This document shows positions 1 to 64,000 of a DNA stretch of 64,000 nt, in pieces. The translations under genes were made by a program, and so were the position numbers. The stretch is from the NCBI GenBank assembly GCA_963575745.1, contig CAUYUJ010014333.1, positions 60,001 to 124,000 of the forward strand. The letters are read 5' to 3'. The DNA is from Prorocentrum cordatum. Its lineage: Eukaryota; Sar; Dinophyceae; Prorocentrales; Prorocentraceae. The notes below the pieces were generated by a model. The model was not told the DNA's origin and did not search any database. It saw only the letters and a list, made by a program, of their open reading frames with translations. Numbering within the stretch: the stretch's first letter is position 1; each line of letters starts with the position of its first letter.

Positions 1-990
1 ATCGTGCTCCCGCTACAACGCTGGCCTCATTTCCGCGCTTCCCGCTTGTTCCGAATCGTACTACCGCTGCAGCGCTGGCGTTATTATTTCCAGTGCCATG
101 CCACGGAATGGTTTTCGGGCCTGCCAAAGAGGCCCCCAAATCAAAAAAATGGCATCCCGAAAAAAACATCGGAAGTGATTACACATTCGGTGTCGATTCG
201 TGCGTTTTTGGGGCAGCAGAAGCCCCCGCACCCACACCCTTTGGGGCGTCGCCGCGCCATGCTGTGTCAGGCCACGCGTCCTCATGTCCGCGCTTCCACG
301 CTTGTTGGACTCATTTTCAGGCTACCGATCGTTCCAGATCGTACTCCCGCTGTAGCAGCGCTGGCCTCATTTCCGCGCTTCCGCTCGTTCCGAATCGTGC
401 TCCCGATGCAGCGCTAGCTTCGTTATTTCCAGCGCCATGCCACGGTTTTTGTTTCGGTTCCTCCAAATGCCCCTGAAAATAAGAAAATGCCTCCCCGAAC
501 AAAGCATCGGAAGTGATTACACATTCGGTGCCGAGTCGTTCATTTTTGGGCCGCAGAAGCCCCCCACTTTGGGGCGTTGCCACGCCATGCTATGTCAGGC
601 TACGCGTCTTCATCTTCGCGCTTGGGTGTTTGTTCAAAATGCTGCTCTCGCTGAAGTGCTGGCATCTTTTTCGGGCTACCGCTCGTTCCGAGTCGTGCTC
701 CCGCTGCAGCGCTGGCCTTATTTCCGCGCTACCGCTCGTTCCGAATCGTGCTCACGCTGCAGCGCTGGCGTCATTAGTCCCAGTGCCATGCCACGGCATG
801 GTGTTCGGGCCTTCCAAAGAGACCCCAAAATTGAAAAATGGCCTCCCGAAGAAACCATCGGAAGTGATTACACATTCGGTGTCGCTTCATTGATTTTCTG
901 GGCTGCAGAAAATGCTACGTCATGCTACGTCTTAATCTTCAACACCATGCTATGCCATGTAATGCTATGCCATGCTACGACATCCGATTT
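1..990 (+). repeat. ~340-350-bp tandem satellite, about 2.7 copies
   Basis: The landmark ATCGGAAGTGATTACACATT recurs at 168, 506 and 857, giving periods of 338 and 351 bp. Each unit also has a TGCCACGG...TTTCGGGCCT block, a CCCCAAA..AAAATGGC block and several short CGCTCGTTCCGAATCGTGCT sub-repeats. The frames through it (the longest about 187 codons) follow the repeat and look like no protein family, so I call no gene. The array probably continues left of the window. Confidence 0.85.
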
Positions 991-1054
991 TGCGAATTGA
1001 GAGGAGATCTACGCCAGGGAGGGAGGGAGGGGGAGGACGTCAGACATGGCACGC

Positions 1055-1282
1055 GCGCACCTAGCTTCTCCTCCTCCTCCCCTTCCTATCCTCCTCCTAT
1101 CCTCCTCCTATCACTCCTCACTCCTCCTCACTCCTCCTCACTCCTCCTCCTCCTCCTCCTCCTCCTCCTATCCTCCTCCTATCCTCCTATCCTCCTATCC
1201 TCACTCCTCCTCACTCCTCACTCCTCTGCTCCTCCTCCTCCTCCTCCTCCTCCTCCTCCTCCTCCTCCTCCTCCTCCTCCCC
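1055..1282 (+). repeat. (TCC)n microsatellite
   Basis: Nearly uninterrupted TCC/TCA/TAT triplets on the plus strand. All frames on both strands stay open as poly-Ser, poly-Leu, poly-Pro, poly-Arg or poly-Glu, so the ORFs here are by-products of the repeat. The purine/pyrimidine strand asymmetry is the kind that can form triplex DNA. Confidence 0.95.
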
Positions 1283-1518
1283 ATATTTTCCCGGGGCCCG
1301 AGAGCGGCGCCCCCCCCACTCGCCACGACCTCGTGCGAGGAGAACCTCCCCATCCTCCCTTCTCCCCTAATGGTACAAACAACAGAACAAACGGTCCCTT
1401 GGTGTTCCCGCGTCCCGGTCACGCCGCTCCGACCGTGCTGGGCCCCGGCCGAAGGCTTCTGAGAAGCTCCGCGGCCTTCTGAGGAGGCATGCCCCCTCGT
1501 CACTTCTCGGGGAACCGC

Positions 1519-1620
1519 AAGGTACCGATACCGCTGCTCCCCGGACCTCTCCTGGGGTGCGTTCTGACCAGAATTTCGAAGCGAATCCGGCGGTGGCGAC
1601 GAAGGGCATCGGTATGCCTT
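1519..1620 (+). repeat. Dispersed element family D, copy 1
   Basis: Begins GGTACCGATACCGCTGCTCC, continues through GGGTGCGTTCTGACCAG and GCGAATCC(G/A)GC(G/C)GTGG, and ends near an inverted CATCGGTATGCC. The same order of blocks recurs at 53104-53250 (plus), 35003-35145 (minus) and partly at 33922-34010. The inverted ends suggest a small MITE-like element with no coding capacity. The 1300-1800 surroundings are GC-rich and I see no gene there. Confidence 0.6.
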
Positions 1621-1794
1621 GGGCCCTTTCCTCCTCCGAACTTGGGCCCCCGGGGGCGCGGGTGGGGCGGCGCCTCGTCGCGGAGGCAGGAGCGCCCTCG
1701 AACCTCTGCCCAGGAAGGGGGCCCCCGGGCGGCTCTGGGGGCGGGCGTTGGGCCCCCGACCCTGGAGAGAGGCCAAGGACATCAGAACCCCTCC

Positions 1795-1910
1795 AGGAGC
1801 CTCCTGCTCCTGCTCCTGCTCCCGCTCCTGGTCCTCAATCCTCCTCCTCCTCCTCCTCCTCCTCCTCCTCCTCCTCCTCCTCCTCATATCCTCCTTCTCC
1901 TCCTCCTCCG
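1795..1910 (+). repeat. (TCC)n / (CTCCTG)n microsatellite
   Basis: CTCCTGCTCCTG repeats running into about 20 TCC triplets. Triplet structure accounts for the overlapping ORFs. From 1910 to 2520 the sequence is non-repetitive and GC-rich, with no recognisable gene. Confidence 0.9.
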
Positions 1911-2519
1911 GGGGCCAGGACACAGGGCGGCACAGAAGAGCTCTGGACGGCCGCTCGTTTCGCCATTGGGGATGTCTGGGACCAGCTTCGGGCCCCAGGG
2001 CTCTCGAAAACAGCCCAGGGAGGAGCGGCTTGCCCCGGGAAGGTGTTATTTTTGTTCAGGCTCGCGCCCCTTCAACAAGCCCTAATCTGGCCCCTCATGC
2101 AGAATAGATCAAGAATGGAACCCGCGGCACTGAAAGGATCCTTCTCCTCCAGCGGCAAAGGCGACAAGAGGTCCTGAGGGCCGCCAGGGCTCCAAACATC
2201 GGCCCGTCAGGTCCTGGCAGGAGGAGCCCTTGTCCTCGCCCCCTCTCCCTTGCCACCAGCCTCACCTTGCGGACACGGCCCGCGACACGCAGGTCGGCAT
2301 GATCTCAACGTTCCACGCCGCCCCACGGCGCGCGAGCGAACCGAGAGGCGCTCGGCGTCACAAGCATCGTGCCGCTGCCTGTTGCGCTCGTATCCTGTAC
2401 TGATAGTCATTACGCTGTGCAAAGAGAAGGGAAATAACGATTTCTCGATCAGCGGCGCCATGGATCCGCTCCACGACGGCCCCAAATGGGGATCCTGAGG
2501 GAAACCACGAACCGGCAAT

Positions 2520-3620
2520 TCGAGTTGTTTCCGCCCCGAGAGGGGCCCAGGAGGCCCCAAGAGCGCCCCACGAGGCCCCAACAGGCCCCCAGGTGAATTC
2601 CCAAAAGCCTCCAAGAGGCCCCAAGAGGCCACGAACGCGCAGGCACAAGCCTGCGATGGCACAATATGGGCCGGCGGAATGAGCGAAGCGATCCGCCGCC
2701 CCACCGGGTACGGCATGTGAGATCCCCGCCGCATGGTCTGCAAGAATTCTTTCCCCTCAGTTCCCTTTCCCACGCACTCCTCGTACCAAACAAATCCTTT
2801 CCTCAGAGCCCTGGCAACCCCTCCTGGGGTCCTCCCCGCGGGCTGCTCATTCCTCCGGCCCAGGGGCCCGGGCTGCGCACAAGGCGTCCGCTGGCGGCAA
2901 TTTTGCCTTAAACTCAGGCAGATCTTTGCATGGTAGACTTCCAGACCCCTGCGGCCGCCGTGTGTATGGGACATCTCTGGTGGCCCTCCTGGGCAGTCTT
3001 CGGACCTTCTTGGACCCCTCTTGGGTTCACTTGGCTCCTTCTTCGTTTTCCCTCCAGAGCCGTCTCGGACGCCTCCGAAGCCCTCTTCGAGGCATGTTCA
3101 GCCGAAAAACTGAGGAAGCCAAAAACCTTCACAAACCCTGCGCCGTTTCGGCGTTTCGGCCTCCTCTTTGCACCTCTTGGAGATCTCTTGCAACATCTTG
3201 CGCCACTCTTGGGGCCTTTCTGGCCACGTTGGAATATCTCCAAGGTCTCTCGGGCCGTCCTGAAGGCCTCCCGGAGCCATCTTGGGCCGTCTCGCCGCCC
3301 TTGCGGCGACTACCTGGGCCGTCCTGGGCGCGCCCAGGGTGTCCCCAGAGGCGCTGATGAGGCCCCAAACTGCAGTGGGACTGCTCCTTTCTGCGTCTCC
3401 ATATCCCTCTTCGGTTGCGTCCGCTGGTTTCGACACCTTCGGATGCCCTGTTGGGCCGTTTTCGGAGCCTCTTGGGGCCCTCTGGGGGGGCCTTTATTGG
3501 GACATGCTCCATGTCTTTTTGGACCCTCTCGGGCCGTCTTGGACCCCTCACACCAAGTCCGCGTTCCAAAAATTGCGGGGCGGCGGTGTCTGCCCCCTCA
3601 GGGGCCTTCAAGTAACAACG
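2520..3620 (+). repeat. GC-rich short-period minisatellite (GGCCCC/CTTGGGGCC family)
   Basis: Degenerate 9-12-bp units: GAGGCCCCAAGAGGCCCCA between 2520 and 2640, and the inverse sense (CTTGGGCCGTCTTGGACCCC) between 2960 and 3560. The same family fills 6430-6600, 10140-10690 and 55540-55790. ORFs through it are rich in Gly, Trp, Leu and Pro with no domain signature, and I treat them as shadows of the repeat. Confidence 0.75.
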
Positions 3621-4480
3621 ATTTCTTGATGAGCGGCACCTCGGACCCGAGTTGCGATCGTGGCCACGCCAGGGCTGCTGCGGTGCGAAGGAGGCAAGGG
3701 CGGCGGCGAGGAAGGCCGGGAAGAAAGGGAGGAAGGGGAGGGCCGCGCACGGCCGGAGCGCCCTTCGGAGCGTGAAGCAATTTGGCCCCGTGCGTTTGCC
3801 GAGGCATTCAAAACAGCTGGGGGGACAAGATTTGGGCGTCGCTTGATGGAGGGCGGCGAATCGATGAATGGGGCGAAGGAACCAAACGTGCACTCTTCGG
3901 GCCCTGCAGGCTCCGCTCTGGGCCTCCAACAGCCCCGTTTGTGGGCCCCAACGGGCCTCTTCTCCGCAGCGCTCGCTCCCCCCGCATGCTTCGCCCCCCC
4001 CCCCCCCCGCCCCCACTGCGCTGGTGCGACGTCCAAGGGACAAGCAGTGGAATCCTCGCCGAGCCGCGCGTCTCTCCCTCACGCCTCTGGGAGCGGCGCG
4101 AGGGGAGACGCACCCAAGACGTCCCCCAGAGGAGGAGACTGCACGAGCTCTCAGAGCGTCCCCGCGGGGAGGGGAAGGGAAAGGCCCTGAGGCGCTCACT
4201 CGGATCGGCTCCAGGGCTCGAGTAGGAGGTCGACTGCAGAAATGATTTACCCCCCCAAAACTGTTCTTTGCGGTCGAACCTCCGAACACAGACCTAGAGT
4301 GTTCGTAGATGTACAGAAACATTGTATGCACTCGTTGCAGATTCGGCGCAACATTTTGCATTTTGAGGTACATCAATTCTGCAGTCGATCTCCCACTCGA
4401 AGGGTGCTCCATCGGCGGGGCTGGGGAGGAGCAGGAGGAGTCGAGGCCCGGGGAGCGGAGACGTAGGGGAGATGAGCAGG
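3621..4480. other. GC-rich stretch without a recognisable gene
   Basis: Long open frames exist on both strands (one of about 427 codons on the minus strand, 3129-4412). They overlap each other, are rich in Arg, Gly, Pro and Ser, and share no motif I know. This is expected where GC is high and stop codons are rare. I see no splice-site pair or start context favouring a gene. Confidence 0.5.
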
Positions 4481-4489
4481 AGGAGAGGG

Positions 4490-4692
4490 ACAGGTCATCG
4501 ATCGTCGTTGGTCGTCATCGTCCTCGTCGGTCGTCGGTCGTCGGTGGTCGGTCGTCATTCGTCCGTCGTCGGTCCTCGGTCCTCCGTCGTCCGTCGGTCG
4601 TCGGACGTTGGGTCGTCGGTCGTCCGTTGACGTCCGTCTTCTTCTTCTTCGTCGCCGTCGTCGGCGCCGTGGTCGTCGTCCATCGTCGTCAC
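4490..4692 (+). repeat. (GTCGTC/GGTCGTCGGTC) imperfect microsatellite
   Basis: Runs of GTCGTCGGTCGTC and CGTCCGTCGTCGGTC. The 4495-4690 block gives RRSSVVGG-like frames on the plus strand and DDRRPTTD-like frames on the minus strand, which is repeat coding rather than a gene. Confidence 0.85.
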
Positions 4693-4862
4693 GAGGGCGG
4701 CCAGCGGGGGCCTCTGCTGCTGCCCAGAGCGCCAGGCGGCGGCGTCCCGGTCACGCGCCTGCCCTCCGCAGCCGCCCAGGCTGGGAGGGGGGAGGAGCGC
4801 TCCGCGGCTCCAGCAGCCCCGAAGAGCAGAGGTCCCCCAATCGAGCGACGGAACGAAGCGGG

Positions 4863-4985
4863 CCTTACGCGAGATGGCATACCGACTTTGTGCGGTGGCT
4901 TGCGCGGGCCGCGAGCGCGGCACGCCAGAATGGAAACGAGGGTGCTTACGCGCGACCTTACGCGGGCAGCTTATGCGCCAATGTC
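4863..4985 (+). repeat. Dispersed element family C, copy 1
   Basis: About 123 bp containing CTTACGC(G/T)AGATGGCATA, GCGGGCCGC.AGCGCGGCACGCC, a short A-rich spacer, then CACGCGCGACCT(T/C)ACGCGG and GCTTA.GCG. The same blocks in the same order are at 30648-30770. TTACGC and its near-inverse recur inside, so the RNA could fold. No coding capacity. Confidence 0.65.
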
Positions 4986-5036
4986 GGTGCAGACGACCCC
5001 GCTGGTCCACGTCGCTCAAATGGACTCCGAGCACAT

Positions 5037-5208
5037 GGGGTCGGAGGATCGCGCCGCGTCGCCGATGCATCGGCGATGCGGCGACGATGCACCGGCGGCG
5101 TCGGCAATACATCCGCGACGTCGGCGTGGATGAAATGGGACTCCACATCAAGCAGCATCGCCGATGCATCGGCGATGCTTCGGCGATGCGGCGCGATCCT
5201 CCGACCCC
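5037..5208. repeat. Foldback element family B, copy 1 (21-bp perfect TIRs)
   Basis: The left end GGGGTCGGAGGATCGCGCC (5037 on) is repeated exactly in inverted orientation at the right end (5188-5208). The interior holds multiple GATGCATCGGCGATGCGG-type self-complementary blocks. A second full copy with identical ends lies at 47582-47722 and a solitary end at 54371-54388. The structure is that of a MITE or foldback element. Downstream flank CCCCGTCTGGGGGGCCT is shared with copy 2. Confidence 0.8.
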
Positions 5209-5574
5209 ATCTGCCTGGACCCCGTCTGGGGGGCCTATGCCTGGACCCCGTCTGGGAGGCCTAGAGCTGGGGGGCGGGGGAGAGGAGCGCCCCAGGGCTC
5301 CAGCGGCCCCCAAGAGTCGGCAGAAGCCGCCGATGTTATCATTGGAGGAGGACCCAGTCGAGACAATGGCGGCCCTGCCTGGCGCTCTTCGTCCATCTTG
5401 GGCTTCCTGGAAGCTTTCCGTCGCTACGGCTGGATCCGCCTCGCAAACGGGTCAAGGTGGAACCGGAAGGGGTCCGGGACTTAGTTTGAGCGGGTAGGGA
5501 GGCTCCAGCGGCCCCCGAGAGGCAAGAGTCTTAGGTCTCATGAGAATAGGCGAGAAAAGCGGCATGAGCACAGA

Positions 5575-5725
5575 CCTTCGTGCGTCCGCCCAGATCTCTT
5601 GGATCGGGCCTGAGCCCCCTCCCTTGCGCGCGGAGCGCGCCGGGAGGCAGCGAGGGGGGCCCCGCTGGGGGGGCCCCAGCGCCGATCCGAGAAATCTGCG
5701 CAGAGTTCGGAGCTTCATGTTTACA
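5575..5725. repeat. Foldback element family A, copy 1
   Basis: Left arm about 5584-5610 (GATCTCTTGGATCGGGCC) and right arm about 5676-5705 (CAGCGCCGATCCGAGAAAT) are inverted versions of each other. The centre holds the palindrome GCGCGCGGAGCGCGC. The right flank TTCGGAGCTTCATGTTTACA matches the flanks of the other copies (35980-36030, 47381-47525, 48565-48715, 56445-56580). Confidence 0.75.
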
Positions 5726-5747
5726 CGGTTTGTTCTCCGAACGGAGG

Positions 5748-6045
5748 CTTTCCTCCTCCTCCTTCTCCTCCTCGTCCTCCTCCTCGGCTCTTCTTCCTCC
5801 TCCTCCTCCTCCTCCTCCTCCTCATCCACCTCCTTCTCATATTGATTGCAGGATGGAGGAGGATGGAGGAGTACGATGGAGGAGGAGGAGTGAGGAGGAT
5901 GGAGGAGGATGGAGGAGGATGGATTTTAGCGTCCTCGCCCTTTCGGGCCTCCAGCGCTCCAAAACGGCCAAGGAGGCCCCCGAGATCGTTTCAACGAGGG
6001 GGCCCCAAGAGCATGGGCGCGCACCCCGCGACGGCACGACCACAA

Positions 6046-6090
<45 letters not shown>

Positions 6091-6200
6091 TAGGACGACG
6101 GGAGGAGGAGGAGGAGGAGGAGGAGGAGGAGGAGGAGGAGGAGAAAGAGCAGACCTTCTTGCCTTCAGGACTGACGACGAAGACGACGAAGACGACAAAT
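5748..6200 (+). repeat. Cluster of TCC, GGAGGAT, GAC and GGA microsatellites
   Basis: (TCC)n at 5750-5830, (GGATGGA)n at 5850-5925, (GAC)n at about 6043-6090 and again at 6172-6200, and (GGA)n at 6101-6143. Both strands carry long homopolymeric frames that I do not treat as genes. Confidence 0.9.
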
Positions 6201-6429
6201 CCGCCGACCCTGTCGGCGTGTGCGAGGGGCTTCCTCGTCCGTTCCTCGCCGCCCCCCCTTCTTCCTTCCCGCTTTTTTCTTTTTGGGCCGTACCCTCCTG
6301 CCGTCATGCCGTTTGTCGATTCGAAGGGAAGCCCCTTCCCTTTGATCCCTTCCCCAGGGGGGGGGGGTCCCAGGGGGGGTGAGATTCGTTTTTTCCTCGG
6401 GCAGCCTCGAAACCTTGAAAACACTCCAA

Positions 6430-6600
6430 ATGAAGTCCGAATGCCCAAGATGGCCCCCGAGACGGCCCAAGAGTGCCCCGAGTCGCCCAAAGATCGGCCG
6501 AAGACGCCCAAGATAGCCCCAAGACCGTCCAAGAAGACTCCAAGACGTCCCAGGCCCCCTCCAAGAGCACCCCCAAGAAGGGCCCAAGAGGTCACACTCA
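6430..6600 (+). repeat. GC-rich minisatellite, AGATGGCCCCCGAGACGGCCC type
   Basis: About twelve 12-15-bp units of the form CCAAGA.GGCCC(C), related to the minisatellites at 2.5-3.6 kb and 10.1-10.7 kb. It encodes a PKMAPETAQE-like run in one frame only because of the repeat. Confidence 0.7.
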
Positions 6601-6699
6601 TTACTTTTCCATCGGGAACTTACATTTCTAGCATATACGACGTTTCGGCCTTCACGGCGTCACAGACAGCTTCGTCTTCAGGGTCGGCGGCACCGGCCG

Positions 6700-7350
6700 T
6701 AAAGCCTTCGCAATAAGACGACAAAGCATACGAAGACGGCGGCAACGACAAAGACCACGACGACAAGACACCGCCGACGGCGGCCGCGACGCCGAGAAAC
6801 GCCGACGCCGACGACGACGGCGACCGCGACCGCGACGACGTCGACGACCACGACGGCGTCGGCAACGACTCCTCGACGCCATGGGCCCCGCGCGGGGTGC
6901 ACTGCTCGAAACCCCCAGCGGCGGCCTGCTGCTGCCACGGCTTCTTGGGGGGCTCCCGCGGCAGAGGGCTGCGCTCCCTGTTCTGCTCGCGCGCGTCGCC
7001 GGCTCCTGCTCGATCCCCCTCTTCCTCCTCCAATCTCCTCCTCCTCCTCCTCCTCCTCCTCCTCCTCCTCCTCCCCCTCCTCCCCCTCTTCCTCCTCCCC
7101 CTCCTCCCCCTCCTCCTCCTCCCCCTCCTCCTCTTCCTTCTGCTTCTCCTCCTCCTCCTCCTGCGCTCTCCTCCAGCCCCTGATGCTTCGTCCTCTACTT
7201 CGTGCTGCAGGTCCTCCTCGTCCCCCCACCGCCTCCCCTCCCCCGTCAGCATGCTCCGCCCACTCCCGTTTCCTGTTGCTGCTGCTGCTGCTGCTCACTC
7301 TCCTCCTTTTCCTCCACCTGCTCCTCCTCCCCCTCCTCCTCCAGCCCCAC
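6700..7350. repeat. Degenerate (CGA)n followed by (TCC)n microsatellites
   Basis: CGACGACG-rich sequence at about 6710-6880, then (TCC)n/(CCTCCT)n at 7025-7180 and (CTG)n plus (CTCCTC)n at 7272-7345. Arg/Glu- or Val/Leu-rich frames of 200-plus codons overlap on both strands. They are repeat shadows. Confidence 0.85.
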
Positions 7351-7419
7351 CCCCAAACGCGTCGGGAGGGCGCGAGCCAGGCGGTTCGCCTGAGACATCC
7401 TCCCCCAAAATGATCCTGA

Positions 7420-8240
7420 AACTTAACATGTGCGACAGCTTCGCGGATGGAGGGCGGGTCGTTTTCAAAAGAGTGGCTCTCGCGTTAGTGCCGCGTACAT
7501 TCGTTAAAACAATTCAACAGCTTCAAAGCTGGAGGGCGGGCCGTGTGGAAAACGAGGCTCTTGCCTGAGCGTCGCGCGCATTCGCCATTCAACTGTGCAG
7601 TAGTTTCACGGATGGAGGGCGGCCCTTTTTCAAAGTGTGGCTATCGCCTTATCGCTGCGCGCATTCATGTCGAAAGTCTGTATCAGCTTCAAGAGTTCGC
7701 ATGGTCGAAGACCCATGAATGATGTCCTGGCAAAATTACCATCGTCTGAACGAAACAAACACGTTGATTCGCGGCGTTGGAGTCCCGTGAACGGTGCCCT
7801 GGCACAACCAGAATGTCAGGACGCAACAGTCACGTGAATGCTAGTTCCAAGAATAGCGTCTTGGCACGGTTGAGGAATCTCAGACGGACGTCTTTCAATG
7901 GTGCAACTTCCCACAATGAAAAAGGGCTTATACGGCCCTGTGAACGGGAAACTCGGAGGGAGGGTTTATTGCAACATCGTTGATGCGTCTTGGGTTGAAT
8001 TGCACCAATCCACCTCCTCCTCCTCCTCCTCCTCCGCCTCCTCCCTCAATCAACCCTCCTCCAACCCCACTCCTTCAAAATAACACCTCCCGTGTCCAAA
8101 GGCAAGGCCAGATGACTCAACCTTGCAGCAGCGCAGCCCTTACAATGATGGGGGGCAGACCACTTTCAAAACGGGGCCATCGCTGGACTCTCCCTTGAGC
8201 TGTATCATCAAATAGTGTACTTGTAGCTAGAGGGATGGAC
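7420..8240 (+). repeat. Degenerate ~90-100-bp tandem repeat field, copy 1
   Basis: Recurrent blocks are TTCACGGATGGAGGGCGG, TTTTCAAA.GTGGCT.TCGCCT, GC(G/C)CGCGCATTCG, GATTCGCGGCGTTG and TTGGCACGGTT. The same vocabulary and order fill 29620-30130, so this is one repeat family at two places about 22 kb apart. Short frames inside show no conserved domain. A (TCC)n tract interrupts it at 8012-8045. Confidence 0.7.
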
Positions 8241-8399
8241 CCTGTATCCTTTACAAACAGAAGTCTCGCCTGGGTGGCAGTCCCACCAAGCGTTCGTAAT
8301 TCGAAAGGGGGCGCTTCCCGCAGCGGGAAGGAATACGCGCAGGGACTTACGAAATGGATTGCGATGAGGGGTCTTGGTCGTTGATGCATCAGGGGTTTA

Positions 8400-8755
8400 C
8401 GGCATTCCGTCTCCTCATCCTTCCTCCTCCGATCGGCCACCCTTCCCCTTCCTCCTTCTCCTCCTGCTCCTCCCCCTGCTCCTCCTCGTGTCCCTGTCCT
8501 CCTCACATTCTTCCTCCGCCTCCATCGATTCATCCCTGTCTCTTACCTCCCCCATTCCTCCTCCCTCCCTGCCTCCCCACATCCCTCCCCCTCCTCTGGC
8601 AATTCTGCCGTTGCCCTCCCTCCCTCCTCTTCCTTTTCCTCCCTTCCTCCCTCTCTCCACCTCCTGCTTCCTCCTTTCCTCTCCCTCCCTTCCCCCGTCC
8701 ATTTCCCTCCTTCTCCCTCCCTTCTCTTCCTCCCTCCCTCCCTCCGCCTGGGAAC
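8400..8755 (+). repeat. Polypyrimidine tract (CTCC/CCCTCC)n
   Basis: About 350 bp of almost pure pyrimidine on the plus strand (CTCCTC, CCTCCCT). Minus-strand frames are Glu/Gly/Arg-rich as expected. Potential triplex-forming DNA. Confidence 0.9.
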
Positions 8756-8759
8756 TGGA

Positions 8760-9334
8760 GTTCGGCGGTGGCGCACGGTTCGGCTTCTGTTCCTGTTTTT
8801 TTTACAGGTGGCGAAGAAGTGCATCGTGCTGAGCAAGCTGGCAACCAGAGCAAGGAGCGCACCAGTGGCGCGTTTACCTCATATTGCAGTGTGGTGTTTA
8901 CAAAGTGCGCCTGGCACATGTGTTGTCTTCACTGCTGCTGGAGATACCCGCATTTGTTGTCGTTGTGCAAGCTTGTTTTGTCGGATTTGGGGCTTGGTGA
9001 TTTCCTCCACATCCAACTCGTCAACCGTCCCATGACGGGGGAGGAGGCGGAACCACAAGGGGTAAGCTGTGGTTCTGACCGACCCCACCCTGGGCGTTCC
9101 TCATTGTATCCTCTTGGTGGGTTCTTGGGTTTCGCATCTGGGGGACATGATTCAGCTGTTGCCCGGCTCCGCTGGCGTGTTCAGGCGGTCTGCGAGGTGG
9201 GCTGGGCACCTGTGGCTTCCATGCGAGTGGTGGCGCTCATCTGGACTCCCCGCCGTCCTCGTGGACGGCAAGGCATGCAGAGCCCGCTGCCGCGGCGGTG
9301 GTATCAGGTGGCCTCCAGTTTCGTTGTGTAACGG
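8760..9334 (+). CDS. Hypothetical open frame; possible exon, weakly supported
   Basis: One plus frame stays open from the polypyrimidine tract to the stop at about 9331. Its last ~190 codons are complex sequence, including a Cys-rich patch (KCAWHMCCLHCCW). A run of T ending in ACAG at 8805-8814 resembles an acceptor site, and GGGTAAGC at 9059-9066 resembles a donor, so a 250-bp exon is conceivable. I recognise no domain, and competing frames are as long. From 9334 to 9600 I see nothing recognisable. Confidence 0.15.
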
Positions 9335-9607
9335 TCGTTGGTGTATTGGCTGCTGGAAAGATAGCGAATGGATTCACTGCCTCACGCATCGGCCTGGCAT
9401 TTATTTACCATAATCGTCGCCGGGGTGGTGCTACTGGTGGACTTCGCCCTGCCCTACTTCAAGGACAGGGTGGCATCTTCGTCGCGGTCGGGCACATCTT
9501 GCTCGCGGTCCCCGTGTCGGTCAGGGGAATGAGTGTAGCGTTCTGCTCAATCGACTGCGTCGTATAGCCTGTTCCTGTTCCTGCTTCTCCTGATTCCTTC
9601 TCCTCAT

Positions 9608-9662
9608 TGGACTGCGCGAGAGAGAAAGAGAGCGAGAGAGAGGCAGCGAGAGAAACATACAC
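9608..9662 (+). repeat. (GA)n-rich microsatellite
   Basis: GAGAGAAAGAGAGCGAGAGAGAGG-type purine tract. From 9662 to 10140 the sequence is unique and holds no feature I can support. Confidence 0.8.
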
Positions 9663-10139
9663 GCAAACAGAAAGGCGAATATATCCGCCGGCCCCCTTGC
9701 GGGGCCACCAGGCTGCGATGGTGAGGATTGCAGCTCCCTGTTCCAGTTGCAGTTTCCAGTTTCCACTGTTACTGTTATGTTTTTTGTTAATTATTGCTGT
9801 CCGCGCGAGGGGTGTTAGCCCCAACCATGCCGTATTTTTGTTTGTTGACCACGCCCTAAGCGGGTTCTCAGAATTCGTGGGGGTGCGCGTGACACGTGCA
9901 GGTGCAGTGGCGCTTCGCGCCATGCACCATAGTCCTTGAAGTTTGGTGTGCAGGCGGACTAGCAGGAAGGTCAAGCCGACAATTTAGCGATAACTCTGGG
10001 TTGCCTTTTTCTGGCATCGCCGCTATGATAATGTTATTCGTTATCCTTCCTCCATGCCTCTCATTCATAATTTTTCGCCTTGCCCTGCGCATTCTCCCCA
10101 TCCTCCTCAGCTCTTTTTGCGGAGGCTCCTCCTTGGAGA

Positions 10140-10700
10140 GCCTATGGGGGCCTCACAAAAGTTGTTTCAGGCTTTCTTAAGGCATTCTGGAGCTCTCCTG
10201 GGCGTGTTCTGGGGGCCTCTGGGGGCTTCTTCGGGCCACCCTGCCTCCAACCGCGGTCTCCCTGAATGACCGGGTCACAATTTGGAATGCTTCGGAGGGT
10301 GTCTTGGGGCCATCTTGGACCGCCATGGGGCTCTCTGAGGGCCATCTTGGACCCCTGTTGTGCCGTTTTGGGGCTCTCTTGGACTGCCTGGAAGCCCTTT
10401 CGGATGGTCCTGGGGCGATTTGGGAGCCTCCCAAGCGGCTTCGGACGACCAGAAGACCGCCGTCTTGGAGCGTCGGGAAGCCGAAAAGAGGAGAATCCCA
10501 AAATAAACCAAAAACCAAAAGGAAAACAATGATTTTGGCCTCTTGGGGCCTTCTTGGGAGTGCTCTTGGAGGCTTCTTGGGACGTTTCGGGACTATCTTT
10601 GGGGGTATGACGGCTTCTTGGGGGTCGTCGTGCACCGTATTGGGGCTCTCTGGGGTCGTTTCAGGAGCGCGCCACGCCCTGCGAGGCCCGAGGGGCCGCT
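10140..10700 (+). repeat. GC-rich minisatellite, CTCTTGGGGCC type
   Basis: Degenerate 12-15-bp units such as TTCTGGGGGCCTCTGGGGG and GGGGCCATCTTGGAC. It belongs to the same family as 2960-3560, with an A-rich interruption (ATAAACCAAAAACCAAAAGG) near 10500-10530. Frames on both strands are repeat-derived. Confidence 0.7.
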
Positions 10701-10818
10701 TCGAGGCCCGCCTGGAAAGTCCCATAAATCCCAGATCCTGGGAGTCAGTTATTTTGGGGGGAAGGGGGTCGGGTTTTCCCCCCGCCCAGGCTTGTAAAAT
10801 ATTGGAAGAGGAACGAAC

Positions 10819-10990
<172 letters not shown>

Positions 10991-11001
10991 TTCACATGCC
11001 C

Positions 11002-11543
11002 GATGCCATATTCCTACGTAAATTACACCATATTCACGTCCCTGAGGCCATAGACCCTCGTAGTATGCTCGATAGTCGCGTCGCCGAAGCCATAATTCTT
11101 CGTAAATTACACAACATATGCGCCTCTGAGGCCACAGACCTTCGTAAACTAAGCGATAGTCGCGCCCCCGTCGCGCCCCCAAAGCAATACACCGTCTCAA
11201 ATTATGCAAAATCTGTTCCCCCGAAGCCATACACCCTCCAACATTATTCAATATTCGCGCCCCCAGGGCCATAAACCTTCTAAATTACACCATGCCTCAT
11301 CCCCGTGGCCACAACGCGTTCGCAAAGCACGGAATAATCGCGTCCCCGAGGCCATACGCCCATGCAAATTACGCAATGGTTGCGCCCCCGATGCCATAAA
11401 CCTTAACAAATTACACAATAGTTGCGTCCACGAGGCCACAACCCCTTGTAAATTACTCAATACTCGCGTCCCCGAGCCATCAAACATCGCAAGTTACCGG
11501 ATAGTCCTGCCACCGAAGCCAAACAAACCCTTGCAAATTAATG
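11002..11543 (+). repeat. 42-bp minisatellite, about 12-13 degenerate units
   Basis: Units read GA(G/A)GCCATA.ACC.TCGTAAATTAC.CAATA.TCGCGTCCCC. A typical unit is exactly 42 bp (14 codons), so the minus strand keeps a frame with recurring GLWPQ/YEELW-type peptides. Divergence between units is high and no stop-free frame spans the array, so I treat it as an old minisatellite rather than a repeat protein. From 11543 to 11930 there is only a short (TA)n at about 11704 and CATACGTA repeats at 11733-11753. Confidence 0.85.
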
Positions 11544-11929
11544 TTGGCCCTCGCGCGCAGTCCCAGCACTGCTTCACGTCAGCGTCTCAGACACCCCAAC
11601 AAAGCTCTGGCAAGTCCCGTTCTAAGAAAAAAGGGGGCCGACGGCATGGGCGCGAAGCCCTTACGGATAAAAGGGAAGAACCAGGGAAGCAACCCCTGAT
11701 GTGTATATATATATACACATGTAAGTACCTATACATACGTACATACGTACATATTGTTTACATCGATATAAGTGCGCGTTTGAATATTCGTGTTAGCCAT
11801 CGTGGACCCCGAACAGCGTGATTTTAGCAGTATGTGTTGAGCCTCCTTGGTGGAGCAGTAAACGTGGTGCTGTTTGTGGTGGAACTGATTGTTACAAACG
11901 AACTGATGCATGCCACGCTCTTGCAAACA

Positions 11930-12655
11930 TCACACTCGCACACGCACCCTGGTTTGCAAAACCCATGCGGCGGCGACTGCGATGAGTGCTTGGCGTTGGC
12001 TGGTGCTTCCCTGCGGCCGCATCAACCCAAACACGCGCGCGCAACGGCCAGCTAGATTGGCGCGACCGACGCGGCCACGGTGGGCTTGGCCGCTGGGCAC
12101 ATCCCCGCGGGCACGTCAGTGCGAGTCGGCGATATGGGCGGGCGCGGTGTCATGGCAACGTCGACAACGGTAGACACGATGATGCTAGTAGCGATGCTGG
12201 TGAAAGTGCTCGGCCAGTGAAAGCGCCGATGCTGACCACGCCGACGACGATGACGGCGTCCCCGCGCTGGTGACGGTTTTGGAAAGACTTCGACATGCGC
12301 GCGCGGACGACGCGCGACAGTGGCCCGCATGGTATTATTTGACACGGATCGTGCCCCCACCACCAACACCCCAGCACGCGCGCAAGGGCATGCGAATGAT
12401 TTCGGCGTGCGGCGCGAGAGGCCCGTTTGGCAGAATCCGATCGAAGTGTTTAACGCCCATGGTTTTCTTAAGAATTCGCAAGATCTCGAATACAGGTTGT
12501 TTGAAAACTGTTGTTGCGAAACCATGTATTTCTATATGTTTGTTGGAAAGTTGGTTTGGACATCGCTGCGAAATCGAAAGTGGCTGACCGATGTCAGCAT
12601 GCGCGCGCGACGGCGCGCTTCGCCCCCACTATTTGCGAAAGGGCTGCGATGACAA
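11930..12655 (+). repeat. ~700-bp duplicated segment, copy 1
   Basis: Shares a long collinear match with 14650-15330: GCGGCGACTGC(G/C)ATGAGTGC, TTGGCGTTGGCTGGTGC, CGGCCAG(C/T)TAGATTGGC, GGTAGACACGAT, and GGCGCGAGAG(G/A)CC(C/A)GTTTGGCAGAATC. It ends with two units of a ~300-bp repeat marked by CATGCGCGCGCG (about 12295 and 12599). Frames in both copies are broken in different places, so no gene is called. Confidence 0.7.
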
Positions 12656-13480
12656 TACAATCCCACTACCTACCGGATTGGATAAACCAAGATGGATTGG
12701 ATTGGCCCGCCGCAAGCACAGAAACAAATGACTTGATGGATTGGTTTGGATGGATTGGATTGGGTGGGATGAAAAACAACATGGGTTGGATACGGCAGGA
12801 TGGGTTGGGCTGGACAAAATGGATTGGATATGATAAGATGGGTTGGATTGGCCGCCGCTGGCGCCGACAAAAATGAATTGATTGGATTGGGTTGGATGGA
12901 TTGGCTTGGATGGGATAAGATGCGGTGGATATGATAAGGCGGGTTGGATTGGAAGAAGTGGATTGGACAAGATAGGGTCGATTGGACTGGCCCGCCGCAG
13001 GCGCAGAAACAAACGAATTGATGGATTGGGTTGGGGGGTTGGATTGGGTGGGATAAACAAGGATCGGGCAAGATGGGTTGGATAAGAAAGGATGGATTTG
13101 ATTGGACAAGATGGGATGGATAATATACTCTGGATTGGGCACGAAAGCCCGCCGCAGGCGCCGACAAAAATGAATTGATGGATTGGGTTGGGTGGGTTGG
13201 ATGGGATGGGATAGGATGGATTGGATAAGATAAGATGGGTTGGATTGTAAGACGTGGACTGGGTAAGATATGATCGATTGGGTTGGCCCGCCGCAGGCGC
13301 TGAAACAAATGAATTAATGGAATGGGTTGGGTGAATTGGATTGGGTGGGATAAGATAAGATGGGACGATATGGTTCGATAAGGTAAAATGAATTGGATTG
13401 GGCCAGTTGGATTGGATGAGATAAGATAAGCTGGATTGGATAAGAAAGACCGCCGTAGGCGCCGAAAACAATTAAATTAA
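12656..13480 (+). repeat. (GGATT)n-based higher-order satellite
   Basis: Dense TGGATTGGATT, GGATAAGATGGG and related 5-bp-derived text is punctuated about every 135-160 bp by CCGCCG(C)AGGCGC..AAACAAA(T)GAATTGATGG. The punctuation is seen near 12706, 12849, 12988, 13147, 13284 and 13449. On the minus strand it yields long Pro/Ser/Ile/Asn frames (up to 280 codons) with no domain; these are satellite shadows. Confidence 0.85.
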
Positions 13481-13485
13481 CGACA

Positions 13486-13690
13486 TGCGTTACCGCCGGG
13501 ACGCCCGGGACACCCGGGACACCGCCCGGCCCAACACGGACACCTCCCGGCCACCGGCGGACGGGAAACGGACTCGGTCCGAGACACCCACGACACCGCC
13601 GGGCCCACGGAATTTCGCTCACCCGGGACACCCGGGACACCGCCTGGCCCAACCGGCCACCAGCGGACGGGCACCCAGACTTTCGCTCCT
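13486..13690 (+). repeat. Short (CCCGGGACACC)n repeats
   Basis: ACGCCCGGGACACCCGGGACACCGCC(T)GGCCCAAC occurs at about 13500 and 13622, each followed by GGCCACC(G/A)GCGGACGGG. GC-rich, non-coding. Confidence 0.6.
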
Positions 13691-13839
13691 ACTTCGGCCT
13701 AGCTGCAGGGGGATCACGCGCAGTTTCGCCTCGCCCGCAAACGCGACACGAACACGAAACCGAAACCGATTCCCCGGTGGGGGGTCTCCGTTTCACTGTG
13801 ATCTCGCCCCCCGACCTCCGATTCAAGCCCAAAGATCCC

Positions 13840-14190
13840 CAAAGTAACGACAGTTACAGGATCTGGATGACCCGCTCGGATAAATACGAAGATCTGCGGG
13901 CCCCATAGGGAGGGGGGTCCCGCCAGAGACTTCTTCGCAGGCCCCATCAGGAGGGGGCTCCCGCCTGAGACTTCCCCACAATTCGCACACAAACGAAACT
14001 CCCGCCTGATACTTCCCCCATTTCCAGGACTCAGGAGCCCAAGCGACGACAGTTACAGGATTTGGACGACCCGCTCGAATTAGTAACATGATCTGCGGGT
14101 CCCATAGGGAGGGGGCTCCCACCTGAGATCTCCTCGCGTTTGACTCACAAACGACTCCCCCCTGATATTTCCTCAACTGTGGGTGGCGGG
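13840..14190 (+). repeat. 206-bp tandem duplication
   Basis: ACGACAGTTACAGGAT(C/T)TGGA occurs at 13847 and again at 14053, 206 bp apart. Each copy is followed by GATCTGCGGG(C/T)CCCATAGGGAGGGGG and CTCCC.CCTGAGA. A third partial GGGGGCTCCCGCCTGAGACTT block lies between them. Confidence 0.7.
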
Positions 14191-14314
14191 AGGGAGATAC
14201 CGGCTCGCCAAGGATGGTATAGTTTCATATTTTGGACGGACGATGGGGCAGGATCACCCCTGGGCCTGGGTGTGGGGAGATTTTTTCTGAAAGAAATATG
14301 CGATGATGATGATA

Positions 14315-14635
14315 TATATATATATATATGTATACATACGCATGTTGTGCAACATGTGTGGTACGATCTATGTTGCGTCATGTGTGGTGTGGGATGTATG
14401 TAGTCGATGTTACGTTGTGCGAGTGACGTAGCGAAATATACGATGGCCAATCTGTGCGGGGCATTCTACGTGGTGCAATTTATGTGGTGCCGTATCTAAG
14501 GTGCACTCTACGTGGTGCGATCGATGTGGTGCGACTTACGTGGTGCAACCTAGGTGTTGCAAAACATCTGGCGCGATCAATGCGAGGCAACCTATGAGAC
14601 GCAATATATGTTGCGCAATTGATTTTCACAAACGG
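14315..14635 (+). repeat. (AT)n then ~17-bp ACGTGGTGC repeats (family F)
   Basis: (GATGAT)(AT)n at 14301-14332 leads into decayed 16-18-bp units: CTACGTGGTGCAATTTATGTGGTGC..., CGATGTGGTGCGACTTACGTGGTGC. Similar text (CTATGCTGTGCAATATGTGTGGTGCAATG) reappears at 35535-35595. Confidence 0.65.
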
Positions 14636-14649
14636 GTTGACACATTCCG

Positions 14650-15690
14650 CGCCCTTGCAAACATCCCACCAATCCCCCCGCAACTTGGTTTGCTAAACCA
14701 TGCGGCGGCGACTGCCATGAGTGCTTGGCGTTGGCTGGTGCATCTCTGTGGCTGCGCTAGCCCGCGCACGTTCGCGAGCACAGCGGCCAGTTAGATTGGC
14801 ACGACCAACGCGGCCGCGGTGGCGCTGACCACTGGGCAGTTTCCAGCGGGCACTTCAATGCGAAACGGTGACTTGGGCGGGCGTGGTATGATGGGGACGC
14901 CGGCAACGGTAGACACGATTACGAGCGTAGCGATGCTGGTGACGATGGTGGCGATGACGACGGCACGGCCAATGACGGCGCCGATGCTGATCACGCCCGC
15001 CAGTAACGATGACGATGTCCTCGCGTCAACGACGAAGGTTTTTGAAAGAGTTCGTCATGCGCGCGCGGCCGACGCGCGCGGGCGGCCCGCGTGGGTACTT
15101 TACACAGATCGTGCCCCGCCCCACTACGCGCGCAGAGCGTTCGAGTGAGTTCGACCTGCGGCGCGAGAGACCAGTTTGGCAGAATGAAAATGTTGAGCGA
15201 CCGATGGTTTGCTTACGAACCCACAAGACCACGAACGCAGGCTTGTTTGAAAACGGATGCTGCAAAACCATGTGCTTTATATGTGTTCAGGACACTCGTT
15301 TTTGACATGCTTGCGGAACCTGAGACTTTTGAAGGATGTCGGCATGCGCGCGCGACGACGCGCGCGTGTGCACGTCGTCCCGTTTGTTGCAAAGGGTTCC
15401 TTGCGACAGCACGCGAACAAGGGCGTTCGAGCGAGTTCGACACGCGCACGCGAAAGGTCGTTTTGTCAGCATGGTATGGACATGCTGAAACACCCATGGT
15501 TTTCTTAAGCATTCGCAAGAGCGCGGGCGCTGGCTTTTTTTGAAAACCATTGTTGCGAAAGCATGTGTGCTTTACATGCTGCCGCGACTCTCGATTGCAA
15601 TCCGTACGAATCCATCGCTGTTTGAAAGAAGTCGGCATGCGCGCGCGACGACGCGCGCGTGCACGTCGTCCCATTCTTTGCAAGGAGGAT
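14650..15690 (+). repeat. ~700-bp duplicated segment, copy 2, with ~290-bp repeats
   Basis: 14690-15330 matches 11965-12560 in order. Units marked by GGCATGCGCGCGCG(A/G)CGACGCGCG lie near 15057, 15343 and 15637 (spacing 286 and 294 bp). The later ones share GTGCACGTCGTCCC(G/A)TT.(G/C)TTGCAA. Thus the unique part is present twice and the ~290-bp unit about five times in total. No intact frame. Confidence 0.7.
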
Positions 15691-16030
15691 GAGGGGGGGG
15701 AGGGGCGAACTCTGGCCTTGCTGGGATGGTATGAATTCACCGGGAAAATGAACAAGGAGGCAGAATCATATGCAAATTGCGATGCGCGGGGCCGGCTTGG
15801 TAAGCCCGGGGGGGGCGATGGGAGTGGAATCGAGCTTCTTTAAGAAAGGAAAACATCTGCGCTGCGAGGCGGCGACGGGGCGGCGACAACAGCGACGGAG
15901 CCGCCAGACCGACAGTCAAGCCCAAACGACGCGCGGCGACGAGGCGGCAACGGCGACCACGGAGCCGCCAGACCGACATTCAGGGCAAGTTCCGAAGAGC
16001 AGAAAGTAAGAACCCCGAAGTGCAAGCACT
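15691..16030. other. Unique GC-rich sequence, no gene seen
   Basis: Contains two near-copies of GAGCCGCCAGACCGACA(G/T)TCA (about 15899 and 15961) and purine-rich text. No frame resembles a known family. Confidence 0.4.
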
Positions 16031-16033
16031 GTT

Positions 16034-16362
16034 TGGGGAATAGAGGGAGAGGGAGCAAGAGAGAAAGAGCGAGAGAAAAGAGAGAGAGCGAGACACAACG
16101 GAGAGAGAGAGAGAGAGGCAAGGGGAAAGAGAGGGAGAGAGGGATAGAGAGAAAGAGCGAGATGAGAAAGGACAGGAATCAACAAAACAAGCTCGACAGA
16201 CATACAGACCGACAGAGACGCAAACAGACAGACAGAGAGATAACGAGACTGAGAAAGACAGACAGAGAGAGAGAGAGAGAGAGACAGAGAGAGAGAGAGA
16301 GACACATACACACACGCTCGAACACACACACACACACTTAAACACACACACACACACGCACA
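16034..16362 (+). repeat. (GA)n, (GACA)n and (CA)n microsatellites
   Basis: GAGAGAGAGAGAGAGGCA-type purine runs to about 16190, GACAGACAGAGA to about 16300, then ACACACAC to 16362. Minus-strand frames are poly-Ser/Leu/Val/Cys and are shadows. Confidence 0.95.
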
Positions 16363-17134
16363 GAGGGGGGAGCTCACTGGGGTCCTCTGCCCTGGGTCGG
16401 CGGCACCCGCGCGATGCTCTTGCTCCTGCTGCGAGGGCGGCCGCCCCCGCCGCCAGCGCCGCGGCGGGCGCTGCGCGAGGTCTCCGTCCTCGGGCGCGCG
16501 CGCGCGGCGCGGCGGCAGCGGCGGTGGCGAAGACGGATGCGGCTGGGAGGGGAAGCTCGGACGACGCCGATGACGACCACGACGACGACGACGACGACGT
16601 CGAGGAGGAGGACGAGGACGCAACGATGACAATGGAGGGCGGGGGAGGGATGTAAGGGGGACGGCTAGGGGGGCGATGAGGGCGACAGGCAGGAAGCAGG
16701 AGCAGAGAGGAAGAACGAGCGGGGCCGAGAAGAGGAGAGAGCAGAAGGGAGGAGGAGAAAGGAGATGAGGACGAGGAGAGAAGGCGGCGAGAGACGAGAG
16801 AGGGAGAGAGAATGAAGGGAGGGGTTTGAGTAAGCGCGGAAAGGCTTCACATGGTCGATCGTGGATCCCATGGGAAGGTCGAACTCACCCTCAAGAAGGG
16901 CCCGCTTGAAAAAAGGCATTAAGCGTCTTGGAGCCCTCTTGGAGTCAAGGCCGACGTCGTGTGGTTTCACAGCGGGGACTCCCAGAGGTCCAGACGCCTT
17001 CCCCGTGACCCAGCCTTGCATCCCGAGCCTTGACTTTCTCTGACGGCCCCGGGGACCGGTGCGGGACCCCAGAGGCCGAACACGTCCCCGAAAGCCCCCG
17101 TCCTGCAACTCCGCCTCGACGAGAGGAGATATGG
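16363..17134. other. GC-rich stretch without a recognisable gene
   Basis: Includes short (GAC)n at about 16575-16600, a purine-rich stretch (16625-16830), and non-repetitive sequence at 16840-17130. The 429-codon minus-strand frame across 16665-17954 is mainly (ATG)n/(GGA)n translation and has no domain in its unique part. Confidence 0.45.
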
Positions 17135-17420
17135 GTCCTCCATGGTCCTCCTCCTCCTCCTCCTCCTCCTCCTCCTCCTCGGCCTCCTCCTCCTCCTCCT
17201 CCTCCTCCTCCTCCTCTCCCCCTCGTCTCTTCCTCGCCATCGTTCTCCTCACCCTCCTCCTCCTGCCCGTTCTTCTCCACCTCCTTCCTCCTCCGCCTCC
17301 TCCTCCTCCACCATCCTCCTCATCATCATATTTTCTCAACCTCCTCCTCCTCCTCCGCCTCCTCCTCCCCCTCCTCCCCATCCTCCTTACCATCACCATA
17401 ATCATCAGAATCAGCAGCCG

Positions 17421-17481
<61 letters not shown>

Positions 17482-17955
17482 ATCATCATCATCACCACCA
17501 CAATCACCATCATCATCACCATCATCATCATCACCACCATCGTCGTCACCATCATCAGCATCACCATCGTCAGCATAATCATCAGCATAAGCATCATCAT
17601 CCTCAGCAGCATCATCATCGTCAGAATCATCATCAGCGCCCGAATCAACATCATCACCACAACCACTATCTTCAGCATCATGCTCATCATCATCATCCTC
17701 AGCAGCAGCATCACCATCATCGCCCTCATCATCGCCAGCATCAACATCATCATCAACATCATCGTCATCATCAGGATCAGCGGCATCCACATCGTCAATG
17801 TCATCATCGTCGCTATCATCATCAGCATCAGTATCATCACCAACATCAGCGTCAGCATCATCAGCATCATCAACATCATCAGCGTTATCGTCGCCAACAG
17901 CATCATCAGCATCCTCATCATCACCGTCAGCATCGTCATCAGCATCATCATCATG

Positions 17956-17991
<36 letters not shown>

Positions 17992-18230
17992 GTAGCATCA
18001 CCAGCAGCATCATCATTAGCAGCATTAGCAGCATCATCAGCACAAGCATCAGCATCAGCATCAGCATCAGCATCAGTATCAGCATCATCATCATCAGCAT
18101 CTTCATCAGCATCAGCATCATCAGCGTCAACATAAGCATCAGCATCATAATCAGCATCCTCATCCTCATCCTGATCCTCATCCGTATCACCATCACCATC
18201 GCGATCATCAACATCGGGTCACCCCTGGCA
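17135..18230 (+). repeat. (TCC)n followed by imperfect (CAT)n, ~1.1 kb
   Basis: (TCC)n at 17146-17215 and 17280-17395, then roughly 830 bp of CAT/CAG triplets to 18230. Every plus frame is open (poly-Ile, poly-His, poly-Ser) and every minus frame too (poly-Met, poly-Asp). ORFs of 358, 426 and 429 codons come from triplet periodicity, not selection. Confidence 0.97.
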
Positions 18231-18370
18231 ACGGGGTGGGCGGCTTCTGGCGCAAGCTGGGGGCCGCGGGCGGGCGCGCCAGCGCCTTGCCACCCAACGC
18301 CGCTCTGGACGGCCATGGCTGCGGGTCCAAGCCAGACCGCAACGTCTACAAAACTACTTTGCGGTAAGTG
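18225..18370 (+). other. Possible short exon between microsatellites
   Basis: About 45 complex codons (GVTPGNGVGGFWRKLGAAGG...) end at GCG|GTAAGT (18361-18368), a good match to a eukaryotic 5' splice site. I recognise no family, and the upstream acceptor would lie inside the (CAT)n tract. From 18370 to 18790 I see no feature beyond short inverted TGATTGCTGGCCT repeats near 18485-18560. Confidence 0.2.
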
Positions 18371-18796
18371 GCATCCAGAAACGGGGCCCTTGCGCTCCAC
18401 AGAGCACGAGAGCGGGAAGTGAGTGCCGAGCTCACGGTCCGCAGCGGTCCCTGGGCCCTAGGACCACCCTTATGGCATCACACTTGATTGCTGGCCTGCG
18501 TCTGGGCATGATTGCTGGCCTCCGCTTAAACCGGAGGTCTAGGCATGATTGCTGGCACTGGGCCTGGGCGTGATGGTCAATGTTGCTGTTTGGGCTCTGC
18601 GGGTTCGGTGGCTTATGCGGCGAGGTTTTCGTTCTCTTTTCTCGGAGTATGCACTCCACCACGCACTCAACGACTCAGAAGTTGAGTTGGGTCAACCAAA
18701 CTCCTAAATGCATCCTGGCGCGTGCCGCTACCGCGCAGGCCTTTGAATTAGGGTGCCCGTGACCCTTCCCGGATTTCCTCCACCAGTTCATGCAAC

Positions 18797-19204
18797 GTGG
18801 TGTTCGTAGGCACGCTCTCCGTCGCCAACAAAAGCTCCTTGGGCTTTTCATTGCTGGCGCTGTTTCGACGGAGACAATGCGGCAGACGGGACGGCCCTGC
18901 TCACGCTGTGGGGCGCCGTGGCCAAGTTTTCAGACAGTCATTCTCGGTTTGCACCGAGTACCACATCCCACGCTTCAACATTGTACGACGACGGAGCCTA
19001 CCCGCTAATTCTTGGATTTCGGATCCACGAGTAACTGCAAAGTCCGGTTGGGTCACATTCGACATCTCGCAGAACCAACGTCAACGTTATGAGATGATGG
19101 CTGCAGCTTGCGAGGTGGGAGTCGGTTCTTCAGGCAGAACTTCTACCAAGTGCTCAACGTTGTTGTTGATTTTCTTTTGTGGGGGGAAAGTCCTCGTTAC
19201 GGCT
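18797..19204 (+). CDS. Hypothetical open frame running into (CAT)n
   Basis: A plus frame has about 140 complex residues (start near 18797) and then continues as poly-Ile/Ser through the (CAT)n array to a formal stop at 20293. Only the first part could be real coding sequence. It has two Arg-rich patches and no recognisable motif. Because the RNase H relic at 20288-20610 lies just beyond the array, this may be an upstream piece of the same retroelement, split by microsatellite expansion. Confidence 0.2.
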
Positions 19205-19533
19205 ACTCCACTCACCATCATCATCACCATCATCAACATCATCACAATCATGTTCATCGGCATCATCAGCATTAGCATCATCATCCTGAGCGGCACTATC
19301 GTCATCAGCAGCAGCATCATCCTCATTATCAGCATCATCATACTCATCAGCACCATCATCATTATCATCATCGTCGTCATCATCATCATCAGCATTATAA
19401 GCATCATCATGAGCATCGCCATCGTCGTCATCATCATCAACATCAGCATCATTATCATCATACTCATCAACATCAGCATCGACATCAGCATCAGCATCCG
19501 CATGAACAGTCGCATCAGCCTCATCACCATCAG

Positions 19534-19568
<35 letters not shown>

Positions 19569-20285
19569 CCAGCATCGTCATCGTCATTATCATCAGCATC
19601 ATCATAACCAGCAGCATCATCATCGTCATCGTGGTCATCATCATGATCACAATGATCAGCATCATCAGCATCAGCAGCATCGGCATCATCAGCATTCGTA
19701 TCGTCATCAGCATCATCAGCATCATAGTCATTGCCATGATCAGCATCATCATCATCATCATCGTCATTATCATCATCAGCATCATCATCATCATCATCAT
19801 CATCATCACTAACACCATCATAATCACCAGCATCAGCATCCGCATGAGCATTCGCATCAGCCTCATCACAATCATCAGCAGCATCATCATTGACATCATC
19901 AGCATCACCATCACCGTCACCATAATAATCTTAGTAATACTCATCATCAGCATCATCATCAGCATCATCATCGTGAGCAGCGTCATCATCATGGACATCA
20001 TCACCATCATCATCAACATATTCGTCATCACCAGTATCAGCGGCATCAGCTGCAATCATCGTGAACACCATCATCATCACCATCACCATCAGCTTCGTCA
20101 ATGCGATCGCCACAATCAACATCCTGATGATGATGGTGATGGTGATGCTGATGTTGATGCTGATGATGGTGATGATGATAATGATGACGATGATGAGGAG
20201 GAGGAGAAGGAGGAAGAGGATGAGGATGAGGAGGAGGAGGAGGAGGAGGAGGAGGAGGAGGACTTCCTCCTCCTCCTCCTCCGAC
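19205..20285 (+). repeat. Imperfect (CAT)n, ~1 kb, ending in (GAG)n/(TCC)n
   Basis: CAT/CAG triplets from 19212 to about 20125, then GATGATGG, (GAG)n at 20198-20262 and (TCC)n to 20280. Poly-Ile plus-strand and poly-Met/Asp minus-strand frames are repeat by-products. Confidence 0.97.
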
Positions 20286-20287
20286 GG

Positions 20288-20612
20288 GGTTGAGGTGCAC
20301 ATTGATTGCAAGTCCACCGTGTCTGTGGCTTCCCGCCTCCCGGGTTCGTCCAATGAGAACCAGCTGAGGTGTCACTGGTAGTCCGAGGTGGCGGAGGCCC
20401 TGGAGGGGGTCAGGTTTGTGAAGGTCGATGCGCACCAGTCCCAGAGAGCTGTACAAAGACGTCTGACCACCCATCATCAGCTTTGTGGCTGTAGGCAACA
20501 GGCATTAGCTAAGTTAGGGGCTGAGCCCATCCGAGCCCCCCAAGCCGCGTGGAGGGGTGCGCTCCATTGGCGAGGGAGGCTGCCCGATTCGCGACCTCCC
20601 AGAAAGTGATGA
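20288..20612 (+). pseudogene. LINE 3' relic: ribonuclease H domain
   Basis: One frame reads VEVHIDCKSTVSVAS, then a TAG stop at 20379-20381, then EALEGVRFVKVDAHQSQRAV and further on QALAKLGAEPIR. This order fits the second half of a retroelement RNase H: the IDCKSTV strand (Asp position), the VRFVKVDAH strand with the His, and a decayed GN..AD.LA helix. Ribonuclease H degrades the RNA strand of the cDNA:RNA hybrid. The catalytic N-terminal strand is missing, replaced by (CAT)n/(TCC)n. It sits about 1 kb upstream of LINE-1 in the same orientation and differs from LINE-1's own RNase H. Confidence 0.45.
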
Positions 20613-20744
20613 TCAATGGCGGGCAATGGCCCGACCATGATGGGTTGGAATGGCTAACCACCGTCCCCTTGAAGGCCTTCCCTGGGCTTCCGCTGGGGCC
20701 CTCTGACCCCTCTGGGGAGATCCCCGAGGCCCTCCTGCTCCCTC

Positions 20745-21300
20745 CCTCTTCCCCTCCTCTGCCGCCTCCTCTTCGTTCTTCTCCTCCTCCTCCCCCTCCT
20801 CCTCCTCCTCCTCCTCCTCCTCATCCTCCTCGTCCTCCTCGCCCTCGTCCTCGTCCTCCTCCTCCTCCTCCGCCTCCTCCTCCTCCTCCTCGTCCTCGTC
20901 CTCGTCCTCGTTCTCGTCCTCCTCCTCCTCCTCCGCCTCCTCCTCATCCTCCTCCTTTTCAAGCAGCAGCAGCAGCAACAGCACCGGCGCGGGGAGGACG
21001 CAACAAGACAGAGACCGCGGTCCGGCGACCGCCCGCCTCCCGCTGGCGGCTCCAGCTGCGGGGCGCGGCGTCTCTGAGGCCCCCCACCAGGATCGAATAT
21101 GCTGCACTCCTCGTCCTCGTTCTCGTGCTCTTCCTCCTCCTCCTTCTCCTCCTCCTCCACCTCCTCCTCCTGCTCTTCCTCATGCTCCTCCTCCTCCTCC
21201 TCCTCCGCCTCCTCCTTCTGCTCGTGGTCGTGCTCGTGCTCCTGCTCCTGCTCCTGCTCCCGCTCCTGCTGCTGCTGCTGCTGCTCCTCCTCCTCCTGGG
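20745..21300 (+). repeat. (TCC)n/(CTCGTC)n and (CTG)n microsatellites
   Basis: (TCC)n at 20760-20955 with CTCGTC interruptions, a short (CAG)n at 20963-20985, then (CTCCTC)/(CTGCTC)n at 21108-21300. The long Arg/Glu/Pro/Leu frames on both strands are shadows. Unique sequence between (20990-21100) holds no recognisable domain. Confidence 0.95.
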
Positions 21301-21559
21301 TGGCTTGGCATCGCGGCCCCGCAGCCGTTGCCCTTCGGCTTGCGTCCGCCGTGCCATAGCCCCCATCGCCGCGGTCGACGCGACGGCCCTCGCGAGGGCC
21401 AAGTCACCGCCGTGGCATCGTCGGCTTCGACGAAAGCGTGCGGGAGCTCGGGCGCGTCTTCGGCTGGCTCGCGATCGCCTGCTGAGGTATCACCACAAAG
21501 GCAGCGCGGTGCCGCGAGCTCATATGCATGGAGCGCGCGGAGCAGCGGGCAATCGGACG

Positions 21560-22312
21560 CGTGGTGAAAGTGAAATACTGGGCACCAAGTGTCGGCACTG
21601 CGGCTGAGGCAAGAACGAGGCGTGGTGGCAGTGGCGCAAGCACTGCAAGCAGGAGCTGGTGCCCACGCTAGCTCCTCCTCGTCGGCCTCTTTCTGCTGAC
21701 CGCCGTGACAAGTTGGCGTTGGCCAAAGCGCCGTGGCAGGTCGGCAATGGCATCAGCAGCCGGCAGCGCGATGGGTCGCGCGCGCGGTTCGCCCTTGGCA
21801 ACGCGGAGGATCTGCCCTGCGGCAGCGACGCCGATCCCGAGGAGGCCAAGCTGGTGCAGCTCATCAGCCTGCTGCAGAGCAGCAACGACGAGGGCGGCAT
21901 GCGCATGTACCAGGAGCAGCTCGACGCCCTGCGCAGGGCCAGGCAGCCCACAGTCATGTCCGTCGACGCCGCGATGGTGGCACGGGACGAGGCGGCTGTC
22001 GCCCTGGATCGCGCTGTGGCCATCGCCGACGAGCTGCAGGCCAAGCTTGACGTGGCAAAGAAGAACGTGGCTGCGCGATCGATCAGCTACGACATGGCCA
22101 TGGAGGCGCACACGAAGGCTGCCCAGTCGCTGGCAAACCAGGTGGTGGGGCCGCCACAGGAGAAGGATAAGGACGGCGGCAAGATGGGGCCCCTCTCCAT
22201 CGCACACCTGCTCGACGGGCACGACCTCGAACTCGACGACGACGGCCTCTTCGGACTGGGGGTGCCAGCCGACTGCGAGATCCAGGAGCCCGATCGCGAG
22301 GAGGCTGCCTAG
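21560..22312 (+). pseudogene. LINE-1 ORF1-like protein with zinc finger
   Basis: From 21590 one frame reads CRHCG, a TGA stop (21605-21607), then GKNEAWWQWRKHCKQEL. Restoring that one codon position would give a C-x2-C...H-C zinc-knuckle layout. The frame then runs without stop to 22312: a basic stretch, a long Ala/Glu/Arg-rich helix likely to be coiled coil (about 21840-22110, SLLQSSNDEGGMRMYQEQL onward), and an acidic tail (DLELDDDGLFGLG). An RNA-binding zinc finger plus coiled coil suits a LINE ORF1 protein, which coats the element RNA. The CDS start is unclear; GTG at 21659 is only the point after the finger. Confidence 0.5.
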
Positions 22313-24960
22313 AGGAAGGCCGAACTGCAATTCTGTAAATTCAAGAAGATGCCGGGCAGCGCTCCGGAAGTTCGCATCGGAGGCGCGGGGGCTGGAGAAG
22401 CAGCAGAAGGCGCTCAAGGACCGCCTGGTCGCCGAGGAGAGGAGGACCACGGACGCTGACAATGGCGAGACAAAGGTGCCTCAGAAGGCTTCTGCGGCAG
22501 CGGCTCCACCTCTTCCAAAGCCAGCGTCGCCTGCGACCAGCGCGACGGATGCAGGCAGCAGCGGCGCCCCCCTCAGCGGGCCCAGTGGCGGCGCAGCTCA
22601 GGCACCCGGAGACGAAGCTGCCGATGGCGTGCTGGCGGCTGCGCGGGCGAGGTTGGCGAAGGGCGGCGGCCGCGGCAGCGCTGGGTCTCGCGGTCCAGCA
22701 GACGCAGGACAGCAAGGGCTTCAACGCCACACAGCCTCATAAACACGTACGTCAGCAATGGCGGGTTACTCCGTCGAGTGCCAGAGCGGCGTGCGAACGG
22801 AACAGCTACCTCAACGGGCCACTTGAAGGTGACGGCGGCCGCTCGATTTTGCAACACGTAACGCCTCGATGGCTAGGGGGCCACCCACTACCAGACGGCC
22901 ACTGTGCTGACGCACTGTGGGATGCACGATCGGCCTCGGCTTCCCCCCGTGACTGGGCGATGGGCCTTGGCATCGCCGACCACCGCAGGGGCGCGTGGGT
23001 GGACGGCGACCTGTCGCAGAGTCAGCTCTTCGACATCGACAGCAGGGCAGGAGATGATGAACCCCCTGCCGCATGCATATCCCCGAGCCCAGGCTGCACC
23101 AGCCCGATCGAGCTCCCCCACCGCGGAGCCTGGTCGCACGACCAGCCAACACCAACATCAGGAGCGGCCCGCCCTAAGGCCGCGGGAGGTGGGGCTGGCG
23201 GTGTCCTCGGGAACCTGACCGAGGACCTCCCCTCCAGAACGTGCCGTAAGTAGCATGGGCGCGCCTCCGCCAGCGGGGGGCCTCCGGGGGACAGGACGCA
23301 GCGCGACGCGAACGGCAAGGCCCACTGCGCAGCAGACACGCGGCAGGACGACGACGACCCAGCAGACGACGACAACCTCATGGCGGAGGGCTACGACGAA
23401 GCACTACTTTACAACGAAGTGCTGGACATGGGGCCCGACTTCGAGCCTTGGAGGGACATGGGTCCTGACGCACAATGGGCGCTTGATCACGCGCGCGAGC
23501 TAAGTATGGCACTGCGTGGCATCATCAGCCACTGGCACCCGCACGCGCTGGACGAGGTTTAGGACGGCGTGAGCTGGGGGAGGCACTGCGTGCCGCGCGT
23601 GGCCAACCACCTCGCCCGCGCGGACATGGGGCAGCGTGTGATCGAGAGAACCACGCGTGACAGGAACGCTCGCTACCGCATTGCAGCCGTCGACCTGGCC
23701 ACCGACATCTGCGACAGAGCTTTTCTCAGAGCTCGGCAGCGCGCGGCGCCAATGCGCCGACCTGCTCAGTTGGCCGACCAGGTAGCCATGCGCGAAAATG
23801 CCATGGGCCGCGAGCAGGATCCTCGACTCGGGCGGGACCTCCGCAGCCTCAGGCGCGCTGGGCGACGACGCGGTCGGCGGGAAGGTCGACTAGCAGAACG
23901 TGGACCTGACCCTAAGAGTGGGGACAGCGAAGGAAGCACCAGTGGCAACTCTTCGTGGACAACGAGCTCGGTATCGGCTACTACGGTGACCAGTTGGACT
24001 ATGACGAAGTGCAGTAGTACCCAGTTCACCAGGGCATGCAAGATGCGCAGCAGATGTCGACGCGGGCTTCGAGCGGGCGCGGGCAACGGCCACGTCTTTC
24101 AGTCAAGGACACGCGGCATATCCTCAGGAGGCGCGGCAGGCCTCGGACAGCGCAGTAGTCATGGAGGCGTGGCAGGCCTCGGATGCCAGACTGCGGCGCC
24201 ACCTTCGTGGGGCATCGCGAGCACCTGAAAGTTTCGGTCAGCAGGAGGCGCGGCAGGCTTCGGGGCGTGGCGTAGTGTAGAGTCATGGGGACTACCATCA
24301 CAGTGCACACGTTTCGGAGCTGACGGCGGAGTGGGACTGGGACGGCGACGAGCACGGCGTAGTGGAGAAGCGCGGGGACTTTCATCACAGTGCACGTCTC
24401 GGAGCTGGCCCTGGACTGCGACGATGCCAACCTGGATGCGCATTACAGGCGGAGGCTCGGCGGCGACGTCGACGACGACCTGCTCGGCGGCCTGGGCGTC
24501 AGAACGCTAAGTCCTGAGGAAGCCCCCACGCGAGCGAACACCGCGGGCTCGACGCCGCCACGCGCAGCTGGACAAAGTCCTGAGGGAGCCACCACGCGAG
24601 GGAACACCTTGGGCTCACAGTCGCCACGTAGGACGCAGCTCGAACGCGACGCCACCCTGAGAATGACGGGCGCCACTTCGAAGTCCAGCGGGACCTGCTC
24701 GGCCACGACCACGTCCACCGAAGAGTGCAGAAGGTGGCCTCAGGCGACTGCATCAGGCTACCGCGACATGGACAAGATCACTCGAGCGAGGCGTGGCAGG
24801 CCTCAGATGAGAAACGCAGTCAGGAGGCGCGACAGACCTCAGACCGCGACAACATGGAAGCCGACACCAAGCCCGAGGCGCAACCGCGTCATGGACGGCA
24901 TAGGCATCGTGGCAAGGCGTGCAAAACCATGACGGTCAACGCATCGGGGTGGGGATCGCC
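22313..24960 (+). pseudogene. LINE-1 middle region: frame-shifted coding remains
   Basis: No single frame dominates. Complex coding-like patches occur at 22340-22740 (Ala/Lys/Glu-rich helix), at 23367-23562 (acidic, NLMAEGYDEALLYNEVLDMG... to a TAG), at 23569-24000 and at 24390-24900. Direct repeats mark 24100-24260 (GGAGGCGTGGCAGGCCTCGGA and near-copies) and 24500-24620 (GAGGAAGCC(C)CCACGCGAG.GAACACC). I infer the 3' part of ORF1 and the spacer or 5' end of ORF2. No known domain is identifiable. Confidence 0.4.
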
Positions 24961-24989
24961 CCTCACGTAACTGGGGGATGAGCGCACCC

Positions 24990-25917
24990 CTGAGGACGCG
25001 ATGGCAGCGCTGATCCAGGAGCACCACCTCGACGAGTTCAGGATCCAGTCGGCAATGAAGGCGGCGAGGGCGCAGGGCTGGAAGGCCGACCTGTACCCTG
25101 CTCGGCGCACGGGCAACGGTGACGGCACCACGGGTGGCGTCGGGCTGCTGACACGACCGCACGTGGCGTTTCGAAGGTTGCGATTCGAGCATGACGGCAT
25201 CCACGCAACAGGCTCGGCTCGGCAGGGCTTCTGGACCACCCACTTGGGCCCCAAGGAAGGCCTGGTCCTCTCCTCGCTGCACCTGCACACCAGTAAGGAC
25301 CTCGGGGACACCAACCTGGATATCTTGTACCAGATCGGCAACGTCCTCCACACAGCAGGGCGCCCGTTCGCACTGGGTGGGGGACTGGCAGAACCTCCCA
25401 GAGTCTCTCAAAAGCACGCGATGGCCCGTGTCAGTGAAAGGCACTGCGTTGGCTCCTGACTAAGCCACATGCTACGCGGCACCGGGTGCGAGGGTAATTG
25501 ACTATTTCTGTGTCAAGCACGAACTACGGGGCTGCCGTACACACACCTACGACGGGTTGCCGGTGGCGCCACACAAGGGAGTCATCCTCGAGCTAGACAC
25601 ACAGCAAAATCCCCTCATGGCGCCGAAAGCTCACATGGCAAAAGTATTCCCGTCAGGCCAGCTGATCGGACCGCAGCCCCCCGCCCCGTGCTGGCAGGAT
25701 GTCCAGGCGACTGCGGAGGCGGCTACCTCGAAGAAGGAGCTGAACGACTCCTTCGGCCAGTGGCTGGGGAAGTACGAGGACGAGCTCGCCCAGCGCTTCG
25801 GAGTGGACCAGCCTGGGCGACGCCGCGGGCGCGCTGCCAGCGTGCGGATCGCCAGCTCCGCCCTCCTCGTGTCCTGCCGCAGTCAGACGAAGGGGCGGGG
25901 GGCATCGGACCCATAGG
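24990..25917 (+). pseudogene. LINE-1 endonuclease domain (EEP fold)
   Basis: The frame from 25001 (AALIQEHHLDEFRIQ) carries early EEP strands, GTTGGVGLLTRP, and LVLSSLHLHTSKDL. Near 25383 a G-run (GGTGGGGGACTGG) appears to have one extra base. In the next frame the text continues as GDWQNLPESL, the usual GD.N..P metal/substrate motif. A TGA at 25461-25463 interrupts, then RVIDYFCV (the strand before the catalytic His) and APHKGVILEL (normally DH.PV). The catalytic Asp-His pair looks altered to P-H, so the enzyme is probably inactive even apart from the lesions. The role is to nick genomic DNA for target-primed reverse transcription. Confidence 0.7.
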
Positions 25918-26029
25918 AGGGTCGCTGGCCACGGCTCGCCCAACGCCTGCGGGAGTGGAGATGGAGACGGGATGCAGTTAACAGGGGCGGCTCGATTTCG
26001 GGACGACATCGGCTGCGTGGGCTACAGTT

Positions 26030-26579
26030 GCGCCTCATGAAGTTCACGCTGCCACAGAAGACGCGATGGCCCGAGATGTGAGAAGCATGGAGGTCCTTAG
26101 AACGATGCCTGGACAAGCTCAGCAAAGAGAACCCAGACTTCCCGACGCACGACCTCGAGACGTGCGCTGATCGCGCTGCCAGCCAGGCCTCTCGCCGCAG
26201 GCACAAAGCATGGGTCGATTGGCCCCGCGACTCCACATCGCAATGTGGGCTACGAAGGGCGTTCCGCTGGATCAAGCAGCATGCTCCGTGGGCCTGCGCC
26301 AGCGCCGCGGCTGGCCCTGGCGCGGCCAAGTCCCTCGCGGATGAGACACGGGACGCGGCGAAGCCCTGGCACGAGCTGCGGGGGCAAGGCGAAGGGATAG
26401 AAGCAGTCAAGTGGCCCAATGACGTTGGCGAGATCGAGGTCCCATCCATCGATGGCAACAGGCGGGTCGCCCACACCCTCTGCTCAGTCACGGGCCTCGG
26501 CTGCGACGTGGTCCACCCGAGGCGCATGGTCTGCGTGCCTGAACGACGGCGCCCTCCAGGCCCTCCGCGCCCCGTGGAG
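26030..26579 (+). pseudogene. LINE-1 linker between endonuclease and RT
   Basis: Fragments in different frames: about 26075-26250 (KSEVLRTMPGQA-like, Arg-rich) and one frame through ADETRDAAKPWHELRG and EIEVPSIDGNRRVAHT (26335-26480). These resemble the helical linker that precedes the RT fingers in LINEs. No catalytic motif. Confidence 0.4.
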
Positions 26580-27275
26580 CGCCACGCTGACGATGGGGTG
26601 CGTATCTGAGGCGATTCGGGTCATGAAGGAAGCTCTTCCGCCCAAACCTGATGGCGGCAAGCGCACCATCGGCATCTTCCCGGGCGCGATGCGGGCGTTG
26701 AGCAGGTGGCCTCGATATACGACGGGATCAAGGTGGGGGACCTGAAAAGCGGAGCTACACCTTCGGGGCCGAGGGCCAAAGCTGCGAGGCGTGCGTCTGG
26801 AAACAGGCTGCTGCGGGGGAGGGGGCCACGATCAACAAGAAGACGCGCCTGTCCATCCTACTGGACCTGTCCAAGGCGAACGAGTACATAAGGTGGCGCG
26901 AGCCATGAAAGCGGGCGACGGGGCTCGGCTCCAACGAGTGCTTGCTGAGGTTTCTGATAAGGCTGCACTCGATGCCGCGGCTGCTCCCTTACGACGGGGT
27001 GGCGTTCGAGCTGATGACGCCCATGCGCGACCGCGTAGCAGGCTGCTCGTTCGACGGGATGTCGATGATGCCAGGCATCTGGGTAGGTAGCGTGGTCGAC
27101 GACATCCAGGTGCAGGCATCGGGGACGCGGGCGACGGCGGGGCAGAAGACCAGCGCAGCGTACCGCAGAGCCAGGAGCGAGCTGCAGGGTGCAGGATTGC
27201 TGATGAACGAGACGAAGGCAAGCTCGCGGGCAATGACCACGAGGCGGCCAAGGAGCTGGGCCGCAAGTTCCCCTC
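26580..27275 (+). pseudogene. LINE-1 reverse transcriptase
   Basis: The fingers motif LPPKPDGGKRTIGIFPGAMR is at about 26630-26690. Motif A reads LLDLSKANEYI (Asp codon 26864). A TGA stop follows at 26906-26908 in the same frame. Motif B is AGCSF (about 27037-27052), motif C is VVDDI (27092-27106, both Asp present) and motif D is GAGLLMNETKAS. The polymerase Asp triad is therefore still visible, although stops and shifts break the frame. It copies the element RNA into DNA at the nicked target. The AGCSF form of motif B separates it from LINE-2 in this window. Confidence 0.75.
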
Positions 27276-27279
27276 GCTT

Positions 27280-27867
27280 ATGCAGGCTCGGGGTCACTCG
27301 ACAAGAGACCTCGGCTGCGACTACGCCTGCGGCAAGCGCATCGGCACGCAGACGCGGCTGGGACGCCCGGACAAGGTGCAGAGGCGGCGCGCAAAAATCA
27401 AGGCGTTGCGCAGGGCAAGGGGCAGGTGCAAGCAGTTGATCAGCCCGGGGCTCGCCCCCCTGAGCACCTGGGGCGACGGGGTCACGGAGAGATCCTGGAG
27501 TAGTGTGATGGCCCTTCGCAGGGCCGCCAGGGCCCCCCCTCGCCTCCCACGCGGCCAGACGCTCGCCCACTACCGACCTGGCGTCGGGATCGGCTGGGCC
27601 CTCGGGACGGGCGTAGGAAAGATCTGCACGGCTGAGGGGGGCACCAGGGACCTGGGCCGCGACTGCCCCCGCAATGCAAAGATGATAGCTCAATGGGGGG
27701 TCGAGACATGGCTGCTCGATGAGGCCCGCTGCGAGGAGAGCTACATGAGCAGTCTGCCCCGCGACCCTTGCCTCCCTGAGGCCCTCCTTTCCCAGAAGTC
27801 GAAGGAAGATCGGTCTGGTTTGCGCCAGGCCACGCTCAGGTGCTTGGCTGCCAACTTGGGGAGATGA
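27280..27867 (+). pseudogene. LINE-1 post-RT region (thumb/linker)
   Basis: A 195-codon open frame starts near 27280 after a shift from the RT frame. It begins HSTRDLGCDYACGKRI, a form I associate with the segment downstream of RT in dinoflagellate LINEs (DLG.DY..GK), followed by an Arg/Lys-rich stretch. It then has SWSSVMALRRA..., YRPG and W-rich helices ending at a TGA (27865-27867). Its length and absence of internal stops make this the best-preserved block of LINE-1. Function beyond structural support of RT is not known to me. Confidence 0.55.
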
Positions 27868-27879
27868 GAGGCTGCGCAG

Positions 27880-28640
27880 CGTAGGCCTACGCGATAGCCC
27901 TGCTTGCTCCATGTGCGGGGCGGGCCCCGGGGCGGCGGGTCACTGGCGTCGGGGGGATTGCGCGCGCACGTGGGCTCATCGGCGTGACTACCTTGTTCCA
28001 CGTTCGCTCCTGGAGGGGGCGAAGAACCATCCCGACTGGCCGCTGTGGTGCGACGCGCTGGTGGCGGATGATCCCCGTGCCTGGCTTCCTCGTCCCACGC
28101 TGGATCTGCTCGCGCCCTGGCTGGTCAGTTCCGACTCGGGCGGGTTCGAGGGGCAATGTTTCGGAGATGGTTCGCGTCGCGCGCCGATAGCCAGCGACCC
28201 CAGACTGCGCCGTGCAGGCGGGGAGTTGTCCAAATAAATTCGAGCGGGCTCGACATGATCGCTTCGCTGTGCGGCCCCCTCCCAAGTTTCAATCAGAGCT
28301 CCAAGGTGGCCGGACTGTTTGCGTTCAAGATGTTTCTAGACAGTGTCGGTCTAGGGCCATGCGAGTACTTGTCCGATTGTGATTGGTATGTCTCGAGCTT
28401 GTGTCAAGGCCGAACTGAAACCACAGGCGCACTGCTCGCGTGCGCCGACCTATGGGAGGGGGTGTGGGACCGCGTTCGAGATCTTGGGGGGGGGTGTCCG
28501 TCACCAAGGTGCGAGGTCATGCGCGCGTGCGCGATGATGACCGCGACGATAGGGCCAGATGGCGTCGCCTCGGCAACAAAGCAGCCGACGAGTCGGCGCG
28601 CCAAGGCTCCCAGATGCACCCTGCAGATGTTGTGGCCCAG
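27880..28640 (+). pseudogene. LINE-1 ribonuclease H domain
   Basis: A Cys/His-containing segment (27905-27990, SMCGAGPG...CART) precedes it. RNase H strand 1 is FGDGSRR (Asp codon 28166), with a stop soon after. In another frame VAGLFAFKMFLD stands where the Glu helix should be (Glu replaced by Gly in AGLFAF), then YLSDCDW with the second Asp. After another shift come VTKVRGHA (28499 on) and GNKAADESA (about 28571 on), the His and last Asp positions. All four RNase H landmarks are in order but spread over three frames, with the catalytic Glu lost. Confidence 0.7.
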
Positions 28641-29216
28641 GATCGGGTGATCAAGTCTCACCAGCTGGTCCAGTATGCAGGTAAACTCCTGGCCAGGACG
28701 ATCCGCGCTGCTGGGCCCAACCTATCGTCGGCCACCCGCCACGAGGTGGGGCTTCGAAAGGGGGCGACGAATCGTCCCTCGGCTCTCCGACGATGCTGCT
28801 CCTCCCGAGGGCGCCCACGACCCCGTCTGTTTTTTTCTCAGGGTGGCCTCAGGTGCATGAGGTGCCTGAGATCCGGAAGCTCCATCCAGATCCTAAGAGC
28901 TAGCCCGTGTAAGCCAAGCAATGGCCACCGAGTTTGGACGGTTGGCCCTTCTGTGTTCTGCAGCGCTTGCGGGGCACAACACTGAACGCATCACACGGAA
29001 GTTCGGCCAGGATTGCCACGGAAGCTGCCCGCGTGTGTCCGTGACTTGGGGCCGCCTGCGTATGTAAGCCGTGGCGTGGCTGTCACCCTCACAATGGGGC
29101 CGAGCTTCTGGGTGCGGGCAGCGGCCTGAGACCTACCCCTTTTGGCTCATTCGCCCTCGACCAAGAATTTAAAGACCTTGAAGTCCTACCTCTGTCGAAG
29201 GATGAGGATGCTGCCT
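28641..29216 (+). pseudogene. LINE-1 C-terminal Cys/His region
   Basis: After RNase H a Lys/His/Gln-rich helix (DRVIKSHQLVQYAGKLLA) leads to GLRCMRC and, about 40 codons later, FCSACGAQH. These are two CxxC pairs forming a plausible zinc ribbon. A frame shift follows, then NTERITRKFGQDC. A final frame reads HNGAELLGAG...PLSKDEDAA with a TAG near 29216, probably the end of the protein. The zinc ribbon may bind element RNA or target DNA. This is inferred, not shown. Confidence 0.5.
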
Positions 29217-29351
29217 AGGGTGGTTTGGTCCAGGGACTGCCTTCTGGCTTCCTTCCCCCCCTCCTGGGAGGTGCCCGTCCTTCCGTGATCGCGCTTGCGC
29301 GAGGCCGCTGGTTGCCTGCGTTCTGACAGCACCCCCATGGCCCCACCAGCA

Positions 29352-29358
29352 CAAAATT

Positions 29359-29389
<31 letters not shown>

Positions 29390-29530
29390 CTACTCATCGT
29401 CCTCGTCCTGATCCTCGTCCTCCTCGTACTGATCCTCCCTCCTCGTCCTCTTTCTCGTCCTGCTCGTTCTCGCCCTCCTCCTCCTCGTTCTTCTCCTTCT
29501 TCTACTCCTTCTCCTGTTCCCCCATCCTTC
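29352..29530 (+). repeat. (TCC)n/(CTCGTC)n microsatellite
   Basis: TTCTTCCTCC then about 10 TCC triplets, grading into CTCGTCCTGATC and CTTCTC repeats. Non-coding. Confidence 0.9.
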
Positions 29531-29619
29531 TTCATTATAAACAACCTTACCTGTCGCACCCCGAGACGTATCGATAAGGTGGGCCAGCCGTTTCGCCTGA
29601 CAATTCCTCACCGCTTATA

Positions 29620-30135
29620 ATTATGAAGCTCCGAAGTTGCAACACTTTCACGGATTGAGGGCGGGTCGTTTTCAAGATGTGGCTCTCGCCTGAGCACCGC
29701 GCGCATTTGTCTTAACGGATAGAAGGGGGCGTTTTTGGATATGGGAGTCCCGCCTTAACGCCGCACACATTTGTCGTAAGAGCTGTCCGAATAGTGGTCG
29801 GTTCATTATCAAAATGTGGCGATCGCCTCAGCGCCGCCCTTACGAGCGCACAGTAATGTGCTAAATATTATGATGGCCTGATGGCTGCTTTCCCAGAACG
29901 GTGGTTTGGCACGGTGTAAGGTTGCCAAGGCGCAATAGGCACATTGATTCGCAGTGTTCATGTAGTAGGAATGGGGTTCTGGCGCGGTTTAAGATCGCCA
30001 GGACGCAACAGTAATGTTGCTTCGCGGCGTTGCAGTCCCAAGAACGGTATTCTGACACGGTTCAGGATGTTCAAACGGTTGTCTTCAAACGGTTGTCTTC
30101 TACCGGTTCATGATTTTCAAACGGTTTTTGCGACC
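29620..30135 (+). repeat. Degenerate ~90-100-bp repeat field, copy 2
   Basis: Same blocks as 7420-8240: TTTCACGGATTGAGGGCGGGTCG, TTTTCAAGATGTGGCTCTCGCCT, CGCGCGCATTTGTC, GATTCGCAGTGTT, TTCGCGGCGTTGCAGTCCC. It ends in three AAACGGTT(G/T)T units at 30073-30128. From 30135 to 30640 I see only a short CTCCTC tract (30165-30215). Confidence 0.7.
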
Positions 30136-30647
30136 TCGTTGACGACTCTTCGGTTTACACTGACCCTCCTCCTCTTTCTCCACCTCCGCCTCCTCCTTCT
30201 CTTCTTCCTTCCTCCTCACAACTCCCGTATGCGGGTAGCAACTGTGGCTCAAGCCAGCTGGGCTCACGCGAGCCCGCCGGCAGCTGCGCGCGCGCAAGGC
30301 CGCGGGCATTGTCAGCTGTCGAAGAGCTCTTGCTGGACTTTGACGGAAAGTCGTTGTTTTGTGTGCGCAGCAGTCCTGGGGGCCAACCCTGCGAGAACCC
30401 AGCCGACAGACGGGTGCCGCTGGTAAGGCCTTGGGTTGCGCGCAGACAGCACCCCCTGGCAGTCCGGGCTGGCCTCAACAGGCCCCCCGAGTCGTCCTGG
30501 GCTGTCTCAGCACCCCGAGGGCGATATCTGTGGCGGCGCTCCTGGGGCCGGACTCAACAACACGGGTGCATGGCACAAAGAAAAAAGCGGCTGCCTTTGC
30601 TTGAAAGCCGCTCACTTCCTCACCCTCCGTGTGCAAGCGAAACAGGT

Positions 30648-30770
30648 CTTACGCTAGATGGCATAGCGACCTCACGCCGCAGTACGCGGGCCGCCAGCGC
30701 GGCACGCCGCATGGTAAACGAGGTCGCTCACGCGCGACCTCACGCGGACCGCTTACGCGACAATGCCAGT
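30648..30770 (+). repeat. Dispersed element family C, copy 2
   Basis: TCTTACGCTAGATGGCATA through GCGGGCCGCCAGCGCGGCAC to CGGACCGCTTACGCGACAATG parallels 4863-4985 block by block, with the same upstream GCGAA(A/G)C. No coding capacity. Confidence 0.65.
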
Positions 30771-31284
30771 GAAGGCGAACCCGACTTCCTTCGTCGCTCG
30801 CCTGGCGAGCGACGAGAAGCACACCAACCCAGAGAAGAAGGGGGTGCGGTGCACAAGAACGGAGCCGAGCCACGCGGCGCTCTCCGGAAGTGCGGCGCTG
30901 GCCCTCGGGGTGTGGCGCCCTCGGACGTGGACGAGCACGCCCGAGGCCAGCAGCAGAGGATCGCGCCCCCGAGAAGACGCAGTCAGAGCATATCGGCCTC
31001 ACGAGGCGCAGAAGCCCGCCATCGCTTCGGACGCGATGCAGCAGCAGCATATGGACGAGCGCGCGCAGTCTGGTGTCGATGAGGCCCCCCCCTCGGACAG
31101 CACGAGGAGGCATCGCAAGTGCAAGAACCTGCTGAAGCATCACAGCATGCTTTGACCGCTCCGCTGGGACAGCGAGGAGGACTAGATCACGATCATTTCG
31201 TCCAGGGAGCTGCTGAGGCAGCCGAAGCAACATCCCACCCAGCATCAAGAGCAGCACGCTCTAAGCAAGGGATCCACTGAAGAC

Positions 31285-31640
31285 CTTGATTGTGTCAAGA
31301 TATAGACAAAGTGCAGGAGCAGATGGAGCTCCAGCGGGCGCTCCTCACCTCTCTCGTTCTTACGCGAGTTCGACGAGCAGGAGGAAACGCAGGTGCAGCT
31401 GCAGGCCTTAGTAAAGCTTCGGCAGAGTGGAAGCACCCATATCGAGGAGCACGTCTAGGAGCTTACGGGTTAGCAGATCAAGATGAACAACCTGTTTGCC
31501 AACTTGGAAATCACGAGCCACGGGGGAGCATACGAAGTCCACACTATTCTCCGGGCTACCATGACCAATAGGCTGCGGGGTTCAACTTCGGGGGCAACTG
31601 ACCTTCGAGAGGCCCCAAACATAGCGGAACATAACTAGAA
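31285..31640 (+). pseudogene. Degraded coding relic with coiled-coil character
   Basis: One frame reads DKVQEQMELQRALLTSL. After a single-base shift near 31365 another reads REFDEQEETQVQLQALVKL...HIEEHV, then TAG (31456-31458), ELTG, TAG, QIKMNNLFANLEITSHG, continuing open to a TAG at about 31636. The heptad-like Leu/Gln/Glu pattern suggests a helical, gag- or ORF1-like protein. I recognise no specific family, and the lesions mean it is not functional. The 30771-31284 sequence before it and 31640-32200 after it hold nothing else I can support. Confidence 0.3.
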
Positions 31641-32211
31641 CATGACTCTGCAAAACACGTGCATGCACGCGCCGTGGTACGGTTGTAGCGATAATGATGG
31701 CCTCACGCATTCACTACTCCTCGCCTGCCATCCTCGCCTTCCAAGTGTTGCTTGAGTTCGATGCCAAGCAGGCGCAGCGGCTGAGAGTTGGGAGAAGTTG
31801 CGGGGGTGTTTCGGGTGGAGCGTGCCAGCATTGGACTCCGATGCGGGGAAAGGACGGCCCTCCGAAAAGGGCCGCAGAGACTGGGGAGAGCATCGAAAGC
31901 ATCTATCTATCACCCTCTTCCAACATTCATCGCCTGATTTGGGCTGTCCTCATTGCTGTCCTCGTTATCCTAAATGCGTTCGTCCCCTGCCCCCAAGCCT
32001 GAAACGAGGTGCCAGCGGTCTTCCCGTAAACACACGGGGTCCAAGCCAAGACTCGGATGATACCCTCGAGCTTGACAACGGGACCTCGCAATCTCCCATA
32101 GACTTGGCGGACACACCGCGGACCTTTGCAGTACTCCTCTCACACAGCTGGCAGTCATTTGGACTAGCGCATTTGATGAAATCGATTACCATTCTCCGTC
32201 CTCACATCCAC

Positions 32212-32225
32212 CTTATCTGCATCAT

Positions 32226-32256
<31 letters not shown>

Positions 32257-32746
32257 AGCAGCATCATCATCTTCATCAACCTTATAGTGATCGTCATTAG
32301 CATCATCACCAGCATCACAATCATCATCAGCAGCAGCATCATCATCACCATCAGCATAATCATCATACTCAGCATCATCATATTCATCACCATCAGCATC
32401 ATCATCAGAATGAGCATCAGCATCATCATCCTCACCCTCTTCCTCAACCTAATCGTCATCATCATCACCATCATCATCGACACCATCACCAGCATAATCA
32501 CCATCATAAGGCTCATCCTCATCCTCATCATTATCCTCATCATCATCATCACCATCATCATCATCCTCATCATCATCATCACCGTCATCGCCGACCTCAT
32601 CGTCATCGTCATCGTCGTCGTCAGTATCCTCATCATCATCCCCTTCTGTTTCACTATTCTCGTCCTCCGCATCCATCAACATCATTAGCATTACCATCAC
32701 CACCATCACCATCATCACCAGCATCACCGTCAACATCATCATCATC

Positions 32747-32778
<32 letters not shown>

Positions 32779-32857
32779 CACCACCATCATCATCATAATT
32801 AAAATCATCATCATGATCATCATCATTAAAATCATCATCATTAAACTCAGCATCATT

Positions 32858-32893
<36 letters not shown>

Positions 32894-33020
32894 TGCATCA
32901 TCATCACCACCATCATCATCGTCATCGTCATCGTCATCATCATTATCATCCTCATCCTCATCACAACCACTACCACTACCACCATCACCATCACCCTCAC
33001 CACCATGATCAATAATTACA
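32212..33020 (+). repeat. Imperfect (CAT)n, ~800 bp
   Basis: CAT/CAG/CAC triplets with TTATCATC variants. Poly-Ile plus frame and poly-Met/Asp minus frames are open throughout for the usual reason. Confidence 0.97.
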
Positions 33021-33097
33021 ATCACCGTTTCGATCACCATCGTAAACGTTTTCGTCCTCCTCAGCCTTCTCCAGTTCACTAGTACTGCTCGACCAAA

Positions 33098-33290
33098 ATG
33101 CCCTCTTCCTCCTCCTTGCTCATCGTTCCGGTCCTCCTCCACCTCTTCCTCCTCTTCCTCCTCCGCCTCTTCCTCTTCATCCTCCTCATCCTCCTCATCC
33201 TTCCTGCTTATTCTCAGTCAATCCCGCCTCCCCCGCCCTCATCCCTCTCCGCCCCTTCCATGCATCCCTCCCTCCCTCTACCTCCGCTCT
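33098..33290 (+). repeat. (TCC)n/(CTT)n pyrimidine tract
   Basis: TCCTCCTCC..CTCTTCCTC repeats followed by CCCTCCCTCTACC. From 33300 to 34480 the sequence is unique. Apart from family D copy 4 I find no domain in any frame. Confidence 0.85.
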
Positions 33291-33921
33291 CCATCCCGGG
33301 GGCAGAGGGTGCCACTGAAGCCCAGCAATGCCGGCGTACAGGCGGCCTGTCACACCGTGACCGGCCATCGCTCATCTGCGCCTACACTTCGTCCGTATCG
33401 CTGAACCTATTCCCATCCTCACGGGGCCATAGCATCTCAGAGACACCATCCCACCACCCCAACTGGCGATAGGCCCCGCGAATGCCGGAGGGAACAGCCT
33501 ACATCCAATCTACGGGGGTAAATCGGCCAGTGTTGGAAGCGGCAGCTGGATGGGCCCCCCGGGAAAATCAATCAAGACGAGCGGGATCAATGCAAACACG
33601 CCCAAAAAAGACCCCAGACTCCTCCTGGGTCCATCTGAAGCAATTTTTCACGCCAAATCCGTGCTTGGCGGTCCCGGGGCCCGAAAAGGGTCCCCAGAGG
33701 TAGGACAAGGAAAAAGCCCTCTCGAACCTAGACCCTGAAACCTCCTCCCCTCCTTCCTGCTGGCAGTCATCACCAATGCTGGGCCACCTCAGCCCCCCAA
33801 GCTGGCTCCAAGTTAAAGGATGCTCACCTCACAGACCCGCTTGCTTCAGGGTCAGCACATTACAGAGCCGCTGACTGCTCTCGCCGCCATTCTCGCTTTG
33901 AAGGGACGCGCATGCAATCAC

Positions 33922-34010
33922 CTGGGCCTCTCCCAAGATGCGTTCTGGCTGAGATTTCAAAGCCAATCCAGCCGTGGTGACAAGGAATCTCCAGCTGTAT
34001 CGGTATCTGT
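33922..34010 (+). repeat. Dispersed element family D, partial copy
   Basis: GGCCTCTCCCAAGATGCGTTCTGGCTGAGATTTCAAAGCCAATCCAGCCGTGG... follows family D (1519-1620, 53104-53250) for about 80 bp and ends with an inverted TGTATCGGTATC. The left end is lost. Confidence 0.5.
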
Positions 34011-34479
34011 TCCTCCTGTGAAACTTCTCTTGCCACCCCGAATCCCCGCTGACTCAAAACACGGTGTCGCCACCGCACTGCCTGGGGGCCGCCCATCGAT
34101 GACCTTCAGACCGTGTGTTCGTGCCAATGTGTGCTTGTCCACAGGAAGCCCTTCAGAAAGATGCTGGCGGTGTTATGAGGGCTGGCACAGGCTGCGTACT
34201 ATCAGCGGAACTGAACGGGGCAACACACACTCTGGGCAGCGATTCGTGTCGTAATGACCCTGGCGTTGTTTTCTGTCAACGCGTAGATCGTTCAACCTGC
34301 TTGAGTGATGGGCTGTTTTTCGGTCGCTACGTCGTTCCATATTGGCCGATTCTGGGCCACTGGCGGCGGTCAACCTTGACACCCACGGCGGGGTTGCCGC
34401 CGCGTCGGCACGACACGAACCTGCCGTGACACACGTTCTGAGGATCGTCGACCCGAGCTCGCGCGGTCGCTCCGTGGGG

Positions 34480-34975
34480 CCGGAGGCGGCCAGAGGCTCT
34501 GAACTGGATGGACCCTGAGAAAAAAAGAGTCAAGATCGGCTTCAGGAACCCTCCTGGGGCCCATCTGGCCGCGCGCCCGTTTCCTGAAGCCGCTGGCGCC
34601 CGAGAACGGACCCTGGAGGCACACAGAGGCAACAGAGACCTTCGCGAGCCCCGAGCCTCGAACCAGTGCTCGCCAGAGGCCAGAGCCAGTGCTGGGCCAC
34701 CTCAGACCCCCAGCCAGCTCCCACCGGGCAGCGAAAAAACGCGCGCCTCCGCCGGCCGCGCCCGGCGTCCCGCTCCTGGCGCGCAGGGGCCTCGCGGCGG
34801 CTCCGGTCCTGCGGGCGCCCGCGCACTGGCGCGGCGGCGCCGACGGCCCCCACGATCGATCGGAAGATCGACCGGTTAAGCCGTCGTCGTCGTGTCGCCG
34901 CCTGGGCGTCGCGGCGGTTCCCGTCCTGCGGGCGCCCGCGCGCCGACGGCGGCGCTGGTGGCGGCGTCGGCAGCG
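34480..34975. other. GC-rich region with a ~40-bp direct repeat, no gene called
   Basis: GCGGCGG(C/T)TCC(G/C)GTCCTGCGGGCGCCCGCGC occurs at about 34793-34825 and 34910-34945, separated by GATCGATCGGAAGATCGACC. Overlapping long frames on both strands are Arg/Gly/Pro/Ala-rich and unconvincing. Confidence 0.5.
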
Positions 34976-35002
34976 CTGATCGACGACGGTCGGAGGAGGC
35001 GG

Positions 35003-35145
35003 AAACGGCATCGATACCGCTGCCTTTGCCTCGCTTTCGCGTTTTTGGGCCTCCTGGGAGGCCGCCGTCGCCACCGCTGGATTCGCCTCGAAATTTTGGC
35101 CAGAGCGCACCGACGAGGTCCGGGGAGAAGCGGTGTGGGTTCCTT
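35003..35145 (-). repeat. Dispersed element family D, copy 3 (inverted)
   Basis: Read on the minus strand: AACCCACACCGCTTCTCCCC, then GGTGCGCTCTGGCCAAAATTTCG, GGCGAATCCAGCGGTGGCGAC, GCGGCCTCCCAGGAGGCCC, AACGCGAAAGCGAGGC, ending GCAGCGGTATCGATGCC. The block order equals 53104-53250. The outer ends are inverted relative to each other. Confidence 0.65.
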
Positions 35146-35530
35146 TTGGTTTCGAAGGACCTCCCGTGGGAGAAGGTGCCCCTGGGCGGCGCGTGCAATC
35201 AGGGAAGGGCCAGTTGAGACAGCGGTAGTTGGCGCTCGTGGGTGGCCCTCGTCACCAAGACTGGAGGCAGCTCGGAAGACTGGTGCGATGGGCGAGGGGC
35301 CTGGGTACCCGATTTTGAGCTGCCGTTGTCTCAACTCGACCTGTTCAGAGCGAAAAACAGCGACGCCGATCCTTCGATTGCTTGCACGATGGGTCGGCGA
35401 CATCGACGGCGCTCGCGCACCGCCGTCGGCGATCGACACGGTAATAGTGGCCCTGGAAACGGGAAGTCGGTTAAACCTGGCATTTGATTATGAGAATGTT
35501 AGCCAACGTGGAACCCAAACAGTCGGCTCT

Positions 35531-35597
35531 TGCAGTCTATGCTGTGCAATATGTGTGGTGCAATGTATGCGATGCAGCCTACGTAATGCAAGATATC
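35531..35597 (+). repeat. ~17-bp TGTGGTGCAAT repeat cluster (family F)
   Basis: CTATGCTGTGCAATATGTGTGGTGCAATGTATGCGATGCAGCCTACGTAATGCAAG: four units of the repeat at 14450-14630. From 35145 to 35900 I see no gene otherwise. The GC-rich 35650-35880 block has only Arg/Gly/Pro frames. Confidence 0.5.
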
Positions 35598-35924
35598 CAG
35601 AGCCCCTATCCCTTCGATGAGACCCCAAGAGGCATCCATTAGGACTCTGACCCAAAACCAAGGCACGGTGGCGGAGCGTTGTCGTCGTCGTCATCGTCGT
35701 CAACGTCGCCCTCGTCGACGCTCCCCGCCGCCGCCGCCAGCCGGCGCCGGCGGGCGCCGGTGCCGCCCCCAAGGAGAGGGAGAGAGGAGAAGTACGGGAG
35801 GAGGGGGAGGGAGGGGGGCGGGGTTCGAACCCCTCCCCCTCCATCCAGGCGGGGGGGGGTCGGGTTCCAGACCCCCCCTCCAAGCGACCACAGAACGCGC
35901 TCTCTCTCAATGATCGGAACCTCC

Positions 35925-36032
35925 CCTCTTGGCGTGCGGAGCGTGGCAGGGGCAGCGCTGGAGGCGCCGCCAAAGGGGACCGGCGCCGATCCGAGAATCC
36001 GCGCAGGGCTTCGAAGTTTCATGTTCATGCAG
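35925..36032. repeat. Foldback element family A, partial copy
   Basis: The right arm CGGCGCCGATCCGAGAATCCGCGC (35980-36004) and flank TTCGAAGTTTCATGTTCATG are kept. The left arm is replaced, leaving GGCGTGCGGAGCG at the position of the usual GGCGCGCGGAGCG centre. Confidence 0.6.
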
Positions 36033-36059
36033 CCGTTCTTCTCGATTCTGAGGTGTGCC

Positions 36060-36240
36060 ACAGTAGGTGTCGACATCCGAACCCTGCCCCCACCAACCAT
36101 CGATTCTTCGGAATCGATGGAAGGTGAAGTAGTGTTCGGGTTTCGCCACGTGCTCGACGAACTCCGAACCCTGCCTCCGCCGCCCATCGAGTTGCCCGAA
36201 TCGTGGATCGACGAGGGGAGGGTTCGGATTCCGCCGCCGA
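36060..36240 (+). repeat. Two-to-three-copy ~60-75-bp repeat
   Basis: CCGAACCCTGCC(C/T)CC(A/G)CC(A/G)(A/C)CCATCGA begins units at about 36078 and 36166, with the inverted text GAGGGTTCGGAT near 36219. The presence of both senses suggests another foldback arrangement. Confidence 0.5.
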
Positions 36241-36323
36241 CACAAGAGCCTCCTAGACCCAGATGTACCTGTTTTGCAAACGAAACGTTTCAACAGTCTC
36301 AGCCTTATCGTGGACGCACTGAC

Positions 36324-36464
36324 CCGGGTCAATGCAAACCCTGGTCAGTCAGGCCTTGCAAGATCCTGCAGGATCCTGCGCGCTAGCCAGAGTCAATGCA
36401 CCCCTGGCTCTGCAGGATCCTGCAAGATCCAGTGCTCTGGCTGACCCGCGTTTGCATTGACCCC
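36324..36464. repeat. 141-bp perfect-stem hairpin element (E)
   Basis: GGGTCAATGCAAACCCTGGTC (36325 on) pairs with GACCCGCGTTTGCATTGACCC (to about 36463). Inside, GCAAGATCCTGCAGGATCCTGC pairs with GCAGGATCCTGCAAGATC. The nested symmetry spans the whole element with a loop near 36395 (GTCAATGCACCCC). No coding capacity. Could be a MITE, a foldback or a structured RNA. Confidence 0.75.
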
Positions 36465-36589
36465 GTCTCGAGGCTCCCGACCTCAGAGGGTGCGCCAGGC
36501 TCTGTTGCCTAGGGCCTTCGCCACCCAAGGCGACACCACCAGGGCTCCGAGAACCACTCCCCGTTCAACACCTGGCGCGCTGCTCTTCC

Positions 36590-37345
36590 TCCACGTGCCC
36601 GCTCCTTCCCCTCCCTCGTCCCAATCCTCCCTCCTCCTCCTCTTCCCTCCTCGTCCCTCTCACTCCTCCTCCTCCCCCCCGTCCTCTCCCTCCTCCCTCC
36701 TCCTCCCTCCCCGTCCTCCTCCTCCCTCCTCATCGTCCCTCTCTCGTCCCAATCCTCCCAATCCTTCCTCCTCCTCAGCGGGGCATCTTCATATTCGAAC
36801 CGACCCGCGGCGCCCACTGATGCCGCACTTCCTCCTCCTCCTCCTCCTCCTCCTCCTCCTCCTCCTCCTCCTCCTCTTTCCTCCTCTTTCCTCCTCGTCC
36901 TCGCCGTCCTCATCCTCCTCCTCGCCGTCCTCGAGGTTGTCCCTCTGGTCCTCCAGCCGCTTAATCTCGTCGTCGCGTTTGCCCAGCGTCGCACGGAGGC
37001 GCTTGGTCTCCCCGCGCTCCTGCCCGCGCGAGCGCGCGGGGCGGGCGAGGAGGCGGAGGGAGACCAGAGCAAACCCAGCATGCGTGAACGGTGCTGTAGT
37101 ACTCCCTCGCGTCCGAAGTCTCCTCCTCCTCCACTTCCTCCTCCTCCTCCTCCTCCTCCTCCTCCTCCTCATCCATAAACATCTTCCCAATACTTCATTT
37201 CCTTCCCCCGTCCCCTTCATCATCCTCCTCCCCCGTCATTCCTCTTCCTCCCGTTCTCCCTCCCTCCCTCCCTACTTCCCTCCGCTTCTTCCTTCCATTT
37301 TTCATTCCGTCCTTCCGTCCTTCCTTCCTTCCTTCGTCGAGCCGT
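36590..37345 (+). repeat. Pyrimidine-rich microsatellites: (TCC)n, (CCTT)n
   Basis: CTCCTCC tracts at 36590-36775, (TCC)n at 36830-36880 and 37115-37170, and (CCTT)n/(CCCTCC)n at 37200-37340. The unique insert at 36930-37110 has no recognisable domain. Confidence 0.85.
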
Positions 37346-38239
37346 CCGAGCCCCCCGAGCCTGACCCTGATGAGGCTCCAAGGCCAGGGGAGCCAGAAAC
37401 TAGCGATCCTCTGGACGGGTACGGGGCGGGTGACGGGTGGGAGGAGCATGCGGCTGCGAGTTTCTGGTGGCGTGGCTACATTTTGTTGCAAGCTGACGTC
37501 CTTGACCGCACTTCCCCTGTGTCGTCTGTTGTTTTCTGCCTCCGCTGCGGGACGGTATCGTCGGACGGCAAGCTTATGCCAAGGCTTGTGAACTGGTGCG
37601 GAAGCGAGCAGAGGAAGGCTGGAGGGTCTGACCAGTTGAGGCGAATTAAGAAAGGAGAGTTCCCGTTCCACCGCGCAGGGTGACTCACGCGAAGGTAGGA
37701 CGGCCCCACGGAGTTCTCCCGCAGGTCCGCGACTACTTGGAGACCCAGGCGGAGCTGCGGCCGCCCCCCGAGCCCCACCCCCAGGCCCGAAGAGTCGGGG
37801 TCGGAGGTTGTTGGGAGCAGGCGGACAGGCCGAGCTTTTGAGGGCGTTCGGGCTGTGCGAAGACGAGCTCGAGTATGTCCGAGACCTCGGCCGCCTCACC
37901 CTCGAGCGAGGCGATCCCGACAACGCCGATGAGTGCGAGTCGGGTGCCGACTTCGATTTCGGCCAATTTTGTGGGCATGACCAGGCGTTTATCGCAAACC
38001 CATACCATACCATACCCTCCCTCCCTCCCTCCTCCTCCTCCTCCTCCTCCTCCTCCCGGCGAGGCCCCAGGTCTCTGGAGAGCCCTGGGAAGCTTCCTGA
38101 GGCGTCACGAGGCCCAACGTCTTACCACAAATATGCGGAAACCTCTAATTTTCCGCTGAGCCGCTGCTCCTCCTCCTTTTCAGTGAACCCTTTCAGTGAG
38201 GGCTCTGAGCCGCGGCGGCGGCCGCCGCGGCGTAGCCCG
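37346..38239. other. Unique sequence with a short (TCC)n, no gene recognised
   Basis: (TCC)n at 38030-38058, preceded by CCATACCATACCATACC. Long frames on both strands lack motifs. A candidate plus-strand frame at 37808-38000 (acidic, LCEDELEYVRDLGRLTLERG) looks coding-like, but I cannot assign it. Confidence 0.35.
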
Positions 38240-39208
38240 TCAGTCCGACGGCCTGAGGTGGGCCCCGAACTGGTCCTCCTCGAACTTCTTTGCGACGGAC
38301 GCCCCTCCTTTGCTCGCGAGCTGGGGGGGCGCCCGACCTTCTCTAGCCGCTGGGCAGCTCGGCTGAGCTGGCGGCCCCCGCATGTTACACGGGGGGCGGG
38401 CCGTTCCCCCCTTCGGCCCGAGGGCTGGGGACGGCCTCGCCGCGGCGCACGGCGCGCCGCCTCCTTCGCTTTGCGTGAACTCCTCTGAGACGCCGTGCAT
38501 GCGGAGCGCCGCTTCTGAGGACCCTGCTCCTGTCCTCCTTGTGGGCGGCCCCCTCGCATTCACGATCTTCAGAGCTGTTGAAGACCCTGCTCCTGTCTTC
38601 CTTCCAGCTGAGGTTGTGGTAGGCTCACCACGCCTCGCTGCTGAGGACCCTGCTCCTGTCCTCCTTTCAGCGGGCTGGTCAAGTCGAGGTGGTGATTGCT
38701 GTTGATGAGGTGGAGGTTCTGGGGTTGCTTGTCTTTGCACTGCCCCGCAGCTGAGGACACTGCTCCTGTCCTCCTTTCTGCGGGCGTGCCTGCTGGAGAT
38801 TGGTTCTGGGGACCCTGCTCCGGTCCTCCTTTTCGGTGTCTCCAGGGCGTGCTCGTCGAGCCTCGCTGTTGAGGACCCTGCTCCTGTCCTCCTTTCAGCG
38901 GGCACAGTCATGATTGAGTCGTGCCGCACTGCTGAGGACCCTGCTCCTGTCCTCCTTTCAGTGGGCTGGTGGTATCGAGGTGGTGATGGTAGTTGGATGG
39001 GTGGTGGTTGCGGGGTGGGTGATCGGTCGGTGGTGGGCCCCACAGGTTGTGGATGGTCGTCTTGAGTGTCTATGGTAAGGTCGTAAGGAGGGCGTATTGT
39101 TGCTGGGGTTGTGGCGTGGGTTATGGGCGCACATGAGAGGCCTCCATGCACCGACTTCAAGTGGGGCTCGTGGCGGCCCCACCTCGTCCCGCTATGGCTA
39201 GGGGTCAC
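38240..39208 (-). CDS. Hypothetical protein with 21-residue RRTGAGSS repeats
   Basis: A 322-codon minus-strand frame. Seven repeat starts (plus-strand 38514, 38577, 38640, 38750, 38805, 38868, 38931) are spaced 63, 63, 110, 55, 63 and 63 bp. The 63-bp spacing is 21 codons, so most copies fall in one frame as P(A/T)ERRTGAGSS(A/T)AR plus a variable half (HDSIMTV, LDEHALE, GEPTTTS, KIVNARG). The 110/55 pair puts one copy out of frame. N-terminal to the repeats is a Pro/Thr/His-rich segment, C-terminal a basic Pro/Ala segment. No known domain, signal peptide or membrane segment. It may be a coding minisatellite or a repeat that is open by chance. Confidence 0.3.
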   Translation of the reverse strand: MTPSHSGTRWGRHEPHLKSVHGGLSCAPITHATTPATIRPPYDLTIDTQDDHPQPVGPTTDRSPTPQPPPIQLPSPPRYHQPTERRTGAGSSAVRHDSIMTVPAERRTGAGSSTARLDEHALETPKRRTGAGSPEPISSRHARRKEDRSSVLSCGAVQRQATPEPPPHQQQSPPRLDQPAERRTGAGSSAARRGEPTTTSAGRKTGAGSSTALKIVNARGPPTRRTGAGSSEAALRMHGVSEEFTQSEGGGAPCAAARPSPALGPKGGTARPPCNMRGPPAQPSCPAAREGRAPPQLASKGGASVAKKFEEDQFGAHLRPSD

Positions 39209-39599
39209 GGTGCCCTCGGTGGGGGCGAACCCCAGGCCTGGTGCTTGCTGCTGTCGTCGGTGGGGGATGTCTCGGCTGCCTTCTGCTTCGCCGCTTGGGC
39301 GATCGGGTAAGCTCCTCCTTCGCCATGGGGGTGGGGGGGGGGTGGCGAGCTAGGGCGGACCGCGGGGGCGCGGGTAGTGGCCGTCCTACCCCCCCCCCCC
39401 CTGCCCCTCACCATCCCCCCTGGTAGGCGCGGGCAGTACTCGTCCTGCCCCCCCACCCTTCGGGCCCGTCTCGAAGTTTGATCCTTGCCTCGCCAGGGCA
39501 GCGTTGACTTGTGGCGTGGTGTGGTAGGTCGTACCTTGGGTCGTGGGGTGTAGCTGGTCGGTGGTGCTTGGCAAGAGTGGAGTGGGTGTGTGATGCGGC
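39209..39599. other. No gene seen; 3' flank of LINE-2
   Basis: Two near-identical GGCGCGGG(T/C)AGT(G/A)(G/C)(C/T)CGTCCT(A/G)CC blocks (about 39370 and 39426), each beside a C-run, form a short direct duplication. Minus-strand frames stay open but are low complexity. Confidence 0.35.
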
Positions 39600-39639
39600 T
39601 CGCAAGTACCCGCTGACCTCTTGCACGAGCTGCCGCTGC

Positions 39640-40850
39640 CTTCAGCAATACTACAAACCGTGGCGACTTGTGCCTATCGCATTCGGGGCTTCCCCAGGAC
39701 TTGCGTCCGAACGCCTCTTGCAAAACTTGGCGACGCTGCCTGAGGTGTTTCCCACGCACCCGGGGCTTCCTCAGGACGTGCGTCCTGGCGCCTTTGAACT
39801 TGCCGTCGGTGACATTATTCGTGGCGTTCGTCTTCGGCATGAGGCGGCACTGCGTCCTCTCGTTCTATGTAGTAGGCGCCGTTGGTGTTCAGGTTCTGGC
39901 TGGTGGGAGCAGCGGTTGCGGTTCTGAGGCCCCATCCAGCCACAATGTTGCCGTCGAGCAGGTCGGCAATGGTGAAGTCGATCTCCTCTTCGTTTGCCGC
40001 GTGCATTATGTTGCGGAGGTCGTCGCGGGTGCCGTTGTCGAGGATCTGCATGGTGCTGTGGTGTCTCGTAGACGGTCGTTAGGTTGGCGATGTACCGATA
40101 TTCTGGGGTCTGTCGGATGATCGACTCGGCAGAGATGGCTGCTACGAATGGTACTTGGGTAGTGGTCGCCATGAAGATCATACGCAAGACCTCTCGTGTG
40201 ACGTTGTTGGCGGCGAATATCTCGTCGGCGATGGTTTCGGAGACTTGAGGCGTTCCCCAAGGTGCCTCTGGGGTGCGCCGCTTGCTTGCACTGCTGCCTA
40301 GAACGTCGGTTGCATCGTGTAGGTACCAGGTACGTCGTGGGAACTCTACGTAGATGGCCGCTACCTCGCCATGTAAGATCCTGCGTTGTGCTCGCCGAAG
40401 TACTGTCGGAAGTTCTGAGGTATGGCCATCGCTGGGGATGGCGATCTGCGTGCAGTCCAGTCCGCTGATGCTCGTGATCCCGTTGCTGGCCATGATCTGT
40501 TGGAGGACGGCGGCCTATCGAGGGCGGTCGGTGATGAAGACGATTTCTTGGCGCTCGGCTGGTTCTGCGGGCGAGCTCGCGGGTGGTCTGCTTGGCGATG
40601 GCTCGAGCCTGGCGAATGCTTTGGGTAGGACGGGCGACTTCTCGAGGAGAGGCAGCGGCGTGACGTCGCACGGGCAGGCTGGCTTGTCGCTGAAGGTTGG
40701 GGGTCGTCCTTGCTTCTTGTCGGCGCTTGTGGCCTCGGCGATGGCGGCGAGGTTATCTGCTATGTGCTGCTCCGTAAGAGGCTCCATCGTCTGGGCGCGC
40801 CAGGCATGCCAGGATTTGCGGCAACGGTGAGCCGCCGATAAGTGCTTGAT
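39640..40850 (-). pseudogene. LINE-2 uncharacterised C-terminal domain
   Basis: In the frame entered at 40850: SWHAWRAQTMEPLTEQHIAD, a Pro-rich spacer, EIVFITDRPR, TAG (40515-40517), then AVLQQIMASNGITSISGLD, TQIAIPSDGHTSELPTVLRR, EVAAIYVEFPRRTWYLHDAT, VSETIADEIFAANNVTREVL and VPFVAAISAESIIRQTPEY. After a shift near 40055 it goes on ILDNGTRDDLRNIMHAANEE, DFTIADLLDGNIVAGWGLRT and NTNGAYYIERE, and after another near 39830 as TNVTDGKFKGARTHVLRK-type basic text. About 350 residues, alternating hydrophobic strands and helices, clearly not RNase H. I do not know this domain. Confidence 0.5.
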
Positions 40851-41531
40851 GAGCCTCGGAGGAGTGGTGCTCGGTCTGGCAGCACCGGCACGCGGCACCT
40901 GTCGCCCAGGAGCGCGGGTCTTCATGGTCTGGACGGTCCCTGCCCATATGGATTAGCACGCCTTGTCTGGAGGCGACTCGGCCGCAGGCGTAGCAGACGT
41001 ACTTCTGGTTGTTCATGTCGTCGCAGAAGTCCGTCACTTCAGTTGTGTGATCTGCCGAGGTCATCAATATGTCCTTCTGAAGCTTGGCGCCTCGAGCTTG
41101 GTCGCGAGCGTGGAGAATGTATGCCTTCGAAGCTGCCTTCGCCGCGTTGGTGAATAGCTTCGGCTTCTGTCGGGCCCAGTTGATGATGCCGCGGTCGTGC
41201 TGGGTTTGGCTGGGCCACCTCTCTTTTGGTAGGTACGTGCGCAGGAAGTCGAAGTCTTGCTTGAGCTGGCGGCTCCATGCGCACTTTCGTTGGCGCTGGC
41301 CGTCGGGTAGCTGAAGTAGGACTGCTGGAGCATTACTCAGGAACCTGGGCAAGTATCGTCGCCACGCGATCGACTGGTGGGTGATGAAGTCGGGCACCCC
41401 TGGCTTGGCGATCGCCTCGGCCTCGGAGATGTGCTGGTCGGGCGAGTTGGTCTTGGGTGGTGAAGCTGCGACTCGGCATGGGCCCATGTACTTAGCGGAA
41501 ATGTGCTTCAGGTCCTTCTGGGTCAGGTTGT
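40753..41531 (-). pseudogene. LINE-2 post-RT region with zinc finger
   Basis: It continues from RT in the adjacent frame: AEAIAKPGVPDFITHQSIAW, a Trp/Arg/Lys-rich helical segment (WARQKPKLFTNAAKAA), then YVCYACGR...IHMGRDRPDH (first C-x2-C at 40984-40995). A second pair CRCC (40879-40890) is followed by H and, after a frame change near 40850, by LIKHLSAAHRC, giving C-x2-C...H-x5-H. Two Cys/His zinc fingers downstream of RT recall the nucleic-acid-binding CCHC/IAP finger found there in many LINEs. The stop near 40753 belongs to the shifted frame only. Confidence 0.6.
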
Positions 41532-42641
41532 TCAGACATGGCGGTTGTAGGTAAGCGTGGATGTCGAAAAAGAATGGACGCGCTTGACCCTGGCCTTCTT
41601 AGAGAGCTTCTTGCGGCGGAGGACCTGCTTCTCTAGAAGCCGAGCTGCACCAAGTGCACGGTTGACCCCCAGGCAGATCTCTGGCCCCATGACCCCGCCC
41701 GCCGAGATGATGGTACCGAGGGCCTTCTGTTGCGTTGCCAGCTGCACCTTGATAGCAAGTCCGTCCTGTTCTAGGTATGTGATGCCCTCCTTGGCTATCC
41801 GCTGTTTCTCCTGCTTGGCCCCCGCGCCGTAGTGCATGAGGATGGCCTTAGTCTTTTCAGGATGTGGCTTCAGTCCATGCTGGAATGCTGCTGTGCAGAG
41901 CCTGGCAGCTGCCAGAGCTGTCGCGTTGATCAGGTCGTTGGCGCTGGCGGTCGAGTTGTAGTCGGCGAGGTCGTCGACGAAGGACACGTTTCTGAGCGCG
42001 CTTCCTTCGTGAGGGGTTGGTGATAATAGAGGCTCGCTGCGTGCCTCAATCTCGTGTCCGCCTGTCTGCTGGCCGTGGGCCTCTTCCTCTCGAACTGCCT
42101 GGTCGATTGCCCTCAGCATGATGGCGAAGTGTATGTTGAAGGCGAAATCCGAGTATGGTACCCCAGGTCGGGTGCTGGTCCGAGGCGGCTGGTAGTGCCT
42201 TGCGCTCTTGGCTGTCGTCCAGTTGGAGGCGTGGTGATCTGCGATCATGTGGCAGAGCTGCTCGTCGTCGATGCGCTGGTTGTTGTAGGCGGGTTGCTGG
42301 AGTCGTTCCTTTAGAGCTGGTCTGATGAAGTCGGGAATGTCGATCCGTTCGATGAGCTCGTTGAGCTCATCAGCGGTGGTCGGCAATTGCATGCAGAATT
42401 CCCTGATTACGGAGTGGAAGGCCTCCCTGAGGTCCAGGAAGGTGATGCTGCATGATCTTGGTCTCCTCTGGCAGTCGCTGATGAAGGCGAGGCTGGTGTG
42501 AGTGATGAAATCCGTGGCCATCTTGGGTCGGGCGCCGCATTGGGTTGTTTCTAGTAGCTCCGGCAGCAGGCCCTTCACACGGGATCGGAGGAAGGTGCTG
42601 TGCATCTTGCCGATGGTGTTGTTGAGCAGGATGCCGCGGTA
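41532..42641 (-). pseudogene. LINE-2 reverse transcriptase
   Basis: From the TAA onward the frame reads ILLNNTIGKMHSTFLRSRV (RT fingers), TQCGARP, motif A TFLDLREAFHSV (about 42413-42448), motif B TRPGVPYSDFAFN, motif C VSFVDDLADY (41959-41988, both Asp present) and motif D GLKPHPEKTKAIL. The final thumb-like text ends YNRHV. The stop at 41532-41534 results from a missing base: one frame over, the text continues as NNLTQKDLKHISAKYMGP. All polymerase residues I would look for are present, so this copy was inactivated recently. It copies element RNA at the nick made by the endonuclease. Confidence 0.85.
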
Positions 42642-43968
42642 TTATTTCTGGAGCTCCATGGCACCCTGCCCCTTCTGGAAATGCGTAGAGTACCCTCCCT
42701 TGGCGGCGATGGGCTCGGTGCTCTCGAAGTGGGTCTTGACTAGGACGGGGTGGAGCAGGCGAGCCACCCCTTCAGGGCTGGCTCTGGACATGTCGTCGGT
42801 GAGCTGGTCAGGGCCTCCTCGGCGGCCTCGCTTGGCGGCGGCGAGCTGGCTGGTCAGCTGGTGCTTGGGTATTATGGTTTGGATCTTTGGTCCTGGTCCT
42901 GCGTGGCGGGTCCTCTTGTTGTAGTCGGCTGCTACCCCGTCTGCATCCGTGGCAATAGCTTGCTCGACTTTGCCGTGGAAGGCTAGGGCGTGGTCGGCGA
43001 TCTCGCTCTTCTTGGTGAGGGGCTCCCCGTCGTCGTTGGTGCGGATGATGGGCGTCGGCGGCTTCTTTGACTTTCTTCCTCCGAAGGCCAGTAGTCGCTT
43101 GGCGTACAGGGCCTCCAAACGGGGGGCGTGGTCGCCGATCGCTGCACCCATCTCGCCGGCGGTTCTCTCAGGGAAGTCGTCGCGGTCTGTCGTGATCCTC
43201 TTCTGTAGGGTCGACTTAGACGTCCTGAGGAATAGGAGAAGGGCGTCAAAGTAGTGCTGGGCGCTGCGCGCGGTGTTGGCATCGTCGGGTTCCACGACGT
43301 GGGGCGCTAGGCTGGGAGTGCTGAGTATGATAGAGGCCACCACAAGTTTGACGTAGTCGCTGAGATCGGCCAGGGCACTCGCATCTGAGGGGTCGGGCAG
43401 GAGGGCTTCCCTCGCGATGATCTTTGCCGTGTAGCGTAGCCTCTTGTCACCGAAGTGGCTGGCAATCCCGTTTTTCTTGGCGATCCGCGTCGTCTTGAGT
43501 ACCGAGCGGCGAACTCGCAGAAGAGCAAAGGACCGCCTGGTGAGGTAGGGCTTGTGCGGGGTGCGGCTGTTGGAGCGGAAGCACTCGTAAGCGGCCTCCG
43601 TGATCTTCTCAGTGACTATGGTGAGGTGCTCGTTGAGGTTGGTGTCCCAGGGCGGGTGTTTGACCTCGTCTAGTTTTTGGCAAAACTTTTTGCGGCACCC
43701 TTCGTCGGCTAGCTTGCTTTCGTCTAACTTCGGGATTCCTTTGGTGACGGACGAGACGATCTGGTAGGCAAGCTGCATCTTGACTGGATAGTGGTCGTCC
43801 TTGGTCTCTGGGTCTTGGCCGCTGTCTATGCCGTAGAGCACGGCGCACTCCTCGATGGAGTCTATGTAGCCCTTGGGGATGATGACGTAGTCGATGCGAT
43901 GAGGGTCCTTGCCCGAGTGCCAGGTATGATGCTCTGGTCCATGGCTGACGAAGGTGTTGGCGGCCGGC
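42642..43968 (-). pseudogene. LINE-2 endonuclease C-terminus and pre-RT linker
   Basis: After the repeat-encoded acidic leader the frame reads NTFVSHGPEHHTWHSG and RIDYVIIPKG, then KDDHYPVKMQL. RIDYVI and DHYPV are the last two catalytic motifs of LINE endonucleases (Asp-His pair intact); the earlier Asn/Glu motifs are missing. About 350 residues of mainly helical linker follow (KPYLTRRSFALLRVRRSVLK, then acidic/basic helices), ending in the pre-fingers text VLVKTHFESTEPIAAKGGYS. A single TAA (42642-42644) stops the frame. The same frame continues beyond as YRGILLNNTIGKM, the start of RT, so the break is one codon. Confidence 0.75.
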
Positions 43969-43969
43969 T

Positions 43970-44065
43970 CCTCGTCCTCCTCCTCCTCCTCATCATCATC
44001 CTCCTCCTCCTCCTCCCTCCTCCTCCTCCTCCTCCTCCTCCTCCTCCTCCTCCTCCTCCTCCTCC

Positions 44066-44110
<45 letters not shown>

Positions 44111-44112
44111 CC
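43970..44112 (+). repeat. (TCC)n then (CAT)n microsatellite
   Basis: TCCTCC with CATCATCATCC interruptions to about 44063, then 14 or so CAT triplets to 44110. It abuts the truncated 5' end of LINE-2. Confidence 0.97.
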
Positions 44113-45355
44113 CATCCCTCATCCCCCCCCATCATCACCGTCACCCCCCTCCCGCACTGCCTGTCCCTCCCCCCCCCCGCCCCCGCTCCCCCACCATCCT
44201 CCACCCCCTCGTCCTCTCCGTTCGTCCAGGCAAGGCTCCTTGTCCAGCTCGTCCTCCAGCTCCGTCACCTTCGTCTCGATCTCCGCCCCGTGCTCGCTGG
44301 CCTTCTTGCGCGCCTCGGCGCACCCGCCGCGTGCGCGGGGCGCCAGACGGCGTCGTCGTCGTCGTCGTGCCGGTCCGTCCGTCCGCCCGCAGATTCGAAA
44401 GAGGAAAAGGAGAGGGGGGAGAGGAGGAGAGCAAGCGAGGCGAGCTCGCCCCATATCTGACATCCTACCACGCCCACACACATCGCGCTGGGCTCGGAAG
44501 GTCTGAAGGACCACCCCTCGGCGCAACCAACGTGTACGTCCTTCGACCGTACGCTGGTGTCGCCGCCATGGTGCGTGGTGGGGCCCACCTGTTCAAACCT
44601 CCCGCAACCTTCAGCACTATCCTGCACCCGACGGAAGGGTTGCTCGTAAGGGCCCCGCGACCCGCACCCAGCCGCACCCGCACCACGCCCACGTATCCCG
44701 TCCCATTGCGCCGTGTTCTATCCGCTGACGGATCTCATAGTGGACTTGGAACCCAAAAGGGCCCCATCGTGTCAGCCGCAAGCACAGAAGGGGAGGTGCG
44801 TACATCGGAGGAGGAGGTGGCGAATTCGCAGGATGCTGAGCAGGAGAAAGAAGATGAGGAGGATGAGAAAGGAGGATGACGAAGAGGAGCAACAGCAACA
44901 GGAGCAGGAGTGGGAGAAGCGGGAGGAGGGAGGAGCGGGGTGACCAGGGGAAGGCGGGGAAAGGGAAATGAGCGGAACGACAACAATGGGGAAGCACTCA
45001 GACCCACAACAGCAGACCGCGGGGGCAAAAATGCCATGCTAAACAACGTGGCAAAACGCCGATCCTAACATGAGGCTGAAGGTGCCGCAGGAACACCATT
45101 TTGAGACACCGAAACAGTTCCGACTGAAAAAAACGTGTAATCCATCAATCTTGGAAATCCGATGTGAGTAACCATACGTGGAGGGTGGCGGGCAGCTCAC
45201 TGGCCATCTTCGGGGGAAGGGAATAATAGTGTTCATGTGAAGTAATGAAACAATAGCGATGGGAGGATGGGGCTCCTTGACCACGGGCTATCGCGTCAGT
45301 GTGGGTGGGTCAGGACAATGAGGAGCAAGAGGGGATGATAAATCAAGAGAGAGAA
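44113..45355. other. Unique sequence, no gene recognised
   Basis: C-rich and GC-rich to about 44400, then mixed, with a purine tract (GGAGGA, CAACAGCAACAGGAGC) at 44800-44945. A 362-codon plus frame that starts before the microsatellite is Pro/Arg-rich with no domain. From 44990 to 45350 the sequence is AT-richer and lacks a long frame. Confidence 0.4.
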
Positions 45356-45361
45356 GGAGTA

Positions 45362-46515
45362 AGCAGCCCTCGAAAGTGGCGACAAGTTTCGCAGCCCCCC
45401 AAGGATTGCGAGGTCCCGCTCAGATCTGCGTGGTGCCTCACTCCGCTGGACCCGCCACCAGCCTTCGAAAGTAGCTAAGCAACTACGCTGTCGCAGATCA
45501 CAACCCCCCAAGGACAGCGAGCTACCGCTCAGATCCGCGTGGTGCCTCACTCCGCTGGACCCACCAGCAGCCCTCGAAAGTGGCGACAATTTCGCAGATC
45601 GCAGCCACCCAGGGACGGAGAGCTACCGCTGAGATTCGCAGTGCCTCACTCCGGTGGACCCACCAGCAGCCCTCGAAAATGGCGACAATTTCGCAGATCG
45701 CGACCCCCCCAGGGACGGCGAGCTACCGCTCAGATCCGCGGTGCCTCACTCCGCTGGACCCACTAGCACCCCTCGAAAGTGGCGACAATGTCGCGGATCG
45801 CAGCCACCCAGGGACGGAGAGCTACCGCTCAGATCCGCGCGGTGCCTCACTCCGCTGGACCCACCAGCAGCCCTCGAAAATGGCGACAATTTCGCAGATC
45901 GCGACCCCACAAAGACGGCAAGCTACCGCTCAGATCCGCGCGGTGCCTCACTCCGCTGGACCCACCAGCAGCGCTCGAAAGTGGCGACAAGTTTGCAGAT
46001 CGCAGCCCCCCAGGGACGGCGAGCTACCGCCCAGATCCGCGCGGTGCCCCACTCCGCTGGACCCACCAGCAGCCCTCGAAAGTGGCGACAATGTCGCGGA
46101 TCGCAGCCACCCAGGGACGGCGAGCTACCGCTCAGATCCGCGCGATGCCTCACCCCGCTGGACCCACCAGCAACCCTCGAAAATGGCGACAATTTCGCAG
46201 ATCGCAACCCCACAAAGACGGCGAGCTACTGCTCAGAACCGCGGTGCCCCACTCCGCTGGACCCACCAGCACCCCTCGAAGGTGGCAACAATTTAGCAGA
46301 TCGCAGCCACCCAGGGACGGAGAGCTACCGCTGAGATTCGCGCGGTGCCTCACTCCGCTGGACCCTCCAGCAGCCCTCGAAAATGGCGACAATCTCGCAG
46401 ATCGCAGCCCCCCAGGGACGGCGAGCTGCCGCTCAGATCCGCGCGGTGCCTCACTCCGCTGGACCCAGCAGCAGCGCTCGAAAGTGGCGGCAGTTTTGCA
46501 GATCGCAGCCCCCCC
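45362..46515 (+). repeat. 101-bp satellite, about 11 units, open in three frames
   Basis: The landmark TGCC(T/C)CACTCCGCTGGACCC starts at 45434, 45543, 45642, 45742, 45843, 45944, 46045, 46146, 46245, 46347 and 46447, mostly 99-102 bp apart. Unit text: CTCGAAAGTGGCGACAATTT, CGCAGATCGCAGCC.CCCAGG, GACGGCGAGCTACCGCTCAG. As 101 leaves remainder 2 on division by 3, each plus frame cycles through all three readings of the unit. None has a stop, so three overlapping ORFs (238, 226 and 307 codons) encode the same cyclic peptide. Divergence between units is a few per cent, so the array is young. Confidence 0.93.
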
Positions 46516-46684
46516 CCCCCGCGGTACCGCAGGCAAGATGCACACACAAGAGGTACGCACAAGGCAAGAGGAGGCAAGAGGGAGGCGGCGAAGAGAGGGC
46601 AGGAGGAGACAGGGAGGAGGCGGGAGGAGTCGAAGACGCGACCGCGGTGCTCTATTGAAAACGAATGCCCAACCAAGGAGGGTT

Positions 46685-46912
46685 GGGAAAAACACTGCGT
46701 AAAGCAAAACACTGCGTCAACAAAAGCACCATGTGCAAAACACTGCGTACAAAAACCACTGCGGACAAATCATACTGTTTAAAGACAGTGCAACAACCTC
46801 AGCGTACAACAACCCTGCGTAACAAAATCATTGCGAACAAAACATTGCGCACACCAAAACACTGCGTAGAACAAGCTAATTACTTTAAGACCACTGCGTA
46901 AATGATTACATT
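46685..46912 (+). repeat. ~17-18-bp AAAACACTGCGTA repeats
   Basis: Some ten units of AA(A)ACACTGCGTA(A/C)(A)A, variants ACATTGCGCAC, CATTGCGAAC and CACTGCGGAC. A-rich against a GC-rich neighbourhood. No coding capacity. Confidence 0.8.
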
Positions 46913-47375
46913 CACGGTGACAATTTCGATTTCACGAATAAGAGAACCCTTTGGCAGCAGCCACTGTGGGCAAACGACTGTCTCAAAGGGACAGCGTCTA
47001 GAGTCTAGAGCGACACCGACAAAGAGTCCTCTTCAAGATGGACTAGAACTGCTGTCGGTCGTCGCGTCCGTTCTTTCCGTACCCATTGCCACCCTACCAG
47101 TGAGGGGCAACGATAGGGGGGGACCAGCTCAGGGGGGGCTCGATGGGCGATTCGGAGTCGATGCATCCCCCCCTGAGCCTACCCCCCTCTAGCGTTGAAC
47201 TGTCCCCCCCCCTTGACCCGTCGTGGCTACTCGAGGCTCGCTGTTGCGGCCACGGTGAGCGGGGCGCCCGCTGGCTTCCCTGGTGTCTACGAGCAGCGCG
47301 TTTGCCGTGGTCGGCTTTCGGCAGGTCAGCTCTCCCTTTGGAGTCGATCATCGAGGAACAACGGATGGGATAAAC
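46913..47375. other. Unique sequence, no gene seen
   Basis: Mixed composition; contains GGGGGGACC.GCTCAGGGGGG near 47117 and its inverted kin CCCCCCCTGAGC near 47168, a small inverted repeat. The same GAGCTCAGGGGGG text appears at 53400 and 53620. Confidence 0.4.
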
Positions 47376-47527
47376 TATCGGAGGTCCGCGCGGACTTCCT
47401 GGATCGGCGCTGCCCCCCCCCCGGGCGCGCAGAGCGCGCTAGGGGCGGCGTCCGAGGCGCCGCCAGGGGGGCACCAGCGCCGATCCAGGAAAGCCGCGTG
47501 AAGCTCTGAGAGATGATGTTTCTGCAG
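47376..47527. repeat. Foldback element family A, copy 3
   Basis: The left arm GGTCCGCGCGGACTTCCTGG (from 47383) and right arm CAGCGCCGATCCAGGAAAG (from about 47474) are inverted copies. Between them are GGGCGCGCAGAGCGCGC and two GGCGCCGCC blocks forming an inner stem. The right flank runs to ATGATGTTTCTGCAG. Confidence 0.8.
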
Positions 47528-47581
47528 CTCTTTCTCCTGAGATAACTACCACGAGGTCTGCCAGATGGGGTCGCAGTAGAT

Positions 47582-47722
47582 GGGGTCGGAGGATCGCGCC
47601 GCATCGACGATGCATCACCGATGCATCAGCGCCGCTGGGGCAGAGAAACTCGGGCTCCACACCGAGCCGCATCTCCGATGCCGCGGCGACGAATCTGCGA
47701 TGCGGCGCGATCCTCCGACCCC
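47582..47722. repeat. Foldback element family B, copy 2
   Basis: GGGGTCGGAGGATCGCGCC at 47582 and its exact inverse ending at 47722, identical to the ends of 5037-5208. The interior (ATGCATCACCGATGCATCAG, then a different centre) has diverged and is 31 bp shorter, which is typical of non-autonomous elements sharing only ends. Flank CCCCGTCTGGGGGGCCTGGG is shared with copy 1. Confidence 0.8.
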
Positions 47723-48560
47723 GTCTCCTCCGATCCCCGTCTGGGGGGCCTGGGCGGACGTGGCACCCGAACCGCACCGCCACCCCCCCTCCGGGCGCTC
47801 AGCCGGCGGACGGCGCGCGCCTCGTCGATGGCCAGCTGGGCCTGCCGCTCCAGCCGGTCCAGCAGGCCGCGCGCCTCGCCACCGCTGCGGGCGGCGCCGC
47901 CGACCCCGAGCACCGTCTGGCTTCTGGCCAGCGCGTTCGGCCATGGACCCCATCGTTACCGATCGCTCATGAGCCGTCTTCGGCGGTCGTCGGACGGTTT
48001 TCGGCGGTCCACGGCGGTCTGCGGCGGTTTCGGGCAGTCTTTGGCGATGCGCAGCGGTCTTCGGCGCGAAAGCAGCCACTGGCCGATTTACCCCCCTGGG
48101 GGCTTCGAGGGGAACATCCCCAACTGGGGTGGTGGGATGGGATGGTCGGGATGGGGATAGGAATGGGAATGGGGATGGGGATGGGGGATACCAAGGCCCC
48201 CCCCCCGACACCGACCCAAAAACGAAGCCAAGAAAGGGACAACATCGGATCGGTACAAGTATGAGATCTCTCTCTCTGATCCTGTCTCGAGGTGCTCTCC
48301 AGGCCGTCTAGGGTAAGGCCTCTTCAACCGGATCGTAACCAATCGGGGATCTCTGAGATCTAGCGTCTCTGGAGGACGTGTCGGGCGTTCCAGAATGCTC
48401 TGGAGCGATTCGTCCCGTCCCTGGGTCTGCCTGATCGCCCGTGGCCGCCGTCTCTCACCGGACGCCGCTGGGACGGCACGTCGGCGACGGCGCCCCGGCG
48501 GAGGCGCGACTGCGTCGACTACGGCGAGGACTACTGCAAGAAAACACTGTATAAACCTAA
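47723..48560. other. Unique GC-rich sequence with small repeats
   Basis: (CGGCGGTC)n-like text at 47985-48060 (TTCGGCGGTC.ACGGCGGTC) and (GGGATGG)n at 48130-48190. No frame resembles a known protein. Confidence 0.4.
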
Positions 48561-48715
48561 ACATGTGGAGGTCCGCGCGGATTTCTTGGATCGGCGCTGG
48601 ACCACCCTCCCTGGCGCGCGGAGCGCGCCAGCGGCGGCGCCGGAGGCGCCGCCTAGGGGTCCCAGCGCAAACCCAAGAAGTCCGCGCGAACCATCGAAAG
48701 CTTATCTTCATGCCG
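48561..48715. repeat. Foldback element family A, copy 4
   Basis: Left arm ACATGTGGAGGTCCGCGCGG.. to GGATCGGCGCTGG (48561-48600), right arm CCAGCGCAAACCCAAGAAG..CCGCGCG (48661-48690). Inner stem CCCTCCCTGGCGCGCGG/GCGCGCC...GCCGCC(TAGGGG). This is the most symmetrical copy. Confidence 0.8.
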
Positions 48716-49300
48716 TCTGTTCTTCTTCGAAGGTCGTCGTCGGCGCCGCCGTCCCTGCTTGGGGCCTCGCAGAGCGCAGGGAGCCGCAGGCGCCGGGAGG
48801 AACGCGGGGGAGGTCACGCAGGGGGTCTGCGCAGACCTTCATCGGGCGCTGCTTCATGGGGGAACAACAAGCCAGGATTGGTTGGTTGGTAGGAGCCGCG
48901 CCTCGACGGCGCATGTGCGCGGAGATATTGCGAGCACGCGCTTGCAGGAGACATCGAACACAACGGGTACGCCACGCAGGGACAAGACATGTGATCATTG
49001 GCAGTCTCTGCACTTGGTTACCCGCTGTTCGTTAACCTGTCAACGAAAAGTGCCACGGGGAAGGGGGAGCAGGGGAGGAGGAGGGGAAGAGATGCAAACT
49101 CCAGAGGCATCAGGAGACTTCAGGAGTAGAGGACTAGGAGGTTTGGGGAAGGAAAAGGAGCAGCAGCTGTCACAGGTGGGCCCGCCCGCATCGCACAAGT
49201 CGCAGGGGAGTGCAGGTAAGAGGGAGAAGGGGCAGAACGAGGAGGAGGAGGAGGAGAATGCTCCTCCCTCCTCCCGAGAGGCTTTCGGAAACTTCTGATT
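48716..49300. other. Unique sequence, no gene recognised
   Basis: Purine-rich at 49050-49135 and 49225-49260. No frame has a recognisable motif. A 179-codon plus frame (48759-49298) is Gly/Arg/Glu-rich. Confidence 0.35.
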
Positions 49301-49378
49301 CTCGGAGGAGGAGGAGGAGGAGGAGGAGGAGGAGGAGGAGGAGGAGGGAGGACGACGACGACGACGACGACGAGGAGC
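49301..49378 (+). repeat. (GGA)n then (CGA)n microsatellite
   Basis: About 14 GGA triplets then 8 CGA triplets. Confidence 0.95.
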
Positions 49379-49399
49379 CACATTACAATCAGCAAGTGC

Positions 49400-50115
49400 C
49401 ATCATCGTTTCCACAAGCAGATCGCATTCGAAATCGTTTGTGCGGTGCTCCGACCAAGCAGGAGAGCTGCCCGAGAGGGGGCAAGCAGCAGCAACGCACC
49501 TCAAGAGATCAGCAGCATTCTGTATTATGATTTGAAGAAAGCGTTTACGCCACCATTTGTCAGTACGCGATGGCCCTATCGATGTGCCCAAATGACACAA
49601 ATGAAATCATTGATTCGTGCCTCTACCCCCCTTGCTGGTGAGAGCTGCCAAATTGCAGGTGCAACAGAGACCCGTGCTTGTAGAGAAGATTGACTCTGCC
49701 CCACCTTTTTGCTGTCATTTAGGAGGCCCAAACGGGAGGCATCTGGAAACTCACGCACGCGCGCACGTATGAAAGGCCAAGACAGGTACACGCCCTGGTG
49801 CTATCATGGCCACTGACGCCTTCAACCTCGTCCACTGTTCTGTTCATCGCACCTTGGACGAACTCTTGACCACTTTGGGTTGGGTTGGGATCTCTAGAGT
49901 AGGGCGACATCGACAATACTTAGACACACGTGGCGGATCTTGACAAGATACGCGTTGCCGTGTCTGTTGTTGACGACACCACGTCAACACACCAGGCCAG
50001 GCTTACCCAGAATCTGATCACTGAGTTGATCGTGATTGCGGAAGCGTTTCAGGTTGTTGTCTGCGAGCATGGTCTTATCATCAGTTTTCAGAAGACAATC
50101 GCCCTCCCTTGTTTC
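49400..50115 (+). pseudogene. Third LINE relic: reverse transcriptase fragment
   Basis: Frame 49445-49693 contains SSILYYDLKKAFTPPF, an RT motif A (Asp codon 49529; DLKKAF is the common LINE form), then MTQMKSLIRAS, ending in TGA. In a different frame 49930-50131 reads KIRVAVSVVDDTTST, a motif C with both Asp codons (49972-49977), and HGLIISFQKTIA, a motif D. Spacing A to C is about 150 codons, as expected, so this is one RT with the palm kept and motif B eroded. It differs in wording from LINE-1 and LINE-2, hence a third lineage. A 5' part may lie at 49380-49500. No endonuclease or RNase H nearby; the 90-bp satellite begins just downstream. Confidence 0.55.
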
Positions 50116-50239
50116 AGAGGCCCGAGGGCCTAGGGCCCAAACAGCGCAAACGACCCTGGACGCCGAACACCTCGCGATGCTGGTCTCTGCACGGCGTTAT
50201 CCGCCGACCCCAGAGGCGTGTGAGGGAAAGTGGCCAACA

Positions 50240-51680
50240 TTGCCCAACGCAACTTCTCGCCCACCACTGACCAATACTCATCTCCTCGCCCTGGCATCTC
50301 CACCCCAACGACCTCTGCTGTTGGGGTTGCCCCCACCAGACAATGCCTCCCCCACCAGAGGTCAGCTGTTGAGACCCCCCGACACGACAAATTCTGGCCC
50401 GAAGCCCACCAGCGCTTCCCTCCTCGCCGTGGCACTCCCACCCCACGACAAGTCAGTTTTTGCCCCCCCCCCCCCCCACACACACACACACACACACACA
50501 CGACAAATTCTGGCCCGCAGCCCACCAACGCCCCCCTCCTCGCTCCGACACCTCCACCCCAGGAGAGCTCAGTTTTTGGGACCCCCCCCACACGACAAAT
50601 TCTAACCCGAAGCCCACCAACGCCCCCCCAACCACCCCCCTCCTCGACCCGGCATCCTCAACCCGGGAAAGCTCTGTTCTTGGGACCCCCCACGCGACAA
50701 TTTCTCGCCCGAAACCTACCAACGCCCCCCTCCCGGCCCCGGCACCCCCACCCCAGGAGAGCTCAGTTCTTGGGACCCCCCACACACTACAATTTCTTGC
50801 CCGAAACTTACAAACGCCCCCCTCCTGGCCCCCGCATCCCCGCCCCAGGAGAGCTCAATTCTTGGCACCCCCCACGCGATAATTCCTCGCCCCGAACCTA
50901 CCAACGCCCCCCTCCTAGCCCCGGCACCCCCACCCCAGGAGAGCTCAGTTCTTGGGACCCCCCACGCGACAATTTCTCCTCCGAAACCTACCAACGCCCC
51001 CCCCCCTGGCCCCGGCACCCCCACCCCAGGAGAGTTCAGTTCTTGTGACCCCCCACACGACGATTTCTCGCCCGAAACCGACCAACGCACCCCTGCTGGC
51101 CCCGGCACCCCCACCCCAGGAGAGCTCAGTTCTTGGGACCCCCCACACGACAATGTCTCGCCCGAAACCTACCAACGCCCCCCTCTGGCCCGAGCACCCC
51201 ACCAGGAGAGCTCAGTTCTTGGGACCCCCCACGACGATTTCTCGCCCGAAACCTACAAACGCTCCCTCTCCTGCCCCGGCACCCCCGCCATTTCTAGCCC
51301 GAAACCTACCAACGCCCCCCTCCTGGCCCCCGCACCCCCACCCCAGGAGAGCTCAGTTATTGGACCCCCCACGACAGTTTCTCGCCCGAAACCCACCAAC
51401 GCCCCCCTCCTGGCCCCGGCACCCCCGCCCCAGGAGAGCTCAGTTCTTGGGCCCCCCACACGCGGCAATTTCTCGCCCGAAACCTACCAGCGCCCCCCTC
51501 CTGGCCCCCGGCACCCCCACCCCAGGAGAGCCCACAGCTCGGGACCCCCCAGAATAATTCATCGCCCGAAACCTACCAGCGCCCTCCTCCTGGCCCCGGC
51601 ACCCCTGCCCCAGGAGAGCTCAGTTCTTGGGACCACCCACACCGCAATTTCCCGCCCAGGCGAGCTCAGTTCTTGGGAAC
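50240..51680 (+). repeat. ~90-bp C-rich satellite, about 13-14 units
   Basis: The landmark AGGAGAGCTCAGTTCTTGGG recurs near 50563, 50669, 50759, 50851, 50941, 51032, 51122, 51208, 51349, 51436, 51529, 51616 and 51661. The commonest spacing is 90 bp, a multiple of three. Units continue ACCCCCCACACGACAATTTC, TCGCCCGAAACCTACCAACG, CCCCCCTCCTGGCCCCGGCAC. The fixed frame gives 30-residue Pro/Thr-rich repeats in a 272-codon ORF on the plus strand and Gly/Arg-rich ones on the minus strand. Short indels break both, so I favour a non-coding satellite. A C-run plus (AC)n sits at 50464-50502. Confidence 0.9.
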
Positions 51681-52388
51681 TCCCACGCGACAATTTCGCG
51701 CGCGAAAGGGCTCCACCTCTCCGCTCTCACCGTGCGCCACAGTTCCTACACACCCAGCACAGCCGCCATTCGCGAACCTCGCTTCCTACAACTGGAGGGC
51801 GGGGCATACATCGGTGAACGGGGTTAGGGGGGGAGGGTTCCTTGCCACCAAGCGGGGCCATCGACCCGGGATGGCAGAAACCTCCCCTTGCCCTTTGGAG
51901 ATCCCCGGGTGGCCCCCGGTCGCGCCCATGGTGACCCTGCGCCCGCCTTCGCAGGTGATGATTCCCTGGCCGTGTCTGGGCGCCGTCCCCTGCGATCCCC
52001 TGTGGGTGAGGGGAGAGGCCCTTGCGCCATCCCACTTTCGGCGCCGCCACGCTTGCACAGCTCGCGCTCGCCACCATTTCCACAGCCATTGCTACCACTG
52101 CCGCCACGCCTGCCGCAACTATGAACACCACCACTTCCGTCTGAGAGTTTGGCCTCCCTTCCCCCTCCCCCCCTCCCCACACCCGGGCCCCTGGAGCCGC
52201 TGAGGGACTTCGATACCTCGCCCCCGGGGGGGGATCTGCCTGTGCCACCGTCGCGTGTCCCCTAGTTCTGCTTCAAGCTACCCTAGTTTGATCAACCCAC
52301 CCAGGGGCGACCGTCCATGGTGCGAGGTGGCCGCGTTCGAAGCGAACTCCGAGGCAAACAGCGACAGCGAAAGAGACAGCAGCAACAG
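51681..52388. other. Unique sequence, no gene recognised
   Basis: GC-rich with overlapping frames on both strands and no domain. CCCCTCCCCCCCTCCCC at about 52160 is the only low-complexity tract. Confidence 0.35.
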
Positions 52389-52740
52389 GAGGAGGAGGAG
52401 GGGGAGGAGGAGACGGGGGGCAGGAGGATTCAGCCTCCAAAATGTTGACGTCGTTCGCCCCTCTCTTGGCCTCCTGTAGGGCCCCAGTCGCCACGTCTGC
52501 ACACGCCTCAGGATCCTTGCATGCGCTCCAGCACGGATCTGCGAATCGATTCTGAGGGGGAGGGGGAGGGGAGGCATGGGAAGATGACGAGCGGAGCAGG
52601 AGGAGGGAGGAGGCGATGCAGGCGGAGGAGCAGGCAGAGGAGGCGGCGGAGGAGAGATGAGAACAGGGAGGGAAAGGAGGAGCCGGGCTAGAAGAGGAGG
52701 GAGCGGCGCAGGGAGGGAGGAGAGAACCGACCGAAGAGGA
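52389..52740 (+). repeat. (GGA)n-rich purine tracts
   Basis: GGAGGAGGAGGGGGAGGAGG at 52389-52430 and GGGGAGGGGGAGGGG, GGAGGAGGGAGG at 52555-52720. Minus-strand Pro/Ser-rich frames are shadows. 52830-53090 then has dispersed GATCG(A/G)ATCGCATCGG units. Confidence 0.8.
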
Positions 52741-53103
52741 CACGGCGGCGGCGAGAGGCGCGCCGCCGCCGCGGGCGGCAGCCTCCGCGATGCAGCCGGC
52801 GAGGTCCGGCGGCAGGGGCATCGCTCTGGGCGGGACGGCGGGCCCCAGGGGGCCGCCCGAGTGGGGCCCGAAGACAGGCAGGCCCGCGCGGGATCGGGCC
52901 GCAAGCATCGGCTCGGACCGGAAGCGGATCGAATCGCCAGCGGAAGGGATCGAAGTCGGATCGCCGAGTCCCGCTCCGGCTGGCCCCGGCCGATGCCCGT
53001 GGATCGAACCAGATCGAATCGCATCGGGATCGCGGGCCAGCCCGCGAATCGAATCGCATCGGATCGTAGGCGGCCCTGAAAGGGGCTGGAGGTGGGGAAA
53101 TCA

Positions 53104-53250
53104 AAGGGTACCGATACCGCTACTCCCCAGACATCTCCCAGGGTGCGTTCTGACCAGGATTAAGAGGCGAATCCAGCCGTGGCCACGAGGGCCTCCCAGG
53201 CGGCCCGAAAAAGCGAAAGCGAGGCGGCGAGGGTAGCAGCATCGGCACCT
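53104..53250 (+). repeat. Dispersed element family D, copy 2
   Basis: AAGGGTACCGATACCGCTACTCCCC through GGTGCGTTCTGACCAGGATT, GCGAATCCAGCCGTGGCCAC, GGCCTCCCAGGCGGCCC, AAGCGAAAGCGAGGC to GTAGCAGCATCGGCACC. The ends are imperfect inverted repeats. Together with 35003-35145 it defines the full ~145-bp length of the family. Confidence 0.7.
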
Positions 53251-53600
53251 TTGCCTCATCCGAGGAGCATCGCGCCGCACCGCCGATCGCCGATGCATCG
53301 ACGAAGCACCAGCGACGCCAGGATGGAAAAGATGGCGCCGCGGATCGCGGCGGACCGCTGGTCTGTCGTCGACGCCGAGCGGGAACGACAGGGGGGGGCC
53401 GAGCTCAGGGGGGTTAACGATTGAGGGACAGGCATAGGAGGGATGCATCAGACTCGAATGGTCAATACAACGCCCATGTATCGTCGATACATCGTCGATG
53501 CAGGCCGCCCAATATATCGTTCGTACATCATCTGTAGATCGTCCTGATATCAACGATGCATCGTCCATATCTCAACCATTCGTATCCCTATACCTATCCC
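53251..53600. repeat. GATGCATCG-rich region, decayed family B-like interior
   Basis: GAGCATCGCGCCGCACCGCC and GATCGCCGATGCATCGACG (53268-53305) echo the inside of family B. ATCGTCGATACATCGTCGATGCA and related 8-10-bp units continue to 53580. Non-coding. Confidence 0.45.
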
Positions 53601-54478
53601 CCCCATTCGTTGCCCCCGAGCTCAGGGGGGAAACATCGAGCTGGAGTATATACACCGCCGATAGATCGGTGAAAGGAGCGAATCTGCGTGTTCCTGCGCA
53701 GGGTGGGCTATCAGGTCCTGGTTTGAGCATCGTTTGCACTGGACTTGGCCCAACTGGCCGATTTACCCTCATTACAAAGTGGGGACATGTGCTGTTCCTT
53801 CCGGCTTTCGCGGGACCAATCCCCACCTGGTGGGGGGGCTGGTGGGGCTGAGAGACCATGGCCTGGTGAGGATGAGGATCGGCTCGGCGATGCTGACTAG
53901 CGGCAATCAATGGGCACTACGGGGGTCGACGCATCCGCCCCTGAGCCAGTCCCCCCCTGCCGTTGCCCCTAGGATTTCGGGCCATCGCTCGGCTCTCCTG
54001 CGGCCTCTCGGGACGATCCAAACACCCCCCGGAACGCTCCGGACGAGACGCAGCCGCTGAAAGCATCGCGAAACTGGAAGACCGCCGCGGATCGACAAAC
54101 TGTCCAAAACCTCCAGCCACAAAGCCCGAACCGTGAGCCCCCCCCCCTCTGCCTATAGGAACGAGGAAAAGCGACACCACCACCACCAGGAACCACTAGC
54201 GGGAGAAGCCAGAGGGGGTACCCCTAGTGGTGTAGCCCCGTCCTCTCGCCAGAGACATCCCCTATCCCCACTTCGGGAAGATTTCGTGAACCTCTTGCTG
54301 GAGGTGGCCTCCATCTGGTGGTAAAGGTGGCGCTTCTCCGCCCTCCCCCTGCCGTTGCCCTTAAGACCTGGCGCGATCCTCCGACCCCCACCCGCTCCAG
54401 CCCCAGCAGGGAGCGCCGGAGCGCCAGAGCGTCGGTCGTCGTCGTCGGTCGTCCTTGGTCCTCGCCGTCGTGGTCGTC
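53601..54478. other. Unique sequence with a solitary family B end
   Basis: No domain in any frame. GCGCGATCCTCCGACCCC (54371-54388) is one isolated terminal repeat of family B, left by an old insertion or recombination. Confidence 0.45.
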
Positions 54479-54479
54479 G

Positions 54480-54570
54480 TCGCCGCCACCATCATCATCA
54501 CCATCATCATCATCATCATCACCATCACCATCACCATCACCATCACCATCACCATCATCATCACCATCAC

Positions 54571-54614
<44 letters not shown>

Positions 54615-54616
54615 CC

Positions 54617-54648
<32 letters not shown>

Positions 54649-54775
54649 CATCAGCATCACCATCATCATCATCATCATCACCATCATCATCACCATCGTC
54701 GTCGTCGTCATCGTAGTCGTCGTCGTCGGCGTCGCCGTCGTCGTCGTCGTCGCAGTCGGTCCTCGTCGGTCGTCG
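54480..54775 (+). repeat. (CAT)n then (CGT)n microsatellite
   Basis: CATCATCACCATCAC triplets to about 54700, then GTCGTCGTC to 54770. Poly-His, poly-Ile and poly-Ser plus frames and poly-Met minus frames are all open. Confidence 0.97.
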
Positions 54776-54899
54776 TTCCTTTGAGCAGGGGCCGAGCGCC
54801 CCAAGCGCCCCGATATAGTCACGTCGGGCTAGCCATGCGGTTCACGTGCCCATCGGTAAGAAAATAACGGCTGGAAGCATGAATACAGAAACAAAGAAC

Positions 54900-54968
54900 T
54901 GTCCGCTGTCCACGCGGATTTCTGGGGTCCGCGCGGATCTGCAAAATTTTATGTGCATGCCAATTTCT
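54900..54968. repeat. Foldback element family A, half copy
   Basis: CGCGGATTTCTGGGGTCCGCGCGGATCTGC followed by an A/T-rich flank with TGTGCATGC: one arm plus part of the other, centre deleted. From 54968 to 55530 I see no gene; the 55260-55370 stretch has three short GACTG(T/C)GAAGCA repeats. Confidence 0.55.
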
Positions 54969-55534
54969 TTTCCGAGCGAAGTAAGGATGGAGTTGAGCCT
55001 GTGGCAGCCCTGGCGATGCAAGAGCGGTCCGATGAGTTGGCGTTTCGCACATCTTCTTCCCCCTTCTCAATTCCCCCATTCGTCTTGGGATCCCACGAAG
55101 AGAGCTAAAGGCCCCATAAGCCTGTCGGCAGATGGCTGACTTTCCCTCCGATGGTCTTCGACGACACGCGCGGCGAGATTTAGTAGACTTTGCGCTGGTT
55201 CTTGGGCACCACTGCCGCCAGAGCCGGATTTCCGGACGGGCGTGTGGGCAGATACGTGCACAATTGGCGCCGATTCGACTGCGAAGCAGAAGCGAAATTC
55301 AACACAGTAATACAGAGTGCCCGACTGTGAAGCAGAAACAAAACAAAGCGCCCCACGACTGTGAAGCACCATGCCTACTTTTTCTCACACGCCTAATCAT
55401 CGGGAGCCAGGCCCGGGATGACATACCTCGCTGTCGCCGGACAGCTGATGCGATACGAAGTCCCATGAAAACGTATCGGCTCCACCTGTGATGGCAAGAG
55501 GGGACGAGAAGGACGAGAAGGAGGAGGGGGGGGG

Positions 55535-55795
55535 AGAGAAGCCAGGACGCCCCGGGCCCCAGGCCCCAGGAACAGCCAAGACGCCCCAGGAGGCCCCAAG
55601 AGGTCCCAGGAAGCCCCAGGAGGCCCCAGGAGGCGCCAGCAAGCCCCAGGAGGCCCAGGAAGCCCCAGGAGGCCACACGAAACCCCAGGAGGCCCCAGGA
55701 GGCCCCAGGAGGCCCCAGAAGGCACCAGGACGCCTCAGGAGGCCCCGGAATACCCCAGGAGGCCACAGGAGTTCCTCGAGCGCCAGTCGGGCGGA
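55535..55795 (+). repeat. 11-13-bp CCCCAGGAGGC minisatellite
   Basis: About 20 tandem units CCCCAGGA(G/A)GCC with occasional AAGA inserts. It is the clearest array of the GGCCCC minisatellite family seen at 2.5, 6.4 and 10.1 kb. The PGGPRRP plus frame and the GASWGLLG minus frame derive from it. Confidence 0.88.
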
Positions 55796-56039
55796 CCCCT
55801 TGGCCGCCCCTGTTGGGCGGGTGGTGGTAGGCTCCAAAAGGGGCCCTCAAGGGCCCCCTTTAAGGCCCTTCTCTTCACCCCCCATTTGGGCCACCACCCA
55901 TTGCCACCCGCCCGACGCTGGTGCGCCCGCTGCCGTCCTGTGGCCCCGGCCTCGACGACGTGCGGTGGCACCTTGGAGAGTCGCGTCGTGGAGGTCAACC
56001 GTCGGCAGCGGGAGGCGGAAGGGAGGCCACATCTGATTG

Positions 56040-56450
56040 TCAAGCTTACTGCTTCTGACAGTGTCCTTCAGTCCTCGTGTCCATCGGTGGACTGTCTAAG
56101 GTCTGGGGCCCATGGGTCGAGGCAGCTAAAGCAACAGGACAGGACATGAAAAGACCGCGCCTAGATGGCACAGAGCCAGAACATGGAAAAATCGAGCGAA
56201 GACCATTCCGCGCTGAATGCCAGCGCGCCGGAGGCAGCTTCAAGGGTTTTCCAGCGGAAGCCAAGCTGTTCGTCGGTTGTCTTCTGGCCTCCTGCCAGCG
56301 ATCCTCAAAGCTGAGATTCCTACTCAGCTGGATCGAAATGACTGTTGACGAAACTTCCTTTGTGTTTGCCCTCAGGTGGGGGCCCACAGCGTCGGGAAGA
56401 AAGAGAGAGAGGAGGGGACTGGGGGAGCAAACAATGCCAAAAACATGATA
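56040..56450 (+). CDS. Hypothetical open frame, possible exon
   Basis: A plus frame from about 56077 to a TGA near 56447 encodes about 123 complex residues: SKVWGPWVEAAKATGQDMKR, a basic RRPFRAECQRAG patch, then hydrophobic AEAKLFVGCLLASCQRS and LLSWIEMTVDETSFVFALRW. The non-repetitive composition and mixed hydrophobic/charged text look more like protein than the surroundings. CCCTCAG|GTGGG at 56369-56380 could be a splice junction. I recognise no family. Confidence 0.25.
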
Positions 56451-56582
56451 ACTCTGAGGTCCGCGCGGATTTCTCGATTCGGCAATGGACCGCCCTCCCT
56501 GGCGCGCGGAACGCGCGAGGGGCGGCGCCAGCGCCGATCCGAGGGGTTCGCGCGGACATCTGAGTTCTCATGCTTCTGTCAT
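56444..56582. repeat. Foldback element family A, copy 6
   Basis: AACATGATAACTCTGAGGTCCGCGCGG (from 56442) pairs with CCGCGCGAACCCCTCGGATC and the far end ATCTGAGTTCTCATGCTTCT (to 56578) read inverted. With flanks the arms approach 50 bp. The core GGCGCGCGGAACGCGCG is kept. Confidence 0.8.
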
Positions 56583-56584
56583 TG

Positions 56585-56828
56585 TTTGTTCCCATAGGCA
56601 GGGAAGGAGGGAGCACGGAGGAGGTGGAGCCGGAGGATGAGGAGCATTAAAGATACCCCTGATCCCTTGGGAAAGTCAAGAGGGTCAAAAACATTAGGGA
56701 GAAAGGGGGTCTTGGTAGCAGATGTCTCAAACGAAACCACCCGCATGCTCAGGGAAAGCCGATGGCCCAAGTTAGGCCACGAGCTCATTGTGCTATTAGG
56801 TTTAGGTGTTGTATTCTGTCTGGTAAGA
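56585..56828 (+). other. Short complex open frame before (GGA)n, unassigned
   Basis: From 56637 about 62 non-repeat codons (SIKDTPDPLGKSRGS..., then HELIVLLGLGVVFCLV, a hydrophobic stretch of about 15 residues) precede the microsatellite. It could be the end of an exon or chance. No assignment. Confidence 0.15.
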
Positions 56829-57065
56829 GGAGGAGGAGGAGGAGGAGGAGGAGGAGGAGGAGGGGGAGGAGGAGGAGGAGGAGGAGGAGGAGGGAGGAAC
56901 TGGATGAGGAGAAACGAGGAGGAGGACGAGGCCGAGGACGAGGAGGAGGAGGAGGAGGAAGAGGAGGAGGAGGAGGAGGAGGAGGAGGCGCAGGGGGCCC
57001 AGAGGAGGAGGAGCAGAAGGAGTAGGAGGAGGAGAAGCGAGGAGGAGAAGAGGGGAGGAGGACGA
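56829..57065 (+). repeat. (GGA)n microsatellite
   Basis: About 60 GGA/GAG triplets with GACGAGGCC interruptions. From 57065 to 58480 the sequence is unique with CGTCGTC-rich patches (57860-58080) and no recognisable gene. Confidence 0.95.
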
Positions 57066-58481
57066 GACCGCGCCCCCGATCGGCGCCCCGCGAGCTGGGC
57101 GCGCGGCCTGTCCCCGCGCGCGCGCGGCGCGTTGGGTGGGGGGAGCCCCGACCCTCTGAGCCCAGCCCGCGTCGGCCCTGCGACCCTTCCTGGCGGCGCG
57201 GGGAGGGAGGGGAATGGGAATGGGGATGGTAGGTTCGCGAAGCGAAACAGGGTTCATTAAGGCGTGATGCGGCCTCTGGCTCGCTGCTCCGACCACAAGA
57301 GAACCTCTTGGCCAGAGACCATCACTGATCCTGTTTAGATATATCCCGCGCGTGTCTGCTTACGTTGACTCGTGCAGGGTGTCCGGAGGTCTCTGACCTG
57401 CTGGGAGGCGAAGACGTCACAAGACCCACACATCAACAGACAAGGCGTGCGCCTCTTGCCCCCTCTGCGCGTGGCCGACCTTCTGTGGCAACTCATAGGG
57501 GTCTCTCACACCATTTTGCCCGCTCGTGTGCATGGACACACACCCACGCCAATGGACGTGAGTCGACGCTGATCGACGCTAAATCGGCGCTAGCACATCG
57601 ATTACCAGACGCTAGCACACGCTAGCGCACTGTCAAGACGGAATTGCCAGGAAACACAAAAAGACACCATGAGAGACTCCCGACCGACCCCCCTGAGATC
57701 CTGGAGACGCCACTTTTTCCAGCCGGGCATTTTCGAGCCGGCTTCGGTTCCCGAGACCGTCGCAGATCGATCTGGCTCTCGAAACGTCGCCATCATATGC
57801 GATGTTGCAATTTGTTCGCAACGTCGGACCTCGGAGCCCAACGATGCGAAGGCCCGCCTCGGTCGTCGTCGCCACCGGTCGTCGCCGCTCCCCGCCGTCG
57901 TTGGCGCTCATCGCTCTTCGCATACGTCGCTCGCTGCTCGTCATCGCCGTTCGTCGTCGCCGCTGGCCGTCGCCAACAGCCGTTCAACGTTCATCGTCGT
58001 CACCCTTCGTCGTCCGCGCCCCGTACCACCATCTCGCAACGCCTCGCCGACTCGTCGTTGCCGTTGCCGACAAAACGTGCCTGTGCCAAGACGGCCGCAG
58101 AGGAGCCCGAGCCAGCCAAAGAGAGTCCACCGACGGCAAGGAGGAGGCCAAGTTGGCCAAAGAGAGCCCCCAACCCAAAGCCACCCTAAGGCGACCGCGG
58201 AGGGCACAGGAATGCGAGGCGGTGAATTATCCTTATCCGCCGCCTGGGGGACCGAAGATCTGCGACCCCAGGAGAAATACCCATCTAGTAGAATCCCCCA
58301 AGCCAAGAGGCCCCGCGATAGGCCAAGAGGTTCGAAGGGCGCCACTTGTGCCTCCCAACTTGTTGCACAACACCAAGAGCATTCCAAAACAGCGCACCCA
58401 CAATGAGCGGCGTTCTGCGCGCAACACAGCAGCCAACATCGAATCGGAAAACAACGGGTCGAATCGGAATGTGCATGCGTG

Positions 58482-59570
58482 AATGCGCGCGCGCATGCGC
58501 GCGTGCGCGGGTGCGCGCGCGACCGCGGGTGCACGCGCGTGCGCGCGTGTCTGTCTGTCTGTCTGTCTGCCTGTCTGTCTGTTTGTCGGTCTGTCTGCCT
58601 GTCTGTCGATACGTATGTCTGTCTGTGTGTCTGTCTGTCCGTCGTCTGTCTGTCTGCCTATATGTCGGTATGTCTGTCTGTCTGTCTGTGTGCGTCGTGC
58701 TGTGTCGCAATGTGTTGTGCCGTTTCGTGATGTGTGTGTTGTGTGGTTTGTGCGTGATGTGTGTGATGTGTCTTGGGTGTGTAGTGTGTGAATGATGTGT
58801 TGTGTGTGTGTGTTGTGTTGTGTGTGTTGTGTGTTGTGTTGTGTGAGCATGTTGTGTCATGTGCGTTGTGTGCGTTGTGTGCGTTGTGCTTTGGGGTGCG
58901 CTGTGTGTGTGTGTTGCGTGTTGCGTGTTGTGTGTGATGTGTTTGTTGTGTGTTGTGTTGTGCGTTGTGTGGTGCGTGTTGCGTGTTGTGTGTTGTGTTG
59001 CGTGTTGTGTTGTATGTTGTACGTTGTGTGGTGCGCTGGGTGTTGTGTGATGTGTGGTGTGTCTTATATGTTAAGTGTTGTGTGGTGTGTTGTGCGCTGT
59101 GGATTGTGCGTCGTGTGTTGTCTGTTGTGTGGTGAATGCTGATTGATGTATGTTGTGCGGTGTGTGTTGTGTGCTGCCAGTTGCGTATTATGTGGTGAGT
59201 TGTGTGTTGTGTGTTGTACGTTGCGCGCTGTGTGTGCGTATGTGCGTTGCATGTTGTGCGTTGTGCGGTGTCTGCTGTGTGCTGTGTGTGGTGAATTGAA
59301 TGTGGTGTGTGGTGTGTCTGTGTGCCTGTGCGTCCGTGTCAGAGTGTCTGTGTGTCTGCGTGTCTGTGTGTGTGTGCGTGCGTGCATGCGTGCGTGCGTG
59401 TGTGTGTGTGTGCGTGTGTGTGTGTGTGTGTGTGTGCGTGTGTTTGTGCGTTTGTGTTTATGTGTGTGTGTGTTTGTGTATGAACCTCGTCTGCGTATGT
59501 CTGTGTCCGTGTCCGTGTCTGTGTCTGTCTGTGCCTGTGTGTCCGTGTCTGTGTCGTTTTGCCGCGCCCC
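58482..59570 (+). repeat. (CG/TG)n, (TCTG)n and (TGTG)n compound microsatellite
   Basis: GCGCGCGCATGCGCGCGTGCG to 58545, (TCTG)n to about 58690, then decayed GTGTTGTGTGTTGTGCG 5-8-bp units to 59290 and (TG)n/(TGCG)n to 59550. Frames on both strands (Val/Cys-rich and His/Thr-rich) are shadows. Confidence 0.95.
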
Positions 59571-59873
59571 CACCTGGGGGACGCGCAGCCATCAACTAGT
59601 GGCCCAGGCACTGATTGCATCGCACCCTTGACCCACTGGACTCGTTCTGGCACTCGTACTGTGCCCCGCCGCCGCTGGAACCCCAGCGCAGCAGCCGCAG
59701 CGGACCCTGCAGGCGTGTGCGGCTGAGCGGCCCTCGCTCCTCCTCCTCCTCCTTCGGCCGCCCTCCCTGCCTCCTTGTTTCCCTCTTTCTTGCGGCAAAA
59801 CTCGCTACAACAATGTCCCCGTTTAGTTAGCTCTCCCGCCAGCGCAATTACTCTGCCTAGCCCCCGACGTTAA

Positions 59874-60462
59874 AAGTGTGTCTGTGTATGTGTCTGTGTC
59901 TGCGTGTGCGTGTGCGTGTGCGTGTGCGCGTGCGCGTGCGCGTGCGCGTGCGCGTGCACGTGCGCGTGCGCGTGCGCATGCGCGTGTGCGTGTGCGTGTG
60001 CGTGTGCGTGTGCGTGTGCGTGTGCGTGTGCGTGTGCGTAGGCGTAGGCGTAGGCGTATGCGTAGGCGTGGGGGTGTGCGTGTGCGTGTGCGTGTGCGTG
60101 GGAGTGGGCGTGGGCGTGGGCGTAGGCGTAGGCGTGGGCGTAGGCGTAGGCGTAGGCGTGGGCGTGGGCGTGGGCGTGGGCGTGGGCGTGCGCGCGTGCG
60201 CGTGCGCGTGCGTGGGCGCGTGCGCGTGCGCGTGCGCGTGCGCGTGCGCGTGCGCGTGCGCGTGCGCGTGCGCGTGCGCCGCGTGCGCCGCGTGCGCGTG
60301 CGCCGCGTGCGCGTGCGCGTGCGCGTGCGCGTGCGCGTGCGCGTGCGCGTGCGTGTGCGTGTGCGTGTGCGTGTGCGTGTGCGTGTGCGTGTGCGTGTGC
60401 GTGTGCGTGTGCGTGTGCGTGGGCGTGTGCGTGTGCGTGTGCGCTGTGATTCTGTGTGTCTG
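59874..60462 (+). repeat. (GTGCGT/GTGCGC)n hexanucleotide array, ~590 bp
   Basis: Almost unbroken alternating purine-pyrimidine text: GCGTGTGCGTGTGC, then GCGTAGGCGTAGGCGT and GGGCGTGGGCGTGG in the middle, GCGCGTGCGCGTGC at 60190-60340, and GTGTGCGTGTGC to the end. Six frames stay open for 200-plus codons (Val-Cys, Arg-Val, His-Ala and similar dipeptides). A strong Z-DNA candidate. The 59570-59873 interval before it is unique with no gene. Confidence 0.97.
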
Positions 60463-60652
60463 TGTGTGCGCTGTGATTTCCAACGTTTCGGATCAAGACC
60501 AGCTCACCGACCCCGTCCCCGGGAGGTCTGGACCAAGCGGTTCCCGACTCCCGCACCGACCAGCACATCTTTACTTTAATTTCTGAGTCCTCGCTCTGTA
60601 CGTTTTGGATTCACTTGAATCTCCGGGGTGCGAGAGGGCCTGGACTTTCTAA

Positions 60653-63600
60653 AGCGGTTTGAGAAGTCCAGCTTGCACCCGTGCAGGGCTTGGGGGGCAG
60701 TGCATAGCAGCAGCATGTGCATCCTTAGTGCTTTCTTCGGTTCAGGATTGGTTTAGGCCGGTGCTTAAAGCCTTTCGCTGCACACTTAAGTGGGTCAATC
60801 CTGAGATCTTGGCCGGGCAATGTATTGAAAACACCATCGTCATACATTTCCTATCCTCTTCATGTCAGTGTTACGGTGGAAATATGGACTTGGCCGAATC
60901 TGCCGACGCACCACCTCCACCATTTACATACCAATCATCGTGTTCTTCTCTGGTTTCGTGGCTTCGGTGGGGGCAAGCAGCGCATTGCTCGAACGTTCTG
61001 ACATGCAGCTCCAGGGGTATCTTGAACGTCGTGACCCTCTTGTGTATGCAGATACACACATTTGTCTCGAGCCTCTCCAAGCACGTTCGTACAATTGGGG
61101 CCCTCTCTCGACGGCTTCAGCTTCCTGTTCAACTTTTGACAGAGCCTGCTATGCAGTGCCCTGGCGAACTACGAGACATATGGCATAGTATATTATGGAA
61201 CTTGCTCGCACATACGCCATCGCACGCCTTTCTCACTTCGCTTCAACGCCTTCAACGTGAACTTCTAGATATACAGCATACACACGGTCGCCTGCACACG
61301 CCGCACGCATACTTGGTACTAGCATCACTTACAATGGGCGCCACTCTACTTAAAATTCGCTGTGCTGCTCTTGGGGGAAGAAAGCAAACCTGGAAGGCCA
61401 AACGTTTGGTGTGCTCCTTTCCGCCTGAAGTTCAACGAACACTGTTTCGTCCGTCGTTGGCCGGCTTCCTGGATACGCTCGCCATGGTGCAACTCGTCCG
61501 CCTACAGATGCACGCAGTGTTTGGCGATCGTACTTCGTCGTCGTATGGATATGTCTACCAGCTTGGTTTTAGGGCACGATACATTGGACAGTGCAGGGCG
61601 TATCGGTCCAGGCGTGCGCACACAGGTTTTGTATACAGACTCCGCGAGCATTGGCGAGACTGGCAACTTACGTCAAAAAAGGAACTCAAAGCACGCGCAG
61701 GTCGTTATAACCTCATGCTTCGTATGGATGGTTCCGAGTTTTATGCTATGGTAGTGTCATCTGCGTCCCAGGATCAATTACTCCCTTTGGAAGCTGGTCT
61801 TATTGATATGTGTCGTCCGGAGGCTAACTTCCAGGCTACCAAACCGACATTGCCTCGCCCAGCTTGCGCACAGCCCCGTCCCCGACCCCGCCGCCGACGC
61901 AACCACAGGTACGCATATTCTGCTACGAAAACACGGGATCTTATCATGACGTCAGGGGAGGATTGGCACGAACATTATCTTCGTACACTTATAAGTAAGT
62001 ACACTAGTCACCAAGTTGTTGTTCAACGTCGCCTTGAACTACAAAAGCTTTTGCGCCAACCTCTTCTACATGTACACGCGCATGTTTCACAGCATATACC
62101 TACACAAGGGCCTATCGACATACATGCACCGGGCTATCTCCTGCTTTTGCTTACGCATGCAATGTCCCGTCCGGGAGATGTGTCCTGGCTCCGTGCGTGC
62201 CATCGTCGTGGTCGTCCTGATGATTTCCTTTATGTTGCTTGGCTGAGCACTTCCGTGATTCCATTCTTCCACGCTCGTGCCAAAGTCCGTGCACAACTCG
62301 TACATGTTCTTGCGTGGAAGGGGGAGTGCATTCCGTCGCTGCAGTACGTCAAAGCACCCAGCCCAGCATGGAAACACGCGCTCCAGCACTGGTTTTCCAC
62401 AGTCGCCCAGCAACAATCGCAGCTTCGGCCTCATTGGGTTCACTTGGCTAGGAAAAATGTCCGCATTACTCTGATGCACCCGGAACCCCTCAAACGCAGG
62501 CTGCAGAATGTGTCCAGTATACTACGGGATGTTAGTTTGTTCGACCTCGCCAAAGTACAACGTAAGGGTCTGGATAGAGCGTTCCGGGGGGCAGATTTGG
62601 GGCGTCTCCCTCTAAATGGCCGCACTCCTAGTCTACCTGACCCTGCAGCGTGTCGTCGTCAAGTTTTTGTCCAGTGTGGTCAATGGCTTCGCCGTCACCG
62701 TTTACCTGGTGAACTTGCTGACCTCCTGCAGATACCACCTGCGTCTTCTCAGAGTATGCAATACGCCCCCAGGCCGTTCCAGGAGCCCACCCAGGACGTC
62801 ATCTCTGAGCTCGCTGGCATGAGGGGGAAAATCGCTATTACGGTTGAGGACAAGGACCCCAATACACTATGGGTGCAGCGTCCGTTTCTTCTACTACTCC
62901 GCTGGCTTTTTCTCCTCTCTCGTGCATCTCACAGATGGCGCGTGTGTGTCGCTCCTCGGGCCTCGGTGGTTCAATGGTACAGGTTTGTCATGGATTTTTC
63001 AATTCCCAAGTCGCTATTCCAGGGCCAGTCCAGGCTGTCTGCTGCTAACCTGCCATACTGCTACCCCACGGTCAAAGCGAAGTGCTGGGGACACGATGGC
63101 GAGTACAAGTGTTCACAACCTTCACACAGCTGCTTCAGAAACATATGTTCGTTCGTGCACTTCCCAGCCCGCCGTATCTACCGGATGATGGGACGCGCCA
63201 TTGCTCACTGTGTCAAGTTTGCCACCCCGGGTTGGACAGTTGTCAATCTGGATTTGGCATTCGACGTACTTCGCGAACGTGCTGCCCTACTCCAGCCACC
63301 CTCGCTCTCCGCGTCAGGCAGTCCAGTGTGCTCTCAGTGCGGACGCCACATGTCTTGCCCCAGTCTGCTCGTGGCAGATGCTGGGCAAGCGTACGAGGAC
63401 CTCGACCTCGATGCTGTCCACGATGCTGTTGAAATATTGTTTCATGACGTATCCCGGTGTACCAGTTCCAAAACGATTACCGTCACAGTACACCCAGCGT
63501 CGGTCCATGTCCACTGGGGTGGAGCTATTGAGTCTTCACATCGGCAGTCCATGGTTTTCATTGTCGGTTCCCTTCGGCGTGCTGTGCTGGGTTTTCTTGC

Positions 63601-64000
63601 CATGCGTTTTTTTTTGTTCGTCGGCGATTTCTTCCTTGAGCAAATACGAGGAATCCCAATCGGAGGGCCTATATCTGGCTGCGTATTAGAGGTCGTCTTG
63701 AGTCGAAAGGAGCACGACTATGACAAAGCACATCCCTCCCGAAAGCTGAATCCCACCAGCCCTTTGGGCGTGAGTGGTTTAGCGAGCTTTCTCTGTCCTC
63801 AACCCCCCAACCCCCCTTCTTCCCCTTCGGGGAGGGGTTTACCCCTCCCCCTCCCCCCTCCCCCTGGGCCTGGAGAGGGCGGGCCGAATGTAACCACTCG
63901 GGGTCTTTTTCAACTCCTGGGAGGGCCAAAAAACGACGACCCTCACAAGGATTCTGGCCCCCAGGGGGGGGGGGGACCGTTTGGCGCCTCTACTCCTCTT
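60653..64000 (+). CDS. GIY-YIG endonuclease-reverse transcriptase protein (Penelope-like, N-terminal nuclease), 3' partial
   Basis: A single plus frame is open from just after a TAA (60650-60652) to the window edge, 1,116 codons without a stop. The first likely Met is at 60884. Domains by residue from that Met: basic/hydrophobic leader 1-215, GIY-YIG nuclease 220-320, basic linker with PRPRPRRRR about 330-340, helical linker to 640, RT 645-945. RT landmarks are VEDKDPN (655 on), LPYCYPTVKAKCW (723 on), motif A ADAGQAY (Asp 832) and motif B GIPIGGPIS (923 on). Penelope-like retroelements pair such an RT with GIY-YIG, normally C-terminal; permuted N-terminal forms are known in the Chlamys group. 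Composition is more balanced than the GC-rich surroundings. After about 63750 the frame runs into C- and G-rich text with no motif C, so coding probably ends or is interrupted there. It could also be a domesticated RT gene. Confidence 0.85.
61535..61840 (+). other. GIY-YIG nuclease domain within the RT protein
   Basis: SSYGYVYQLG (GIY strand, Gly codon 61547) is followed nine residues later by RYIGQ (YIG strand, Tyr codon 61580), then YRLREHWRDW carrying the conserved Arg, GRYNLMLRMDG, FYAMVV, and LPLEAGLIDM with the metal-binding Glu (codon 61790). PEANFQ supplies the Asn (codon 61826). All five GIY-YIG landmarks are present in order and at normal spacing, so the nuclease should be active. 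The fold makes single-strand nicks or double-strand breaks and would prime reverse transcription at the target. Confidence 0.85.
62810..63760 (+). other. Reverse transcriptase domain (motifs 1 to B)
   Basis: RT1-like KIAITVEDKDPNTLWV (the ADK position of Penelope-like RTs), fingers LPYCYPTVKAKCW, helix RRIYRMMGRAIAHCVKF and strand WTVVNLDLAFDVLRE. A C-x2-C-x5-C cluster CSQCGRHMSC (from 63329) stands just before motif A VADAGQAYEDLD, then FFLFVGDFFLEQIRGIPIGG PISG (63608-63679, broken here only for length). The Y/F-x-D-D motif C, expected 40-70 residues later, is not found in this frame; the Cys cluster inside the palm region is unusual. Confidence 0.8.

Follow-up and report, generated by a model that had tools for sequence, protein, structure and literature searches.

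Penelope-like elements (PLEs) join a GIY-YIG nuclease to a telomerase-like reverse transcriptase (RT), as stated in the excerpted text of two sources (PMC11167929, PMC3846280). In canonical PLEs the nuclease is located at the C-terminus, and a lizard PLE has been described that cuts DNA and begins copying internally on its RNA (PMC11167929, in excerpt). An intron within a PLE frame has also been reported (PMC3846280, in excerpt), and a common ancestor for the RTs of PLEs and telomerase (TERT) is stated in an excerpt of a further paper (PMC5718144). The window, by which is meant the whole 64,000-nucleotide stretch of DNA analyzed here, contains one open frame that is shared by nuclease-like motifs and RT motifs. 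In this respect, and in that it is probably interrupted by an intron, it resembles the canonical Penelope/Poseidon elements as excerpted (PMC11167929, PMC3846280). In contrast, the GIY-YIG of the canonical elements follows the RT in the excerpted text (PMC11167929), while the GIY-YIG-like domain of the window frame precedes it.

No dinoflagellate element with a nuclease-first RT design was present among the matches listed from the titles and abstract openings of the open-licence literature. The nuclease does precede the RT in Chlamys-type PLEs; members of this group with an N-terminal GIY-YIG were reportedly described by Craig et al. in 2021. The likeness to them is one of domain order.

The reading developed here, to which about even chances are given, is that the frame represents one exon of a divergent PLE-like protist retroelement, or of a recent copy of one, with a GIY-YIG-like nuclease situated before the RT. 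By analogy with PLEs, the predicted nuclease would nick chromosomal DNA, and the RT would then prime on the exposed 3' end and copy the RNA of the element into the cut. The nuclease may be active, the gene may be mobile and the RT may belong to the Penelope/telomerase branch. Rather unlikely is the wider reading of an undescribed class of eukaryotic retroelement in marine protists, with a GIY-YIG placed before an RT that is missed by the standard profile and that branches near the Penelope/telomerase root; if true, it would provide a missing form linking telomerase and the nuclease-bearing retroelements. Should both the front nuclease and the Penelope/telomerase affinity be true, a deep protist branch would be added to the class of elements that has a common ancestor with telomerase, and it would become testable in which order the nuclease was gained and rearranged.

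The open frame and its coding limits

The initial annotation described a frame with no stop from its first codon to the edge of the window, and this run was confirmed on the forward strand (Table 1). From the base composition of the region, the chance of 1116 open codons is approximately 8e-19. Both this value and the existence of seven protein relatives argue against a chance open frame, which is hardly conceivable even though the two ends of the frame look non-coding. Over 62384–63724 a chance frame is refuted by homology to one of the relatives, P0002.

Coding over the entire frame is not borne out. The segment 60653–61012 is without codon periodicity or a consistent codon preference, and only ~61.0–63.77 kb of the frame is likely to be coding. 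The left edge of the coding stretch in Table 1 carries an uncertainty of about ±100 bases, and the right edge was set at the donor-like site GTGAGT. Codon-position GC turns uneven from the 61201 bin onward. A codon-preference score, trained on 61500–63724 with the tested piece excluded, was positive in the large frame at 61013–61462 (a segment outside the training stretch), at 61553–62992 and at 63263–63532. The preference is thereby positive for the most part both before and after the join between the nuclease-like and RT parts, with dips: it is flat at 61373–61642, where the GIY-YIG-like domain starts, negative at 62993–63262, and led by a competing frame at 63533–63802. At 60923–61102 the coding score falls to another frame in place of the large one. 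A short forward-strand frame at 60862–61188, which overlaps the 5' end of the large frame, has a coding-like score in the same interval; this frame could be an exon upstream of the large one or lie across a frameshift from it.

At the 3' side, pairwise homology to P0002 stops at residue 1024 (63724) and the alignment with P0003 stops at ~63736 (about residue 1028). Since the homology ends here and is followed by the donor-like GTGAGT, the exon would end at 63770. RT motif C (xxDD) was not found in the part of the frame that lies within the window and would be situated in an exon beyond it. The residue ranges initially suggested for the two domains, 215–325 and 640–950, do not fit the numbering of the frame, in which the GIY-YIG-like domain comprises residues 299–392 and the RT homology residues 578–1024.

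Table 1. Positions of the open frame, its candidate domains and sites, and the LINE remnant within the window
Feature	Position	Strand	Basis or remark
Near-intact LINE remnant	41532–44204	-	520-aa and 357-aa frames with one in-frame stop between them
Open frame, 1116 codons	60653–64000	+	Stop-free; continues past the right window edge
Candidate acceptor-like site, pyrimidine-rich	60847–60868	+	One of three in 60601–62000
Approximate coding stretch, probably one exon	61013–63769	+	Codon-position GC, codon preference, pairwise homology
Predicted GIY-YIG-like nuclease domain, residues 299–392 (GYVY..RYIG..RLREH..LEAGLI..EAN)	61547–61828	+	Motif signature
Divergent RT-family region, residues 578–1024	62384–63724	+	Pairwise alignment to P0002
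VEDKDP block	62843–62860	+	EDKDP kept in 8/8 family rows
YPTVKAKC...HSCFRNIC, probably finger motifs 1/2	63062–63148	+	Family alignment
CxxC (CSQC) directly 5' of motif A	63329–63340	+	Present in 6/6 covering rows (of 8)
RT motif A, ADAGQAYE, with presumed catalytic Asp	63374–63397	+	Family alignment
RT motif B, GIPIGGP	63650–63670	+	Motif position and profile-profile register
Donor-like GTGAGT	63770–63775	+	Sequence site, 3' of homology end

A probable, divergent reverse transcriptase family

The RT motifs quoted in the initial annotation, VEDKDP, YPTVK (63062–63076), ADAGQAYE and GIPIGGP, are all present. A search with residues 280–1050, in which the best 8000 word-sharing candidates were scored, identified a single relative, P0002 (822 aa, E = 1e-53), with 31% identity over residues 578–1024 of the window frame. 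When both RT cores served as the query, six further relatives were found (P0003–P0008, E = 6e-107 to 3e-19); of these, P0003 shares 53% identity with the window frame. All seven are metagenomic and lie on short ENA contigs; they are 28–53% identical to the window row and keep the same motifs where these are covered. The RT-family region is stretched to the left by P0005 (to ~residue 542) and to the right by P0003 (to ~residue 1028). The family profile, made over residues 538–1030, includes the window row and is not independent support. With respect to motif order, A and B are found within the window, spaced by 89–91 residues in the family, and P0002 carries A, B and C (DAGQAYE at 370, GLPIGG at 459 and IADD at 509) as well as YLDF. 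Pattern searches for further relatives returned 114 and 63 matching stretches in viral contigs, none of which was confirmed as a relative, and zero stretches in genome contigs. A tblastn search with P0002 gave chance-level results, in 1 plasmid record and 8 phage records.

The family is likely one of reverse transcriptases. The RT assignment of the initial annotation is supported by the family itself, in which P0002 has all three motifs (A, B and C), and by a profile-profile match at B and C. Pfam RVT_1 gave no match at E ≤ 10 in the frame, in the RT fragment or in the eight family rows. The absence of a profile match, named at the outset as grounds for abandoning the claim, is literally the case for Pfam; the RT part nonetheless withstands the more sensitive profile-profile test. 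The family escapes the standard RT profile, and since that profile matched 0 of 8 family rows, automatic annotation would likely miss the family in protist genomes.

DGR RTs from viral contigs (63 of 67 loci, then those of >200 aa) made up the reference alignment for the profile-profile test, together with BPP-1 Brt and three stretches of group II RTs. The seven-row family was aligned to it by hhalign over 69 columns (probability 55.5, score 42.8). At motif B, GLPIGGPLS of the family is paired with GIPIGSLTS, and at motif C IADDTIMFS is paired with YMDDIVVLG; motif A is unaligned. The best of 200 column shuffles scored 28.1 (probability 3.7) and the reversed alignment 26.2. Without P0002, the family matched 16 columns at motif B with a score of 33.3, and P0002 alone scored 31.7. 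This test is insensitive, since the reference scored the true LINE RT of the window at a probability of only 1.1. The NCBIfam group II RT model matched P0002 weakly (E = 0.0029, residues 433–560, spanning motifs B and C); the window fragment was unmatched by this model, and P0003–P0007 had zero matches in NCBIfam as a whole. In a single-sequence RT-HMM, which is a weak test, P0002 (3.9 bits) and P0004 (3.8 bits) exceeded the maximum of 3.1 bits reached by 500 shuffles of P0002. The other scores, 0.9 for P0003, 0.4 for the window frame and -0.9 for the LINE, were within or below the shuffles.

Several other weak matches are of unclear meaning: a Zn-ribbon model on one of the eight family rows (E = 0.023), a 16S rRNA methyltransferase model of NCBIfam (E = 0.16), and two PADLOC models, HEC-02B with E = 0.0059 for P0002 and Drt8 with E = 0.0048 for the GIY-YIG fragment. 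PHROGs returned two families of unknown function with weak scores (E = 0.029 and 0.21), and sequence searches of the PDB gave no matches or irrelevant ones.

A possible affinity of the family to PLEs may be considered in terms of its motifs. In PLEs, these follow one another as DKG, PKxHK, RPIvS, DV.SLyT, motif B, YxDD and FLD. The succession EDKDPN..LWV, YPTVKAKC, FRNICSF, ADAGQAYE and GIPIGGP in the family, continued in P0002 by IADD and YLDF, parallels that of PLEs and is treated as a lead, as is the resemblance of DAGQAYE to telomerase motif A. Alternatively, the RT may fall outside the Penelope/telomerase branch, being of group II/DGR type, of DIRS type or from a separate eukaryotic branch, with a nuclease that was acquired independently; this is possible, if somewhat unlikely. 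The sole similarity detected is to bacterial RT profiles, namely the group II model (E = 0.0029) and the DGR/group II alignment in which motifs B and C are in register, and GIPIGG is like the GIPIGS of DGR motif B. This comparison is one-sided because the reference RTs hold no eukaryotic PLE or TERT. On the other hand, motif A is unaligned to the group II and DGR RTs, the family has a nuclease-like domain in front, and the A–B spacing of BPP-1 Brt is ~40 (a hand count) as opposed to 89–91 residues, a distance that would suit PLE and TERT. The PLE order of DK(G), PKxHK, RPI, A, B, C and FLD is also matched in outline. With respect to the DIRS type, the RTs of Symbiodinium DIRS elements are reported to align poorly with Pfam in the excerpted text of PMC5890265.

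A domesticated host gene derived from an element of this kind is improbable. It would be consistent with a long intact frame that adjoins simple repeats and with motifs that are kept in relatives of 28–53% identity where covered. Against it, if the host is a dinoflagellate, an excerpt of a review describes these organisms as having large RT families (PMC11453091).

The domain in front of the reverse transcriptase

An N-terminal GIY-YIG-like nuclease domain is probable, judging by its sequence. The motifs that had been quoted for it are present at 61547–61558 (GYVY), 61577–61588 (RYIG), 61637–61651 (RLREH), 61787–61804 (LEAGLI) and 61820–61831 (EANF), so that the Tyr strand, YIG, Arg, Glu and Asn occur in the expected order and with plausible spacing. 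Signatures of three stringencies were applied. The medium signature was found in 11 of 5000 shuffles and in 1 of 475 window frames, and the loose signature in 236 of 5000 shuffles; their sensitivities were 3/9 and 4/9 known domains, respectively. The strict signature was discounted as evidence, since it was fitted to the frame and found 0/9 known domains.

While the proposed GIY-YIG stands at the level of motifs, Pfam, NCBIfam, PHROGs, the PDB, hhalign and pairwise comparison were without a significant match. The GIY-YIG profile of Pfam had no match in the frame at E ≤ 10. The hhalign comparison gave a probability of 1.6 and is underpowered, as the true members SegG, UvrC and YhbQ score only 2–7. 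In nine pairwise tests the best was I-TevII, whose score was equalled by 30 of 2000 shuffles; true members often miss each other in such tests. Among 1539 word-sharing, length-limited candidates, there were 0 homologues of residues 215–560. The alignments available for scanning were limited in kind: the I-TevII search yielded a single locus in viral contigs and 66 phage records forming a narrow group, unfit for a broad profile; the YhbQ search yielded 80 of 193 loci, enterobacterial by titles among the matches listed, and was not used further. A T4 GIY-YIG alignment was too variable for scanning and a nine-domain alignment was substituted, in which UvrC is visibly misaligned.

From these results, a tentative alternative is that the RT is real and the front domain is not a GIY-YIG, the motifs being a chance or convergent resemblance within an N-terminal part that is another, family-specific domain. 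The non-significant profile, PDB and pairwise tests point in this direction, as do the absent homologues, the codon score that is flat over the first part of the domain and the frequency of the loose signature in shuffles. In addition, the signature was found in none of six relatives tested. These relatives are metagenomic fragments, however, whose called starts fall after the expected location of the domain. The signature is absent from all of P0002, including the part that follows the RT, and this absence is weak evidence since the signatures find at most 4/9 known domains. The ordered residues, their plausible spacing and the rarity of the medium signature in shuffles and window frames favor a GIY-YIG-like nuclease, and the failure of hhalign and pairwise recognition among true members reduces what the non-significant tests can say against it. 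As a separate observation, residues 700–822 of P0002 form a tail 3' of the RT that is rich in Gly, Lys, Trp and Tyr.

The LINE remnant and repeats of the window

The large frame had been described as the only long intact complex frame in the window. This was not borne out, as a LINE remnant is found on the reverse strand (Table 1). Its 357-aa frame matches RVT_1 with E = 3.7e-5 and 24 bits, under the Pfam cut-off of 29.6. By eye, the 520-aa frame contains the end of an AP-endonuclease-like domain, for which there was no Pfam match, and a trinucleotide repeat is present in the upstream part of the LINE. Like the family, the LINE encodes the RT of a eukaryotic retroelement. The two differ in that the LINE is matched, if below the cut-off, by RVT_1, and its profile similarity to the family is nil. 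An ordinary LINE is not supported as an identity for the large frame, which RVT_1 leaves unmatched and which hhalign compares to the window LINE with a probability of 0.1 (the reference RTs score that LINE at only 1.1).

A second copy of the element was not found within the window, whose edge truncates the element itself. Three loci were identified by a DNA pattern scan for a PLE block, none of which reads as an RT. Rfam listed no hammerhead ribozyme and gave no match at gathering score across the 64 kb. Spliced-leader relics were not found in the window either, which speaks neither for nor against the dinoflagellate host proposed in the initial annotation. With its LINE remnant, long simple repeats and minisatellites, the window looks eukaryotic.

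Just upstream of the gene, at 58731–60448, are long TG-rich/TGCGTG simple-repeat arrays that create artificial long frames on both strands. Minisatellites with units of ~101 and ~90 bases are located at 45362–46514 and 50531–51657, respectively, and a 296-base unit is repeated in tandem in 2.3 copies at 12691–13353.
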